DNA of 64,000 bases from Labia minor (taxonomy: Eukaryota > Arthropoda > Insecta > Dermaptera > Spongiphoridae), in assembly GCA_963082975.1 (NCBI GenBank), contig OY720346.1, positions 41,071,787 through 41,135,786 on the forward strand, written 5' to 3'. Below, one piece after another: positions 1-64,000 of this stretch. Position 1 is the first letter of the stretch. Each line of letters opens with the position of its first letter. The translations under genes were made by a program, and so were the position numbers. Below the pieces are notes generated by a model. The model saw only the letters and a list, made by a program, of their open reading frames with translations, was not told the DNA's origin and did not search any database.

Positions 1-411
1 CTTTCAATTATTCTATTTCATCTTAATTTCTTGAGTTATCTATTTTAATTTAAATTCTTACAGTTTTATTAAATAAATCATTTTTAGTTATAATTTTATA
101 TAAGCATTTTTTAATTGAACCTATTCAATCTTGTCATTCCCTAATCAACCTACGCGGTTTCAATAACCCTTTTAATTATTCTAAATTCAATCCAGAGTGC
201 TACCAATTAATTAAACTTATTTTTAACCCAATTTTTCTTATAAAATACCTCATCCCTAATATCTTATATACGACAATCTATATATAAGATGGTAGGTTTA
301 ATCAAATGGACTATAGACAGATTTGTTTGCTAAAAAAAAATTTTAAATAATTACAATAAATAGAATAATATATTCTTACCTAAAAACAAATTGGTTTTTA
401 TAGTCAACAAT
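1..411. other. A+T-rich stretch without recognised features
   Basis: No open frame with coding character, no splice-framed exon and no clear repeat terminus was seen. The stretch is dominated by poly-A/T runs. Confidence 0.5.
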
Positions 412-858
412 TCTTTAACACACAACAATTCCGTCTCATTATTGTAATACAAAGTTAGAAATATTAAGTTAATATAATTAATATTATTTATTTATTAATA
501 CCAATTAATAATAGTAATTACTTATAAATAATTCATAATAATAATAAATTGTGATACCAACTTATAGGAATATTAAAATAATATAATTATTATTTTACAT
601 ATATATGAATATAATATAAATATTTTTAATTTTATTTTAAGAATAGATATATATCTAAAAGGAGGTAACTGTGACGTCACATATATACATTTAAATTAAA
701 AACAACTAATGAAGATGATTTTTTCCAGATATGTGATCAATAAAACTAAATAACTTAAGAGTATAACTAATGGTTTTCAATTTATAAAATCTAATTTAAC
801 ACACAACAATTCCGTCTCATTATTGTATTGTAATACAAAGTTAGAAATATTAAGTTTA
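412..858. repeat. Direct repeat pair (412-475 and 788-858) around an A+T-rich spacer
   Basis: A ~65 bp sequence containing CACACAACAATTCCGTCTC occurs at about 420-475 and again at about 800-858 in the same orientation, with one small insertion (ATTGT) in the second. The spacer contains a TGACGTCA-type stretch near 670 and text resembling the HL/Helitron-like repeats. This could be a local tandem duplication or two ends of one relic element. Confidence 0.6.
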
Positions 859-879
859 AAAAAAATTTAAAATATTTGA

Positions 880-1117
880 ATTTTGAAAATTATATGTAGC
901 GCCATCTGTCGATAGTTTTGTGACACTACAGACTTTTAGCAATATATTACTAATTAAATTAATTTTGGATAAATTAATTTTGGATTTAACTACACTAAAA
1001 CCTTCCTTGGTATGCCCACAACAATTCCTGAAAGTTTCACCGTAATCGGACGGGTAGTTTTTGAGTCTATAAGAGACAGACACACAGACAGACACACAGA
1101 CATTGCCTTTTATATAT

Positions 1118-1190
<73 letters not shown>
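880..1190. mobile_element. Helitron/Helentron-like fragment ending in a GATA microsatellite
   Basis: Segment 880-1118 ends in alternating GACAGACACACAGACA repeats and then a long (GATA)n tract (about 1119-1190). This lay-out, unique sequence followed by an internal tetranucleotide array, matches the other rolling-circle-like repeats in the window. No terminal hairpin was identified, so it is probably truncated. Confidence 0.4.
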
Positions 1191-1191
<1 letters not shown>

Positions 1192-1315
1192 TATTATATA
1201 AATCAATCTTTATTCATTCTTTAGCTATTTATATTTATTAATCTAATCAATTGATATATATATATATATATTGTATATTGATATTCTTATTAATGCAAAG
1301 GATTTTTTTTTATTT

Positions 1316-1319
<4 letters not shown>

Positions 1320-1351
<32 letters not shown>
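1320..1351. repeat. (TA)n microsatellite
   Basis: Uninterrupted TA dinucleotide run. A shorter one lies at about 1254-1273. Confidence 0.95.
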
Positions 1352-1356
<5 letters not shown>

Positions 1357-1640
1357 AACGGGTTGGTTTGTGTAAAAATCATTTGGTATTCGTCGCACAA
1401 GAGTTCACCGCCATTCGGTAAGACAGCAACGAACGAACGAATCCCGTACCCCACCCCCCACTCCTTCGATGCTATACTACTCATATAAGGTGACGCACCC
1501 TCTTGCCCCGTTGCCTGCTCTGGTCTCTCGTGTAGCATACATACCGCCCTTTTTCCAAAACGGCCACTATACTTCTTTAAATATTTCACTCCCTTCGTAT
1601 CCACGGCTCTACCCTTCCTCTCCTCTACTAACTTTCTTTC
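1352..1640. other. GC-richer island of unknown function
   Basis: Composition changes sharply from A+T-rich flanks to a stretch with CpGs and C-runs (for example around 1440-1520). It is open on both strands for roughly 60-100 codons, but neither translation resembles a known family and the minus-strand reading runs into the TA microsatellite. It could be a gene 5' end/promoter or an exon remnant. Confidence 0.3.
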
Positions 1641-2229
1641 CTTTCATATACACATATAGATAGAGACTTAGATGATATATATATATATATACTTGCACCA
1701 GATGGAAATGTATAATATTTTATTGTATAATGCGCTTTCTTCGTTTTCGTTATTTATATATATTCTCTCTCGTTTCTTTAAATTCCTATTTTATTATAGA
1801 TAGGAAAAGAATGAAATCGCTTTCTTTATAAACCATTATTAATTAATAGGAGGATTTATTCTATTATTATTAGTAATAGTAGGACGTATTCTCATCTCAG
1901 TGCATGATATCTATATAAGAATTAATTAATAAATAAATATCATATAAATAAATAAAAGAATACGATTGGGGTGGCTGTAAAAGGGCCAATTCGGACTACA
2001 AACTTAAATAAATATTAAAGCTAATGATCATAGATAACTTCTTTGCAAACTAATCTGACAACAAAGTGGCTTTTCAACATCAATATGATTTATTCTTTAT
2101 TTAGAAATGTTTTATTTTTTATTATAGTTTAGATATCACATAATCAGAAATAAATAAGTAAAGTCGAGTCGAACAAAATATATTTATAACTATAATTTAT
2201 TATTATTTCAATTACCAAATAAAAATTAG
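1641..2229. other. A+T-rich stretch, no gene seen
   Basis: Contains short TA runs and several AATAAA-like strings but no coding exon or recognisable repeat terminus. Confidence 0.5.
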
Positions 2230-2811
2230 CTGGAGTGTCTCCACTCGACTATCTCGCAATTTGAATTGGATTAAATAACAAAATATATTATATTAAAAAA
2301 TTTAATTAATTATAAATTATAAATAATAAATATTAAACCAGCACATGTTTGGCTTTTTGTTGATGGCACCACGTCATGTGTTGGCGCGTGAGATTTGCAG
2401 TGTTAAAAAATTAATTCTGGTAATTTCAGCGAGTCAATCAAGCTGAAATTCTATATATAGCAGTTTTATACAATTTTTAATCATATGAAAAACTATCAAA
2501 CATATATCTTTATTTTTGCGGTCACTTTAGAGGAAAAAATATCAAAACGTTGTAAGTAATGACCCTCTTCCGGTTGAGCTACATTTCTCAAAAGTTGATA
2601 GAAAACTACGAATTTTGAATAATGCTCATGTACCAAATTTTTTATCATTCTAGCTCAAACCGTTTTTGCGTAATCTTGGTTACATACATACACACAGACA
2701 TTTTTCTCAACCTTAATGGAAATGATTCAGGAACCTTCAAAACGTATAAAAACATCAAAATCTCAACAGCGAAAATTTTCGTGATGGCAATACTATCTTT
2801 TACGAGATAGT
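2230..2811 (-). mobile_element. HL-A repeat, copy 1 (Helentron-like non-autonomous element)
   Basis: Starts with CTGGAGTGTCTCCACTCG, which can form a GAGTG/CACTC hairpin, followed by ACTATCTCGC. It ends with the inverted subterminal motif GAGATAGT. The interior has a short CA-type microsatellite. Subterminal inverted repeats, an internal microsatellite and a 3' hairpin are the hallmarks described for Helentron-associated (DINE-1/HINE-like) elements. By that reading the hairpin end is 3', so the element lies on the minus strand. Related copies: 16642-17248, 18620-19222, 34561-35157, 43471-44040, 48971-50397. Confidence 0.7.
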
Positions 2812-2879
2812 AATAATTCAAAATAGTTCTTGTTATTTATTTTTGTTTGTTATATATAATTCATATTAATTATATTAAT

Positions 2880-3108
2880 AACGTTATTTTTTAAAATTTT
2901 TTTAATATTTATATTATTGTTAGTTTCTTTTAAATTAAAAATTCTATTTTGTTTACTTGATAGGAGAGGCAATAATAATACAACAAACGGCCCTTTTTAT
3001 ACCTGACCTTTCTCAAAAGATAATACAAATGTTCTGTTTCAGTTCAAGAAAAAACATCTTTAGAGTATATATTAGGTTGTAAAAATGTTGGTGTAAGAAT
3101 TTAAATTC
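2880..3108 (+). repeat. Left arm of the inverted repeat flanking the F-box gene
   Basis: About 220 bp here match the reverse complement of 6640-6868 with few differences. Shared landmarks include GGAGAGGCAATAATAATAC, the CTGACCTTTCTCAAAAGATA block and a TTGAACTGAAAC-type block. A partial third copy lies at 9948-10080. The arms bracket the intact F-box/LRR gene. They could be termini of an element carrying the gene, or the product of a local inverted duplication. Confidence 0.75.
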
Positions 3109-3255
3109 CAATCTCCCTTTGTGAGCTGGTCGAAAACATAAAAGAAATATTTTCAATGATGAAGGGAAAATATTTCATGAATTATTTTTTGAAACTCATA
3201 AATTACATGGCTTCCGAATATTTGCAAAGGGGGGTCAGTTAGTTGAAAATAACCA

Positions 3256-3430
3256 GATAATATATAATGGGAAGGTAGAAAAAAGGTTCGAACCCCCCTA
3301 TTTTTACTTAAGGTGTCTTCTGATTGGTTGCCTGTTTTGTCTCACCTTTTTTTCAACTTAAACGACACCATCATTTTCCTTCAGCTATTATTTGCTCTCT
3401 GCATCTCACCTAGTCAACTTTAGCTCGAGA
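3256..3430 (+). promoter_or_regulatory. 5' flank/putative promoter of the F-box gene, duplicated at 10855-11040
   Basis: The block from GGAAGGTAGAAAAAAGGTTC to the CTCTGCATCTCACC string recurs at 10855-11040 with scattered substitutions, including TTCTGATTGGTTGCCTGTTT with an ATTGG (CCAAT-type) core. It lies 60-240 bp upstream of the chosen ATG, as expected for promoter plus 5' UTR. Promoter function is inferred from position and conservation; no clear TATA box was found. Confidence 0.5.
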
Positions 3431-3496
3431 GTGTACTTTTCAATTTGTTTTGTATTTGATTTTATTTTTTGTTTTTTAATCAAGACATCCAAAAAG

Positions 3497-4780
3497 ATGA
3501 CAAAAAACAACCATTGTGCTCAGAAGATGACTCCTGTAAATTATAGATGTGATCAAGAATTATCTCAACATATGAGGAGATTACCGCAAGAATTAGTAGG
3601 TAATATTCTGAAATATTCAACAATACAACAATTGCTTGTTTTTAGTGAAGACCCATATTATTACGATGTGATTATCAATTCTGAGATTGTCTCTTCTATA
3701 CATGCAATATCATTCGACGGTCCGGATTCGATCTTTGCTGAACAATTTTTTGAACGATTCTATTTTTTAATAGAAACTGTTCATGTATATGAGATGAATT
3801 ATGAATTTTTAATCAAGTTTATAAAACATTGTCCCATGCTACGATTAAAAAAAATTACTTTTCAATTTTCCTCCTATAATCAATTATTTATAATAGCAAA
3901 TCTTCTACAAAAATTAGCAAGTCTTATCCAAGAAGGTAAATTGCCAACTTGTCCTATTTTCAATATGGTAGAAGAAATTATAAGTGTGTATTTACCACGT
4001 GGTGATATTTTTCTATGGGCTATTAATTTTTTTTTTCCAAATTTAAAAAAGTTAACTATTCCAAATCATAATTTTTTAACTAATCCATTATTTATGAAAA
4101 TGAACAAACTTGTAACATTAAATTTTCCGGGTTCTGTTATAAATACAATTATACCATTGAAAACAATAGTTGACTTCTCTAATTTAAGACAATTAGAAAT
4201 AGGTTTTGTTTCTGATAATGAGACATGGCCATATTATTTGTCTAAATTAGAAAATTTAGAACACCTACAGATTAAATACCGTGGCCCAGAAGAAATTCTC
4301 AGGAGTTATTTTGAAATTGCACCATTAGGTAAATTGAAAAAAGTAATGTTTTTCGAAATTCAATCATTTACAAAACAATTAGTTAAAGTGTTTCTTGAAA
4401 AAAAGTTACCATTAACACATTTGAAAATAGTTAGTTGCAAAGATGTCCAGAAAAATGCCTTGAAAATGCTTAATCAGTTTGAAAATTTAACAGATCTCCG
4501 ATTAGAAAAGTGTGAATTATTAATTTATTGTGATCTGGAAGATATCCATAAAATAAAAAAATTAAATATTTTATCTTTGTATGAATGTCCATTAATATGT
4601 AATAGAGTACTTCCATACATTTTTCAATGTAAATCATTATATCAATTAATTCTTGATTTCACAAATATAAAAATTGATATTAGGACAATTAAAAATAACT
4701 TGCGTCTTCATACATTGAACTTCGTAACTTTGGAAGAAAGTCGGATTTTAAAAAAAATGTTACCTTATAATATAATGTAA
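3497..4780 (+). CDS. F-box/leucine-rich-repeat protein, intronless
   Basis: Encodes about 427 aa from the ATG at 3497 (context AAAAAGATGA, with A at -3). The frame stays open 35 codons further upstream but has no ATG there. Residues ~27-60 hold an F-box-like start (LPQELVGNIL). The rest is a series of leucine-rich repeats of the L-x-x-L-x-[IL] type, e.g. LKKLTI, LRQLEIGF, LEHLQIKY, LTHLKIVSC, LTDLRLEKC and LNILSLYEC. F-box/LRR proteins usually serve as substrate receptors of SCF ubiquitin ligases: the F-box binds Skp1 and the repeats bind the target. The specific target cannot be told. The gene is complete, without a frameshift, in a repeat-rich region, and lies between inverted arms (2880-3108, 6640-6868). 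Being intronless, it could be a retrocopy or a member of a lineage-expanded family. Assignment to F-box/LRR is fairly sure; orthology is not. Confidence 0.8.
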   Translation: MTKNNHCAQKMTPVNYRCDQELSQHMRRLPQELVGNILKYSTIQQLLVFSEDPYYYDVIINSEIVSSIHAISFDGPDSIFAEQFFERFYFLIETVHVYEMNYEFLIKFIKHCPMLRLKKITFQFSSYNQLFIIANLLQKLASLIQEGKLPTCPIFNMVEEIISVYLPRGDIFLWAINFFFPNLKKLTIPNHNFLTNPLFMKMNKLVTLNFPGSVINTIIPLKTIVDFSNLRQLEIGFVSDNETWPYYLSKLENLEHLQIKYRGPEEILRSYFEIAPLGKLKKVMFFEIQSFTKQLVKVFLEKKLPLTHLKIVSCKDVQKNALKMLNQFENLTDLRLEKCELLIYCDLEDIHKIKKLNILSLYECPLICNRVLPYIFQCKSLYQLILDFTNIKIDIRTIKNNLRLHTLNFVTLEESRILKKMLPYNIM

Positions 4781-5380
4781 TATCGAAAGTATTGACCGTA
4801 TTAAATATAACTTTTTTTTAAACATTTCTTATGATGGTTATAAAAGTTTAAGTGATTTTAATAATTATTTAACATTTATATTGTATATAATATCTATATT
4901 ACAAATATTAATATTTTTAATAATTGAAAATACTACTTTAATATAAAAAATTAAATAAATTGCTATTGTATTTATTTATTTTAATATTTAAGCCAATGTG
5001 TATACTTATATTAAAATTAATAAAAATTATTATTTTATTTATTAATAAGTAAAGTGACACGTTAATATAAAAAACTTATAAATTGTCTTTCTTGTTGATT
5101 TATTGTAAATTTATAAAATCATCTATAATACAAAAACTTAACAAATATTATCATTGGATCTTTTTGTCATAGTTATATAAAATCTTTATTAAAATAAATA
5201 TATAATATATACTTGTACAAGTTGATAATTGAAAAACTGCGATCATTTGTATTTAAAATTTTTAATGTATATATTAATTAATATTAATAATAATAATTCA
5301 TGAATATTAATAAATATTATAAAATGAAATTTGTGAATTTATTTTGTTTTACTTTTCAATCCCATCTTTTCCTATATTTT
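4781..5380. other. 3' flank of the F-box gene, A+T-rich
   Basis: Several AATAAA strings (about 4950-5030) could serve as polyadenylation signals for the upstream gene. No other feature was seen. Confidence 0.4.
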
Positions 5381-5858
5381 TGCTATATAAAATTCTCGTG
5401 TCACAAAACTTTGAATTGATACTCCTCCGAAACGGCTGGACCGATTCTTATGAAATTTTTTATGCATATTCAGTAGGTCTCAGGGCATGTCAGACTTCTT
5501 TTATTAAACCGCTAATTTGTAAGGTGTGTCCAGGGGGTGGAATTTAAATAAAAATAGTTTAGTTACAATGCTAGATCATAGAGGCACTGCTGGCGATAAT
5601 TTGACATATATATAAGTCCTAATAGGAGACTTGCAAACAAAAATGGTTTCTGGTTTAGTCAGCTAGGGCGTCATCTTATGACTTTGCACCCTCAGTTCGA
5701 AACTCGCAAAGGCACATTTTTTTAAGTATTATATATTTTACAAATTTATTAATTTTTATTATTTTAATATTTTATTAAATTAAATTTTATTAAATTAATA
5801 ATTATGTCAATTAATTTTTTGTGCATAAATAAACATATATAAAAAACTATATGATTAA
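5381..5858 (+). mobile_element. Helitron-like element, copy 1 (inverted partner at 59945-60411)
   Basis: Begins with TATATAAAATTCTCGTGTC, then a CTCCTCCGAAACGGCTGGAC block, text typical of insect Helitron 5' regions. About 480 bp match the reverse complement of 59945-60411 with moderate divergence. Near 5660-5715 lies a tRNA-like stretch with a B-box-like GTTCGAAACTC, also present in the partner. No transposase is encoded. Confidence 0.7.
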
Positions 5859-6639
5859 TTGAAATATTGTAAATATTAGAAAAAAAAAATAAAAATATAA
5901 ATATTAAAAACATCTTTTTTATTGTATTCTTTGCGCTGCTAAATGACAACATGTTTATATCAAATTTTTAAAAATTAATTTCTGCGGTTATTGATTAGAT
6001 ATTAATAAAATTTATAGTCTATGAACAGAAATGAAAAATTCTAAAGTCACTTTTGGATTCTAGAGGACATGAATCGCGAATATACGCAAAAAAATTTAAA
6101 TTCTGAGCAATGTACAGATAAAAATCTTTTTATATATATATTGATATTTATAATATCTCAATTGATCTTATTGGGCTTTTAAACTTTTAAAACATTCACA
6201 TTACGGCTATAATTTAATACTATTAATTTTTAAGATTATGTGAGTAAACCATTTTAATTAAGAAAGTTTGATCTCATAATTGGATTTTCACGTAAGATTT
6301 TAATATATATTTTTTAATATTATTTTTATAGTAGTTTAGTGTTATGCTAATTTCTTTATATTTTATTTTTATTTTGTTTACTTTGTTTTTTTTTTAAATA
6401 AATAAAATTAATAACATTTAAAGTAGCATAAAAAAATTAATCGAGGCAGGAAAACTGATGGGGTTTGAAAGTAATAGTGATAAGACAAAATAATTAGTAT
6501 CAGAGAGAATAATATTTGCAACAGCTAGTAATCTATATAATTAATATAAAATATAAATATAAAAAAAAGTTTTTCTCATTATGTATATTTGTGTTAAATT
6601 CATTTTGTTTCATTTATTTTATAAATAAACTTTAAAATT
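5859..6639. other. A+T-rich stretch, no gene seen
   Basis: Poly-A/T runs and TA tracts only. Confidence 0.5.
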
Positions 6640-6868
6640 TCTTTAAATTCTTATACCAACATTTTTTCAACCCTATATATACTCTAGAGATATTTTTTCT
6701 TGAACTGAAACATAACATTTGTATTATCTTTTGAGAAAGGTCAGGTATAAAAAGGGTCGTTTGTTGTATTATTATTGCCTCTCCTTTTCAAGTAAACAAA
6801 ATAGAATTTTTAATTTAAAAGAATCTAACAATAATATAAATATTAAAAGAAATTTATTAACTAACGTT
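6640..6868 (-). repeat. Right arm of the inverted repeat flanking the F-box gene
   Basis: Reverse complement of 2880-3108. The open frame at about 6719-6931 lies within the arm and is not judged coding, because its counterpart in the left arm is not open in the same way. Confidence 0.75.
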
Positions 6869-8469
6869 TTTCTAATGGACAAAAAAGAATATATTAATTT
6901 TTCCATAAGGCTGACAAAGTCTATGGATTAATTGCTTCATATTCAACGAAAAACGTTAGGCGCATTTAGTTTTATTTATTGAATTTATTTTATGAACAAT
7001 CAAGTCAAATTTTTCATATAAATAATTCATATTAATTATATAGGATATTGTACTCAAATTATCTTCATAAAAAAAGGTTATTGTTTTGTCTTTTTTCTTT
7101 GGGGACATATATAAAAATAGGACCTTTTCTCTATGCCATTTGAGGGGAAAAACCCCTCTTCATTGGCGCTACAACTGTTTAATAAGAATTCATCATTAAT
7201 TTGAATGCTATAAATTAATCTTAATTACTTTCAAAATGAAAATCTATACTGAAATCAATATTTATGCTTCAGAATCCGTTCCTTCTAGGGATCAATTGAA
7301 ATATATATACAAATTTTCAAAAAAGTCTATGAAAAATCGATTTCAATTTGTCAAAAGAACGAACAGAGAGACAGAGAGGCAGACAGACGCCAAGTAAAGT
7401 TGAGAAAAACGTTATAAAAAGAATACTATTAAGAATAGAAATATTAAAGATTAAATAATTATTAAATGGTACATTTTCCCGTAGTTGTATTTCATAAACT
7501 TTTGCACAGGCTAAAAATTCAAATTTATATTTTATTTTTAAATAATTTTCTACTTTTATAAATTAAATGATTTAAATTGAATTTAATCATAATTTATTAA
7601 TCATCGATAATATTAATTAATAAAATAAATAATATATAAAAAATTGAAATTGAATTTTGAAAAGGCCTTGGACTATAATAATTAAGACATTCTTAGTAAG
7701 ACAATATTAATTAAACAACTTAATATTAATAATAAATAAAATTTAAATAAATATATATCAAATCGTTCAAAGTTTAACTAAATTTACAATTATCAAAGTT
7801 CAAATTATATTTCTATTTTAACTTATAATTAAAAAGTTTTTAATTATTGGTATCATCAAATAATTAATACCAAATAATAACAAAAAGAATATATAAGCTT
7901 ATTAAAAGAAAAGTGCTGTTAGAAAATTATATAATAAGAAATTACAGATAATATCCGATAAAATAAACTTAACAAGATACATACTTATATAATATATATT
8001 ATTTATTAGTCAACAGGCGTGGAATATTAAATTGAATGAAAATTTTGTTCCTTATAATTATTAATTATTGGGAGATTCAACACGACTTAAAAATTTAAAC
8101 TTTGAATAAAAAAAAAGTTATTTAATATAATTAAAATATAATTTTTTAAAAAAAGCTAAGTATAATATTATAAATGGACTCTTTCTATGAAAAATTGTCA
8201 ACTCTATTTTCCGTTGTTTTGAGCTAATTAAATATTAATATTTATTTTAAATTTATTAAATGTAATTTATATTTATTTTGTCAAGTCAGATAATGTTTTT
8301 ATTAATTTATCAAAATATATATACGTATATTTTCAAATAAATTTATTTTAACATAATAGACCATTTTCAAAATTAGTTATTTCACAATAACATATAATTT
8401 CCATTTTACTAAATTAAAATTTATTTAAAAAATATTTCATATTAATTAAAGTATTTTTATAAAAACACA
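6869..8469. other. A+T-rich stretch with a faint repeat relic
   Basis: Around 7240-7400 the sequence passes through GAACAGAGAGACAGAGAGGCAG-type text and an AGTTGAGAAAAACG string, as in HL-A/HL-B interiors, so a decayed copy is likely. The rest is featureless A+T-rich DNA. Confidence 0.4.
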
Positions 8470-8548
8470 GTACCGGGACCCCGAGCCTCGGCTCGGTACT
8501 TAAGTTAAAAAAAATGATTCATTATTATTGGGTTTGGCTGGTAATATT

Positions 8549-8716
8549 AATACCTGGGACACCGAGCTGTCGCTCGACCCTTTAAAAAATATTAATCTAC
8601 AATTAATTATTTATTACAATTATTAAATGTTGCATCATTGCATCAATCTGATTAAAATGAATTGAACTGGGGTCCTCAATAATACAAACAAACAATTTTA
8701 GCTAGCATAATAAGAT
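8549..8716 (-). mobile_element. Small complete rolling-circle-like unit inside the composite
   Basis: Runs from a hairpin end (ACCGAGCTGTCGCTCGACCC) to the shared 5' terminus TAGCTAGCATAATAAGAT at about 8702-8716. At ~165 bp it has both termini of the family and no internal coding. The same unit is present at 27313-27475 and 41008-41175. Confidence 0.55.
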
Positions 8717-9246
8717 TAATCCAAGTAATATCGTCTATTTCTATTCGACACTATTTTCAGTTATGAAATGAACAGTCAGTAGAGAGTAAAAAAATTGTAA
8801 TTGAAGACCGTTGTTTTTAAAAATAATTAAATTATTTTATAGATTATAAAATAAAAATTATTGTATTAACATTAAAAATATTGAAATAAAAAAATAATAG
8901 TTTGATTTAATAAACTAAAATATTATAAACATTTTTAATGTGAATTTCTCAGGGAGGTAGGGAGCCCAATTCATTTAACCATCCATGTTGTATAAGGAAT
9001 CTTAATTTCTTAACACTCCGTTTTTTCAAATTTAAAATAGAGGGAGAGAAAGAGTTTCAATTATATTCGAATAGTCTATATATTCTATATATGAGTATTT
9101 TTTTTTTCTGAATTTAATACCAAGTTGATTTTCAAAATTTTCTATTCTTTATGCATATGATTGATTACATGTGTTAAAATTTAAACAAATTCAAATATTC
9201 TAATTTATAAATTTATATAAAATTTAATATTATTTTTTCGAGACTA

Positions 9247-9360
9247 ATGGCAAATACCGGTGGCCCTAGTCAGAGCAAGAGAAGACTCCTTTTGGTAGCG
9301 GCCCAGTCGATGATGTTATATGGATCGGAGATTTGGGCTTTACAACTATATTTTAAGTGA
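9247..9360 (+). pseudogene. Reverse-transcriptase C-terminal remnant (non-LTR)
   Basis: The plus strand reads ANTGGPSQSKRRLLLVAAQS then MLYGSEIWA, the pattern that follows the catalytic core in R1/LOA-like non-LTR reverse transcriptases. Only about 35 codons remain. Identical scraps occur at 26660-26785 (-) and 41705-41815 (+), so the fragment was carried along by the composite element. Confidence 0.6.
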
Positions 9361-9741
9361 AAAAATGATTTCTTGGTTATATAAAAATTAAAATATGATT
9401 CTTTATATCTTTATTATACAGAAAAGTAGGCGTGTTAATATAAAATATATACCTGGGACACCGAACTATCACTCGACCCTTTAACCAATTTATACAATTT
9501 ATTTTTATATACTTTAAAAATTTTACAATTTTTTAATTATTTATTATAATTGTTAAATGGGATTTCTAAAAATGACCCATTAAAAATTTGTTTCCTAAAA
9601 TGTTTCAAATTAATTAAAATAAATTGTATAAATGTTCATTTATAAAATCTATATATCTGTGAGTTTGTTTTTCGATTTTTTAAATTTTGATTTTGGATTC
9701 GATTAGAGCTTAAAATGTGTAAATGTAAAGTGGTCTTGGTT

Positions 9742-9945
9742 TTTATCACGTTTTTCTTAGCTTGCTTTCTTGTTTATCTGTTCGGATCAAATCTTGCAAT
9801 CGAAATTTCGACCACTTCCAGTCATCCAATCGCTCTGAAACTTTTCAGAGTTATGTATTCTGGATGACAATACAATAAAATAACACATTCGTAGCTTGCA
9901 AGTGATTAATTAGAGCATAATTAATGAATATTTGTATTTTGTTAA
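9742..9945 (+). repeat. Direct repeat, left copy
   Basis: Starts at CACGTTTTTCTTAGCTTGCT and matches 11050-11258 almost exactly, except for a variable GTTT array. The interior contains CGAAATTTCGACCACTTCC and CAGAGTTATGTATTCTGG. Confidence 0.85.
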
Positions 9946-9947
9946 CT

Positions 9948-10080
9948 TAAAAAGGAGAAACAATAATAATACAACAAAAGGCCCTTTCCAAAACTTACCT
10001 TTCTCAATACATAATACAAAAGAAGAAAACAACAAAAGGGACTTTGTCAAAACATTAAAAATAAATAATACAGATGTCCA
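9948..10080 (+). repeat. Ghost copy of the F-box locus left arm
   Basis: CAATAATAATACAACAAAAGG and the neighbouring CTTACCTTTCTCAATACATA parallel 2965-3030. Similarity fades beyond ~10080. Confidence 0.6.
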
Positions 10081-10279
10081 TAGTCCGCTTGTTTAAAAAA
10101 ATATTCAAGAGTTGATTCTAGTATGTATTAAATATATTCAATATATTAAATATTAAATATATTATTTTTGATCTAAACGAATAGAGAATGGATTTTACAT
10201 AAAATTTGTAATCATTTCACAAATTAATAATATAATAAATGACACATTGTGAATTGACGATAAAAATAAATATATTTCA

Positions 10280-10440
10280 TTAGATCTTATTTTATTATAC
10301 TAGCAAAAATTGTATAAATATATTTTTAATTTTCTTTCGAAATTAATTAAAAAATTTTAAAATATTTTAAATATAAAAAATATTGATACAATATCTAATA
10401 CAAAAACGAGGCGGGATGCAAATATAATACATTAATTAAT
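10280..10440 (+). mobile_element. Fragment related to the composite element's 5' region
   Basis: TTATTATACTAGCAAAAATTG followed by the A+T-rich TTTCGAAATTAATTAAAAAA block parallels 25098-25390 and 25800-25930 but is clearly diverged. Confidence 0.5.
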
Positions 10441-10854
10441 AATAATAATCAAAATATTAAAATCCGTTTAAATAAGAAGTTTGAAAAAATGTTCAGGTCG
10501 CTCCCCTCCAACTAAATGACAGTCCTGATCGTATGTTCCATGCTGCGAATTAAATTTGGATTAAGCATCATAAATTCTAAAATAATAATTAAATAAATTT
10601 CAAATAACGATTAGATATTTATTAAATGAATTACTAATAAATAATATTCAATCTAATGAAATAAAGAATCTCTATATATTATATACACGGTAAATGTATT
10701 AGAAAAAATAAAAAGCCATTTTTTTTTTATGAAGAATTTTGATTTTTTTAAATTATAATTTCTGACTTTTGATTGATTACATTTAAAATCATTTTAAAGT
10801 TATAATTTCGTCTTTACAAAGAGAGATAAAAAATTAATAAAATCAAAATATTGA

Positions 10855-11050
10855 AAAAATATAATAGGGAGGTAGAAAAAAGGTTCAAACTCCCCTCTTC
10901 TTATTTTTACTTAACGGGTCTTCTGATTGGTTGCCTGTTTCGACACACCTTTTTTCGACTTAAACGCCACCCTCAATTTCCTTCAGCTATCATTTGCTCT
11001 CTGCATCTCACCAAGTCATCATTAGCACTCTTGCTAACTGAGTGTATTTT
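10855..11050 (+). pseudogene. Ghost 5' flank of an F-box gene copy, coding part missing
   Basis: Parallels 3256-3430 over ~175 bp (GGAGGTAGAAAAAAGGTTCA, then TTCTGATTGGTTGCCTGTTT and CTCTGCATCTCACC). Similarity ends where the direct repeat (11050) begins. No F-box or LRR codons follow, so only the presumed promoter of a former second gene survives. Confidence 0.65.
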
Positions 11051-11258
11051 ACCACGTTTTTCTTAGCTTGCTTTCTTGTTTGTTTGTTTGTTTATTTATC
11101 TGTTCGGGTCAAATCTTGCAATCGAAATTTCGACCACTTCCAGTCATCCAATCGCTCTGAAACTTTTCAGAGTTATGTATTCTGGATGACAATACAATAA
11201 AATAACACATTCGTAGCTTGCAAGTGTTTAATTAGAGCATAATTAATGAATATAATTT
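11050..11258 (+). repeat. Direct repeat, right copy
   Basis: Near-identical to 9742-9945, with extra GTTT units around 11082-11100. Confidence 0.85.
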
Positions 11259-11605
11259 TGTATGGGAAAATCAAAACAAAAAGTGTAAATATTTAAATTT
11301 GAAAAAAACCGTTAAAAACCCGTTAAAAGAATAATATAATATGTATAATATTTAAAATGTAAATAAATTTGAAAGAAGGTATATTAATGTTTTGTACTGT
11401 AATTTAGAAAACAAAATTTAAATTTATGAGTTTTAGGCAATAAAGAATTAAAATATGACAAATTTAAAAATTTCTCTTTATAATTCAATTTAAATTTATT
11501 ACTTTCAGGATAATAGTATTTCATGACTATTAAAGTCAATCAAAAAACTTAAAAGTAGTATAGGTCAAGTGAAATCGATTGCAATATATGAAGACTAAAA
11601 AGTAG

Positions 11606-12466
11606 AAAATAATACTTTATATAAAAAAAAAACTTTTTTAAAAAACCACGTTTTTAACGCACTAAAAAGAAGAAAATAATTTTTCTGAAACCCCATAGGT
11701 ACTGACATTACAAACAAGAGATATGATTTGAAGAAAATTTTCTATAACGTAAAACGTGGGGCGCAACTATGGCTAAAATATTCTGTATCGTATAAAAATT
11801 TATAAATAAATGTTATTAGGTACAAATTAATAGGATAAATGAATTCATATTTTAATTAGCTTCAAAAAGTAAAGCTTATAACTTATCGAAATTTTTAAAA
11901 GAGGTAAATTTAATTTATGAAAAGATTACCTTTAGATTACTAATAATATTCACTTTTAAAAAATTCTGATAAAAAATGACATCCTAACAATATTCTGGTA
12001 AATAATATAAGAAATTTAACTTGAAGAAATCTAAAACTAAATTTTGCTACTGCAAAACTTCTAGCAAATATTTAATATTTATGTTAATAAAATTTCTAAA
12101 GTGTAAATTGAAGATGTTTATTTAATATTAAGGAATTAATTTTCCAAAAAAAATTTACATTAATAAAAGTATTCTGTTGGATTACTAATAATATTCCCTT
12201 TTACAAAAAGTCTGGTAAAAAATATAAAACTTAAAATATAAATCCATGGATATTGAAATAAATTAATCAAAGAAATTATATTGCATTTAAAAAATTTATT
12301 ATTATTTGCGCCCCACGTTTTACGTTATAGAAAATTTTCTTCAAATCATATCTCTTGTTTGTAATGTCAGTACCTATGGGGTTTCAGAAAAATTATTTTC
12401 TTCTTTTTAGTGCGTTAAAAACGTGGTTTTTTAAAAAAGTTTTTTTTTTATATAAAGTATTATTTT
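11606..12466. mobile_element. Foldback/MITE-like element with ~160 bp terminal inverted repeats
   Basis: 11606-11765 and 12305-12466 are nearly perfect reverse complements. The outer end reads AAAATAATACTTTATATAAA and the inner end contains AACGTAAAACGTGGGGCGCAA. The ~540 bp interior is A+T-rich and non-coding. Superfamily is unclear: no diagnostic target-site duplication was found. Confidence 0.75.
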
Positions 12467-12705
12467 AAAATTCGTTTGGGAACATGGTCAAATCGGCAGT
12501 CAAAGTTGAAAATTCCCCATATATTATAACTACTGTAATTAGTATTATTATAATGTAAAATTATAAAGAAAAAATGTTTAGACATTATTATAGACATTTT
12601 CATTCTGTAAATTAAATAATTTTATTTCATTTAAATAAATATCTATTTTTAAATATTTTTTTCTCTCTACATTATTTATCTAATTCTCACAATATATTAA
12701 GATCA

Positions 12706-13651
12706 TACCGGGACCCCGAGCCTCGGCTCTGTAATTAAGTTAAAAAAAAAAAATTCATTATTATTGATAAATATATATCGTAATTTATAATTATAAAATA
12801 TTATTAAAATATATATTTTTAATTTTATTTCGAAATTAAATAAAAAATTTTAAAATATTTTAAATATAAAAAAAATATATATTTTTAATTTTATTTCGAA
12901 ATTAAATAAAAAATTTTAAAATATTTTAAATATAAAAAAAATATTAATACAATATTCTTTAAAAAAAGGCGGGAGTCAAATTTCAATATAAATGTCATTT
13001 GTGATGTCATCAATATATAAATTAATAATAAATAATATTAATAAATATTAAATTTAATAAAAGAACAATGAATAAATAAATATAAAATAGTAATTTATTA
13101 AAATGTAAACAATAGATAAAAAGAAAAAAAATAACAAATTCATTATTTTCATTTTCATTTTTAAATAACGATTCACCCGGCGAGTTTCGAACCGACGAAA
13201 TCCACTCGTTAAAACATCTCTCTAGCCACTGTACTATATATGTTTAGATAAAAAATTGTCATTTTTTTACTGTCTTAGCAGGCAGATTTGATGTTTTTTA
13301 TTTTATTTTTTTTTTTTTTGAGAGAGATTAATAAATATCTATATATATTTTATTAAAAATAAATATTTTTAATTTTATTTCGAAATTAAATAATAAATTT
13401 TAAAATAAAAAAAAATATTAATACAAATAAAAATGGAGGCCAATTTTGACGTTTTCCATATATAATTTTCAATTAAGAAATTAATAATGAAGCTGAATGT
13501 TTCAAGAGATATCATCAATAAAACTTAATTTTTCTTTATAAATACTATATCTAGTGTGAATTTGAAAAAAATCGTTAGAGCGGTTTTTGAGAACCAATAT
13601 ATATAGATAGATAGATATATACAATTTTAGCTAGCATAATAAGATAAGATG
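12706..13651 (-). mobile_element. Rolling-circle-like unit at the 5' side of the composite
   Basis: Extends from a hairpin end (CCGGGACCCCGAGCCTCGGC) to the TAGCTAGCATAATAAGATAA terminus, with (GATA)n near the 5' end at ~13605. Contains a tandemly doubled ~62 bp A+T-rich block (about 12795-12950) that is doubled in copy 2 but single in copy 3. Confidence 0.6.
13176..13250 (-). other. tRNA-like segment inside the composite element
   Basis: The reverse strand reads GTGGCTAGAGAGATG..., then GTCGGTTCGAAACTC, resembling tRNA A- and B-box regions. Acceptor-stem pairing is not evident, so this is a tRNA-derived (SINE-like) relic rather than a functional tRNA. The same segment is present in copies 2 and 3. 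Confidence 0.45.
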
Positions 13652-13915
13652 TATTTTCATTTTATTGTTTATCCATCTCTGTGGTCCAATGAAACTCAAA
13701 AAGTTTTTGGTCGTAACAACTAAATTTCACGAACCGTTCTTATATTCAGCCATCTCCATCCAACTCGTATTCTATTCCAACTCCTTTACGTTCTCATTTA
13801 TATTGTCTCCTTATTATTGTTCTTGTGGTTTATTAACCGGCCGGTCTATTCTATTTTCAAATACCCTAAATCCATTATTGTCCCCCTTCGTCATAAACTA
13901 AGCTTCGTTCCCATA
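13652..13915 (-). pseudogene. Diverged 3' fragment of an RTE/CR1-like LINE
   Basis: The reverse strand keeps the GGACCACAGAGATGG 3' end and an AAAACTTTTTGAGT counterpart of the family's AAGAACTTTCGAGT block, with the rest eroded. Belongs to the same family as 36090-36500 and 37165-37490. Confidence 0.4.
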
Positions 13916-14239
13916 TAATAATACAACCGGTATAATAATGGTTTTGTAGATTTTAATCTTGATATACTTCGATAGTAATTTTTATGAAATAAACCTCTAT
14001 ACTGGACAATAATAAGCGTTATCTGATTAAAAAATCTTAATTTAAATAAAATATTATTATTCTTTGTAATTATAGAAACTAAGTATTTAAATTTTTCTAC
14101 ATTTTGAAATTCTACGTTTAATACATTAAGATTATGGATATTGATTCTATTCTTCTCTAATACTAAATATTGTGACTTAGCACTATTAATTTTAAGTCGA
14201 ACCTCTTTTTTGTGTCTACCATTTTTTTTTCTTGGCTCA

Positions 14240-14430
14240 CATTCTCGTGGTTCCGGGTTCGAGTCCCGGGTCTGGCAAGGGAATTTCTCTAGCTGGGTCT
14301 ATATGGGATGGAGTCAACCCAGCCACCGGGATTAATATTGGGAAGTTACTTGATAAAAAGTAGTGCCTCTGATCAAGAAAATCAAGGAAAATGTTGATAG
14401 GGCCCGTTCTACTGATCATAGGATACCTAA
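14240..14430 (+). mobile_element. tRNA-derived SINE fragment
   Basis: Contains a tRNA T-arm-like CCGGGTTCGAGTCCCGG (14252-14269) at its 5' side, followed by a GC-richer body that includes CAACCCAGCCACCGGGATT. The A-box half is not convincing. Translations of this block are incidental. Confidence 0.5.
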
Positions 14431-14599
14431 TTGCTATTTTCAACTTGTCATTGCGTAGAATGTACTAAAGTTGGACTTTTTTTTAGTTCAATTTCCATAT
14501 ACAATTTGTTTTATTATATTTTAGTATTTATACTTAATTAAATAATTTCATATTAATTTAGGAAACTATCAATTGATCTTGACCGAGTGCCAATCATAT

Positions 14600-14776
14600 T
14601 TACTTCGATGAGTTTTGTGAAGATCGTCCAAAATATGTTGTTTTATCAACTGTTGAAAGAAGATCCATGTACCTTTGAGAAATTTTTGGGCCAAAAATAA
14701 CTTTGCTCGCACTGGATCGTACATAACCTAACAAATGCTCAAAGAAAGGTATGGTGCCTCTCACCCTGTGGTGCAT
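14600..14776 (-). other. Short open frame of unknown origin
   Basis: 58 codons from ATG to TAA, beginning MHHRVRGTIPFFEHLLGYVR. Composition is less A+T-rich than its surroundings. The opposite strand is also nearly open (two stops), so this may be a transposon scrap. No family recognised. Confidence 0.2.
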
Positions 14777-14883
14777 TCGGAAATTGAACTAAACAATGGC
14801 TTTTTTTTAAGATGTTAAATATATATATGTTGGATATATAGACACACACATAGTTATAAAGAATATAATGTTTATTGTAAATT

Positions 14884-14990
14884 AATCTCTGTCTCTGTGG
14901 CTCTTTGGATTCGAAAGTTCTTGGCCGCAGCAACCCCATTTCTCCAACCATCCAACTCCTACCCTCTTCTATCTCTCCCACATCTATAGT
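14884..14990 (-). pseudogene. LINE 3' end fragment (RTE/CR1-like)
   Basis: The reverse strand carries the terminal signature of the family (AACTTTCGAATCC, then CCACAGAGACAGAGAT). About 100 bp; 5'-truncated. Confidence 0.6.
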
Positions 14991-14999
14991 AAATTAAGC

Positions 15000-15733
15000 A
15001 TAGATTCAAATGATAGCCTGATGACAGATGAATAAAATTGTCTTCGAAATATCAAACATTCTCACCTTTCTTTAATTTGATACTCATATTAATATTTACA
15101 TTTATTGTTAATATTTTTTTTTTCAAATTCACTTTTGATAAATTTGAACTTGGATTGTTAATTATAAAAATGGTTGGATGTTTTATTGGACGTTTCTCAT
15201 ACAAAAATAAGCTGAACGTTAACAAGAAAAGAAAAATAAAATAATTATTCATGCTTTTTGAATTAAATTTGTAATATTCCAATTTAGTTTCTGTTTTCTT
15301 TCTACAATACTCTTTTATTATGTATTTTACAAAATGTATTTATTTTATATTTTATATGTTTTTCACATTTATTTTTTCATCAAAATCATATTCATTTTTA
15401 GAAATTCTTTCAAAGTTTTTCATGTTATGTTATTATCTTTTGACATAGAAAATATTTAAATATTTATTCATTTTTTTATCCCTCTATGCAAAAAGCATTT
15501 CTGAATTTTATCCCATCCTCCATTCTCCCATTTCTTTTGGCTTCATCGCCTTTCCATGACTCTCTTGTCTTTTTAAAAAGAAATCCTTGGAGAGGAAAAG
15601 AATCCGAATGTCCAGTTCGATTGGCAGACGACGTTTTGAGTTATTCATAGGGTATTTTTTCACCTTCTTGAAGGATGCAACATCGAAAATACATCAAAAC
15701 TCCCCCAACTATAACCGAACAAACATTCTCCTC

Positions 15734-15738
<5 letters not shown>
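15000..15738. other. Mostly unannotated A+T-rich DNA with a possible RT scrap
   Basis: Around 15590-15650 one plus-strand frame reads ...CPVRLADDVLSYS, reminiscent of the [FL]ADD box of reverse transcriptases, but the surrounding frame is short and broken. Nothing else recognised. Confidence 0.25.

Positions 15739-15772
<34 letters not shown>
15739..15772. repeat. (CT)n microsatellite
   Basis: Nearly pure CT run. Confidence 0.95.
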
Positions 15773-15773
<1 letters not shown>

Positions 15774-16641
15774 ACACCCACTTTGTTTATCTACACTTTG
15801 ACGATTAAACATGAATCAAATTTTAGATTGTTTTATCATTATTAGTATTAGTATTATACTCACTCTCTTTTCTGTTTATCTTTCATTAAATTAATTAATT
15901 TCCATTTATGTCTCATTGAATTTATTTGTAATATCAAAATATCTTTAATTAAAATAAAAGCATCATTGTAAAATTGATTTAAAAGAATTTGTTTAAAGTC
16001 CAAAAAAGGAAAGATTTAATTTTCAATTAACCAAGAATTCATTATTATAATCCATTTATTTATTTTTCCAAATGAGGAGAAAATAAAACAAATGAATGAT
16101 CAAATAGTTTTTGTAATTTAAAAAAAAAATACTTGTATTTATAATAATTTAAAATAAAAATGCAATGAAAAAAATTTTAAAAATAAAGAAATAATTTAAG
16201 ATAATTATTGCCGTAAATCAATCAACTATTTAATTTTATCAACATTCAGTCACCGATAACTGGCTTCTTGTTTACAATTTCATATTCAACATTCACTATG
16301 TCATACGTAACACATTCGGACTAGATTCTGATAATTTTATTTAAACTGATTTTCCTGAAAAAAAAGCGGATTTTTATTTTATTTTATATAATTATAATTA
16401 TTATTATTGTTTTTTTAAATCAGATTTTTTCATTAAATCTTGGATTTTTTTTCTAATAACTTCTCTAAAATAAAAAAGTTGGTCAAAATATCTCCACTTA
16501 CCCATTTTTGTTTAAATGACAATTTTTGAATTTTGTATGCTCTTATTTAAATATAGATGATACAAAATGATTGATTAAACATCAACAATTTCAGTTATTA
16601 TGTATATAATTTCTTAAAATAAAAGTCGTATAGAAAAAAAT
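15773..16641. other. A+T-rich stretch, no gene seen
   Basis: Only poly-A/T runs and short TTA arrays. Confidence 0.5.
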
Positions 16642-17248
16642 CTGGAGTGTCTCCACTCGACTATCTCGCAAATTTGAATTGGATTAAATAACATATATTA
16701 TATTTAAATTAAATTTAATTAATTATAAATTTAATTAAAATTAATAAATAATATTTATTAAATCAGCGTGTGTTGGTCTCTTTGTTGATGGCACCACGTC
16801 ACGTGCTGGAGCGTGATTTGCAGTGTTAAAAAATTAATTCCTGTACTGTCAGCGATTCAATCAAACTGAAATTCGATATATAGCAGTTTTATACAATTTC
16901 TAATCATGTGAAAAACTATCAAGCATATATTTTTATTTTTACGTCCAGTTTAGAGGGAAAAAAATGAAAACGTGGTAGGTAATAATAAATGATCCGGATG
17001 ATCTACGTTTCTCAAAAGTTGATAGAAAACTACGAATTTTGAATAATGTCCGTGTACCAAATTTCATTATTCTAGCTCAAACCGTTTTTGCATAATCTTG
17101 TTTAAATACACACACACACACAGAGACAGACATTTTTCTCAACCTTACTTAGTGAAAATGACTCAGGAACCTTCAAAACGTATAAAAACATCAAAATCTC
17201 GACATCGAAAATTTTCGTGATCGCAATACTTTCTTTGGCGAGATAGTA
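16642..17248 (-). mobile_element. HL-A repeat, copy 2
   Basis: Full length: hairpin end CTGGAGTGTCTCCACTCG, subterminal ACTATCTCGC, internal (CA)n at ~17107-17120, and closing GGCGAGATAGTA. Similar to 2230-2811 throughout. The hairpin (3') end is at the low-coordinate side. Confidence 0.8.
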
Positions 17249-18060
17249 AGGATTGAAAAGCTCTTTCCTAATAAATCAATATTTACTTCTGAACGAATGA
17301 ATCAACAAAAATACAATTTAAATTCTAAATTGCTTCAAGACAACTGATTTCCTAATACGAACAAACTATAAACAAAAGATATATCTTCATAAAAAAATAA
17401 ATTTCATCTTCAGTGAAAATAAATAGATTGGCTTCGGTATCCTGAAATACAATTTAATCATACTTAATAGAATTGCTCAATTCCATAGTATGTTTAATGT
17501 TATATTAATCTTATTTACTTTGTCCTATACCTAATATTTATTTATTCTCCCTATCGCGTAAATTGGTACATTTAAGATAATAAAATTTACATCTCTAATT
17601 ATTAGTGAAGTTTAATCATTTAAAATTTTAAATATTTATTATTTAATTAAAATAATATTCATTATTAAATACTTTTAATGATTTTTCTAATATTTTACAA
17701 ATGACGACAATTTGAAAATAAAATCCCTCTGGCTATAAATTCTACTAATCCATAATTTCTCCAACATTTATGAAAAGAGAAAATGCCTTCTAGGTATTTT
17801 TGCATTATTTCATCATAATTAGATTAGAATCTTAATATTTACCATTGTTAAATTAATTAATATTTGTTCTTTCTTAAAATGAATTAAAATTATTTTTTTC
17901 AAAATTGTTTGATTTGTTAATATTTTGAAAAAAAATTGTGTGTGGGATTTTTTCTTAACGAACTTAATTATAAGAAATCAGATACTAATAAATTCATTTA
18001 TTATTAATTAATTTTTTATAATTAAAATCTAAAAAATAAATCTCATCTAACTTTGTGATA
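17249..18060. other. A+T-rich stretch, no gene seen
   Basis: No exon-like or repeat-like structure recognised. Confidence 0.45.
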
Positions 18061-18415
18061 CAAGGGCAGGTCAATAAGTCCGTGACTTTTTGAATTTACC
18101 GTCTCTTAAATGAAATGACAACACTGCTCCTGGCAACTATCATCTGTCGAAATTTGAACTAGGAGGTTCTTTTATTTTTTGTATGACATTTATTAATAGC
18201 AGACCTTGTGTTGGAGAAGAAATTGGGAAAAAGTGAATTTCCATCAAAATCTATGTCCTCAACAAATCTTATTTTTTAGAAGAGATAAAAAATTGGAGAA
18301 ACGTTGGACGAAGTGTATAGAGCTCAAAGGAGACTACGTTGAAAAATAAAATAATTTTTTTATCCAAAAACCTGTGTTTCATTCAAAAAGTCACGGACTT
18401 ATTGACCTGCCCTCG
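18061..18415 (+). mobile_element. Internally deleted mariner derivative
   Basis: Inverted termini AAGGGCAGGTCAATAAGTCC / GGACTTATTGACCTGCCCT are flanked by TA on both sides (18059-18060, 18416-18417). Near the right end the plus strand still reads KCIELKGDYVEK-stop, the typical mariner transposase C-terminus, while the central catalytic region is missing. A larger relative lies at 56524-57274. Confidence 0.8.
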
Positions 18416-18619
18416 TATCTAACCGATTTGTGAATATCATTAAACAGTAAAATCCAAGTATGCAGTTTTGATTTTTACTTTAGTCGAATCAATCAAAATA
18501 TTATATACTAAATGCTTATTTAAGTTAAAAAATATATATAAATATATCTTATTATAATAAAACCATAAACTTGTTGTTATGTTTATATGCTCTTTTCATG
18601 AATGTGTATTACTCTTATT

Positions 18620-19222
18620 ACTATCTCGTAAGAGATAGTATTGCGATCACGAAAATTTTCGATGTTGAGTTTTTGATGTTTTTATACGTTTTGAAGGTCC
18701 CTGTGTCATTTTCACTAAGTAAGGTTGAGAAAAATGTCTGTCTCTCTGTGTGTGTGTATTTAAACAAGATTATGCAAAAACAGTTTGAGCTAGAATAATG
18801 AAATTTGGTACACGGACATTATTCAAAATTCATAGTTTTCTATCAACTTTTGAGAAATGTAGCTCAACTGGAAGAGGGTCATTACCTACAACGTTTTGAT
18901 TTTTTTTCCTCTAAAGTGACCGTAAAAATAAAGCTATATGTTTGATAATTCTCCACATGATTAATAATTGTATAAAACTGCTATATATAGAATTTGAACT
19001 TGATTGATTCGCTGAAATTACCAGAATTAATTTTTTAACACTGCAAATCTCACGCGCCAACACGTGACGTGGTGCCATCAACAAAGAGCCAAACATGCAC
19101 TGGTTTAATAAATATTATTTATTAATTTTAATTTATAATTTAATTAATTTAATTTAATTTAAATTAATGTATGTTTTTTAATCCAATTCAAATTGCGAGA
19201 TAGTCGAGTGGAGACACTCCAC
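18620..19222 (+). mobile_element. HL-A repeat, copy 3
   Basis: Inverted relative to copies 1 and 2: starts ACTATCTCGTAAGAGATAGT (hairpin-capable 5' end), then TTGCGATCACGAAAATTTTC and a (TG)n tract, and ends GTCGAGTGGAGACACTCC. Open frames within it are incidental. Confidence 0.8.
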
Positions 19223-19439
19223 CTTTTTTTTAATTAAAAATAAATAAATCTATTTTGTTTTGTTTTTTGAAAATTAAATTTCAGTTAAATTTAAATCGAT
19301 ATATTAAAATAAAACTTTATATTCAGATCAGTCTGGATATTCTTTTGCATGAAAAAAAAATGAGACAATATTAAATTCCAATTGAAGTTGAATATAATTC
19401 TGGGCATAATTGTGCGGAATGCACAATCGGAGAACAAAA

Positions 19440-19815
19440 GATGGTTTAAATAATTACCCAAATAAGACCTAGGGTGAAGGGTGGGGGTGGCGGGGAACGG
19501 GCCAGGAGCCTACTTGACTTTGTATGTGCGACCAACCGTGTAGCTATATAGGGGTCGTCTATAAAACGCGTCGGGGGCAGTTTAGCACACAATAAAGGTC
19601 ACACATACTGACATAGTCACTTGAGGTATAGAAAAGAAGGCCTTTGAAACTTTGATCGCGCGACCGTAAAGGTAGCTTCGCTTCTTAGGCAAAGGGGATG
19701 GGCAGGAGGCTGAAAAAGAGGGTAAGCCAAACGATTTCCCTGGAGGAACGGGGTGTGGGCACAATTGTTTCCGCCTTCGCGTTCATTCATATCAATAAAT
19801 TCCTTAAAAAAAAAA
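19440..19815. other. GC-rich island ending in an A-rich tail
   Basis: A sharp composition change with many CpGs. On the plus strand, a TATA-like CTATAAAACG (19559-19568) is followed at ~20 bp by GGGGGCAGTTTAG, and the island ends in AATAAATTCCTT followed by a long A-run (~19806). This resembles a transcription unit or a retrocopied transcript with its poly-A tail. The minus strand is open for ~60 codons (about 19582-19764), but no family is recognised. Short polyadenylated ncRNA, processed pseudogene or exon are all possible. Confidence 0.35.
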
Positions 19816-20478
19816 AAAAATAAATAAATAAAAAAGAAAAAAAACAAGAGACTTGGCTATACGTCGTCACTGGACCGCGACATGTCTTTGTTTGTCCCTT
19901 TATCTCTTTGTTCAAAAATCATTCTCTTTTAACAAATATAGAAAATTTTTCAAGAAATCAGACTTGATTTGAAATTGATATTTAAAATTGCATATTTAAA
20001 TAGAAATTTAGTTTAAATTAAGGAATGAAATAAAAACTAATGAAAATATAATAAGATCATTTATATCTATATATCTATATTTTTATTGGATAATGATTAT
20101 AAACTTAAACACATTAAGCTATTCATAAAGGGACATGGAATTATCTAAATATAAAATATTTACAATAACGTTGAATATGTTCTGTCCAATGAGATGATAT
20201 TTGAATTTTGTAAGTAATAAATAGTAAAAAGAGAAGTAAATTCAAAACAAAGAATAAAATTTGAAATTTCACTTAGAAATGTCAGTTAGATGAGGAATGT
20301 TTAAAATTAACAGAAATTAAGAATAAACAAAATTACAATATTTAATAATAATAATAATAAAAAAGATTAGACTAGAGTACATTAATAAGTTTTTTAAAAT
20401 AAGAAAAAAGAAGTCTCAAAAAAAAAAAAAAATTTTGAAATTGAAGAAAATAGATGTCAAGGAGAGCCCGGTTATGAG
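19816..20478. other. A+T-rich stretch, no gene seen
   Basis: Includes a TAA-repeat (~20345-20362) and A-runs only. Confidence 0.5.
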
Positions 20479-20660
20479 TAGGGTGACCAAAAGTCCCGTT
20501 TTTAGGTGCTCTGTCCCGGCGTCCCGAAAAAGTCTTCGGCACAGCCTTTTGTCCCGTTTTTTAAATATTTAGGATATTTCGTACTTTTTTCAAAATTTTT
20601 CCAATTTGCTTCTGTAAACCGTTTGTCCCGGTTTGGTGTTTTCGAAATATGGTCACCCTA
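20479..20660. mobile_element. hAT-type MITE with 8 bp target-site duplication
   Basis: Starts TAGGGTGACCAAAAGTCCCG and ends ATGGTCACCCTA, an inverted pair typical of hAT elements. It is flanked by 8 bp repeats GTTATGAG (20471-20478) and ATTATGAG (20661-20668), one mismatch. The interior has further GTCCCG strings. Non-coding. Confidence 0.85.
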
Positions 20661-22194
20661 ATTATGAGGGCAGGAAAACGGGCATTTGTCAGGGACGGCA
20701 AATTTGAAGGCGGCATTTTAGTTATGAATGTAATAAATTTATTCTATTTCTATTCTATTTCCCAGGACGCCGTAAATGCTAGAGCCATATCCGTAGTTCC
20801 ATGTACAACTTCAAGTTATATATCAATAGCCTTTAAGATTACTTAAAATTCGAGTAAATACTATCATTCATAAGTTTGCTGAGTTATGTAGTTCTATAAT
20901 GATATCGTTTATTTTGAAAGTAGCCTATGTCCAATTATACTTAAATTAAGATAGAATTATTAGAATTTTATTTAACTAAGAATCGCTAAAACTGATTAAA
21001 AATTTAAGATTAGGAATATCAGACAAATTACAATAGTAAAATTCAAGAACATAATTAACCTATTACAATATATATAACCGGGACATTATGATTTCTTACA
21101 AAATGTGGAAGAGTATTTAATTGTTTAGTAAATTTTTGGATTTAATTTTATATGTATTTTATTTAAAAAATGCTACATAAATAATGTTTTTTGAAGTGTT
21201 GCAAAGATATATAAAATTGTTGGTTTTTCAATTAGAAGCACTTTTATAATGTAATGGACTAAAATATTATTAGATCGTATTTATTATATGTATTAGATGA
21301 GATGAAAATTTTTCTATAATTATCAATATAAAAATAAATATCAATTTCATAAGCTATTATTACTATTTATGTATGTACCAAAATTAAATGAATAAATAAT
21401 CGAAATAAATCTTTATTAAATTTAAATAGAATAAAATATACTTAAATGTAAAGATATATCGATCCAAATTTAATTTCTTTCTTAAAAATATTAATTAAAA
21501 TCGAATGTAATGTATAAAAAAAGTTTCATAAATACAGAAAAGCTTCAAGTTGTACAATTGTTAAGTAGGTTTTTATTAAAACAAATGAAATACATATTCT
21601 ATATATATATAAAATAAAAACAAAAAGTTTGGCAAATAATAGTTTGTTTTTTCTGCCTTGAGGAGGGGGGAAAATCCTCATGGACTACCCGTCGTTAATC
21701 GTTGTTTAACAAGGTAGGACCGGACTTTTACCGGCTAAAAACCCTTCCTCCTCATGTCTGGAAGAATTTTTATGTCGACTTTGGATAGTAAACTTGGAAA
21801 ATAGAGACAACTTCGTTTTTTTATTTTTCTTCCATTCTTGCACATAGTAATTAAGTAATATTAACTGAAAGTAAGTAGACGTTTAATACTGTTTATTACT
21901 AGTAGAATACTTTTGGAATAAGAATATTGTTTGTTTTACCTACTGGTAATAAATCGAAAGGTTTTTCTACTCTACGTGCGACCAGGCATCATAATACGAC
22001 GATTATTCTCCATTGAAGATGTATGGATTTAAATAATTTATTATACACACACTTATAGAGATTTTCTCTGTGTTTGTTGATAGCCATAGCATAGCATAAC
22101 AGAATAAATATCTTATTAGAGATCATGCAAGTAATTTTGCTTTTTCGATTTGTTCCTAGAGCTGACTAGTTGGCTTCAGCAAGATGGATTCATT
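20661..22194. other. A+T-rich stretch with one GC-richer patch
   Basis: Around 21655-21770 a GC-richer patch contains GAGGAGGGGGGAAAATCCTC and, ~90 bp later, CCCTTCCTCCTCATG. It is possibly a relic of a transposon terminus but was not classified. No credible gene. Confidence 0.35.
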
Positions 22195-24130
22195 TATCCG
22201 CTGGTTAATATAATATTATAGATTATTTACTTTCTTAAAATATCAATTTTTTAAATGAAATTAAATAATACTTGGGGTGTCCCATAAGTTTCTTCCCTTT
22301 TTTTGATGCGAAATGAATACAGGATATTTGTTGTTTAATGTTGATTTATTATGTTATAAATGAAGCATTCTGTTCTATAACCTTCTTCCATCTCCCAGGA
22401 AGCCTCATTATGCCCTTTTTCTAAAATAGTTGAGGCTTACTTTCAAAATATTCATTTAGGTGCGTTTTTATTTCGCTGATGGATTTGAAAGATTTACTAC
22501 GGAGAGAGTTTTTTAAGGAGAGTAATAATCGGATGGAGGAAGATATGGGTAATATGGAGGATGAGGTAGAACGTCCCAATCAAACTGTAATAATTTTTGC
22601 CTTACGGTCAACGCAATAAGCGGCCTTGCGTTGTCTTGATGGAATACGACACCGCGTCGGTAACCAATTCTGGCCGTTTTTCTACTATGGCGGCTTTAAG
22701 TTGATTCAGTTGATTGTAATATTTGTCAGCATTGATCATATCACCTTCAGGAAGGAGCTCGTAGTATAGTACACCCTTCCTGCCCACCAAATGAACAAAA
22801 GAACCTTCTTCGGATGAAGCCCAGGCTTCGCAACAGTTGAAGGTCTATTTTCTTTAGACCAAATGCGTTTTCGATCCACATTTTGATACAAAATCCAAGT
22901 CTCGTCTCCACTGACAAGACTTTTTAAGAAAGGATTTCTTTCGAGTCGCTGAAGAAGCAAATCGCACGTAGAGACGCGCTTCATAAGGCCAGTCTCCGTC
23001 AATTGGTGTGGAACCCAAACTTCATATCGATTCGCATATCCCATCTTGATTAAATGCTTATGTACCGTTGTTTTGGGGATGTTAGTAGCATCCGCTATCT
23101 CGGGCACACTGTATCGTGGATTTTCAGCAAGCACATCCTTGATAATGTCCGTATCCGTCGCTGCTGGGCAGCCGCTGCGGTCTTCATCTTTCAACTCAAA
23201 ATTACCAGCTCTAAATTTCTTAAAACAATTGCGGACGGTCCTAATAGTCGTAGCACCACTCCTATAAACGGTGTAAATCTCATCTGCAGTGTCCTTTGCA
23301 TTATTCCCTTTTTTAAAGCAATAACATACATAACATACCGCAAATGATTCTTTTGGCTCTCCATATGAAACGGTGTAGAAACAATTTTAAAAGAGACTTT
23401 GTCACCAACAAAACGAACTCTGAAAAAGCTCTGGGACGACTGAAGCCGATGCCATAAACGGCTAAGAAATAAGTCTGCATGTTTATATATATATATATAT
23501 ATATATAAACATAGGCAGTTAGAGTCATTCATAACGTGACGCGGAAAAAACTTATGGGACAATCTAATATTTACAATTAAAAATTTAATTTATAAACTAT
23601 TAATTCAAAATAAATCATTAAAAAGTTTGTTTAAAATTAAAAATAAGTATAAATATTTTGGTTTACCTTTTTTTGAATTATATTTATCATTTATAATTTA
23701 TAAAATTAAATTGAAATAGTATTACTTTTTTAAACCAAAATTCTTTTTGTGTTTTCTTATAAGAAAATTACCGTAATATTCATTTCTTTGAAATTATATT
23801 TTTTCTCTTTTTTTTTGCTGATAATGTTTAAATTTTTATTAATTGAGAAATATTATGGTTATTATTATGACAATTGTATTTATACATACATTGATTAAAT
23901 CAATATGTCTCCATAAACATCCATAAACATCTTTACTCTTCTTTTATATCAATGTCGTATATATCGTATATGTATATATATTCATTATTCATTACAATTA
24001 CCTCAATTCGATTTTCAATATTTTTTCAGCAATAGAAAACTAATATTTTTTTTTATAAAAGTAAGCTCTAACTAAAAAAAAATCGTTTAATATGTGATAT
24101 CCTAGGAAATTTTTCTTATTATTACTATAA
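22195..24130 (+). repeat. Tandem duplication, unit 1 (with mariner inside)
   Basis: Outside the mariner (22271-23564), this segment matches 24449-25091 in the same orientation: ATAATATTATAGATTATTTAC, AATATTTACAATTAAAAATT, TTCTTTTTGTGTTTTCTTAT and ATATCCTAGGAAA blocks occur in the same order. Unit 2 lacks the mariner; unit 1 lacks the composite element found at the end of unit 2. Confidence 0.75.
22271..23564 (-). pseudogene. mariner transposase pseudogene and element
   Basis: A mariner-type element with termini GGGGTGTCCCATAAGTTTCTT and AACTTATGGGACAATC, flanked by TA. The transposase reads on the minus strand. A central block of ~150 codons is intact (paired helix-turn-helix region, then LVSGDETWILYQN with the first catalytic Asp). 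The following parts (QDNARPL..., then PYLPPSDYYS for the second and third Asp) are in shifted frames, and the N-terminal part near 23300-23560 is broken by frameshifts and a TA microsatellite. So it is non-autonomous and inactive. The family is established; the subfamily is not. Confidence 0.9.
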
Positions 24131-24239
24131 TCAATAATTAAAATTCAAAATCACCTGATATTCATTCCTATCTCTTCCTCCCTCTTTCTTCGATACTTTA
24201 CACATATTAGTAAATATTTAGTAATATTATTAATAAATT

Positions 24240-24310
24240 AGACCGCCTTCGCAACTCTTCGCACTTAGACAGGGGGGCTCTGTCCCCTTCAAGTGATTCA
24301 TAGTATTTTC
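24240..24310 (-). mobile_element. Diverged Helitron 3' end
   Basis: GACCGCCTTCGC... then GGGGGGCTCTGTCCCC and AAGTGATTCATAGTATTTTC parallels the Helitron 3' ends at 51723 and 59129 (CCGAGCGCCTTCGGCGCTC, GGGGGCTCCGCCCCC, GTGATACATAGTATTTG). Decayed. Confidence 0.5.
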
Positions 24311-24448
24311 TTTAAAGTTGATGTAATAATTTTTCATTGATTTCATATCAAAAACAGTATAAGAAAACCTTCATTATCTTTTTGTTTAGTTCTTTATTTT
24401 TGACCATAATCACAAAAATGAATTATATATTTTATTATAAGGATTCAA

Positions 24449-25091
24449 TCATCCGGTGGTTATAATATTATAGATTATTTACTTGATTAAAATGTAAATT
24501 TTTTGAATAAAATTAATTAATATTTACAATTAAAAATTTAATTTATAAAATATTAATTCAATATAAATCAATAAAATGTTTAAATTTAAAAATATAAATA
24601 TTTTGGTTTACCTTTTATTTTTCAAATTATTTATTTTATATAATTTATAAAAATTAAATGGAAATAGTATTACTTTTTTAATCCAAAATTCTTTTTGTGT
24701 TTTCTTATAAGAAAATTACCGTAATATTCGAATAATTTCTTTGCAATTCTTTTTTTTCTTTTTTTTTTTTTTGCTGATAATGTTAAAATTTTTGTTAATT
24801 AAGAAATATTATGTTTATTATGTTAGTTGTATTTATACATACATTGGTTAAATTAATGTCTCCATAAGCGTAGAAGGTATAAATCCAATAACATATATCT
24901 TCACTTTTATTTTATATAAATGTCGTATATACATATATGTAGGTATATATTCATTATTCATTACGATTACCTCAATTACTTTTTCAACATTTTTTCAGCA
25001 ATAAAAACTAATATTTTTTTGTAAAAGAAAAATCTAACATGGATAATGTACAAAAAAATCATTTAATATGATATCCTAGGAAACTTTTCTT
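24449..25091 (+). repeat. Tandem duplication, unit 2 (mariner-free)
   Basis: Same order of landmarks as 22195-24130. At the mariner site it reads AAATTAATTAATATTTAC, the empty site. It is interrupted at 25091/25092 by composite copy 2 and resumes for a short distance at about 28247 (TTATTACTATAAGCAATAATT). Confidence 0.75.
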
Positions 25092-28000
25092 ATCTTATCT
25101 TATTATGCTAGCTAAAATTGTATATATCTATCTATCTATATATATTGGTTCTCAAAAACCGCTCTAACGATTTTTTTCAAATTTACACTAGATATAGTAT
25201 TTATAAAGAAAAATTAAGTTTTATTGATGATATCTCTTGAAACATTCAGCTTCATTATTAATTTCTTAATTGAAAATTATATATGGAAAACGTCAAAATT
25301 GGCCTCCATTTTTATTTGTATTAATATTTTTTTTTATTTAAAATATTTTAAAATTTATTATTTAATTTCGAAATAAAATTAAAAATATTTATTTTTAATA
25401 AAATATATATAGATATTTATTAATCTCTCTCAAAAAAAAAAAAATAAAATAAAAAACATCAAATCTGCCTGCTAAGACAGTAAAAAAATGACAATTTTTT
25501 ATCTAAACATATATAGTACAGTGGCTAGAGAGATGTTTTAACGAGTGGATTTAGTCGGTTCGAAACTCTCCGGGTGAATCGTTATTTAAAAATGAAAATG
25601 AAAATAATGAATTTGTTATTTTTTTTCTTTTTATCTATTGTTTACATTTTAATAAATTACTATTTTATATTTATTTATTCATTGTTCTTTTATTAAATTT
25701 AATATTTATTAATATTATTTATTATTAATTTATATATTGATGACATCACAAATGACATTTATATTGAAATTTGACTCCCGCCTTTTTTTAAAGAATATTG
25801 TATTAATATTTTTTTTATATTTAAAATATTTTAAAATTTTTTATTTAATTTCGAAATAAAATTAAAAATATATATTTTTTTTATATTTAAAATATTTTAA
25901 AATTTTTTATTTAATTTCGAAATAAAATTAAAAATATATATTTTAATAATATTTTATAATTATAAATTACGATATATATTTATCAATAATAATGAATTTT
26001 TTTTTTAACTTAATTACAGAGCCGAGGCTCGGGGTCCCGGTATGATCTTAATATATTGTGAGAATTAGATAAATAATGTAGAGAGAAAAAAATATTTAAA
26101 AATAGATATTTATTTAAATGAAATAAAATTATTTAATTTACAGAATGAAAATGTCTATAATAATGTCTAAACATTTTTTCTTTATAATTTTACATTATAA
26201 TAATACTAATTACAGTAGTTATAATATATGGGGAATTTTCAACTTTGACTGCCGATTTGACCATGTTCCCAAACGAATTTTAAAAAAACCAAGACCACTT
26301 TACATTTACACATTTTAAGCTCTAATCGAATCCAAAATCAAAATTTAAAAAATCGAAAAACAAACTCACAGATATATAGATTTTATAAATGAACATTTAT
26401 ACAATTTATTTTAATTAATTTGAAACATTTTAGGAAACAAATTTTTAATGGGTCATTTTTAGAAATCCCATTTAACAATTATAATAAATAATTAAAAAAT
26501 TGTAAAATTTTTAAAGTATATAAAAATAAATTGTATAAATTGGTTAAAGGGTCGAGTGATAGTTCGGTGTCCCAGGTATATATTTTATATTAACACGCCT
26601 ACTTTTCTGTATAATAAAGATATAAAGAATCATATTTTAATTTTTATATAACCAAGAAATCATTTTTTCACTTAAAATATAGTTGTAAAGCCCAAATCTC
26701 CGATCCATATAACATCATCGACTGGGCCGCTACCAAAAGGAGTCTTCTCTTGCTCTGACTAGGGCCACCGGTATTTGCCATTAGTCTCGAAAAAATAATA
26801 TTAAATTTTATATAAATTTATAAATTAGAATATTTGAATTTGTTTAAATTTTAACACATGTAATCAATCATATGCATAAAGAATAGAAAATTTTGAAAAT
26901 CAACTTGGTATTAAATTCAGAAAAAAAAAATACTCATATATAGAATATATAGACTATTCGAATATAATTGAAACTCTTTCTCTCCCTCTATTTTAAATTT
27001 GAAAAAACGGAGTGTTAAGAAATTAAGATTCCTTATACAACATGGATGGTTAAATGAATTGGGCTCCCTACCTCCCTGAGAAATTCACATTAAAAATGTT
27101 TATAATATTTTAGTTTATTAAATCAAACTATTATTTTTTTATTTCAATATTTTTAATGTTAATACAATAATTTTTATTTTATAATCTATAAAATAATTTA
27201 ATTATTTTTAAAAACAACGGTCTTCAATTACAATTTTTTTACTCTCTACTGACTGTTCATTTCATAACTGAAAATAGTGTCGAATAGAAATAGACGATAT
27301 TACTTGGATTAATCTTATTATGCTAGCTAAAATTGTTTGTTTGTATTATTGAGGACCCCAGTTCAATTCATTTTAATCAGATTGATGCAATGATGCAACA
27401 TTTAATAATTGTAATAAATAATTAATTGTAGATTAATATTTTTTAAAGGGTCGAGCGACAGCTCGGTGTCCCAGGTATTAATATTACCAGCCAAACCCAA
27501 TAATAATGAATCATTTTTTTTAACTTAAGTACCGAGCCGAGGCTCGGGGTCCCGGTACTATCAATTATGACCTTTATGTGCAATACATCGACTTCCCTGG
27601 TCTTTTAATACTATATTTTTGTAAGTTGCGCAAATTTATGAAATAGGATTAGTTTTCAACTGCTTTTAGCTGCATTTAACTTTTATCATATAATTTTGAT
27701 AAAAATTAAATAGGTAACCACTTACTCGGCGGGACGTAGCAATTGATGTACCCATTACATCTCTTATATGGGATATAAATGTGTATACAATTACATATAT
27801 TTATATGAATAGTACAATTTGAATATGGTTTAAACAGGGATATTATTTTATAATCGTATACACATTTATATTGCCATTTTTTATATTAACTTCCTTCAAT
27901 ACATTGAAAAATAACGAGAAATTTAATTTTAAACTGGCTTCTGAGACAGAACACCTCAACATGTTTGGCTCTTTGTTGATGACACCACGTCACTTGCTGC

Positions 28001-28246
28001 TGCGTGATTGGCAGTCAACGTGTTAGAAAATTTAACAATACCTCCCTTACTATCGTCAGTCGGTAAAAATATAATTCCGGTTCGTTGAGCGATTCAATCA
28101 AGCTGAAATTCTCTATATATAGCAGTTTTATACAATTTTTAATCTCTGGCGAGATAGTATAATGTATCTTATAATGTCAAAACCCAATAATAATGAATCA
28201 TTTTTTTTAACTTAAGTACCGAGCCGAGGCTCGGGGTCCCGGTACT
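25092..28246 (+). mobile_element. Composite rolling-circle-like element, copy 2
   Basis: Begins ATCTTATCTTATTATGCTAG and ends at the hairpin CCGAGGCTCGGGGTCCCGGTA (28222-28244). Comparing the tandem unit without it (24100-24135) shows that the host reads CTT/ATTACTATAA across the site, so both boundaries are defined to within a few bases and no long target-site duplication exists. Four earlier hairpin terminators lie inside, at 26010-26042, 26547-26576, 27447-27475 and 27528-27559. The last ~65 bp (28181-28246) repeat 27496-27560. The 27561-28180 segment is extra relative to copy 1 but shared with copy 3. Confidence 0.8.
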
Positions 28247-28487
28247 TATTACTATAAGCAATAATTAATTACAAAAAAATTATATTTTATAAAATATAAA
28301 AATAATAAAAAAATCATTTAGAGTGATAAAATAACTATTTTAATATATAATAATAAATTAACTAATTCTTTCTATGGAACTCATATTGTGTGACGGATTT
28401 GCAAGTATTTTCCCATTTAGATATATTTAGAATTTGAATAATCATAAGCATTAATTTATAAATTCTTAAGATTAAATTTTATTATTA

Positions 28488-28715
28488 ATGGTAATATATC
28501 AATATTTAAATCTATCTATGTATATCCGTGGCCCTACAAAACTCGAAAGTATTTGGCCCCAGCAACCACATTTCTCCAAGTGTTGCGCTAAACCCGTCCA
28601 ACTTTTATTCTCTCCCATTTTACTTATATTCGTGCATTGTCCGCCCACAGCCAATTCCAACCGGATGTTTTCCAATCGGTCTCCCGCCAATACATTTGTG
28701 GTACTGATGCATTAA
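28488..28715 (-). pseudogene. LINE 3' fragment (RTE/CR1-like)
   Basis: The reverse strand carries the family's conserved stretch (...TGGTTGCTGGGGCCAAATAC) ending in a CCACGGATATACATAGATAGAT-type tail. 5'-truncated, with no intact frame. Confidence 0.6.
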
Positions 28716-28744
28716 CTAAATTGACCAAATTTTATTAAAATCCG

Positions 28745-29180
28745 TTCAAGCTATACAAGTCTATACGGACATACAATGGACAGATGAAAGGACGGGCGGA
28801 CAGATATCATACTAAAAATACTTTTTCCTATTAACAAAATGTATGATTTGTGAAGATATATAAATCTCATGTCAAATTTGATATGAAAATAATCCTTTCC
28901 TTCCTATCGTCAGTCGGTAATACTACCACTTCCGGTTTTCGGCTATACACCAAAAGTTGATCAATCCTACTGATGCATTAAGTAAATATACCAAATTTTA
29001 TCACAATTCGTTGAGCCGTTCAAGCTGTACATATCTATACGGACTGACAGACATCATGCTAAAAATACTTTTTTCTGTTAAGAAAATGCATAATTCATGG
29101 AGATTTGTAAAAATCTCCACATGTGAAATTTAGGGTGAAAACAATACACCTCCCTTACTATCGCCGGTCGGTAAAAATGA
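28745..29180 (-). mobile_element. HL-B repeat copies (Helentron-like, tandem-like fragments)
   Basis: Two successive stretches carry the same landmarks: GACATCATGCTAAAAATAC, AGAAAATGCATAATTC, AAAATCTCCACATGTGAAAT and CCTCCCTTACTATCG before CGGTCGGTAAAAA. The closest relative is 49850-50150. Non-coding. Confidence 0.6.
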
Positions 29181-29469
29181 AATCAATCAATAGTATGGTA
29201 CATAAATGAATGATAAAACAATCTAAAATAATAAAACTGAAAAACAACCGAACAAATTATAAATTTTGGAATCGAAAATCTCAAAACTAAAAATTTTTTA
29301 AAATAAAACATTTCTAGAAAAATGTTATAATAATTTATAATTTTATGAAATTTAAAATCTATTCGAGGAATTCAAAATAAACTTAAATAAATGGATTTAA
29401 ACTTAAAAATTAAAATAAAAAGAAATTAAAAATTGTATCAAAATTTTATTCACATAAATAATCTTTATT

Positions 29470-30000
29470 TATATTTCAATTGGTTGTTTGAATAGTAGTC
29501 CTTTTATTTGATAAGACTTTTTGAGGAAGAGGCCTTTCAAAAATGATGATGATCGAAGGTGAAGCGTTGATAATGATCCGTTGATGGTGGTGAACGATGG
29601 GTTCATCATGCTATACTTGGGAGAGGCCAGCATTGCCAGTTTTCTTAACGACTCCATTGAATCTATTATTGGAATTAGCGGTGTACTGCACATTTCGGAT
29701 AGTAACAACATCTTCCTTGAGAGAAAGTACTCTACTCTCCTTTGACTACATCTCCTATCCGAGTCTCCCATTGGTTCTTGTGGTCTCCCGTGCAACCATC
29801 AACCACTCTATATTTAATTGAATAAGGCGCAGTATCTTACAATATTAATAAATATAAGAATTATAATACAAAAATCTTATAGTGTTAAGTTACATAATAG
29901 TCCTGTGATCCCATCCTATAATTGAGCATAAGCTAAGTCGACGACGCCTACAGGAACGGCAACCATCATCATCTATTAAACAAAGACGTATTCTTTTAAA
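29470..30000 (+). repeat. Inverted pair of unknown origin, arm 1
   Basis: Two homologous blocks (29505-29800 and ~29880-30000) match the reverse complement of 31310-31740 in the right order, with substitutions and small indels. Less A+T-rich than the surroundings. Both strands are open over ~60-100 codons in places. The minus-strand reading CSTPLIPIIDSMES is shared with arm 2. No protein family recognised; it may be remnants of a duplicated gene or a transposon. Confidence 0.6.
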
Positions 30001-31309
30001 ATAATGAATATTTATTATAAGTTTAAAAATAAATTTATAATTATTTTGTATAGTTTTGATAATATCTATATTCTATTCACAAATGAGAGAAAAAAATACT
30101 TGTTTAAAATTCTTCTTTGGGTTCATTTCCTTTCCATTGATCTTTCTGGTTATCGGTATGACCATCAATCACTCCACCATTAACACTTTTCAATTAATTA
30201 TAAGATTTAAATATTATTCAAAATAATAACAAAAATTAAATTATAAATAGAAAAAAAAATGAATGCTTATATAATAATCAAATGGATGGATCATTTTTGT
30301 AATTTGACTTCTAGTTGGTTGCAATATTTATATTCCAATTTATATTCCAATGTAAAAAATAAATAATGTCCTGCCAGTGAGTTTTTTATTAAATTTTATT
30401 TTTTTAGTCAGCATATCTAAAAAAAATTCGCATTAAATAGACTGAGTTCGATATTTTATGACATTATTTAAATTATATTCATTAAAAAAACAATTTCAAT
30501 GCTTCCTCGAAGTTCTTTGTATGTATACTTACAATCAATTCTTTTTTAAGTATTATTGTAATTTATATTATATAGAAAGAAAGAGGTTGCTTTCGCGTTT
30601 TATGATTAATTTATTTTAAAAATTTCCTATACTAAAATTACATCAATAATTATTATTTATAAAATAAATATTTACCTACTAAATAATTTGTTTATATTAT
30701 AAATATATACATTTTTAAATATAGGTAGGTATGTTTTTTTATTATTCAACCATGGAGTACAGTCCTGGACTACTAAATACTACTAAGGACCTGTGTCAAA
30801 ACTCACCAAGTACAAAAAAAAATTATAATTTAATATTAAATAAAATAAATTTATGAAGAAATGTACAGACTGGCTAAAATGGGAGGGTCAATAATTAAAT
30901 AAAAAAAAAATATTGTCATTATTATTATTCTCCAACTAGCTAAATCAAAAGAAATTACAAAAGAAAAAAATATAGTTAGGTTTTTCTAAATTATATAATA
31001 CATAGTTACTTATATATTTTTCTACACTAAAAAATGTAAATATTTTAAATAAATATAATCTCTTCTAAGAGATTATATTCTAATTCTGGTATTCTAAAAT
31101 CGATAATTAATAAAAACAAAGATTTAACTTCCGTCGCTGTTGATATATAAGTGCGACATAGAAGGAAAATAAGTATATATTTGTATAAAATAACAAGAGA
31201 AAAACATTGACCTAAGTGAAGATAATGATTTCAATTTAAAATAAATATTTTAAATTTGGAGTAAATTATTACTTGTTAGATGTTTTCTGGTTGCCAATAT
31301 TTGAAAATA
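30001..31309. other. A+T-rich spacer between the inverted arms
   Basis: No exon, hairpin end or known repeat recognised. Confidence 0.45.
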
Positions 31310-31740
31310 ATACGTTTTTGTTTGATAGATGATGATGATGGTTGCCGTACTTTTCACTCATGCTGGATTATGGGACCAGCATCACGATGATCATGACTCC
31401 TATACCTTAATCAATTAAATATAGACTTTTTGATAATCACACGGGAGACCGTAAGAACCAATGGAAGACCCAGATAGGAGATGTAGTCAAAGGAGAGTAG
31501 GGTAGTCTCTCAAGAAGATCCGAAATGTGCAGTACACCGCTAACTCCAATAATAGATTCAATGGAGTCGTTAAAAATTCTGGCAAAGCTGGCCTCTCCCA
31601 AGTATATCATGATGAACCCACCGTTCACCACCTTCAACCGATTATTCATCGTCATCAACTCTTCACCTTCGATCACCATCATTTCGGAAAGGCCTTCTCT
31701 TCTCAGTCTTATCACACTCTAAGACGACTATCTTAAATCA
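31310..31740 (-). repeat. Inverted pair of unknown origin, arm 2
   Basis: Reverse complement partner of 29470-30000. The plus strand contains TTTGATAG then ATGATGATGATGG and a 29-codon frame, and further on the open frame starting MCSTPLTPIIDSMESLKIL. The opposite strand is open for 92 codons (31437-31715). The coding strand cannot be decided. Confidence 0.6.
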
Positions 31741-32539
31741 AACTTTAAAATAATTTTTAATTATTGTTTTATTGACCATATTTCATATATTAATTTATTT
31801 AAGAATATCATATCTTTCCCAAACAAATTTAAATTTCATATGTCGAGTATTGGTTTCCATAGATTTTGTTAATTGTATTGTTTTTTGAATAAAATATTTT
31901 TAATGGTATCCAAGTTAAATTAATAATAATAATAATAATTAATAAAATAAATTGTCGAAGAGGTCCCTGAATTTGAGAATTTTTAAGATTTTTTTAGGAA
32001 AAATTCCTGTTTTTTGGAATTAGATACTGGATCCCCAATTTCTGTTATTAATAAAAGCATATGGAACGGAATTATGTATTTCAAGTTTCATGGTACATAA
32101 AGTTCACAAAGTTCAAAAAATTTTAAACATCTTATATTATATTAATTTAAATACATGTACATATACCAAATAATTCTAAATTAAATAATCTAATTATACT
32201 TACATGCTTAATATAAGAGAAAAATTTCAAATAATTTTAAAATAGTTTAAAGTAAAACTATGTTTAATAAAATTATAGTTATAATAGATAAAAAGATAAA
32301 AAGCATTTTATAATTTTTCAAACAATGAATATAAAACATGGCTTCAAAGAATAAACAATATATTTAACTTTATATATTCATATATAAAGGTTTTTTAAAA
32401 CATCTTATATTATATTAATTTAAATTCATGTACATACACCAAATAATTATATATTCAATAATAAAATAATTTCAATAATAATAAAATTTTACTTACATCA
32501 TATCCCATGTTCATTGAGGTTTGATATGAAAATTATTAT
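31741..32539. other. A+T-rich stretch, no gene seen
   Basis: Contains two related ~40 bp bits (CATCTTATATTATATTAATTTAAA at ~32130 and ~32402), a minor internal duplication. Confidence 0.45.
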
Positions 32540-33010
32540 AGGACTGGTCTGGGCAGCTGCGCTTCTCATTCATATTACAACACATTGCCCTGCGCCTTCA
32601 GCGCGATCTTAAGGTGCACAGGAGAATGAAAACTCGGTTTCTACTCTCCTATTTTAAGTGTCCCCCCCCTTTTTATGATACACTTATCGTATGTAATAAT
32701 TTATGTTCGGCTTGTGGTTTAATAATTTCTTATGCTATATTTTATGCTTTATGAAAAATCCTATTATATAATTGTATATATTGAAAATAATTATCTATTT
32801 AATATTAATCTATTCCTTTCTTTTATTTTTACTTAAAGCCATCAATATTTCCCTTCATATGTTTATTTTTGTTTTTAACACTAAACTTCACAAAAGTTAG
32901 AAATTTACAAAAAAACAATATCAAGTAAGTAGGGTGTCTACCCAAAACCGAAAAACATGACAAGGGGTCTTCGACACATAAAAGTTTGAGAACCTCTTAA
33001 CGGATACTCT
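32540..33010. mobile_element. Possible decayed hAT-like element
   Basis: The right end reads TTCGACACATAAAAGTTTGAGAACC, the kind of text that ends many hAT elements when reversed (GGTTCTCAAACTTTT). A GC-richer patch lies at 32550-32680, where a 28-codon plus-strand frame starts MKIIIGLVWAAAL. A matching left terminus was not found. Confidence 0.25.
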
Positions 33011-33580
33011 GTGCTCTGGTGTAATATAAACAAATTATAATTTTAGCGATTGATTGAAATGTGTTTGAAATGCGCGGTCAACCAACATGGTGGACATCCC
33101 ATTTAAACTGTTAAAAGTAATTAATTAATATTTAATTAAGGAAGCGTCGTAAAATTATATAATGCTAATAAAAATGAATCTACGTTTTATGACGAATATG
33201 TTGGCATTTGTTTTATCTATCATTATAACGAAATGTCTTTTCAAAATGAAATGTTTACCAAGTTAAAAAAATTAAGTTAAATTTTTATTTTCATTAAATT
33301 AAAAAACGATTTTATTTAAAATCTGGCTACAAAATTATATTGATCCATTTGCTTTTATTAATATTTTGAAATATTATAACATAAATTTATATAAACTGAT
33401 TTAAAATGATTAGATATAAATTAGATGTAAATTTTTGAACAGTTATAAGAAATGTTTCACTCGTCAATTACGAGGTTTTGAAGATTAAAAAATGTGTGTA
33501 ATTACCCCAAAGAGGGGTTAATTAAGAGTCTTCTATAAGAATGAAGATTAATTTTTTTCTTTTTAATGAAACTATAATAG
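33011..33580. other. A+T-rich stretch upstream of candidate exon 33581-33667
   Basis: No repeat end or exon recognised. A T-rich tract at ~33550-33565 could serve as the polypyrimidine tract of the next exon. Confidence 0.4.
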
Positions 33581-33667
33581 GTATTCTCATTCATCCAAAT
33601 AAGGTTAATTTTTTGGAGGATCAAGGGAAGAGGAATGGTTAGGGAATGGATTGAAAGAAGTCAATGG
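33581..33667 (+). CDS. Candidate internal exon of the unknown plus-strand gene
   Basis: An 87 nt stretch lies between an acceptor-like ...TATAATAG and a donor GTAAAG, open in phase 0 at both ends (29 codons; ...GMVREWIERSQW). It is preceded by a T-rich tract. Phase fits the next candidate exon at 34249. Weaker than the following three exons: the acceptor is only moderate and the peptide has no known relative. Confidence 0.3.
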
Positions 33668-34248
33668 GTAAAGTACATGATTCCTCCAGGTAGAAGAAAT
33701 CATGAGCTCACGTGAGGGCAGAGTAGAAATCAATTCTATTTGGATTATAGAAAACAATCTACCCGTTACCCATCAATCGTGTTTTTATGTATTAAAATTA
33801 ATTTTCACTTTTATTATATTTTTCATTTTGTAATTAAATATTTTTTTGAAATTATATATACTTATATTTAATTATTACAATATTATTATATATTTTACCT
33901 AATTTTTATATTTGTAATGATAAACTATATCCCTCAAATACTGTTTTAAATATACTATTTTCTTTATATATTATAGTATATAAGCATAAACATGACTTTT
34001 AATAGGGGAATGTCATTAAGACACTATAAATAAACATTTAAGACAAATATTACAAACCTCGCGTACATCCATTTTATCTAAAAAGAGGACAATATAATTG
34101 AAATAGGATCGCTTCGTGAATGGGACATATTGTTATGAATTCAACCTTTTCAAGGCTCATAAATTACATGACATATGTTTCTAAAAATTAGTGAGAACTG
34201 ACTATTGCTCACCTGACTGCAGGTAGGGGTTAGTTATTGGATGAATAG

Positions 34249-34445
34249 CCAAGAGCTGCTAGGAAGGGATGGAAGAAGCATTCGGCTCGATGGAAAGAAA
34301 AATGTAAGATCATACTTAGGGATGGAGATGAAAAAGAGACATCTTTAAGTGATACCACAGTGCCAGGATCATACATCGAGGACAATATAGAAGTTGCTGC
34401 TCATATAGAAGATATATCATGGAAGGAACCCAAGAGAACGCCACT
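34249..34445 (+). CDS. Internal exon of an unrecognised plus-strand gene
   Basis: An open frame of ~66 codons in otherwise A+T-rich DNA, with a charged, coding-like composition (GWKKHSARWKEKC..., then GSYIEDNIEVAAHIED). It is preceded by an AG (34247-34248) and followed by the donor GTAAAG at 34446. If translated further it hits a stop at once, as expected for an intron. It ends after two bases of a codon; the next exon (37797) begins with exactly one base of a codon. Function not recognised. The start is uncertain by a few codons. The final exon of the minus-strand CFAP73-like gene lies in the intron that follows. Confidence 0.5.
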
Positions 34446-34560
34446 GTAAAGAATTTAAAGAAATTTTGAAAAATTATTAAATCCAAATATAAATAAAAAA
34501 CAATCTTGCAAAAGGAAATTATCCAAGGGGAATGTCAAGATACGAATATTAACCCTTTTT

Positions 34561-35157
34561 ACTATCTCGTAGATAGTATTGCGATCACGAAAATTTTCGA
34601 TGTTGAGATTTTGATGTTTTTATACGTTTTGAAGGTTCCTGAATCATTTTCACTAAGGTGGAGAAAAATGTCTGTGTGTGTGTATGTGTGTATGTATGTA
34701 TGTAACCAAGATTACGCAAAAACGGTTTGAGCTAGAATGATTAAATTTGGTACATGAGCATTATTCAAAATTCGTAGTTTTCTATCAACTTTTGAGAAAT
34801 GTAGCTCAACCGGAAGAGGGTCATTACTTATAACGTTTTGATTTTTTTTTTCCTCTAAAGTGACCGTAAAAATAAAGATCTATGTTTGATAATTTTTCAC
34901 ATGATTAATAATTGTATAAAACTACTATATATAGAATTTCAGCTTGATTGATTCGCTGAAAATACCAGAATTAATTTTTTAACACTGCAAATCTCACGCG
35001 CCAACACGTGACGTGGTGCCATCAACAAAAAGTCAAACATGCGGTGGTTTAATAAATATTATTGATTAATTTTAATTTATAATTTAATTAATTTAAATTA
35101 ATGTATGTTATTTAATCTAATTCAAATTTGCGAGATAATCGAGTGGAGACACTCCAG
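34561..35157 (+). mobile_element. HL-A repeat, copy 4
   Basis: Complete: ACTATCTCGTAGATAGTATT start, TTGCGATCACGAAAATTTTC, a TGTATGTGTGTATGTATG tract, and end GATAATCGAGTGGAGACACTCC. It lies in the intron after 34445. Confidence 0.8.
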
Positions 35158-35325
35158 CTAATTTAAAATGGGAAACAAACCGATTGCTTTCAAAACTATT
35201 GTTTACAAGTACCTATTTAAGAGTATAAAATATAAAGGAGGAGTGATATGATATTAATGAACAAAGAAATTAACTAGTTTTTTAAATTAAAATTAGATTA
35301 TAAAAACAGTATATGTTTTATAAGT

Positions 35326-35340
35326 TGATTTATTTTTTTA
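35326..35340 (-). terminator. Probable polyadenylation signal of the CFAP73/CCDC42-like gene
   Basis: The reverse strand reads AAAAAATAAATC about 70 nt after the stop codon at 35405-35407. Confidence 0.5.
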
Positions 35341-35404
35341 CAATTATAAGTTCTGATAATGGTCTTGTAAATGTTTCTGATTGAATTGAAAAAGTTTAGT
35401 TTTT

Positions 35405-35680
35405 TCATTTCACTTGTTGGTTATTTTCTTCTTGTAAAGCCATCTTTACAGTTTTTGCAATTGCTTTATATGATTTTTGAATAACATTCAATTGTCCAAG
35501 TGTTTCAGATCGTGAGAGGCGAATTGGCAACCCTTTGCGTTTACATATCTGTTGATAGACATTCCAACACGATTTCATAATAAAATTATCCACATATTTT
35601 CTTTTACTTGCCATCATTTTGATACGTATAATTGTTTGTTCCCAAAAATCTGCCATTTGTTTTGCATATTCAGATCTTTT
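35405..35680 (-). CDS. CFAP73/CCDC42: CFAP73/CCDC42-like protein, last exon
   Basis: Encodes 91 aa to the stop, preceded by the acceptor TTTTTACAAG. It starts KRSEYAKQMADFWEQ, matching the point in CCDC42/CFAP73 proteins where a coiled coil reaches a conserved FWE segment, and continues with the helical C-terminal region (...NFIMKSCWNVYQQICKR, then LNVIQKSYKAI). Phase 0 at its 5' end agrees with the donor at 45114. These proteins are axonemal: algal CFAP73 belongs to the MIA complex that tunes inner-arm dyneins, and mammalian CCDC42 is needed for sperm. Assignment rests on recognised similarity and would need an alignment to separate CFAP73 from CCDC42. Confidence 0.7.
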   Translation of the reverse strand, partial: KRSEYAKQMADFWEQTIIRIKMMASKRKYVDNFIMKSCWNVYQQICKRKGLPIRLSRSETLGQLNVIQKSYKAIAKTVKMALQEENNQQVK

Positions 35681-36089
35681 CTTGTAAAAATAAGAAAAAA
35701 GCAAAATGTCAACAAATATTAATAAAATAAAATGAATATTTTTAAATACTTAGTTATTTCTTAAAATAGAAAAATAGATTAATAAGAAGATTGTTTATAG
35801 GAAAACCATTTAAGAAACATATAATGCAGGGTTATAAACAAGGTAGACTTACTTACAATTGAAATGTGAACGTGAATGAGTTAGTATCGAGGGTGATAAT
35901 ATATATATGGTAATAGTAGACGAATGTGTATTTATTTGATTATGATTATCAATGATTATTCTTTTAGTTTAAAGATTATATCATTTTTTCCAATTTTCGA
36001 AATATCATTTCATTTTAATTGTATGAGATAGAAGTAAAAATGTTAATATAAAAGTTAATTAATTTTCTATTTTATAATCATATAATATA

Positions 36090-36500
36090 TATTTATTAGA
36101 GTATTTGAGAATAGGATCCTTCGCAGCATTTATGGGTCAAAAAAAGATAAGGTCATTGGGGAATGGCGGAGATTGCATAACGAGTAATTGCATGACCTCT
36201 ATTCATCTCCAGAAATAGTTAAGGTTATAAAATGGAAAAGGCTGCGTTATAGGCAGGGCAGGTGACTAGAATGGGAGAAGAAAGAATGGCGAAATATATA
36301 GTAGTGAGTAGACCGTTTGGGAAACGTCCGCTTGGAAGACCAAGGAAGCGGTGGGGAAACAATGTAGGAAGAATAGTGAGCTCGTGAGAGAGATGGGAGA
36401 GGGTAGGAGTTGGATGGTTATGGCTCAGTAAAGAGACACTTGGAGAAATATGGTTGCTGCGGCCAAGAACTATCGAGTTCCGTATGGCCATATATATATA
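36090..36500 (+). pseudogene. LINE (RTE/CR1-like) 3' fragment
   Basis: Broken frames read RVFENRILRSIYG..., EWRRLHNE and LHDLYSSPEIV, the conserved C-terminal end of this reverse-transcriptase family. Several stops and frameshifts. It ends in a TA microsatellite (~36487-36508). 5'-truncated. Confidence 0.75.
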
Positions 36501-36993
36501 TATATATAAATTATATTTTATTTCTCGTTCTCCTACAATACTTCCTGTTGTTCTCTCAATTTTTGATATTAATTTTTAATAAAATTATTTCAACTTTGAA
36601 ATTTTGATTACTTTTTTTCATTTTAACGCTCATATATAATTTAAAAAACTGGAAAGAAAAGATAAAAATGAAATAACAACTTAAAATCCTACTACTCTCT
36701 AAACTCAAGATAAATAAAAAATAAATTATCTTCCTTAAAGATGTTTGTCTTTTTAAATTGACTTACGAACAAGTAGAAGTAAGGATAACTAAGGGCGAAG
36801 GGGGATGGATGGCGAGAGTTGAGAGTAGGCAGGGATGCTGGATGAAAAAAGAAAAACACTCTATTAACGTGTGGCGTAACAAGTTATTAACCAGAGGGCA
36901 TTAGCTTAATGGATATAATTAAATTTCAATTAAAGAAACAAGTTCAATTAATTTTATTCTTCTCATTTTTGTTAACTTTTTCACTTTCTAAGA

Positions 36994-37016
36994 TATATAT
37001 ATATATATATATATAA
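36994..37016. repeat. (TA)n microsatellite
   Basis: Pure TA run. Confidence 0.9.
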
Positions 37017-37164
37017 AGGTGGCTCTTAAAGAGTTTTTTATTGAAAATTAATTTTTAATTACTAATTCTTAAATTAGAAAATGATAATAATTTTTGTAAA
37101 GTAATACAAAAATTGGAAATTAATTTAATTTGTATAAAAATACATGTTAAATTAACATGTCTTT

Positions 37165-37490
37165 TGAATCAGGTAATTGTATGACCTCTATGCATCTCCA
37201 GACATAGTTAGGATTAAAAAATCGAGAAGGCTGCGATGAGCATGTTACGTGGCTAGAATGGGAGAGGAAAGAATATCGAAAAATATATTTGTGGGGATAC
37301 CGATTGGGAAACGTCCGGTTGGAAGACCAAGGACACTGTGGGTGGACAATGTAGGAAGGGACGTGAGAGAGATAGGAGAGGGAAGAAGTTGGATGGTTAT
37401 GACTAAGGATAAAGACACTTGGAGAAATGTGGTTTCTGCAGCCAAGAACTTTCGAGTCCCGTAGAGCCACAGAGATAGATAGATAGAGAT
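37165..37490 (+). pseudogene. LINE (RTE/CR1-like) 3' fragment with GATA tail
   Basis: The best preserved copy: it reads MARMGEERISKNIFVGIPIG, then KRPVGRPRTLWVDNVGRDV and the end RNVVSAAKNFRVP-stop, followed by CCACAGAGATAGATAGATAG. About 70 codons are intact, with the rest of the element missing upstream. Confidence 0.8.
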
Positions 37491-37796
37491 TTGTTTCAGA
37501 TAAATAATGACCCAAATTGAGACTATTGGATTTTTGTTTTTACAAATTTTAATAATTTTAAAGGATATTTTTTTATATTTATCGTTATATGTATCGTTTT
37601 TGGGTCTTTATAGACATAGATAAGAATTTTTTGAAGAGTTTAAATAGTTATAATAAAAATTTGTTAAGAATTTATTTAAAAAAAAAAAATTATTTTTGAT
37701 TAACAACTCTAATTTTAGTCAATGTTTTAAATTAATTCATAATTTTATTTATTTTAATGTAATTGTAAAAAAACATTTTTATATCGGCAATTACAG

Positions 37797-37917
37797 TGCT
37801 ACAAACATTATATCTACTCAAGCTGAAAGGAAATCTCCCAGTTCAATGCAGGTCCAATGTATTGGAAATTTAGTTCAATATAAAGAACCATTTTGGTTGC
37901 CAGGTTCGATCAAAAGG
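37797..37917 (+). CDS. Internal exon of an unrecognised plus-strand gene
   Basis: Clean splice frame: acceptor CGGCAATTACAG, 121 nt open, donor AGG/GTAAAT. The peptide ends ...VQYKEPFWLPGSIKR. It begins with one codon base and ends in phase 0, fitting both neighbours (34249-34445 and 38434-38595). It lies within the long intron of the minus-strand CFAP73-like gene. No family recognised; the WLPGSIKR string could suit a Tudor-like barrel but this is only a guess. Confidence 0.6.
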
Positions 37918-38433
37918 GTAAATATCATTATAAAAAGTCTCTAAGTTCCCACTAGAGATAGTGATGATTTTTATAAATAGATTTTTTTTATTAATCTTGT
38001 TTTGCCTCCCATCCAATTCTCCCATCGTCCCTTGTTGATTGCAATTTTTCATTTTTCATTCTCTACATTGACCAGGTGTTTCAATATAATTGTGTCCTAA
38101 AGTTTTTTTTTATTTATGGTTAAAATACTGATTCATGTTAGAATTAATTAATATTATAAGTAATATTAAAACTAAGTGAGAGTGAATAAAAAATCCCATT
38201 TGTATTTCTTTTTTTTTATAAAAAATGCATCCCCTAGTTTTATAATCTTTTTTTTTTAATTGGAGTTGATAACCATCCATCAACTTTTATCATCTGATTT
38301 TTATTCCATTTTAATAGACCAACTTGAAAAGTGTATAAAACGACATGACATTAAAAAATATTAATTAATATTTTATCACCCTCTGAGTATTGATAAAATA
38401 AAAAATTAAAATTTATTTTTTCTGATTAACTAG

Positions 38434-38595
38434 TTAGGAAACATAGCTACATTTTATGGATGGTATAGCATTACAAATTTCCGTTACGATTTAATAGCAC
38501 CATTAAATATCAAAATTGATGTTAATTTCACTCAATTGTGCGAAGCAAAGTATTTAAAATTAGGCTTACAAATTAATAAAATGAAATGTAAATAA
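38434..38595 (+). CDS. Last exon of the unrecognised plus-strand gene
   Basis: 53 codons and a stop after the acceptor CTGATTAACTAG. Reads LGNIATFYGWYSITNFRYDL, then FTQLCEAKYLKLGLQI. Aromatic-rich and coding-like. Phase 0 at the start fits the donor at 37918. A possible polyadenylation signal (CAATAAAC) lies at ~38868-38875. Together with the upstream exons it gives at least ~160 aa. The 5' end of the gene was not found. Confidence 0.6.
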   Translation, partial: LGNIATFYGWYSITNFRYDLIAPLNIKIDVNFTQLCEAKYLKLGLQINKMKCK

Positions 38596-38599
38596 GTTT

Positions 38600-39115
38600 A
38601 CAATATAAATGTTTAAAACAAAGATTGACAGATCCTCCATTACCATATAAATATAAAATATACTTCTATCAAGATAGATAATTTGATCAATATATTAAAA
38701 TCAATTAAAAATGAATCCGTTCCCCTCTCTATATTCTTCAATCATCCGAATAGTTAGAATACGTATTTAGTAAATTTAAACATAGCGTTTCACACAGCAC
38801 CTCTTGTGTGGGAAATTTTCTGGCTTTTGTGTGCTATTGCTTTCATAATTTCAATAAACAAAAATATTAACCATCTCCCTTCTTTCCTTTCATTGAAAAT
38901 CTCAAACAATATTATAAAAAGGTTTTTTTTATTGTTTGTTTGCTTTATCATTTAAGAAATTTTAAAAAGTTATCAAATGTAATTTTAATCACAACTATGT
39001 AAACATTTTTTTATTTTTTATCGTTAAATACAAATTTTTCTTTTTAAGATTACAGAAATCATTTACTAGATTAGAAACTAGGTTTTACTAATGTTAGGCA
39101 AGTGAATAATATATA
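38600..39115. other. 3' flank, A+T-rich
   Basis: Only the possible polyadenylation signal mentioned for the upstream exon. Confidence 0.4.
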
Positions 39116-39119
39116 TATA

Positions 39120-39470
39120 AAGTCCCTGAGGATCACGCAGAGTTTTTTTAATTAACACACTATGAGCGGGGCGGGTATTTGTACCCGTTGCGGGGACTGC
39201 CACTTATAAGCGGGGCGGGTATTTATACCCGTTACCACTTATATAATATATATTTTCCCTTGTGTCACTTAAATTTACTTATTTTAAACGATAACTAATA
39301 TATATCCCTTATATAAGTGGCCACGGGTATAAATACCCGCTCCGCTTATAAGTGGCAGTCCCCGCAACGGGTACAAATACCCGCCCCGCTCATAGTGTGT
39401 TAATTATTGAATTTCCCTAGACCCGAGCTAGAGTCTTCAGTGTGGTAGACAGTCGTGCTAACTTTTTTAA
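39120..39470 (-). mobile_element. tRNA-derived SINE, interrupted by a piggyBac-like MITE
   Basis: Its flanks (CCCTGAGGATCACGCAGAG before, ATTGAATTTCCCTAGACC and TCTTCAGTGTGGTAGACAG after) match the uninterrupted copy at 54221-54345. Read on the minus strand, the head resembles a tRNA (GTGGTTTAGTGGTTAGC-type A-box in the better copies). Confidence 0.6.
39156..39399. mobile_element. piggyBac-like MITE, almost wholly palindromic
   Basis: About 90 bp terminal inverted repeats, near-perfect, start CACACTATGAGCGGGGCGGG, with internal GGGTATTTGTACCCG palindromes. Flanked on both sides by TTAA (39152-39155, 39400-39403), the piggyBac target. Non-coding; GC-rich against A+T-rich flanks. Confidence 0.85.
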
Positions 39471-39488
39471 ATTTTTAAGTTTAAAAAA

Positions 39489-39530
39489 ATCTGGAGTGTT
39501 TCTACTCGACTTCTCTCGCAAATTCTATAT
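39489..39530 (-). mobile_element. HL-A terminal fragment
   Basis: CTGGAGTGTTTCTACTCGAC then TCTCGCAAAT, the hairpin end only, diverged. Confidence 0.6.
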
Positions 39531-40002
39531 TTGAAAATTAATTAAAATTTTATTCTATCTGATCATTGGATTTAAGGTATTTAACATAATTTTCACTGAT
39601 AAAATTTTATTGAAATAAAAAGACTTTGGCTTAATGAAAAATCACCAGTAGGAAACTTGCGAACCATTCTCTATGTTTGGGTGTACACTGATGCGATACA
39701 ATGTTGCTAGTCATGATTTTATGCAACTTCCCTCGATCATTATACTCACGTTGTTAATCTAAACGTTTTTATATAACAGTGCTGAAAATTAATTTTATAT
39801 GAGTCCTTGGACAAAGCCTGGACAAAAAATACATATTATATTTAAATATGATTAGACATTGAACAAAATATTTTAACTAACAAAATTTGTGTCTAATCCA
39901 TAAAAAATTTTTGAAATATATCTATTAGGGAGTTTTTGAATTGATAAATATATTATATATTATATATATGAGATATATGACCATATATATATATGACTCT
40001 TC

Positions 40003-40040
40003 AGTGGTTAAGTGGTTAGCACGACAGATAAAATTTAAAA
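40003..40040 (+). mobile_element. SINE head fragment
   Basis: GACTCTTCAGTGGTTAAGTG and GTTAGCACGACAG match the heads of the copies at 52812 and 54345 (-). It breaks off into poly-A. Confidence 0.6.
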
Positions 40041-40305
40041 AAAAATTGTATCACAAATACAATTCTCATCCTCCCCCTCCACTATAAACATTCCCCCGTC
40101 CGCCATTCTCCACCAATATATAGACTAGGTTTTTCTTTATATATAGCCTTTTACTACTCAGTAAGTCAAATAAAAAAAAAATTATTTAAAAATATGTAGA
40201 ATATAAATAATAAAATTCGCTGTAAAAATAATAATGTAAACGTATACTAATTACGACCACAAATCACCAATTGTTTATTGTAAACCCTTTGTTATGTATC
40301 ACAAA

Positions 40306-43300
40306 TTGACATTATAAGATACATTATACTATCTCGCCAGAGATTAAAAATTGTATAAAACTGCTATATATAGAGAATTTCAGCTTGATTGAATCGCTCA
40401 ACGAACCGGAATTATATTTTTACCGACTGACGATAGTAAGGGAGGTATTGTTAAATTTTCTAACACGTTGACTGCCAATCACGCAGCAGCAAGTGACGTG
40501 GTGTCATCAACAAAGAGCCAAACATGTTGAGGTGTTCTGTCTCAGAAGCCAGTTTAAAATTAAATTTCTCGTTATTTTTCAATGTATTGAAGGAAGTTAA
40601 TATAAAAAATGGCAATATAAATGTGTATACGATTATAAAATAATATCCCTGTTTAAACCATATTCAAATTGTACTATTCATATAAATATATGTAATTGTA
40701 TACACATTTATATCCCATATAAGAGATGTAATGGGTACATCAATTGCTACGTCCCGCCGAGTAAGTGGTTACCTATTTAATTTTTATCAAAATTATATGA
40801 TAAAAGTTAAATGCAGCTAAAAGCAGTTGAAAACTAATCCTATTTCATAAATTTGCGCAACTTACAAAAATATAGTATTAAAAGACCAGGGAAGTCGATG
40901 TATTGCACATAAAGGTCATAATTGATAGTACCGGGACCCCGAGCCTCGGCTCGGTACTTAAGTTAAAAAAAATGATTCATTATTATTGGGTTTGGCTGGT
41001 AATATTAATACCTGGGACACCGAGCTGTCGCTCGACCCTTTAAAAAATATTAATCTACAATTAATTATTTATTACAATTATTAAATGTTGCATCATTGCA
41101 TCAATCTGATTAAAATGAATTGAACTGGGGTCCTCAATAATACAAACAAACAATTTTAGCTAGCATAATAAGATTAATCCAAGTAATATCGTCTATTTCT
41201 ATTCGACACTATTTTCAGTTATGAAATGAACAGTCAGTAGAGAGTAAAAAAATTGTAATTGAAGACCGTTGTTTTTAAAAATAATTAAATTATTTTATAG
41301 ATTATAAAATAAAAATTATTGTATTAACATTAAAAATATTGAAATAAAAAAATAATAGTTTGATTTAATAAACTAAAATATTATAAACATTTTTAATGTG
41401 AATTTCTCAGGGAGGTAGGGAGCCCAATTCATTTAACCATCCATGTTGTATAAGGAATCTTAATTTCTTAACACTCCGTTTTTTCAAATTTAAAATAGAG
41501 GGAGAGAAAGAGTTTCAATTATATTCGAATAGTCTATATATTCTATATATGAGTATTTTTTTTTTCTGAATTTAATACCAAGTTGATTTTCAAAATTTTC
41601 TATTCTTTATGCATATGATTGATTACATGTGTTAAAATTTAAACAAATTCAAATATTCTAATTTATAAATTTATATAAAATTTAATATTATTTTTTCGAG
41701 ACTAATGGCAAATACCGGTGGCCCTAGTCAGAGCAAGAGAAGACTCCTTTTGGTAGCGGCCCAGTCGATGATGTTATATGGATCGGAGATTTGGGCTTTA
41801 CAACTATATTTTAAGTGAAAAAATGATTTCTTGGTTATATAAAAATTAAAATATGATTCTTTATATCTTTATTATACAGAAAAGTAGGCGTGTTAATATA
41901 AAATATATACCTGGGACACCGAACTATCACTCGACCCTTTAACCAATTTATACAATTTATTTTTATATACTTTAAAAATTTTACAATTTTTTAATTATTT
42001 ATTATAATTGTTAAATGGGATTTCTAAAAATGACCCATTAAAAATTTGTTTCCTAAAATATTTCAAATTAATTAAAATAAATTGTATAAATGTTCATTTA
42101 TAAAATCTATATATCTGTGTGTCTGTTTGTCGATTTTTTAAATTTTGATTTTGGATTCGATTAGAGCTTAAAATGTGTAAATGTAAAGTGGTCTTGGTTT
42201 TTTTAAAATTCGTTTGGGAACATGGTCAAATCGGCAGTCAAAGTTGAAAATTCCCCATATATTATAACTACTGTAATTAGTATTATTATAATGTAAAATT
42301 ATAAAGAAAAAATGTTTAGACATTATTATAGACATTTTCATTCTGTAAATTAAATAATTTTATTTCATTTAAATAAATATCTATTTTTAAATATTTTTTT
42401 CTCTCTACATTATTTATCTAATTCTCACAATATATTAAGATCATACCGGGACCCCGAGCCTCGGCTCTGTAATTAAGTTAAAAAAAAAAATTCATTATTA
42501 TTGATAAATATATATCGTAATTTATAATTATAAAATATTATTAAAATATATATTTTTAATTTTATTTCGAAATTAAATAAAAAATTTTAAAATATTTTAA
42601 ATATAAAAAAAATATTAATACAATATTCTTTAAAAAAAGGCGGGAGTCAAATTTCAATATAAATGTCATTTGTGATGTCATCAATATATAAATTAATAAT
42701 AAATAATATTAATAAATATTAAATTTAATAAAAGAACAATGAATAAATAAATATAAAATAGTAATTTATTAAAATGTAAACAATAGATAAAAAGAAAAAA
42801 AATAAGAAATTCATTATTTTCATTTTCATTTTTAAATAACGATTCACCCGGAGAGTTTCGAACCGACGAAATCCACTCGTTAAAACATCTCTCTAGCCAC
42901 TGTACTATATATGTTTAGATAAAAAATTGTCATTTTTTTACTGTCTTAGCAGGCAGATTTGATGTTTTTTATTTTATTTTTTTTTTTTTTGAGAGAGATT
43001 AATAAATATCTATATATATTTTATTAAAAATAAATATTTTTAATTTTATTTCGAAATTAAATAATAAATTTTAAAATAAAAAAAAATATTAATACAAATA
43101 AAAATGGAGGCCAATTTTGACGTTTTCCATATATAATTTTCAATTAAGAAATTAATAATGAAGCTGAATGTTTCAAGAGATATCATCAATAAAACTTAAT
43201 TTTTCTTTATAAATACTATATCTAGTGTGAATTTGAAAAAAATCGTTAGAGCGGTTTTTGAGAACCATGATATATAGATAGATAGATATATACAATTTTA

Positions 43301-43321
43301 GCTAGCATAATAAGATAAGAT
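40306..43321 (-). mobile_element. Composite rolling-circle-like element, copy 3
   Basis: Near-identical to the reverse complement of 25092-28180. It carries the same internal hairpins (40927-40958, 41008-41040, 41908-41940, 42445-42470), the RT scrap (41705-41815) and the tRNA-like segment (~42840-42905). It lacks the fifth hairpin of copy 2 and has the ~62 bp block once instead of twice. It lies in the long intron of the CFAP73-like gene. Confidence 0.8.
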
Positions 43322-43470
43322 TGATCATCATAGTATAACAAAGGAGAGAGCAGAGAACCTGAATAAATATCGCAAAAATGCATTTTAACTCATTGATTTA
43401 TTTTCATCGATGAAATATCGCAAAAATATCAACCATGATATTAAGTAAAATTTGAATTAGGCTCATTTTT

Positions 43471-44040
43471 ACTATCTCGCCAGAGATAGTATTGCGATCA
43501 CGAAAATTTTCGATGTTTTAATACGTTTTGAAGGTTCCTGAATCATTTTCACTAAGGTTGAGAAAAATGTCTGTGTGTGTGTATGTATGTAGACAAGATT
43601 ACGCAAATACGGTTTGAGCTAGAATGATGAAATTTGGTACATGGACATTATTCATAATTCATAGTTTTCTATCAACTTTTGAGAAATGTAGCTCAAGCGG
43701 AAGAGGGTCATTACCTACAACGTTTTGATTTTTTTTCCTCTAAAGTGACCGTAAAAATAAAGATATATGTTTGATAATTTTTCACATGATTAATAATTGT
43801 ATAAAACTGCTATATATAGAATTTCAGCTTGATTGATTCGCTGAAATTACCAGAATTAATTTTTTAACACTGCAAATCTCACGCGCCAACACATGACGTG
43901 GTGCCATCAACAAAAAGCCAAACATGTGCTGGTTTAATATTTATTATTTATAATTTATAATTAATTAAATTTTTTAATATAATATATTTTGTTATTTAAT
44001 CCAATTCAAATTGCGAGATAGTCGAGTGGAGACACTCCAG
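43471..44040 (+). mobile_element. HL-A repeat, copy 5
   Basis: Complete: ACTATCTCGCCAGAGATAGT start, GTGTGTGTGTATGTATG tract, hairpin end GTCGAGTGGAGACACTCCAG. Lies in the intron of the CFAP73-like gene. Confidence 0.85.
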
Positions 44041-45114
44041 CTAATTAATTTTTTAAAAACAAACAATATTATGAAAAAAATTTATTATGATGTTAAACAT
44101 GTAATTTATAACAAATTTAAAATAATAGTGGACTCTATATAATTAATGTTAAATTAATGTTGTTATATTTGTTGTTATATTTATTGTTATATTTGTTGTC
44201 ATATGAGTTACTTTGTTTTTCTTGAAATTACATAATTTCCTACTTATTATAAATCTCTCCATTGTCCACAAGCTATAGGAGGGACTTAATATAAATAAAA
44301 TATTTTAGAAGAACAAGAATAGATTTTTATGATAAAACAAATATCCCTCTTTTATCCTTCAAATAAAATACGTAAATTCAATTTAAAGTTATAAATAAAT
44401 TGTATATTAAATATTTTTTTTTATTTAATTTAAATCAATTTCTTCTAAAATAAATAATATTATAATAACTGAATTGTAATCACTTATAGTATATATATAT
44501 ATATATATAAAAGTAATGGTATTATTGTACCATACATTAAGTATACCTCTATAATATCAATATTAACATTTGTTATTTATAATGTTTAGTGTAAATGAAG
44601 TCAAATGGTTTTGATTTAAAGATATTACTTTTCATCTATTTTCACCTCTCAATATTTAAAATATATAACTTTATATATATAACTAATATAAATCTTTTTT
44701 AAATCCCTTTTATATCTAATCTCTATATTTTCCTCATATTATAAAAAAATCCACAAGTATTATTAATTATTTTTATATATACAGAGAGATTAGCGAATTA
44801 ATAATAATAATTTTCCCCTTCTCTAAGATAAAATAAATAAATATTAAATAAAATTTTTTTTTAATTCACTAACCCCTTTGAATGAATGTGTTTATTTAAA
44901 ATTAAAACATTTTTAACCACCAGTTAGTGTATATAAATATACATATATATATAAGATTTTTTTTTCATTATTCTAATTAATTGACCTCCTATTTATCTAA
45001 ATAAAGTAATATTATCCTAATCCAATCACATACCATAATATTTTCAATAAATCGTATCCTTAAACTCTCTTTAATTCCCTCATTTCCTTAATCGAATATT
45101 TATTCCGTTAATAC
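44041..45114. other. Intronic A+T-rich DNA
   Basis: A TA microsatellite at ~44489-44510 and short TTGTTATATT repeats near 44160-44200. No exon recognised. Confidence 0.45.
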
Positions 45115-45624
45115 CTGTAATTCTATAAGTTGATTATGAATTGTCATCAATCGAGTATTCTGGTTATTGAAAGCGAGGAATAAATCGTTTTTAATCTTCT
45201 CCGTGGCATCGAGATCATGAAATTGCCGATTACCAAGTCGTAGTCTCGTTTCAATCAATGACATATAACGATATAACACTTCCATTGGAATTTTATATTC
45301 CATATTTTGTCCAATATATTTTGATAAAAATTTATCATAGATCCCATTAATTTTATCTTGATGAACTAGATCGGTTTTAATTCGTTGCAATTCTTTTTCT
45401 TGTGTTTTAAGATTCATTAGGGATGCCTCAATATCATTTTGTTTTATTGATAAATCATCAATTTTCCCTTTTATACGATTTCGTTTGTCCACATTGTCTT
45501 TGATAAATAGATCATATTTACGAAAGAGGCCATGCAATGTCAATTCTTTATCAGTTAAATCCTCCCATTGAATTTCTAAATCCAGTTTCGCCTCGTCATA
45601 TTCTTTATGTTTTTTTGCCAATTT
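45115..45624 (-). CDS. CFAP73/CCDC42: CFAP73/CCDC42-like protein, coiled-coil exon
   Basis: 170 codons between acceptor TTATTTTAG (just above 45624) and donor CAG/GTATTA (45114 downward), phase 0 at both ends. The peptide is a long charged coiled coil of the DUF4200 type: an early WEDLTDKELTLHG, then KYDLFIKDNVDKRNRI, which parallels the W-E-x-L-x-x-K-E and FxxFIxxNxxKR motifs of CCDC42; later YDKFLSKYIG and LYRYMSLIETRL parallel its NKYLEKVVE and IARYKTLV positions. It joins in frame to 35405-35680 across a ~9.4 kb intron. The N-terminal ~60-70 aa expected of the family were not found in the window. Likely an axonemal dynein-arm/sperm-flagellum protein. Confidence 0.75.
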
Positions 45625-45918
45625 CTAAAATAACATTTTATTTTATAATTATTTAAAATATTTATTTGTTGATTGAAATTATTTATTTTATTTCTTTTAA
45701 TTAATCATTTAATAGGGGATAATAAATTAAGAAAATTAAAAAAAATATTATTATATAATAGTTAGAATTTATTATGATAGAAATAAAGATTATTCAGCTA
45801 ATTAAAAAAAAAATTAAAAGTTATCTATTATATTATGAATTTATCAAGAAACATAAAATACCTACTCTTAATAAAGATTAAAAAAATAAAAAATAAAAAC
45901 TACTGTCATCTTATAATA
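45625..45918. other. Intronic/upstream A+T-rich DNA
   Basis: No exon or repeat terminus recognised; ends at the mariner target TA. Confidence 0.4.
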
Positions 45919-46617
45919 CGAGGGTCGTTCACAAAGTAACCGCCGTTTTGAAATAAAAAATAAACCAATTGAGATACAAAAATTTTATTATATACCTACA
46001 TTTTAAAACTACACTTTTTCTCTACTTTTCTATATATTCACCAAATAAATTCAAGCACTTATCATATCTTTTAACAGTTTTTGAAATGGCGTCTGCATAA
46101 AAATCTGCCATCTGAGAGCTTAGCCAACCTGTCACAGTCTCATCTCCGGTAACGATCCTGTTCAAAAAAGTTTCTCCTTCAATGTCATACCGAGTAAGAA
46201 AGTCTATGGCAGAACTCATTCTTTTCATTTTGTGATCGTCGGTGAGCACTTTTGGAATCCAACGAGCACAAAACTTGTGATAGCCAAGTTTTTCTGTCAC
46301 TATCTCATGCACAAAACTTCGAAAAATTTCAGGAAAATGATCGGAAAATCCCGAGATTGTGAAACGCCGGTTCTCACGAATTTTCTCGTTCACTTTGTTC
46401 ATCAAGTCATCACTGACGAGACAGGCGGAGGATTTTTATGCAGACAGCATTTCAAAAACTGTTAAAAGATATGATAAGTGCTTGAATTTATTTGGTGAAT
46501 ATGTAGAAAAGTAGAGGAAAAGTGTAGTTTTAAAATGAAGGTATATAATAAAATTTTTGTATCTCAATTCGTTTATTTTTTATTTCAAAACGGCGGTTAC
46601 TTTGTGAACGACCCTCG
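45919..46617. mobile_element. Palindromic mariner relic
   Basis: Outer ends CGAGGGTCGTTCACAAAGTA on both sides, flanked by TA. The inverted match reaches ~190 bp inward from each end and includes the transposase C-terminal codons (DFYADxISKTVKRYDKCLN... to the stop) on opposite strands. The middle (minus strand, ~46150-46405) keeps part of the N-terminal half, with HEIVTEKLGYHKFCARWIP and IVTGDET (first catalytic Asp). The remaining catalytic part is deleted. Both ends thus derive from the 3' end of a mariner. Confidence 0.85.
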
Positions 46618-46647
46618 TAATTTAATGTTTCACCATATTCGAGTAAA

Positions 46648-46930
46648 GGAATTGTATGACCTCTATGCATCTCCAGATATAGTTAGGCCTATAAAATCGA
46701 GAAGGCTGGGTGGCTAGAAAGGGAGAGGAAAGAATGGCGAAAAAAATATTGGTGAGAAGACCGATTAGGAAACGTCCGCTTGTAATACTAAGGAAGCGAT
46801 GGGTGGACAATGTAGGAAGGGAGGTGAAAGAGATAGGACAGGATAGGAGTTGGATGGTTGTAGCTCAGGATAGGGACACTTGGAAAAATGTAGTGCGGTC
46901 AAGAACTTTAGAGACACAGACATAGATAGG
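46648..46930 (+). pseudogene. LINE (RTE/CR1-like) 3' fragment with 12 bp target-site duplication
   Basis: Reads ELYDLYASPDIV, then MARKGEERMAKKILVRRPI and RKRWVDNVGREVKEIGQDR, ending near ACACAGACATAGATAGG. Flanked by TATTCGAGTAAA at 46636-46647 and 46931-46942, which fixes both ends and shows a 5'-truncated insertion by target-primed reverse transcription. Confidence 0.85.
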
Positions 46931-46958
46931 TATTCGAGTAAAAATAAAATCTTTTCTT

Positions 46959-47307
46959 TTATTTAAATTTTTTTTGGTCCTTTATTTTTATCCGTGAATG
47001 CATGTTCTTGACATATATAGTTAGGGGGAGGGGGAAGTATTTAGAGTAATTATTAAGAATTGAATGATGATCTACTTCGGATAAAATGTTAAGATCTTTA
47101 AGAGCAGCTATTAGTTGGGTAGCAGCTGTCGATCTTGGCATATCCCATTCTGGTATCCATACTGGCCGAGATGCTTCATGTTTTCGCAAAAAATGCTCAT
47201 GGGTGTCTTCGAGATGGCGGGGACGGGCAGGTTTCGTCAGATCCCAAATCTTTTTTTTCTCTTTGACCACATTCATTATATTTGATTCAACTACGATTAA
47301 ACGAACT
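46959..47307 (-). CDS. Orphan terminal-exon candidate, protein not recognised
   Basis: After an acceptor (CCAATATAAACAG, AG at 47308-47309), ~115 codons are open to a TAA at 46959. It starts VRLIVVESNIMNVVKEKKK, then IWDLTKPARPRHLEDTHEHF and VWIPEWDMPRSTAATQLIAA. Composition is coding-like and less A+T-rich than its flanks. It begins one base into a codon. The reading upstream of the acceptor is low-complexity, supporting an intron there. It is upstream of, and on the same strand as, the CFAP73-like exons, but it ends in a stop and does not look like that family's N-terminus, so it is probably another gene. Confidence 0.55.
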
Positions 47308-47402
47308 CTGTTTATATTGGAAAATGAATTGAAACAAAAATTGAATAATAAAAAAAATAACAAACATAGAATATTAAAATTTCTTTGCAATGTTTTTTTT
47401 TA

Positions 47403-48265
47403 AAAAAATAAAACTAGATTTTTATTTAAATTTTTTTTTTTCATATTTAAAATAAAAAAAAGAAATTATTTATTTACTGACTGCAAACCACTTCATCATT
47501 AAATCTTCGTCCTTCGGATAATTATAATATTTTTAATTCCACTAAAGTCGCTTTTCTTTCTGGTCCTACTCATTTTTAAAATTCTTGACTTAACATTGCA
47601 TCCTACCTACGCAATTTTCATTCTCGACTCACATCCACATTTTTTCAACCTAAAATAATCTCGAACGCTTACTAGTTTAACTTTTTTCAACGCTTTTAAA
47701 TTTTATTGAAATTTAAAAATATCATTTAAATTGCTACACAATCTAATAAACAAAGTTTTATATTTAATTAATTTTGATTAACCAATATTTAAAAAAAAAT
47801 GATTAAATTTTATTTATGAACCCATAAGAAAGTTTATTTTAATTAAAATAAATATTTAATTTACTTATTATTATTACTTATTATAGAAATTACTAATATT
47901 GTCGTGTAGTAAATTAATATTTAATTTAAGAATTTCTTTTTCTTTTTTTTAATTTTATATGAAAAATTATAAAATTATTTCATGATGATCAAAGAAAAAT
48001 TGTTTTACTCAAAATTTTCTAATTGGAACTAAATACTATCATAGCTAATTAAATATAAAATCGACTTTGATAAAAAAAATTGTATTTAAACATAAATTAA
48101 TTAATAAAAGCTTTTGTGTAAAAGAAAATTTGTAATTTTATGAAAATACTTTTTTAAGTATCACACACACACACACACTTTCATCCCTTCTCATTAATAT
48201 TAAATATTAAATAAGAATGAAATTTATTCTTTGAATGAATCTTTTTTGTGCTTCTTTTCTTTTAG
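47403..48265. other. A+T-rich stretch with weak exon hints
   Basis: On the minus strand at ~47480-47530 a short frame reads YPKDEDLMMKWFAVS. Splice sites are weak and it is not called. (CA)n at ~48163-48178. Confidence 0.3.
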
Positions 48266-48343
48266 AGTTCCCTTTTGAGAAAAGCCATGTCATCGATTCC
48301 TAATGAAGTAACAAAACAACAACAACAACAACATCAACATTAA
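48266..48343 (+). CDS. Candidate terminal exon with a polyglutamine end
   Basis: A strong pyrimidine tract and TTTTCTTTTAG acceptor precede 78 nt that read SSLLRKAMSSIPNEVTKQQQ..., ending in mixed Q/H and a stop. One other frame also remains open for 11 codons (FPFEKSHVIDS). The partner exon was not found, so the frame is unproven. Confidence 0.3.
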   Translation, partial: SSLLRKAMSSIPNEVTKQQQQQHQH

Positions 48344-48970
48344 CAGTAACAATATCTGAAAGACTGTATAAATGTTAGCCAATATCTGAAAGCAAACCTC
48401 CCTTTAGGTTTCCAAACTCACCCTTAAAAGTGAACACAGATGGGAGTGGTTTGAATTCCAAATGGATACTACTATTGCGTACAGAAGGGGTCGTGCAATG
48501 AACCTCCCAGACCAGGCATGTGTGTCACGATCGCATTTAATATTTTACTATAGAACAACCTACATTTTAATTGACATTTTTTAGACACTAGAAGAATATT
48601 TATATTGTATTTTTCTCTTAAAAGAATTGTTATGTAGATATTTATTAAAATTTCTCTCTCTCTATATATATAGATATAGATATTTGCATACTTAAAATAA
48701 ATAATACATATAATTTATATACTAATGATCATATAAAAAATGTATCTGTTTGCCCAAAGAATATTTAATTATTCTTTTGTCAAGAAATTAGAAATATTCA
48801 ATTTTCAATTTAATTTAAATTATATATGATATAGTGTAGAGAGAAAAAAAGATATTATATTTTAATTTTATTTATAATTCCTGTATTGTGTTTCTTATTT
48901 TCAACTTTTTAACTATTATTTATAATTATTTTTATTATATAAAAATTGAAGGAAAATTTAATGAAAAAAT
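48344..48970. other. Unassigned; GC-richer patch at 48380-48540
   Basis: Contains CAATATCTGAAAG twice (~48349 and ~48380). On the minus strand a GTGAGT donor-like site (~48424-48429) follows an open stretch of ~35 codons (...HAWSGRFIARPLLYAIVV), but no acceptor is convincing. Confidence 0.3.
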
Positions 48971-49191
48971 CTGGAGTGTCTCTGACTTGGAATAATAATT
49001 AACATTTATTATATATCAAAGTTAAATTTAATTAATTATAAATTAAAATTAATAAATAATATTTATTAAACCAGCGCCTGATTTGTTCTTTGTTGATGAC
49101 ACCACTTCACATGCTGGCGTGTGATTGTCAGTCAACCTGTTAAAAAAATAATTCCGGTACTTTCAGCGATTCAATCAAGCTGAAATTCTAC

Positions 49192-49472
49192 AGGGTGGGG
49201 CAGAAAAACCTATCAGTTTTCAAAACGTTATAAAATTAAAACCACTCAGATTGTCAAAAAATTTATTTTATTAACATATCGAAAATTGTATGCCATTATT
49301 AAATTTAAGTTTTGAAAATCACATCACTCAAATGTCGTCCTTGGGAGCGGATACACTGATTTAGGCGCTCGCGGTAATTTGCGATATGTTAATAAAATAA
49401 ATTTTTTGACAAGCTGAGTGGTTTTTATTTTATAACGTTTTGAAATCTGATAGGTTTTTCTGCCCCACCCTG
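49192..49472. mobile_element. Tc/IS630-like miniature element nested in HL-A
   Basis: Terminal inverted repeats CAGGGTGGGGCAGAAAAACC extend ~60 bp. The minus-strand interior keeps a short transposase-like end (NYRERLNQCIRSQGRHL). Inserted at ATTCTA/TATAGCAG of HL-A, so it is younger than that copy. Confidence 0.8.
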
Positions 49473-49559
49473 AATATATAGCAGTTTTATACAATTTTTA
49501 ATCATGTGAAAAACTATCAAACATATATCTTTATTTTTACGGTCAGTTTAGAGGAGAAA

Positions 49560-50150
49560 TAAGTTGACCTGTGGCCAGGTCCGAACCGACCGACGGTTTG
49601 AAGTAAATTAATTTCCAGCTACAGAAACAATTTCAAATAATTTTAATATATCTTTAATGTAATAAAAAACAGATATGGATACATAAATAATAAATATAAA
49701 CATTTTTAATTTTATTTTATTTATAATATATATGCAAGACCAGGCTGTGACGTTATGAATGGCTGGATGACGTCCTATAATTTTAAATCAAGAAAAAACT
49801 AATAAATATGATTTTTCTCGAGGATAAAACCAATACAAAGTGCATGATTCGTGGTGATATATAAAAAAATCTCCTTATGTGAAATTTGGTGTGAAAATAA
49901 CCCTTCCCTTCCTATCGTCGATCGCTAATACTACCACTTCCGGTTTCCGGATTTGCACCAAAAGTTGAAAAATTCATCCCACTCCGTTCAGCCGTTCAGG
50001 CTGTACACATCTATACGAACGGACATCATGCTAAAAATACTTTTTTCTGTTAAGAAAATGCATGATTCGTGGAGATATGTAAAAATCTCTACATATGAAA
50101 TTTGGTGTGAAAACAATACCTCCCTTACTATCGTCGGTCGGTAAAAAATG
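49560..50150 (-). mobile_element. HL-B repeat
   Basis: Shares GACATCATGCTAAAAATAC, AGAAAATGCATGATTCGTG and CCTCCCTTACTATCG...CGGTCGGTAAAAA with 28745-29180. The start near 49565 includes GTCCGAACCGACCGACGG. Confidence 0.6.
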
Positions 50151-50397
50151 AAAACTTAGTAGGTAATGACCCCCTTCCGGATGAGCTACATTTCTCAAAA
50201 GTTGATAGAAAACTACGAATTTTGAATAACATCCGTGTATCAAATTTCATTATTCTAGCTCAACCCTTTTTGTGTAATCTTATCTACATATATATATATA
50301 CACACACACACATACATTTATCTCAACATTATTGAAAATGACTCAAGGACCTTCAAAACGTGAAAAACATCAAAATCTCGACATCGAAAATTTTCAA

Positions 50398-51722
50398 TTA
50401 GAATGTTATTATATCTTAATTTTATAAAAATTTTAATCAAAATTAAAATTTATAAAATTTGATATGAGGCATAGCCCATAAATTTGAGAGAAATTCAATT
50501 CTTCATAGGAAAAGTATGAATTTACATGTTTCTAAGCATTCTCAAACAAAATTAATAAAATAAAATTGAAGAAATGGACGAAACATAAGATTCCAATGTG
50601 TGAAGAAGTTAATTTTAAACATATTATTTAAGTAAAAATAATGAGATGCACTGTTTATTTGTACATATGTATGTACGAGTAAGTACGTATAAAGACGTAT
50701 CGTACATGAACTGCATAATTACTCTTCAACAATTTTGGTGAGTTGATGTTATTCTTAGGTACTTATTCCTGTAATATATTTTTTCTTGGTACATCATATT
50801 TAGCTTTGGAACTATTTGTTAAATAGTAGAATCTATGATTCTATTGTATACTCACATGCATGAAACATGCAAACATTAACATTATTATATCGCCTTCATT
50901 GTTCGTTCTATTTTTTATATTATCTATTTTCCAAAATTATCTTTATTCTGTAACGATTCTCATTGATCTTTAACTAAATAAATTTATAAAGACCAAAAAA
51001 TTAAATAATATTAACAATAACATAATTAAAAAAATAGATATAAAAAGAAATAATAATTTAAAATTTGTATAATCTTTCTTAATTAAATATGAAATTTCAA
51101 CATGTTCCATATTCTATATATATTTTACTTAAAAAGATTTATTATTAATGAACTAGAAGAAAATATAAAATACAAATGTCATGTCTACGAAAATTTAATG
51201 CTATAAAAATCCCCAGGTGTTTTCCTGTTGATTACTCCTTGCTAATTTTCATGTTTTTTTTTTTTTTTGTTTTTATTTTGGTCGTTTCAAATGCATTATT
51301 GCTTGGAGAGTTTTTGTTTTTAAGAAACATTAATACATTTCTTATATTTAGGAATATATATTTTCTCCTATACCATATAATTTATTTTTCAAAATTTATT
51401 ATTTTAATTCCATTAAATTTTATCAATTAAATAAATATAATTCTAATTTGTAGTTTTATTTAATTGAATATGTTATGTTTTATTATGATATATACATTTT
51501 ATATGGTTCACGATTTATAATTTTCACTCCTCATTGGATGCATCATCTTCAAAAGGTAAAAATTTAAGAAATATAGGTAATTATTTTTATAGATTAGCAA
51601 TACTCAAATAGAGTGGAGGGGATAGTAAAGAATTCATGATAAAGATTGTGTATCTATGAGAAAACAATTCGAAATTGTAGGGAGATAGATATAAAAAATA
51701 AATAAATAAATAAAAATAATTA
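50398..51722. other. A+T-rich stretch, no gene called
   Basis: An 84-codon frame at 51176-51430 is dominated by F/I/L from T-rich DNA and is not credible as a gene. No repeat terminus recognised. Confidence 0.4.
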
Positions 51723-51925
51723 CTAGCTGCTCCGAGCGCCTTCGGCGCTCTCCATACCTAGAAGGGGGCTCCGCCCCCTGTACCCCCGAGTGATACATAG
51801 TATTTGGTTGAAAGTCTGTATGTAAAAGGTTTTCATCCATTTTGTTTCAATCAGTATAAGTAGATAAGACATGTATTTGTTTTCTTGTAAAATATATTTT
51901 AATTTAATCAGTAAATTAATTATAT
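51723..51925 (-). mobile_element. Helitron 3' end, copy 1
   Basis: Read on the minus strand it ends GGGGGCGGAGCCCCC, then the hairpin GAGCGCCGAAGGCGCTC and GGAGCAGCTAG/T, the canonical hairpin plus CTAG/T end of Helitrons. Matches 59129-59335 closely. Confidence 0.85.
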
Positions 51926-52330
51926 ATTATTATTATATATGCTATATTTATCTAACTCTGTGTCTCTACAGTTTTCGAAAGTTCTTAACCGCAGCATCCA
52001 CATTTTTCTAAGCGTCTTTATCCTGAGCTACAACCAAATCCTACCCTGTCCCATCTCTCCCATGTCCCTTCCTTCATTGTCCACCCACCTTGGTCCTTGG
52101 TCTTCCAACGGATGTTTCCCAATCGGTTTCTCCCAATTTCTAGTTTCTCCAATTCCAACCACGCCCCCTTCCCATCCCAGCCTTCTCGATTTTATAACCT
52201 TAACTATATTTGGACATTATTTCTCGTTATGCCATCTCCGCCATCCCCCTGTGACCTCATCTTCCTTTGGCCTACAAATGCTGCGAACAATATTAATCTT
52301 ACAAATACTCTAAATCTACTCTCGTCTCCC
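51926..52330 (-). pseudogene. LINE (RTE/CR1-like) 3' fragment
   Basis: The reverse strand carries the family blocks (TAAGAACTTTCGAAAACTGT, GGGACATGGGAGAGATGGG, ATTCGCAGCATTTGT-like text) with many changes. It abuts the Helitron end. Confidence 0.65.
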
Positions 52331-52341
52331 AGAGTCATCAA

Positions 52342-52377
52342 TAGGGTGACCAAACGTCCCGTCTTTAGGTGCTCTGT
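52342..52377 (+). mobile_element. hAT MITE end fragment
   Basis: TAGGGTGACCAAACGTCCCG plus TTTAGGTGCTCTG match the left end of 20479-20660. The right end is missing. Confidence 0.65.
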
Positions 52378-52811
52378 ATGTAAGTCGTATCCGTAGCATA
52401 ATTCTTGAATTTTTTTGTTTAATTACATTTCGGTTGATTTTTCCCCAATTTCTCTAATCACATGTCTCCTCTTCCAGTCCGATACATTTACCTAGCTAGA
52501 ACACTCCATTTTTTAAAATTTTAAATAGAGGGAGAGAGAGAGGTTCTAATTATATATATATCTGTTTCTATGACAGCAAAAAAGTAAACAAATTACATAC
52601 ATACAAACAAACACTCTCCTTTATATATATATATCTGGAAAATGGAACACCCGCAGCTCAGCTCAGGAGTTACCTAAGATTCTAATTTCTTTTTTATTTT
52701 TCATCATTTGAGGTACCCTTCACCTCAGAAAAATTTGGTTACCTTACTCCTTGTATTTTAGGCTCTGGAGTTTTTTGCGTACAGACGGACACTATCGTAT
52801 TAAATATATAG

Positions 52812-52933
52812 ATTAGACTCTTCAGTGGTTTAATGGTTAGCACAACAGTCTACTATACTGAAGACTCTAGTAAATTATAATGTTATTTCTATTGGGAGCT
52901 CAAGAAGTCTCGAATTTATATACAAAAAGAGAG

Positions 52934-52960
<27 letters not shown>
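52812..52960 (+). mobile_element. tRNA-derived SINE
   Basis: GACTCTTCAGTGGTTTAATGG, GTTAGCACAACAGTCTACTA and TGAAGACTCTAG form a tRNA-like head; an A-rich tail and a TA microsatellite (52937-52968) follow. Confidence 0.6.
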
Positions 52961-52968
<8 letters not shown>

Positions 52969-53500
52969 CGAAAAAATTTTTTAGATGTGAGATGATAAAA
53001 TAAAAATCAATTAAATTTAATTCTATTTAAAAGGGAAACAAAACTGTTTTCTTCTTAATGTATTTAACTTTTTAATTAAGTTAGTAATAAAGATAATGAA
53101 ATGTTTTTTGTGTCAAACCGAGGGCAGATAAAATTCGAAAATTAATGTAGAATTATAATATTTTTTAAATATGACTAATCTTGATTGGAAAATATTTTAC
53201 AATCGATAGACATTCTACAAGTCATGTATATTTTATCTAAAATTACATTAATTATTATTATATTAATTATATTAGTTATGTCTATTTGATTTAGTTTAAT
53301 CTTAATAAATATTCAATAAATAATCCATTCAAAACAACTCAAATCCTCAATTCATTAAGAAATTATGTTAATAAACGGTACTTTTCTTTTCTATCAAAAA
53401 AAATAATAATAATAAATGATTTGTTAAGAATATTTTCAAATTCTATCTCTATCTTATTGGAGATATTTTGAAGTTTGTTTCAAAGAGAGAAAAGTAAGTA
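52969..53500. other. A+T-rich stretch, no gene seen
   Basis: No exon or repeat end recognised. Confidence 0.45.
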
Positions 53501-53772
53501 TGAAAGAGTGATAGGGGGGATAGAGGGATTTGGTGAAGAGGGAAAGGGGAAGGGGTGGGGGAAGAGAGTGAGAAATGAAGAGAAGAGAAGAGAGAAACAT
53601 GGGAGGGAGATTTTCTCGTAACTTATTACAAATTTATAAAAGAGCTTATTACGGCCTCTGTTTATATCCAACTCGGAAAATAATTCATTTTCATACAAAA
53701 GTTGGAAAGAAAGTAAAAGAAGTAGAAAGGGAAATAAATTCTCGTTATTTAATGAAAATTATTATCAAGTGA
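53500..53772 (+). other. GA-rich tract followed by a possible exon
   Basis: A purine-rich run (53500-53600) leads into an open frame reading RNLLQIYKRAYYGLCLYPTR, then KVGKKVKEVEREINSRYLM and a stop at ~53770. The other strand is also open for 72 codons. No splice sites stand out and no family is recognised. Confidence 0.2.
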
Positions 53773-54220
53773 AGATATGCTTACCGCCTACGTATCTAAT
53801 ATATAATTCTAATTCATAGTTCATAATCTCATGAAATATTATTAAACGTCACTTGGTTATAAATCTGAAATAATTAAATTCTAAATCTAATGTCTATACT
53901 TACGAATACATATTTGGACTTATTTATTATATCTCTCTTCCTCTCGGATATATGGGTGTGTACTTGACAATCCACATCACTAATTACATCCTTATTATCT
54001 ATCCATGCTTGACTTACAATAGAAAGTGTATTTTATTAAATTATACCTGTCATGATTATAATAATGTGATATAAACTTTTAAAAAATGAAAAGTATATTT
54101 ATCTATTCAGGATCATTGTCCTAGAATTCCTAGAACATTGAAAATACGTAGAAGTTAGAAATTAGCTTTAATGTTTTTTTTATCCATACCTACATTTATT
54201 ATTTATTATTTGCGGATAGA
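53773..54220. other. A+T-rich stretch, no gene seen
   Basis: Nothing recognised. Confidence 0.45.
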
Positions 54221-54345
54221 CCCTGAGTATCACCCAGAGCTTTAAAGATAAATGATTAATTATTAAATTTCCTTAGGTCCAAACTCGAATCTTCAGTGTG
54301 GTAGACTGTCGTGCTAACCACTAAACCACTGAAGTCTCCATATCT
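54221..54345 (-). mobile_element. tRNA-derived SINE (uninterrupted reference copy)
   Basis: The minus strand reads GACTTCAGTGGTTTAGTGG, GTTAGCACGACAGTCTACC, and ATTCGAGTTTGGACC as a B-box-like string. It supplies the empty site for the MITE at 39156-39399. Confidence 0.7.
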
Positions 54346-56290
54346 ATATTATCTTAATAATAATTTAATTCTAGGTAATTTACAAAAATTAGAAATAATA
54401 TTTATTAGTATTCATTGTTTGTTACAATCGATATTTTTATATAAAAAGAGACAATCCCTAAGTCATTACTAAACTTACGAGTATACCTACATATTATAAT
54501 ATTATCTATCATTACCGGGTTCAAATTTGGATTAAATGTTTTAATAAAATTTAATTTAATAAATATTCGAGAATAAGTTAATTTTAAAGAGACCTAAATA
54601 ATTTTTATTAACCTAAAAAAAAGCTTTTTATTTTGTTTAATTTAAAAAAAAATAATGTTTTTATAATTTAAATAATTCTTAAAAAATATATATTTGAAGT
54701 TTATTTATTGAAATATACAATATTTATTTTATCTTTTTTAAATTGTTTTTTTTTTTGATTTTGATTTATCCTTGTTGAAAAATTTAGGGTATTTATTTAA
54801 AATGAACAATCACATCAGGTAATTAAATATATGTAGTTAAAATTTCATACGAGATAATTATTTTTCAAAATTTAACATTGTGATTTTTGTTACTCATTGA
54901 ATAAATAATTAATCAAAATATTTTAGTAAAATAGATTTTTTTAAAAATTCTATTAATTTTGTCATATAATATGACTAAAAAAGAAAAATTGATGATCAAT
55001 GAAAAAAAAAATGAAAAAATGATAAGACTTATGTGAAAAAGGTATGAAAAAAAGGGATAAAAAAGAAAAGGAACTATCATTGGTTAAAAGCGACCGGGTG
55101 GAAAATAGTTTAAACCCCTCCTTCAAGTGTTTCTGTCAAAAAAATGAAATTTTTCTTTCCACCTCTTGTTTTTTTATTCGCTTCATATTTTATCTATAAC
55201 ATAAAACCGTCACAAGCATTATAGTTCATTTGAAAAACAACATACACCCTGATATTTTTAGTGGGCGGAAACAGGAGGAAAGAAAGGGGGAAATTGTGAG
55301 ATGGAAATGTAAAATATTTTATACTCGTTCCACCCACATCCCTATCCTCACTGTTACATTTATTAGCAATTATTGTAGATGGGAATTATACAAGAATCAT
55401 GAATAATCTACATTTTCACTTTTCGAAAATAAATTAACCTTTCGGGAAAATTAGTTTTATAATTATAATAATAAATTACCAGAGCCCCAAGTATCAACAA
55501 TAAATACTATTATTATTTACCAAAGAAGAGAATTGATTTTAATTTAATATTCAGTTTTCATTACTGTTTTATTTGAACAATTGTTACTTTTCATTTTTCA
55601 TTTGTTTTCTACTTTGGATATATATACCAATATATACTAATATATATATATATATTGATATTGATATTTCATTCATACATTATGAAACTTGGAGGGTAAA
55701 AAAATCATTCATCATGGAATAATTACAATAGGATGTTGATGGTAATTGTACAAATATCGTTTTAAATCCGATAAAAAGAATATCAATGTTAATTAGATTT
55801 TTTAATTTAGAATTTATTAAAATTTATTTATTTTTTAGAAAAATTGAGCTTATATTTCTTTTTCATTTATATATATGTATATGTATTTTCAATAATTTCT
55901 TCATAATATAATAATAATAATAATAATTATCTGATTTATTTATAAAAAAAAATTGTTACATATCCGTCAAGAGAATATTTATTAGGTAGAAACATTATTA
56001 TTATTATTACGGACACTTAATCCATTTCTCCAACGGAGGGTCAAAAACTTATTATTTAAATAAAAATTAGTATTAATGTTTGTTATTGATTTTCCGAAAA
56101 CCTACTAATTAAAAGTTTCTAACTAAAAAATAGAAATAAATAATGACAATAATAAATAAATGAATAAATAATGAACCTGATCCCACCTTAGTAAATCTGT
56201 TATTAGAAACCACCTTGGTCCACCACCACAGTCTACCTATTAATAATCTTAATTATAAGAAAAAGATATTATAATAATATATATATATAA
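54346..56290. other. A+T-rich stretch, no gene seen
   Basis: Two GC-richer patches (55085-55130 and 55255-55300) hold no open frame or repeat ends that I could identify. Confidence 0.4.
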
Positions 56291-56321
56291 TGGTTGTTTA
56301 ATAAGTTCGCGGATCGAGAGG

Positions 56322-56458
56322 GACGTCTAAAAACTGCAACACCGGAAATCATCGGAAAAATAAAAGATATGGTATTGGAAGACCATCGTTTGACTGAAAG
56401 AGATTTAAGAGGCATTAGGAATTTCATTGGGCACAGTGAGCATTATTTTGAGATTTAA
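56322..56458 (+). pseudogene. mariner transposase N-terminal fragment
   Basis: 45 codons read GRLKTATPEIIGKIKDMVLE, then DHRLTERDLRGI, the region between the two helix-turn-helix motifs of mariner transposases (GRPxTA...xIxKIHxMVLxDRRL). It is preceded by a TTAATAAGTTCGCGG string resembling a terminal region. No 3' part. Confidence 0.55.
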
Positions 56459-56523
56459 TATGCGGGTTTAAGTTCCTCGAACCAACAAACAACCTATTAT
56501 AAATATATAATAAATAATATATA

Positions 56524-57274
56524 CGAGGGCAGGTAATAAGTCCGTAACTTTTTGAATTTCCCGCCTCTTAAATGAAATGGCAACAGTACTCCTGTCAAGT
56601 ATCAGAAGACATCTGACGAAAATTGAACCAACTGGGTCTTTTAGTTTTTGTTTGACATCCATTAATAGCACAGATTTGAGAAGAAAATGGAAAAAAGTGA
56701 ATTTCGTGTGCTCATTAAGCATTAGTTTTGCGAAAAACTGAATTTTTACACGGTTTCGTAATCGTGGATGAATCGTAGATACACCATAACAGCGGTTGCC
56801 AAAGTGGTGGTCAGCGAGAATTTCGCTGGTCCGCAGAAAAATTTGGAATATACTTACTCATCATGTTAAGTTATGTTTTAAGATGCATTAAAACATGATT
56901 CAATTCATAACAATAAGTGATAAGTTATAAAAACTCAATGTTTATGTGTTCTTTGATCACAATTTTTATTTATAAATATATTTAACACTTAAAAAATCCT
57001 ATTAGTGGTCCGCGGGATATGAATTATGAATTAACTGGTCCGTGAGGTCAAAAAGTTTGGCGACCGCTGCACCATAACATACGAGATCAAACAGCAGTCA
57101 AAACATTACACCAAAGTTCTCCGTAAATTTTATTTTTTAGATCGGATAAAAAGATTGGAGAAACGTTGGACCAAGTGTATAGAGCTCAAAGGAGTCTACG
57201 TTGAAAAATAAAAAAATGTTTTGCCCAAAAACCTGTGTTTCATTCAGAAAGTCACGGACTTATTGACCTACCCT
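56524..57274 (+). mobile_element. mariner deletion derivative carrying a nested hAT MITE
   Basis: Related to 18061-18415: starts CGAGGGCAGGTAATAAGTCC after TA. It keeps the transposase start region and the C-terminal KCIELKGVYVEK-stop, and ends GGACTTATTGACCTACCCT (last bases eroded). It contains an hAT MITE at 56790-57069. Confidence 0.8.
56790..57069. mobile_element. hAT MITE with perfect 8 bp target-site duplication
   Basis: Ends CAGCGGTTGCCAAAGTGG and GTTTGGCGACCGCTG. Flanked by CACCATAA at 56782-56789 and 57070-57077. 280 bp, non-coding, with subterminal GGTCCGC/GGTCCGTGAGG strings. Confidence 0.9.
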
Positions 57275-57640
57275 ATTTATATATTCTTGATAAAATTCAT
57301 ATAAATGTCTAAAGAATTTTTATGTATTTATTTATTATTTACTATCTTGAATTCATTTAATTAAATATTTTAGAATGGTTGAAAACTACTAAGAATAAAT
57401 TAAATTTAATAGATTATTCTAATTCCAACTAGAGAAAGAGAGAAAGAGAGAGAGAGTGAGAGAGAGATTTGGTTACAATTGATTTTTGGAAAATTTCAGT
57501 TATGCTTTCTTATTTATTACAAATCTATTTTGTGTGGATATATATATATATATATATATATAATCAAACTAAATTGGAATTTAATAATTAAATTCTCATT
57601 GGAAAATTTTCTTTGTTCTATCATTTCAAGATAACATTTT
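57275..57640. other. A+T-rich stretch with microsatellites
   Basis: (GA)n at ~57432-57470 and (TA)n at 57538-57562. Confidence 0.6.
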
Positions 57641-57649
57641 TTTTTAGAT

Positions 57650-57965
57650 TTGTCTCCCTATTGAATCTGTGTTCTTGGCCTGGGGGATGGAAAGCGGCAT
57701 CCCTCCCCAGTCAGCCGATCTAATTGGTTCGTCGCTTAGGGGAAAGGGTGGATGGGTGGGAGGGTTTGTGTGGCGACGAAGGGCGCGCCAACCACCCCTT
57801 CGTAGTGGGTTGGGGTGTTGGGCTTAGGAACACTTGTTGATGACTCTCGGTTGAATAGGAAAGGATTGCGATGCAAGGGATGAGTGTTGGCACACATGCA
57901 TGGTATCCAAACTCTCCCTTCCACCACCCACTCTACCTCATCATTCCACCCCGAGGCCAAGTTTA
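57650..57965. other. GC-rich island of unknown function
   Basis: Abrupt GC-rich patch with GGCGCGCC and G/C-runs. The minus strand is open through the island from about 58086 down past 57700 (e.g. ASGWNDEVEWVVEGRVWIPC), and the plus strand has a shorter frame. Neither is recognised. It could be an exon or a promoter-type region. It shares no obvious sequence with the islands at 1352-1640 or 19440-19815. Confidence 0.3.
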
Positions 57966-58156
57966 TAATAATAACCATCACGACAAGCATTTTGTCAAAC
58001 AAAGACCAAAAAGTTTTAAATGGACTCCAAAAAAGAGGATTATTAAATATTATTAAAAAATAAAAAATAAATAATGAAAACAACACAAATTATATATAAA
58101 TAAACAGAAAAATTTCCAGTTAACTGATTCATATTTTTCATTTTTCATTGGAATTT

Positions 58157-58157
58157 T

Positions 58158-58193
<36 letters not shown>
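58157..58193. repeat. (TA)n microsatellite
   Basis: Long pure TA run. Confidence 0.95.
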
Positions 58194-58195
<2 letters not shown>

Positions 58196-59128
58196 CCATT
58201 TGGATTAAAACACAAGGGTATATCGGAAAATTAGTTATATTTTTATAATTAGATTAAAATAACGCTATAAATACTGTTTAGTTTTTATCTCTTTAAATTA
58301 TCTAATTTAAACCTGGAATTAGTAAAATTTTATGGATAAATTGACGTTGGATAAAGGAGAAATGGTTTAAAATTATCATTGAACTGGAAAGCTTATTTTA
58401 CTATATAGGTATATAATATCTCTCCGTTCGCATTTATATAAAAGTACAATGCCTCCAAAATATAATATATTCACTCACGACCATTTAAATAAACAGAATT
58501 TTCATAATACAAATAATGAACATCAAATTGAGAATCTTTAAATAAATACTAACCGTTAGCCTTAATATCAAAGTTTGATGATGCAACATTATCTAGTTGA
58601 ATGATTTTAGTGGGTTTATGATATCAAAATTATTTTTACATGTTATAAATAAAATAAAATTTTCACGTTCACCTGAACATAGGTCTCAATGGATTTATCT
58701 TTTTAGACATTATTTATTATTATTATTATTTTTTTTTTATTTAAATTCTTTTTTTATTCATATTTCAAAGTTACATTTTAATTAATTTTCTTTAATACTT
58801 TTTATTTATTTATTATAAATCTAGATGTATACTAGATTCACTTATCTCTTTTCACTTTCATTCTTATCCAATACTTTTTATTGAATTTCTTTAAAAAGAA
58901 GAATTTTAATTTAAAAAATCAAATTCCATTTAGAAAAAAATATCAAATGTCATTTTTGAAATTTAATAAAACTTTTATTTGTAAAAAAAAAAAACAAGAT
59001 TCGGCTTATTGGGTTAGAAAGTTTTTTAATTTTATTTTATGTAGTTTTCATATTAATTAACATAGATTCTATGAAATTTAATAAATTAAAATTATAGTTA
59101 ATTTACTATATATATATATATATAATTA
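58194..59128. other. A+T-rich stretch with a weak exon candidate
   Basis: At ~58605-58673 a frame after GATTTTAG reads GFMISKLFLHVINKIKFSRS and is followed by AG/GTCTCA; too weak to call. (TA)n at ~59108-59124. Confidence 0.3.
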
Positions 59129-59585
59129 CTAGCTTCTCCGAGCGCCATCGGCGCTCTCCACACCTAGACGGGGGCTCCGCCCCCTGTACCCCCGAGTAAT
59201 ACATAGTTTTTGTTTGAAAGTGTTTATGTAAAAGGTTTTCATCCATTTTGTATCAATCAGTATAAGTAGATAAGACATTTATTTGTTTTCTTGTAAAATA
59301 TATTTTAATTTAATCAGTAAATTAATTATATATTATTATAGCTGAGCCGGCAAACGTTGTTTTGCCATGTATATAACTTTTAGAGAATTTCTAGTGGGTA
59401 TAATAGTTATTCGTGGTATTAATATCTTTTCACATCGAAACTTGCCATTTAAAAAGGTTGCTTCGATAAAGTTTTTCATAAATTTTTTAATGACTAATCG
59501 CGCTCCGTTGCACAGCCGTGGCGGGTTCCAATTACGAATTCAGAAAATTGCTGAAATGTTGGTCTTATCTCCAAATAAATAATTT
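59129..59585 (-). mobile_element. Helitron relic, copy 2 (with 3' end)
   Basis: The minus-strand 3' end is the hairpin GAGCGCCGATGGCGCTC plus CTAG/T, matching 51723-51925. At 59338 it continues with GCTGAGCCGGCAAACGTTGT and TGCACAGCCGTGGCGGGTTC, strings I associate with animal Helitrons. No Rep/helicase coding remains. Confidence 0.75.
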
Positions 59586-59944
59586 TTCACTCAACTGAAA
59601 ATTTTATAATTTTTTCTTTGTAGTTATGGAATTTGCATATCTAGATGAAAAGGATAATGTTGTATGTGACATATTTATTTGAAAATATAATATTACAAAA
59701 TGCTATTAACAGTAATGATTGTAATCAAATTTTTTTATACATATTTTCTTTGAACACATCATATTAAATTTCTTTCTATTCACTGAAATTTACACAATTT
59801 TTTAATTATATATTTTTATATAATTTCTATATTTAGATGAAAAGAATAATGTTCTATTTATATGATCTCACAGGCTAACATATCCTTCTTATGGCCAATT
59901 TGCTTTATATGAATGAATGAATGAAAATTGAAATTTTATATATA

Positions 59945-60411
59945 GTTTTTTATATATGTTTATTTATGCACAAAAAATTAATTGACATAATTATTAATTT
60001 AATAAAATAAAATTAATTTAATAAAATATTAAAATAATAAAAATTAATAAATTTGTAAAAAAAATATATAATACTTAAAAAAAAATGTCCCTTTGCGAGT
60101 TTCAAACTGAGGAAGCTAAGTCATAAGATAACACCTTAGCACCCTCACCCACGAATGATTCTTTTTTTCAAATGTCCTATTAGGATATATATAGAGGTCA
60201 AATTATCACCAGCAGTGCCTCTATAATCTAGCATTGTAACTAAACTATTTTTAGGTAAATACCACCCCCTGGACACACCTTACCAATTAGTGGTTTGATA
60301 AAAACCTTATTTGAGACCTACTGAATATGCATAAAAAATTTCATAAGAATCGGTCCAGCCGTTTCGGAGGAGTATGATTTCAAAGTTTTGTGACACGAGA
60401 ATTTTATATAT
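59945..60411 (-). mobile_element. Helitron-like element, copy 2 (partner of 5381-5858)
   Basis: Reverse complement of 5381-5858: TATATAAAATTCTCGTGTC end at 60411, CCGTTTCGGAGGAG, and a tRNA-like patch at ~60085-60165. Confidence 0.7.
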
Positions 60412-60502
60412 AAGATATTTAATTATTACTAATTGTAAGTTTTTCCTCCTGTCATTGTTTTATCAAGTAATTATCACAATGGCGACGTAGCATAAACTGC
60501 AT

Positions 60503-60655
60503 AGAGACCTTAAAGTCCTTACAGTACTAGGAGTAATGAATAACACCTGTGTAAGGTATCAAGGGAAACGGACAAACCACCAAAACGACAAAGTCAGACT
60601 ATTCACTAAGGAGGTAAAACAAGAATTTAAACGACTAAAATGAATTGACCTACTA
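60503..60655 (+). pseudogene. Possible jockey-type reverse-transcriptase tail fragment
   Basis: About 50 codons open to a stop, starting LHRDLKVLTVLGVMNN, which resembles the LHRDLxVPTV-type end of jockey-like LINE polyproteins. Short and isolated. Confidence 0.3.
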
Positions 60656-60984
60656 TAAAACCCTACTCTTTTCTTAAGTTATTTCATGATCTGAAAAAGT
60701 TCCCTTTGATTCATTTCCCATTTATAGTAGCTGCCCCAGGTTTTATTCTTCCATATCCTATTTCCTCCTCCTTCACTCAACCCTAAACTGAGAGAAGCCC
60801 TCCTATTCTACTCTTTCGGGTAGAACTTCCAACCTAATACTTTCTACTTCATCATTTTCACACACAGTAATAAACGTTATAATTATTAATGTAAACAATT
60901 TATTGTTGCCCAAAGTAAGGACAGTTGTAGATTTTATTTGATAAAAAAAATATGTTACTTTCATCTTAATAAACATAGATTCTA

Positions 60985-61530
60985 GGTTGCAATCGGGGAA
61001 CGTCTGTTATGATGCAGTAAAGGGGCTTACTTCGTCAAAATTATTATTAAATGGGATTAAAATTAAAATATATAAAACAATTATTTTGCCTGTTGTATTA
61101 TATGGGTGTGAGGCATGGTCTATGATCCTGAGAGATGAGAGTAGATTCAGAGTATTTGAGAATAGGATTCTTCCCAGCATTTATTGGCCAAAGAAAGATG
61201 AGGAATGGCGGAGACTGCATAACGATTAATTGCATGACCTCTATTCATCTTCAGAAATAGTTAGGATTATAAAATCGAGAAGGCTGCGATAGGCAGGGCA
61301 CGTGGCTAGAATGGGAGAGGAAAGAATGGCGAAAAATACATTTGTGAGGAGAGCGATAGGGAAAGACCAAGGACTTGCTGGATGGACATTGTAGTAATGG
61401 ACGTGAGAGAGATGGGAGAGATTAGGAATTGAATGGTTGTGGCTCAGGATAGGGACACTTGGAGGAATGTGGTTGCTGCGGCCAAAAACTTTCGAGTTCC
61501 GTACAGCCACAGAGATGGATAGATAGATAT
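60985..61530 (+). pseudogene. LINE (RTE/CR1-like) fragment, the longest copy in the window
   Basis: Starts inside the RT domain (LNGIKIKIYKTIILPVVLYG, then CEAWS and RVFENRILPSIYWP). It continues with EWRRLHND, broken frames for the LHDLY...R-L-GHVARMGEE region, and the FRVP end, followed by CCACAGAGATGGATAGATAG. 5'-truncated, inactive. Confidence 0.8.
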
Positions 61531-62635
61531 ATATAATATTTTTATTGATCAAATTGTTTGAATTTGAAACTTAAAAATATACATATATATAAAATTATAT
61601 TTAATTATTGCTAAGTATACCTCCCTGTCATTGTTTTATCAAGTAATTATCACAAATGTTAACGTAGCATAATAAACAATCATGGATATAATAAAAATAT
61701 TGGTTTCATTTTAGCTTTCGTTTATTTATCTAAATGAAATATATATTTATATTTTTGAAGCTCAACATATATTATATATGTATTATATATATATTTATTA
61801 GTAGATATATTTGTATATATAGTATAAAGATAAATAATTCTTGAATTTTCTTTTAAGGGGTTTGAGGGCAAGAGAATCTTTCGATCTGACATTATTCAAG
61901 ATTATCCCATAAATTATACTCTCTCTCTCTCTCTCTCTCTCTCTAGAGTTGACCCTTCGAAGGATATTCCATTCCAAGACCCTTACCGTCGTAAAAAAAA
62001 ACCGGTTCAATATCAGAAGGAATAAAAAATGAACCCTACACACATCCACACACATTCACCGAGATACATAATATATATATATACATATACATGTAGTAAT
62101 ATAGCTCTACCTTATGATTTGGTCTTTTCCATTCAAGAGCAAAATTGCAAAATCAGTCTTTTATTAAAGATTTTTAGTTCATCTAATCTTCTGAATTTAA
62201 AAATATTTAGTGCCTCTATGTTATCTGCACAGTAGAAAAAAGGTATTTTTTAAAGTATTGATTAATATTTTCCCACAAATCTAATATAAAACCAAGTATA
62301 TTCCTCTTTTACTCCAATAAATAGAAAATATCAAATACAAATTAAATTAAAAATCAAAATTTACACATTAAATGAAGTGATTGAATCATTTTAGGTGATG
62401 TTGATCAAGAGAGGTCTCATTTTCTTTTTTTCTTTATTATTTAAATTCTGACAAAATTTTTCATAAATTTGTACAATAAAATTCTCTATAATTACATTGA
62501 TTCATATAAAATTTCCTATATTTTTTTAGTTTAGGAAATATAGTTAATTTACGGTTTTGATGTTTATTTATTTGTTTATCTATGAATATATTGAAACTAA
62601 AATGTTGCCAGGTAGTTAGGGATTCAATAGTATAT
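61531..62635. other. A+T-rich stretch with (CT)n
   Basis: (CT)n at ~61919-61945 and several TA runs. No gene seen. Confidence 0.5.
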
Positions 62636-63136
62636 ATGTTACGGTAAAAGTAATAAATTCGGTGATTATCTAAAATAATCGTTGATTATACATAATCACC
62701 ACCGAATTTGGTAAATATGATAATTATCAAATTTACCGGTTAATTTAGAACACAGGAAAATATTGTAATTCGTGGTCTCTTACGCCATATTGTCCAACCA
62801 AAAATATCTTTCTGAGTATAGTAACTAGTAAAAAAAAGCTGCATTCTATTGTACTGGCCTACTGGCCCAATAAGTCATGGTATTTATCACATTTACCATT
62901 TGGGATATTTCCCAAATTTAGTGGTGATTATGATGACAAGTGCAAATTTCGTAAAATATTTTCGTAAAACAAGAAACTTTTATCACATTCCCCAATTAAA
63001 GATAGGCACTATATAAACTAACGGGTAAATTTGATAAATATGAAATAATTGATCATAGTTACCAAATTCAGTTGTGATTATGTATAATCTCCGGTAATTT
63101 TATATAATCGCCGATTTATCATTTTTACTGTAACCT
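62636..63136. mobile_element. MITE with ~85 bp terminal inverted repeats
   Basis: GTTACGGTAAAAGTAATAAAT at the left pairs with ATTTATC...TTTTTACTGTAAC at the right. The shared inner block contains GATTATACATAATCACC. Flanks are TA-rich (TATATAT on both sides), so the target-site duplication is ambiguous. Non-coding; superfamily not assigned. Confidence 0.75.
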
Positions 63137-64000
63137 ATATATAATAAAATTTGGTTATGATCGCTTTTACTGTTTGACCGGAATTTTGTTTAACAAAACA
63201 AAACAAAACACACGCAAACACACACCAACGAGCAAAACCACTTTTTTCGAAGAATTAATTAAAACACGAAGATTTGTGAAAATGCGGGGTTGTGAATCGG
63301 AATTACAATACCTTTCTCTCAAAAACTTTTTTTCAAGAATTTTTTTTTTATTGAAAATGAAATATTTAGATATTTTTAAGCAATATATTGATAACAATTG
63401 ATTAATTTAATCAATTTTTATTTAATTAAAAATTAAAGTATAGAAGTTTCGTGAAGGAATAAATAAAAAATGTATGAAAAACAAAAAAGAAATCTCCGTC
63501 ATGTCAGTTAAATATGAAACAAACAACTCTACTTATTTAATGAAAATAATCAATTTTTTTTTATTTTATTTTTTTTTTAATTTAAATTATATAAATATAG
63601 ATAAGAGATCTAAAACAAAAATGATTATCCATTAATTAAAAATATATTCATACTACAATTTTTTTTCTTATTTTTTCGAATGTTGCAAATGGAGGGATTT
63701 AGTTATGTAATATATATATATATATATACTTAATGAAAAGTGAAACAGGTAAATGTGGTGATTTATCTCCATGAGAATATGCATTCCCAAGATGATTTAT
63801 CATCAACCCGTGGGCGATTTTAGGGACCCAACGATGACGCCAGGATAATCTTGAGTCTGTAAATGTGGGAGGTGTTGATATAAAAGAATTGTATTTAAGG
63901 GTGAGTGTGAGAAGGGAAGGGAGGTGTGTGTAGTTTTCACATATAACGGTAAATAACAGTTAGGATAGCTTGGGGATGGGGTTTATGGATATAGAGATTT
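63137..64000. other. Unassigned end of window
   Basis: A 75-codon frame (63174-63401) contains low-complexity K/T/F stretches and overlaps an equally long antisense frame, so it is not called. (TA)n lies at 63708-63727. From 63760 the DNA is less A+T-rich and has GATATAAAAGAATTG at ~63877-63891, which could be a TATA element of a gene continuing beyond the window. Confidence 0.3.

Follow-up and report, generated by a model that had tools for sequence, protein, structure and literature searches.

Stacked 3' terminators in a Helitron-like transposon of Labia minor, with repair from a neighbouring copy as the favoured source of the last one

Background

How a mobile element comes to carry five of its own 3' terminators in a row is the question raised by a 64,000-nucleotide stretch of the Labia minor genome (assembly GCA_963082975.1, contig OY720346.1, forward-strand positions 41,071,787 to 41,135,786), hereafter the window, whose own numbering is used below. 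An earlier note, made from its letters, described at 25092..28246 a rolling-circle-like element with five hairpin terminators of one design, and read the chain as what repeated read-through would leave, each skipped terminator adding flanking DNA. The matter bears on a wider debate, since the pickup and spread of adjacent DNA by Helitrons has been ascribed either to bypass of the end or to break repair that inserts filler DNA; in the present family, signs of bypass and of repair can be followed at base resolution.

The window has a G+C content of 26% and contains a mariner piece, a DUF4200 gene fragment and, by eye, LINE-like scraps. It also holds five copies, 84-93% alike, of a 600-bp repeat (2224-2817, 16634-17249, 18607-19224, 34547-35163 and 43465-44046) with a 5' palindrome TGGAGTGTCTCCA, inverted CTATCTCGC/GCGAGATAG near the ends and a 3' hairpin; to judge from these features, this family looks like a Helentron-type non-autonomous element.

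Results

The element and its ends

The unit with five terminators (copy 2) occupies exactly 25093-28245 on the plus strand, one base inside the earlier bounds on either side; it begins with TC, ends with GGTAC, and lies between a host A (25092) and a host T (28246). Its empty site is provided by two adjacent repeats, 23565-24119 and 24518-25093, which are 82.5% alike: the position homologous to the insertion point, 24118/24119, reads ...TTTTCTTA|TTATTACTATAA..., so that copy 2 carries all of 25093-28245 between A and T, with no duplication.

A search of the 604-Mb assembly gave 7645 candidates, of which 40, ranked by similarity to copy 2, were scored; 37 of these, copies 2 and 3 among them, run from the first to the last base of the element. 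The start is A^TC in all 37 and the end GGTAC^t in 36, the exception (L012) being GGTAT^t; A precedes the start and T follows the end in 37 of 37 (for copy 2 the end listed is its internal fourth terminator, the fifth being likewise followed by T). The three remaining places (L068-L070) are truncated on the 5' side, and L068 also ends in GGTAT. Both ends match exactly in 35 copies (not in L012 and L057), with T as the next base in 35/35; the pattern used for this comparison includes the preceding A, so only the junction reading of the 37 copies tests that base. The 35 full copies other than copies 2 and 3 stop at query positions 2468-2486 of 3155, the fourth terminator ending at 2467, and among the 37 the alignment goes beyond it in copies 2 and 3 only. 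The standard mobile unit is thus the 2466-bp composite 25093-27558 (plus strand), spanned by 37 of the 40 scored places; as copies were ranked by likeness to copy 2, shorter forms are under-sampled.

The element is a non-autonomous transposon of the rolling-circle (Helitron-like) kind, present in many copies, with a 5'-TC, a 3'-GGTAC behind a short palindrome and an A/T target. On this point the earlier reading stands: the empty site and the copy junctions agree with a rolling-circle anatomy, the 5' end is fixed at a^TC in all 37 full copies, and the longer units are mobile themselves, composites recurring across the genome. ATCT repeats (a microsatellite) lie near the 5' end. No RepHel was found among the eight scanned of the 32 window open reading frames of at least 90 aa, and the end patterns had no match in the viral and genome contig collections scanned, from which the window's own genome is possibly absent.

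Two further copies lie in the window, both on the minus strand. Copy 1 (8470-13649) does stop at the fourth terminator, at 8470, where copy 2 runs about 620 bp on to a fifth, as had been noticed. It carries a 2.7-kb insert at about 9745-12459, in which we see a piece with 164-bp inverted arms and, at 10291, a degenerate 5' end that belongs to this Helitron-like family. Copy 3 (43320-40928), absent from the earlier note, is an ordinary element ending at the fourth terminator, in a form shorter by 66 bp, and it is this copy that decides the question of the fifth terminator. Near it, at 39149-39406, is a palindrome, long but imperfect (over 262 columns it is 85% self-inverted).

An RT scrap and a tRNA-like piece had been listed among the DNA gained; what remains of them is a resemblance by eye, for a Pfam search at E<=1 gave no family for the former (26671-26817, minus strand), and the latter yielded no tRNA gene call. 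In an alignment of 38 copies the tRNA-like piece (25505-25534) shows clustered differences, with three main haplotypes (26, 5 and 3 of the 38 rows), a block that looks as if it had been swapped or rewritten in a single event.

Five terminators of two designs

The motif GTCCC..GGTA with a preceding inverted repeat is indeed present at five sites of copy 2, all on the plus strand and here called T1 to T5. The sites are, however, of two designs and not one. Type A, with the loop CGAG and CGGTA[C], comprises T1 (26015-26042; weakened stem, GGTA without the final C), T4 (27529-27558; GGTAC, the usual 3' end of the composite) and T5 (28216-28245; GGTAC, then T). Type B, CCCAGGTA, comprises T2 (26549-26578; imperfect stem) and T3 (27449-27477; a stable hairpin). 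Identity is 79-93% within type A, 76% within type B and 55-66% between the two. Both strands of the window contain 13 terminator-like sites, whereas dinucleotide shuffles gave one site in 21 of 200 cases and more than one in 0 of 200. As for the hairpins, inverted repeats precede all five sites, but T3 alone, folded as single-stranded DNA, is clearly better than its shuffles (only 4/200 equal it); shuffles fold as well in 27/200 cases for T4, 27/200 for T5, 55/200 for T2 and 112/200 for T1. The T4 palindrome, CCGAGC-CGAG-GCTCGG, is 16 nt long and stands 11 nt before the 3' end. Rfam gave no match at gathering scores.

T1 to T4: probable nesting and bypass

The composite can be divided into two parts, an element of 950 bp that runs from 25093 to T1 and a mini-element of 246 bp (27313-27558, plus strand); the 1.27 kb between them includes an older terminator, T2. 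The division comes from a second 5' end inside the composite, at 27313 after an A, by which 27313-27558 looks like a complete mini-element ending in T3 and T4. We had considered that the unit starting at 27313 ended at T3, and dropped this because a simpler relative (L012:4574-5193), with the same 5' end, finishes in a T3-T4-type pair and GGTAC^T, so that the end is T4. Since T3 and T4 are paired in relatives, T3 is not a separate step.

Longer chains occur in relatives sampled from sites that lack the final C. In one of them (L074+L081) the terminators number six, arranged as three B-A pairs. The A of the second pair is homologous to T1 and is followed by 138 bp shared with the window; L073+L079 is alike, the same scan finding five terminators in it. 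Two others (L071/L080 and L076/L082) have an additional 81-bp T4 module in tandem. The simpler relative L012:4574-5193 carries the degraded B partner of the second pair of L074+L081, and therefore ends at a T1-like site. Copies ending at each of the terminators, as the ladder would have it, were only partly seen: there are ends at a T1-like site and at T4, and none at T2 or T3 in a sample where short forms are under-represented. Independent units, each with its own 5' terminus, were the alternative expectation, and this too holds in part: 27313 is such a terminus, and no hidden 5' end above shuffles was found in the T1-T2, T2-mini-element and T3-T4 intervals or in the stretch that follows T4.

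Hairpins 1 to 4 fit nesting and bypass. The 950-bp element and the mini-element would have come to lie side by side or nested; a transposition from the first 5' end would then have run past the three terminators without a final C (T1, T2 and T3) and ended at T4, after which the whole T4-ended composite would have been amplified. A stepwise history is likely across the family as a whole. The five-step ladder of read-through proposed for copy 2 itself is not upheld, given that the standard unit ends at T4, that T3 and T4 form a pair, and that T5 is better accounted for by repair.

The missing C

T1, T2 and T3 read GGTA|T, and T4 and T5 read GGTAC|T. Over the genome, 4220 exact type-A sites are followed by CT and 601 by T and a base other than G, reversed controls giving 0; sites of the T1 type (GGTATG) belong to neither list. 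Within the first 12.73 Mb of contig 1, where cases come from few lineages and are not independent, 8 of 13 C-less sites have, on their own strand, a C-bearing site no more than 500 bp downstream; of 100 C-bearing sites, none has a further listed site that close (1 has one within 1 kb and 5 have one within 5 kb). Twelve C-less sites were read individually: nine are internal, of which four were classed from the 20 bases that follow, and three are apparent true ends. The idea that all such sites are internal, which came from the first eight (8/8; downstream DNA read for L071, L073, L074 and L076 with L079-L082, the other four being those judged by 20 bases), was abandoned when the next four turned out to be one internal site and three apparent true ends. 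The C is missing in 2 of 40 ordinary copies read; in one, L068, GGTA is followed by TATAAATT, the last C being apparently missing, and this may be a fresh C-less end.

In maize, the model of internal ends is CTAT against CTAG for real ends, and an intact CTAG was missing in 99 of 100 sampled internal ends (PMC3288121). For Helraiser, a change of the hairpin loop was about equivalent to deletion of the hairpin, and exchange of the stem kept about 90% of activity (PMC4778049). We propose, as a tentative suggestion of our own that has distinctly less than an even chance of being right, that the final nucleotide at the 3' end of a Helitron could act as a stop switch, whose loss (GGTAC to GGTA; in maize CTAG to CTA) would blind the terminator and leave it to seed composites. 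The final base missing from internal ends, both in this family and in maize, offers a one-base test of how Helitrons stop.

The DNA between T4 and T5

Beyond T4, copy 2 continues with a stretch, H (27559-28179, plus strand), that contains a 540-bp dispersed repeat (27605-28144), and then with the T5 module (28180-28245, plus strand). H recurs as the 3' flank of copy 3 (40306-40927, minus strand): 27559-28180 and 40306-40927 are identical letter for letter over 622 bp. The T5 module is identical (66/66) to the T4 module at 27493-27558, that is, to the final 66 bp of an ordinary element, and copies 2 and 3 diverge exactly where it begins. The stretch common to both past T4 stops at no hairpin. 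When H was used as a query, 40 of 4484 candidates were scored; copies 2 and 3 matched at 100% and the rest at 77-85% over the dispersed repeat, plus short pieces, with no further exact copy among these 40. The bases that follow T4 in copy 3, TATCAATT, are similar to those following other copies; on a straightforward reading copy 3 ends at T4, and H looks like its ordinary flank. We had also considered that copy 3 has an end of its own, without hairpin, at 28180; we dropped this, as it needs a chance coincidence with the border of T5, and T4 is where the 35 remaining full copies end.

Descent of copy 2 from copy 3 by read-through predicts that the two share the haplotype of copy 3. The two are identical over 26427-28180, and every difference lies upstream of 26427. 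At 25184 copy 2 has T, with 15 of 37 others (16 of 38 rows), and copy 3 has C (22 of 38 rows). A 9-bp deletion found in copies 3 and 1 is not in copy 2. The 66-bp-short form of copy 3 is likewise absent from copy 2; among 40 scored of 3379 candidates, 34 other near-full copies, judged by their length of 2395-2412 bases, are consistent with it. Seven substitutions of copy 3, absent from copy 2, recur jointly in L066 and L067, which overturned our view, formed on 20 copies, that they were private to copy 3. Forcing copies 2 and 3 together in the tree of the 5' part costs 4.70 lnL (AU p 0.0335, just below 0.05, with a bootstrap that is not settled). As far as these variants tell, the 5' part of copy 2 comes from a lineage other than that of copy 3, and after this comparison across genome copies we gave up copy 3 as the direct parent of copy 2. 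There are no informative variants in 26431-27558, so the switch point, and the role of copy 3 as template there, depend on H.

Copy 3 is, for its part, a mosaic. Three of its five best matches (L087, L088 and L090, all of the short form) have the majority state at 26357-26426 and lack four of its seven substitutions; the one of these three that was read at the 5' end lacks two more and has the majority state at 25144-25145; and in the 5' tree copy 3 is not grouped with L066/L067. These matches and the tree placement show that gene conversion operates in the family.

Discussion

Taken together, the 5' lineage of copy 2, which is not that of copy 3, and the start of T5 at the very point where the two copies part make repair the better explanation of the extension from T4 to T5, which is probably not a read-through step. 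We think that copy 2 would have started out as an ordinary insertion ending at T4, and would then have suffered a break close to its 3' end. Repair would have used copy 3, at a distance of 12 kb, as template, with synthesis passing through the T4 of that copy and some 620 bp of the adjoining flank; the newly made strand would then have been joined to the last 66 bp of copy 2 itself, with about 1 nt of homology, one common A (GTCAA/AAACCC). T5 would thus be the original terminator of copy 2, T4 and H having been inserted ahead of it by copying. To this reading, which includes bypass for T1 to T4 of the composite, we give a probability of about 0.58.

The most serious competitor keeps read-through as the origin of H: copy 2 would come from the locus of copy 3 by transposition that ran about 620 bp past T4, T5 would arise by slip-back or by tandem duplication of the T4 module, and the 5' half of copy 3 would be converted later. 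Much here is reasonable, since H does adjoin T4 in copy 3, read-through is documented for Helraiser (PMC4778049) and mosaics are present in the family; gene conversion of copy 3 after a bypass could have occurred, and the 66-bp-short form could have a new origin by loss of one tandem unit. Yet this scenario requires three events against one for repair, and it has to explain why copy 2 has the T at 25184 (with 15 others) and neither the short form, nor the 9-bp deletion, nor the seven substitutions of copy 3; we therefore consider it rather improbable, without dismissing it. Less credible again is an increase in terminator number through local tandem duplication together with unequal exchange of 3' modules rather than through bypass. 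The extra 81-bp T4 module in tandem in L071/L080 and L076/L082 speaks for such exchange, but in the composite T1, T2 and T4 are kept apart by DNA unlike the module and by an internal 5' end.

The ladder in its full form, with five successive bypasses that each gained flank and a new hairpin, agrees with the fixed 5' end, with the relative that terminates at a T1-like site and with the several internal terminators of other relatives. Against it stand the pairing of T3 and T4 in relatives, the 5' end that the mini-element has of its own at 27313, the better account that repair gives of T4 to T5, and the failure to see copies ending at T2 or T3 among copies picked by score; we regard it as still less likely than exchange of modules. 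Finally, one could imagine a retroelement on the opposite strand, whose constant end would be the 3' tail (ATAAGATAAGAT) and whose variable ends would be 5' truncations, and it is true that one end is constant and the other variable, with short repeats at the constant one. The empty site of copy 2 without target duplication, on which we dropped this idea, and the far end, fixed precisely in 36 of the 37 full copies, leave it hardly any credit.

Comparison with known systems

Set against the canonical Helitrons (Helitron1; Helraiser of bats, PMC4778049), the element shares the 5'-TC, the A/T target (insertion without duplication, at one empty site, that of copy 2), a palindrome that stands about 11 nt before the 3' end, and read-through of that end; the palindrome of T4 falls within the 16-20 bp, placed 10-12 nt from the end, that define Helitron1. 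It differs in its 3' end, GGTAC in 38 of 40 scored copies and GGTAT in 2, where theirs is CTAG or CTRR, and in the weak palindromes of T1 and T2. Lacking CTRR, it is best filed as Helitron-like with a variant end. That a Helitron end can vary is indicated by the insect Hel1 Helitrons, which are short, start with TC, use an A/T target and end in CTRY (PMC6544945); compared by description, GTAC differs from CTRY at the first base, and capture in Hel1 is internal. The 3' palindrome, the short non-autonomous forms and the microsatellite near the 5' end recall Helitron2, Helentrons, DINE-1 and HINEs (PMC5148889, PMC4067079), but these insert in T-rich or TT targets, and the element of the window, by its junctions and its empty site, between A and T. 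Nor does that empty site show the target-site duplication of non-LTR retrotransposons and SINEs.

Part of the history outlined here is already known. Helitrons with several terminators and stepwise capture are on record from maize (PMC3288121), and stepwise growth with capture of filler DNA through break repair has been proposed for insect Hel1 (PMC6544945). For repair that adds a working terminator we found no published title, in a literature judged from titles and passages. A close likeness is with the maize helA Helitrons (PMC3288121), 28.7% of which have multiple 3' termini (helitron_mc2 has three), with a nested-element origin proposed. As here, there are several 3' ends per mobile unit and the internal ends lack the last base; the termini and the host are others, and the passages available from that study describe no repair step like that from T4 to T5. 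Composites with stacked terminators are then one trace of how Helitrons spread the DNA next to them, and repair from an identified neighbour, which seems to have put a working end, with some 620 bp of flanking DNA, in front of the old one, would be another.
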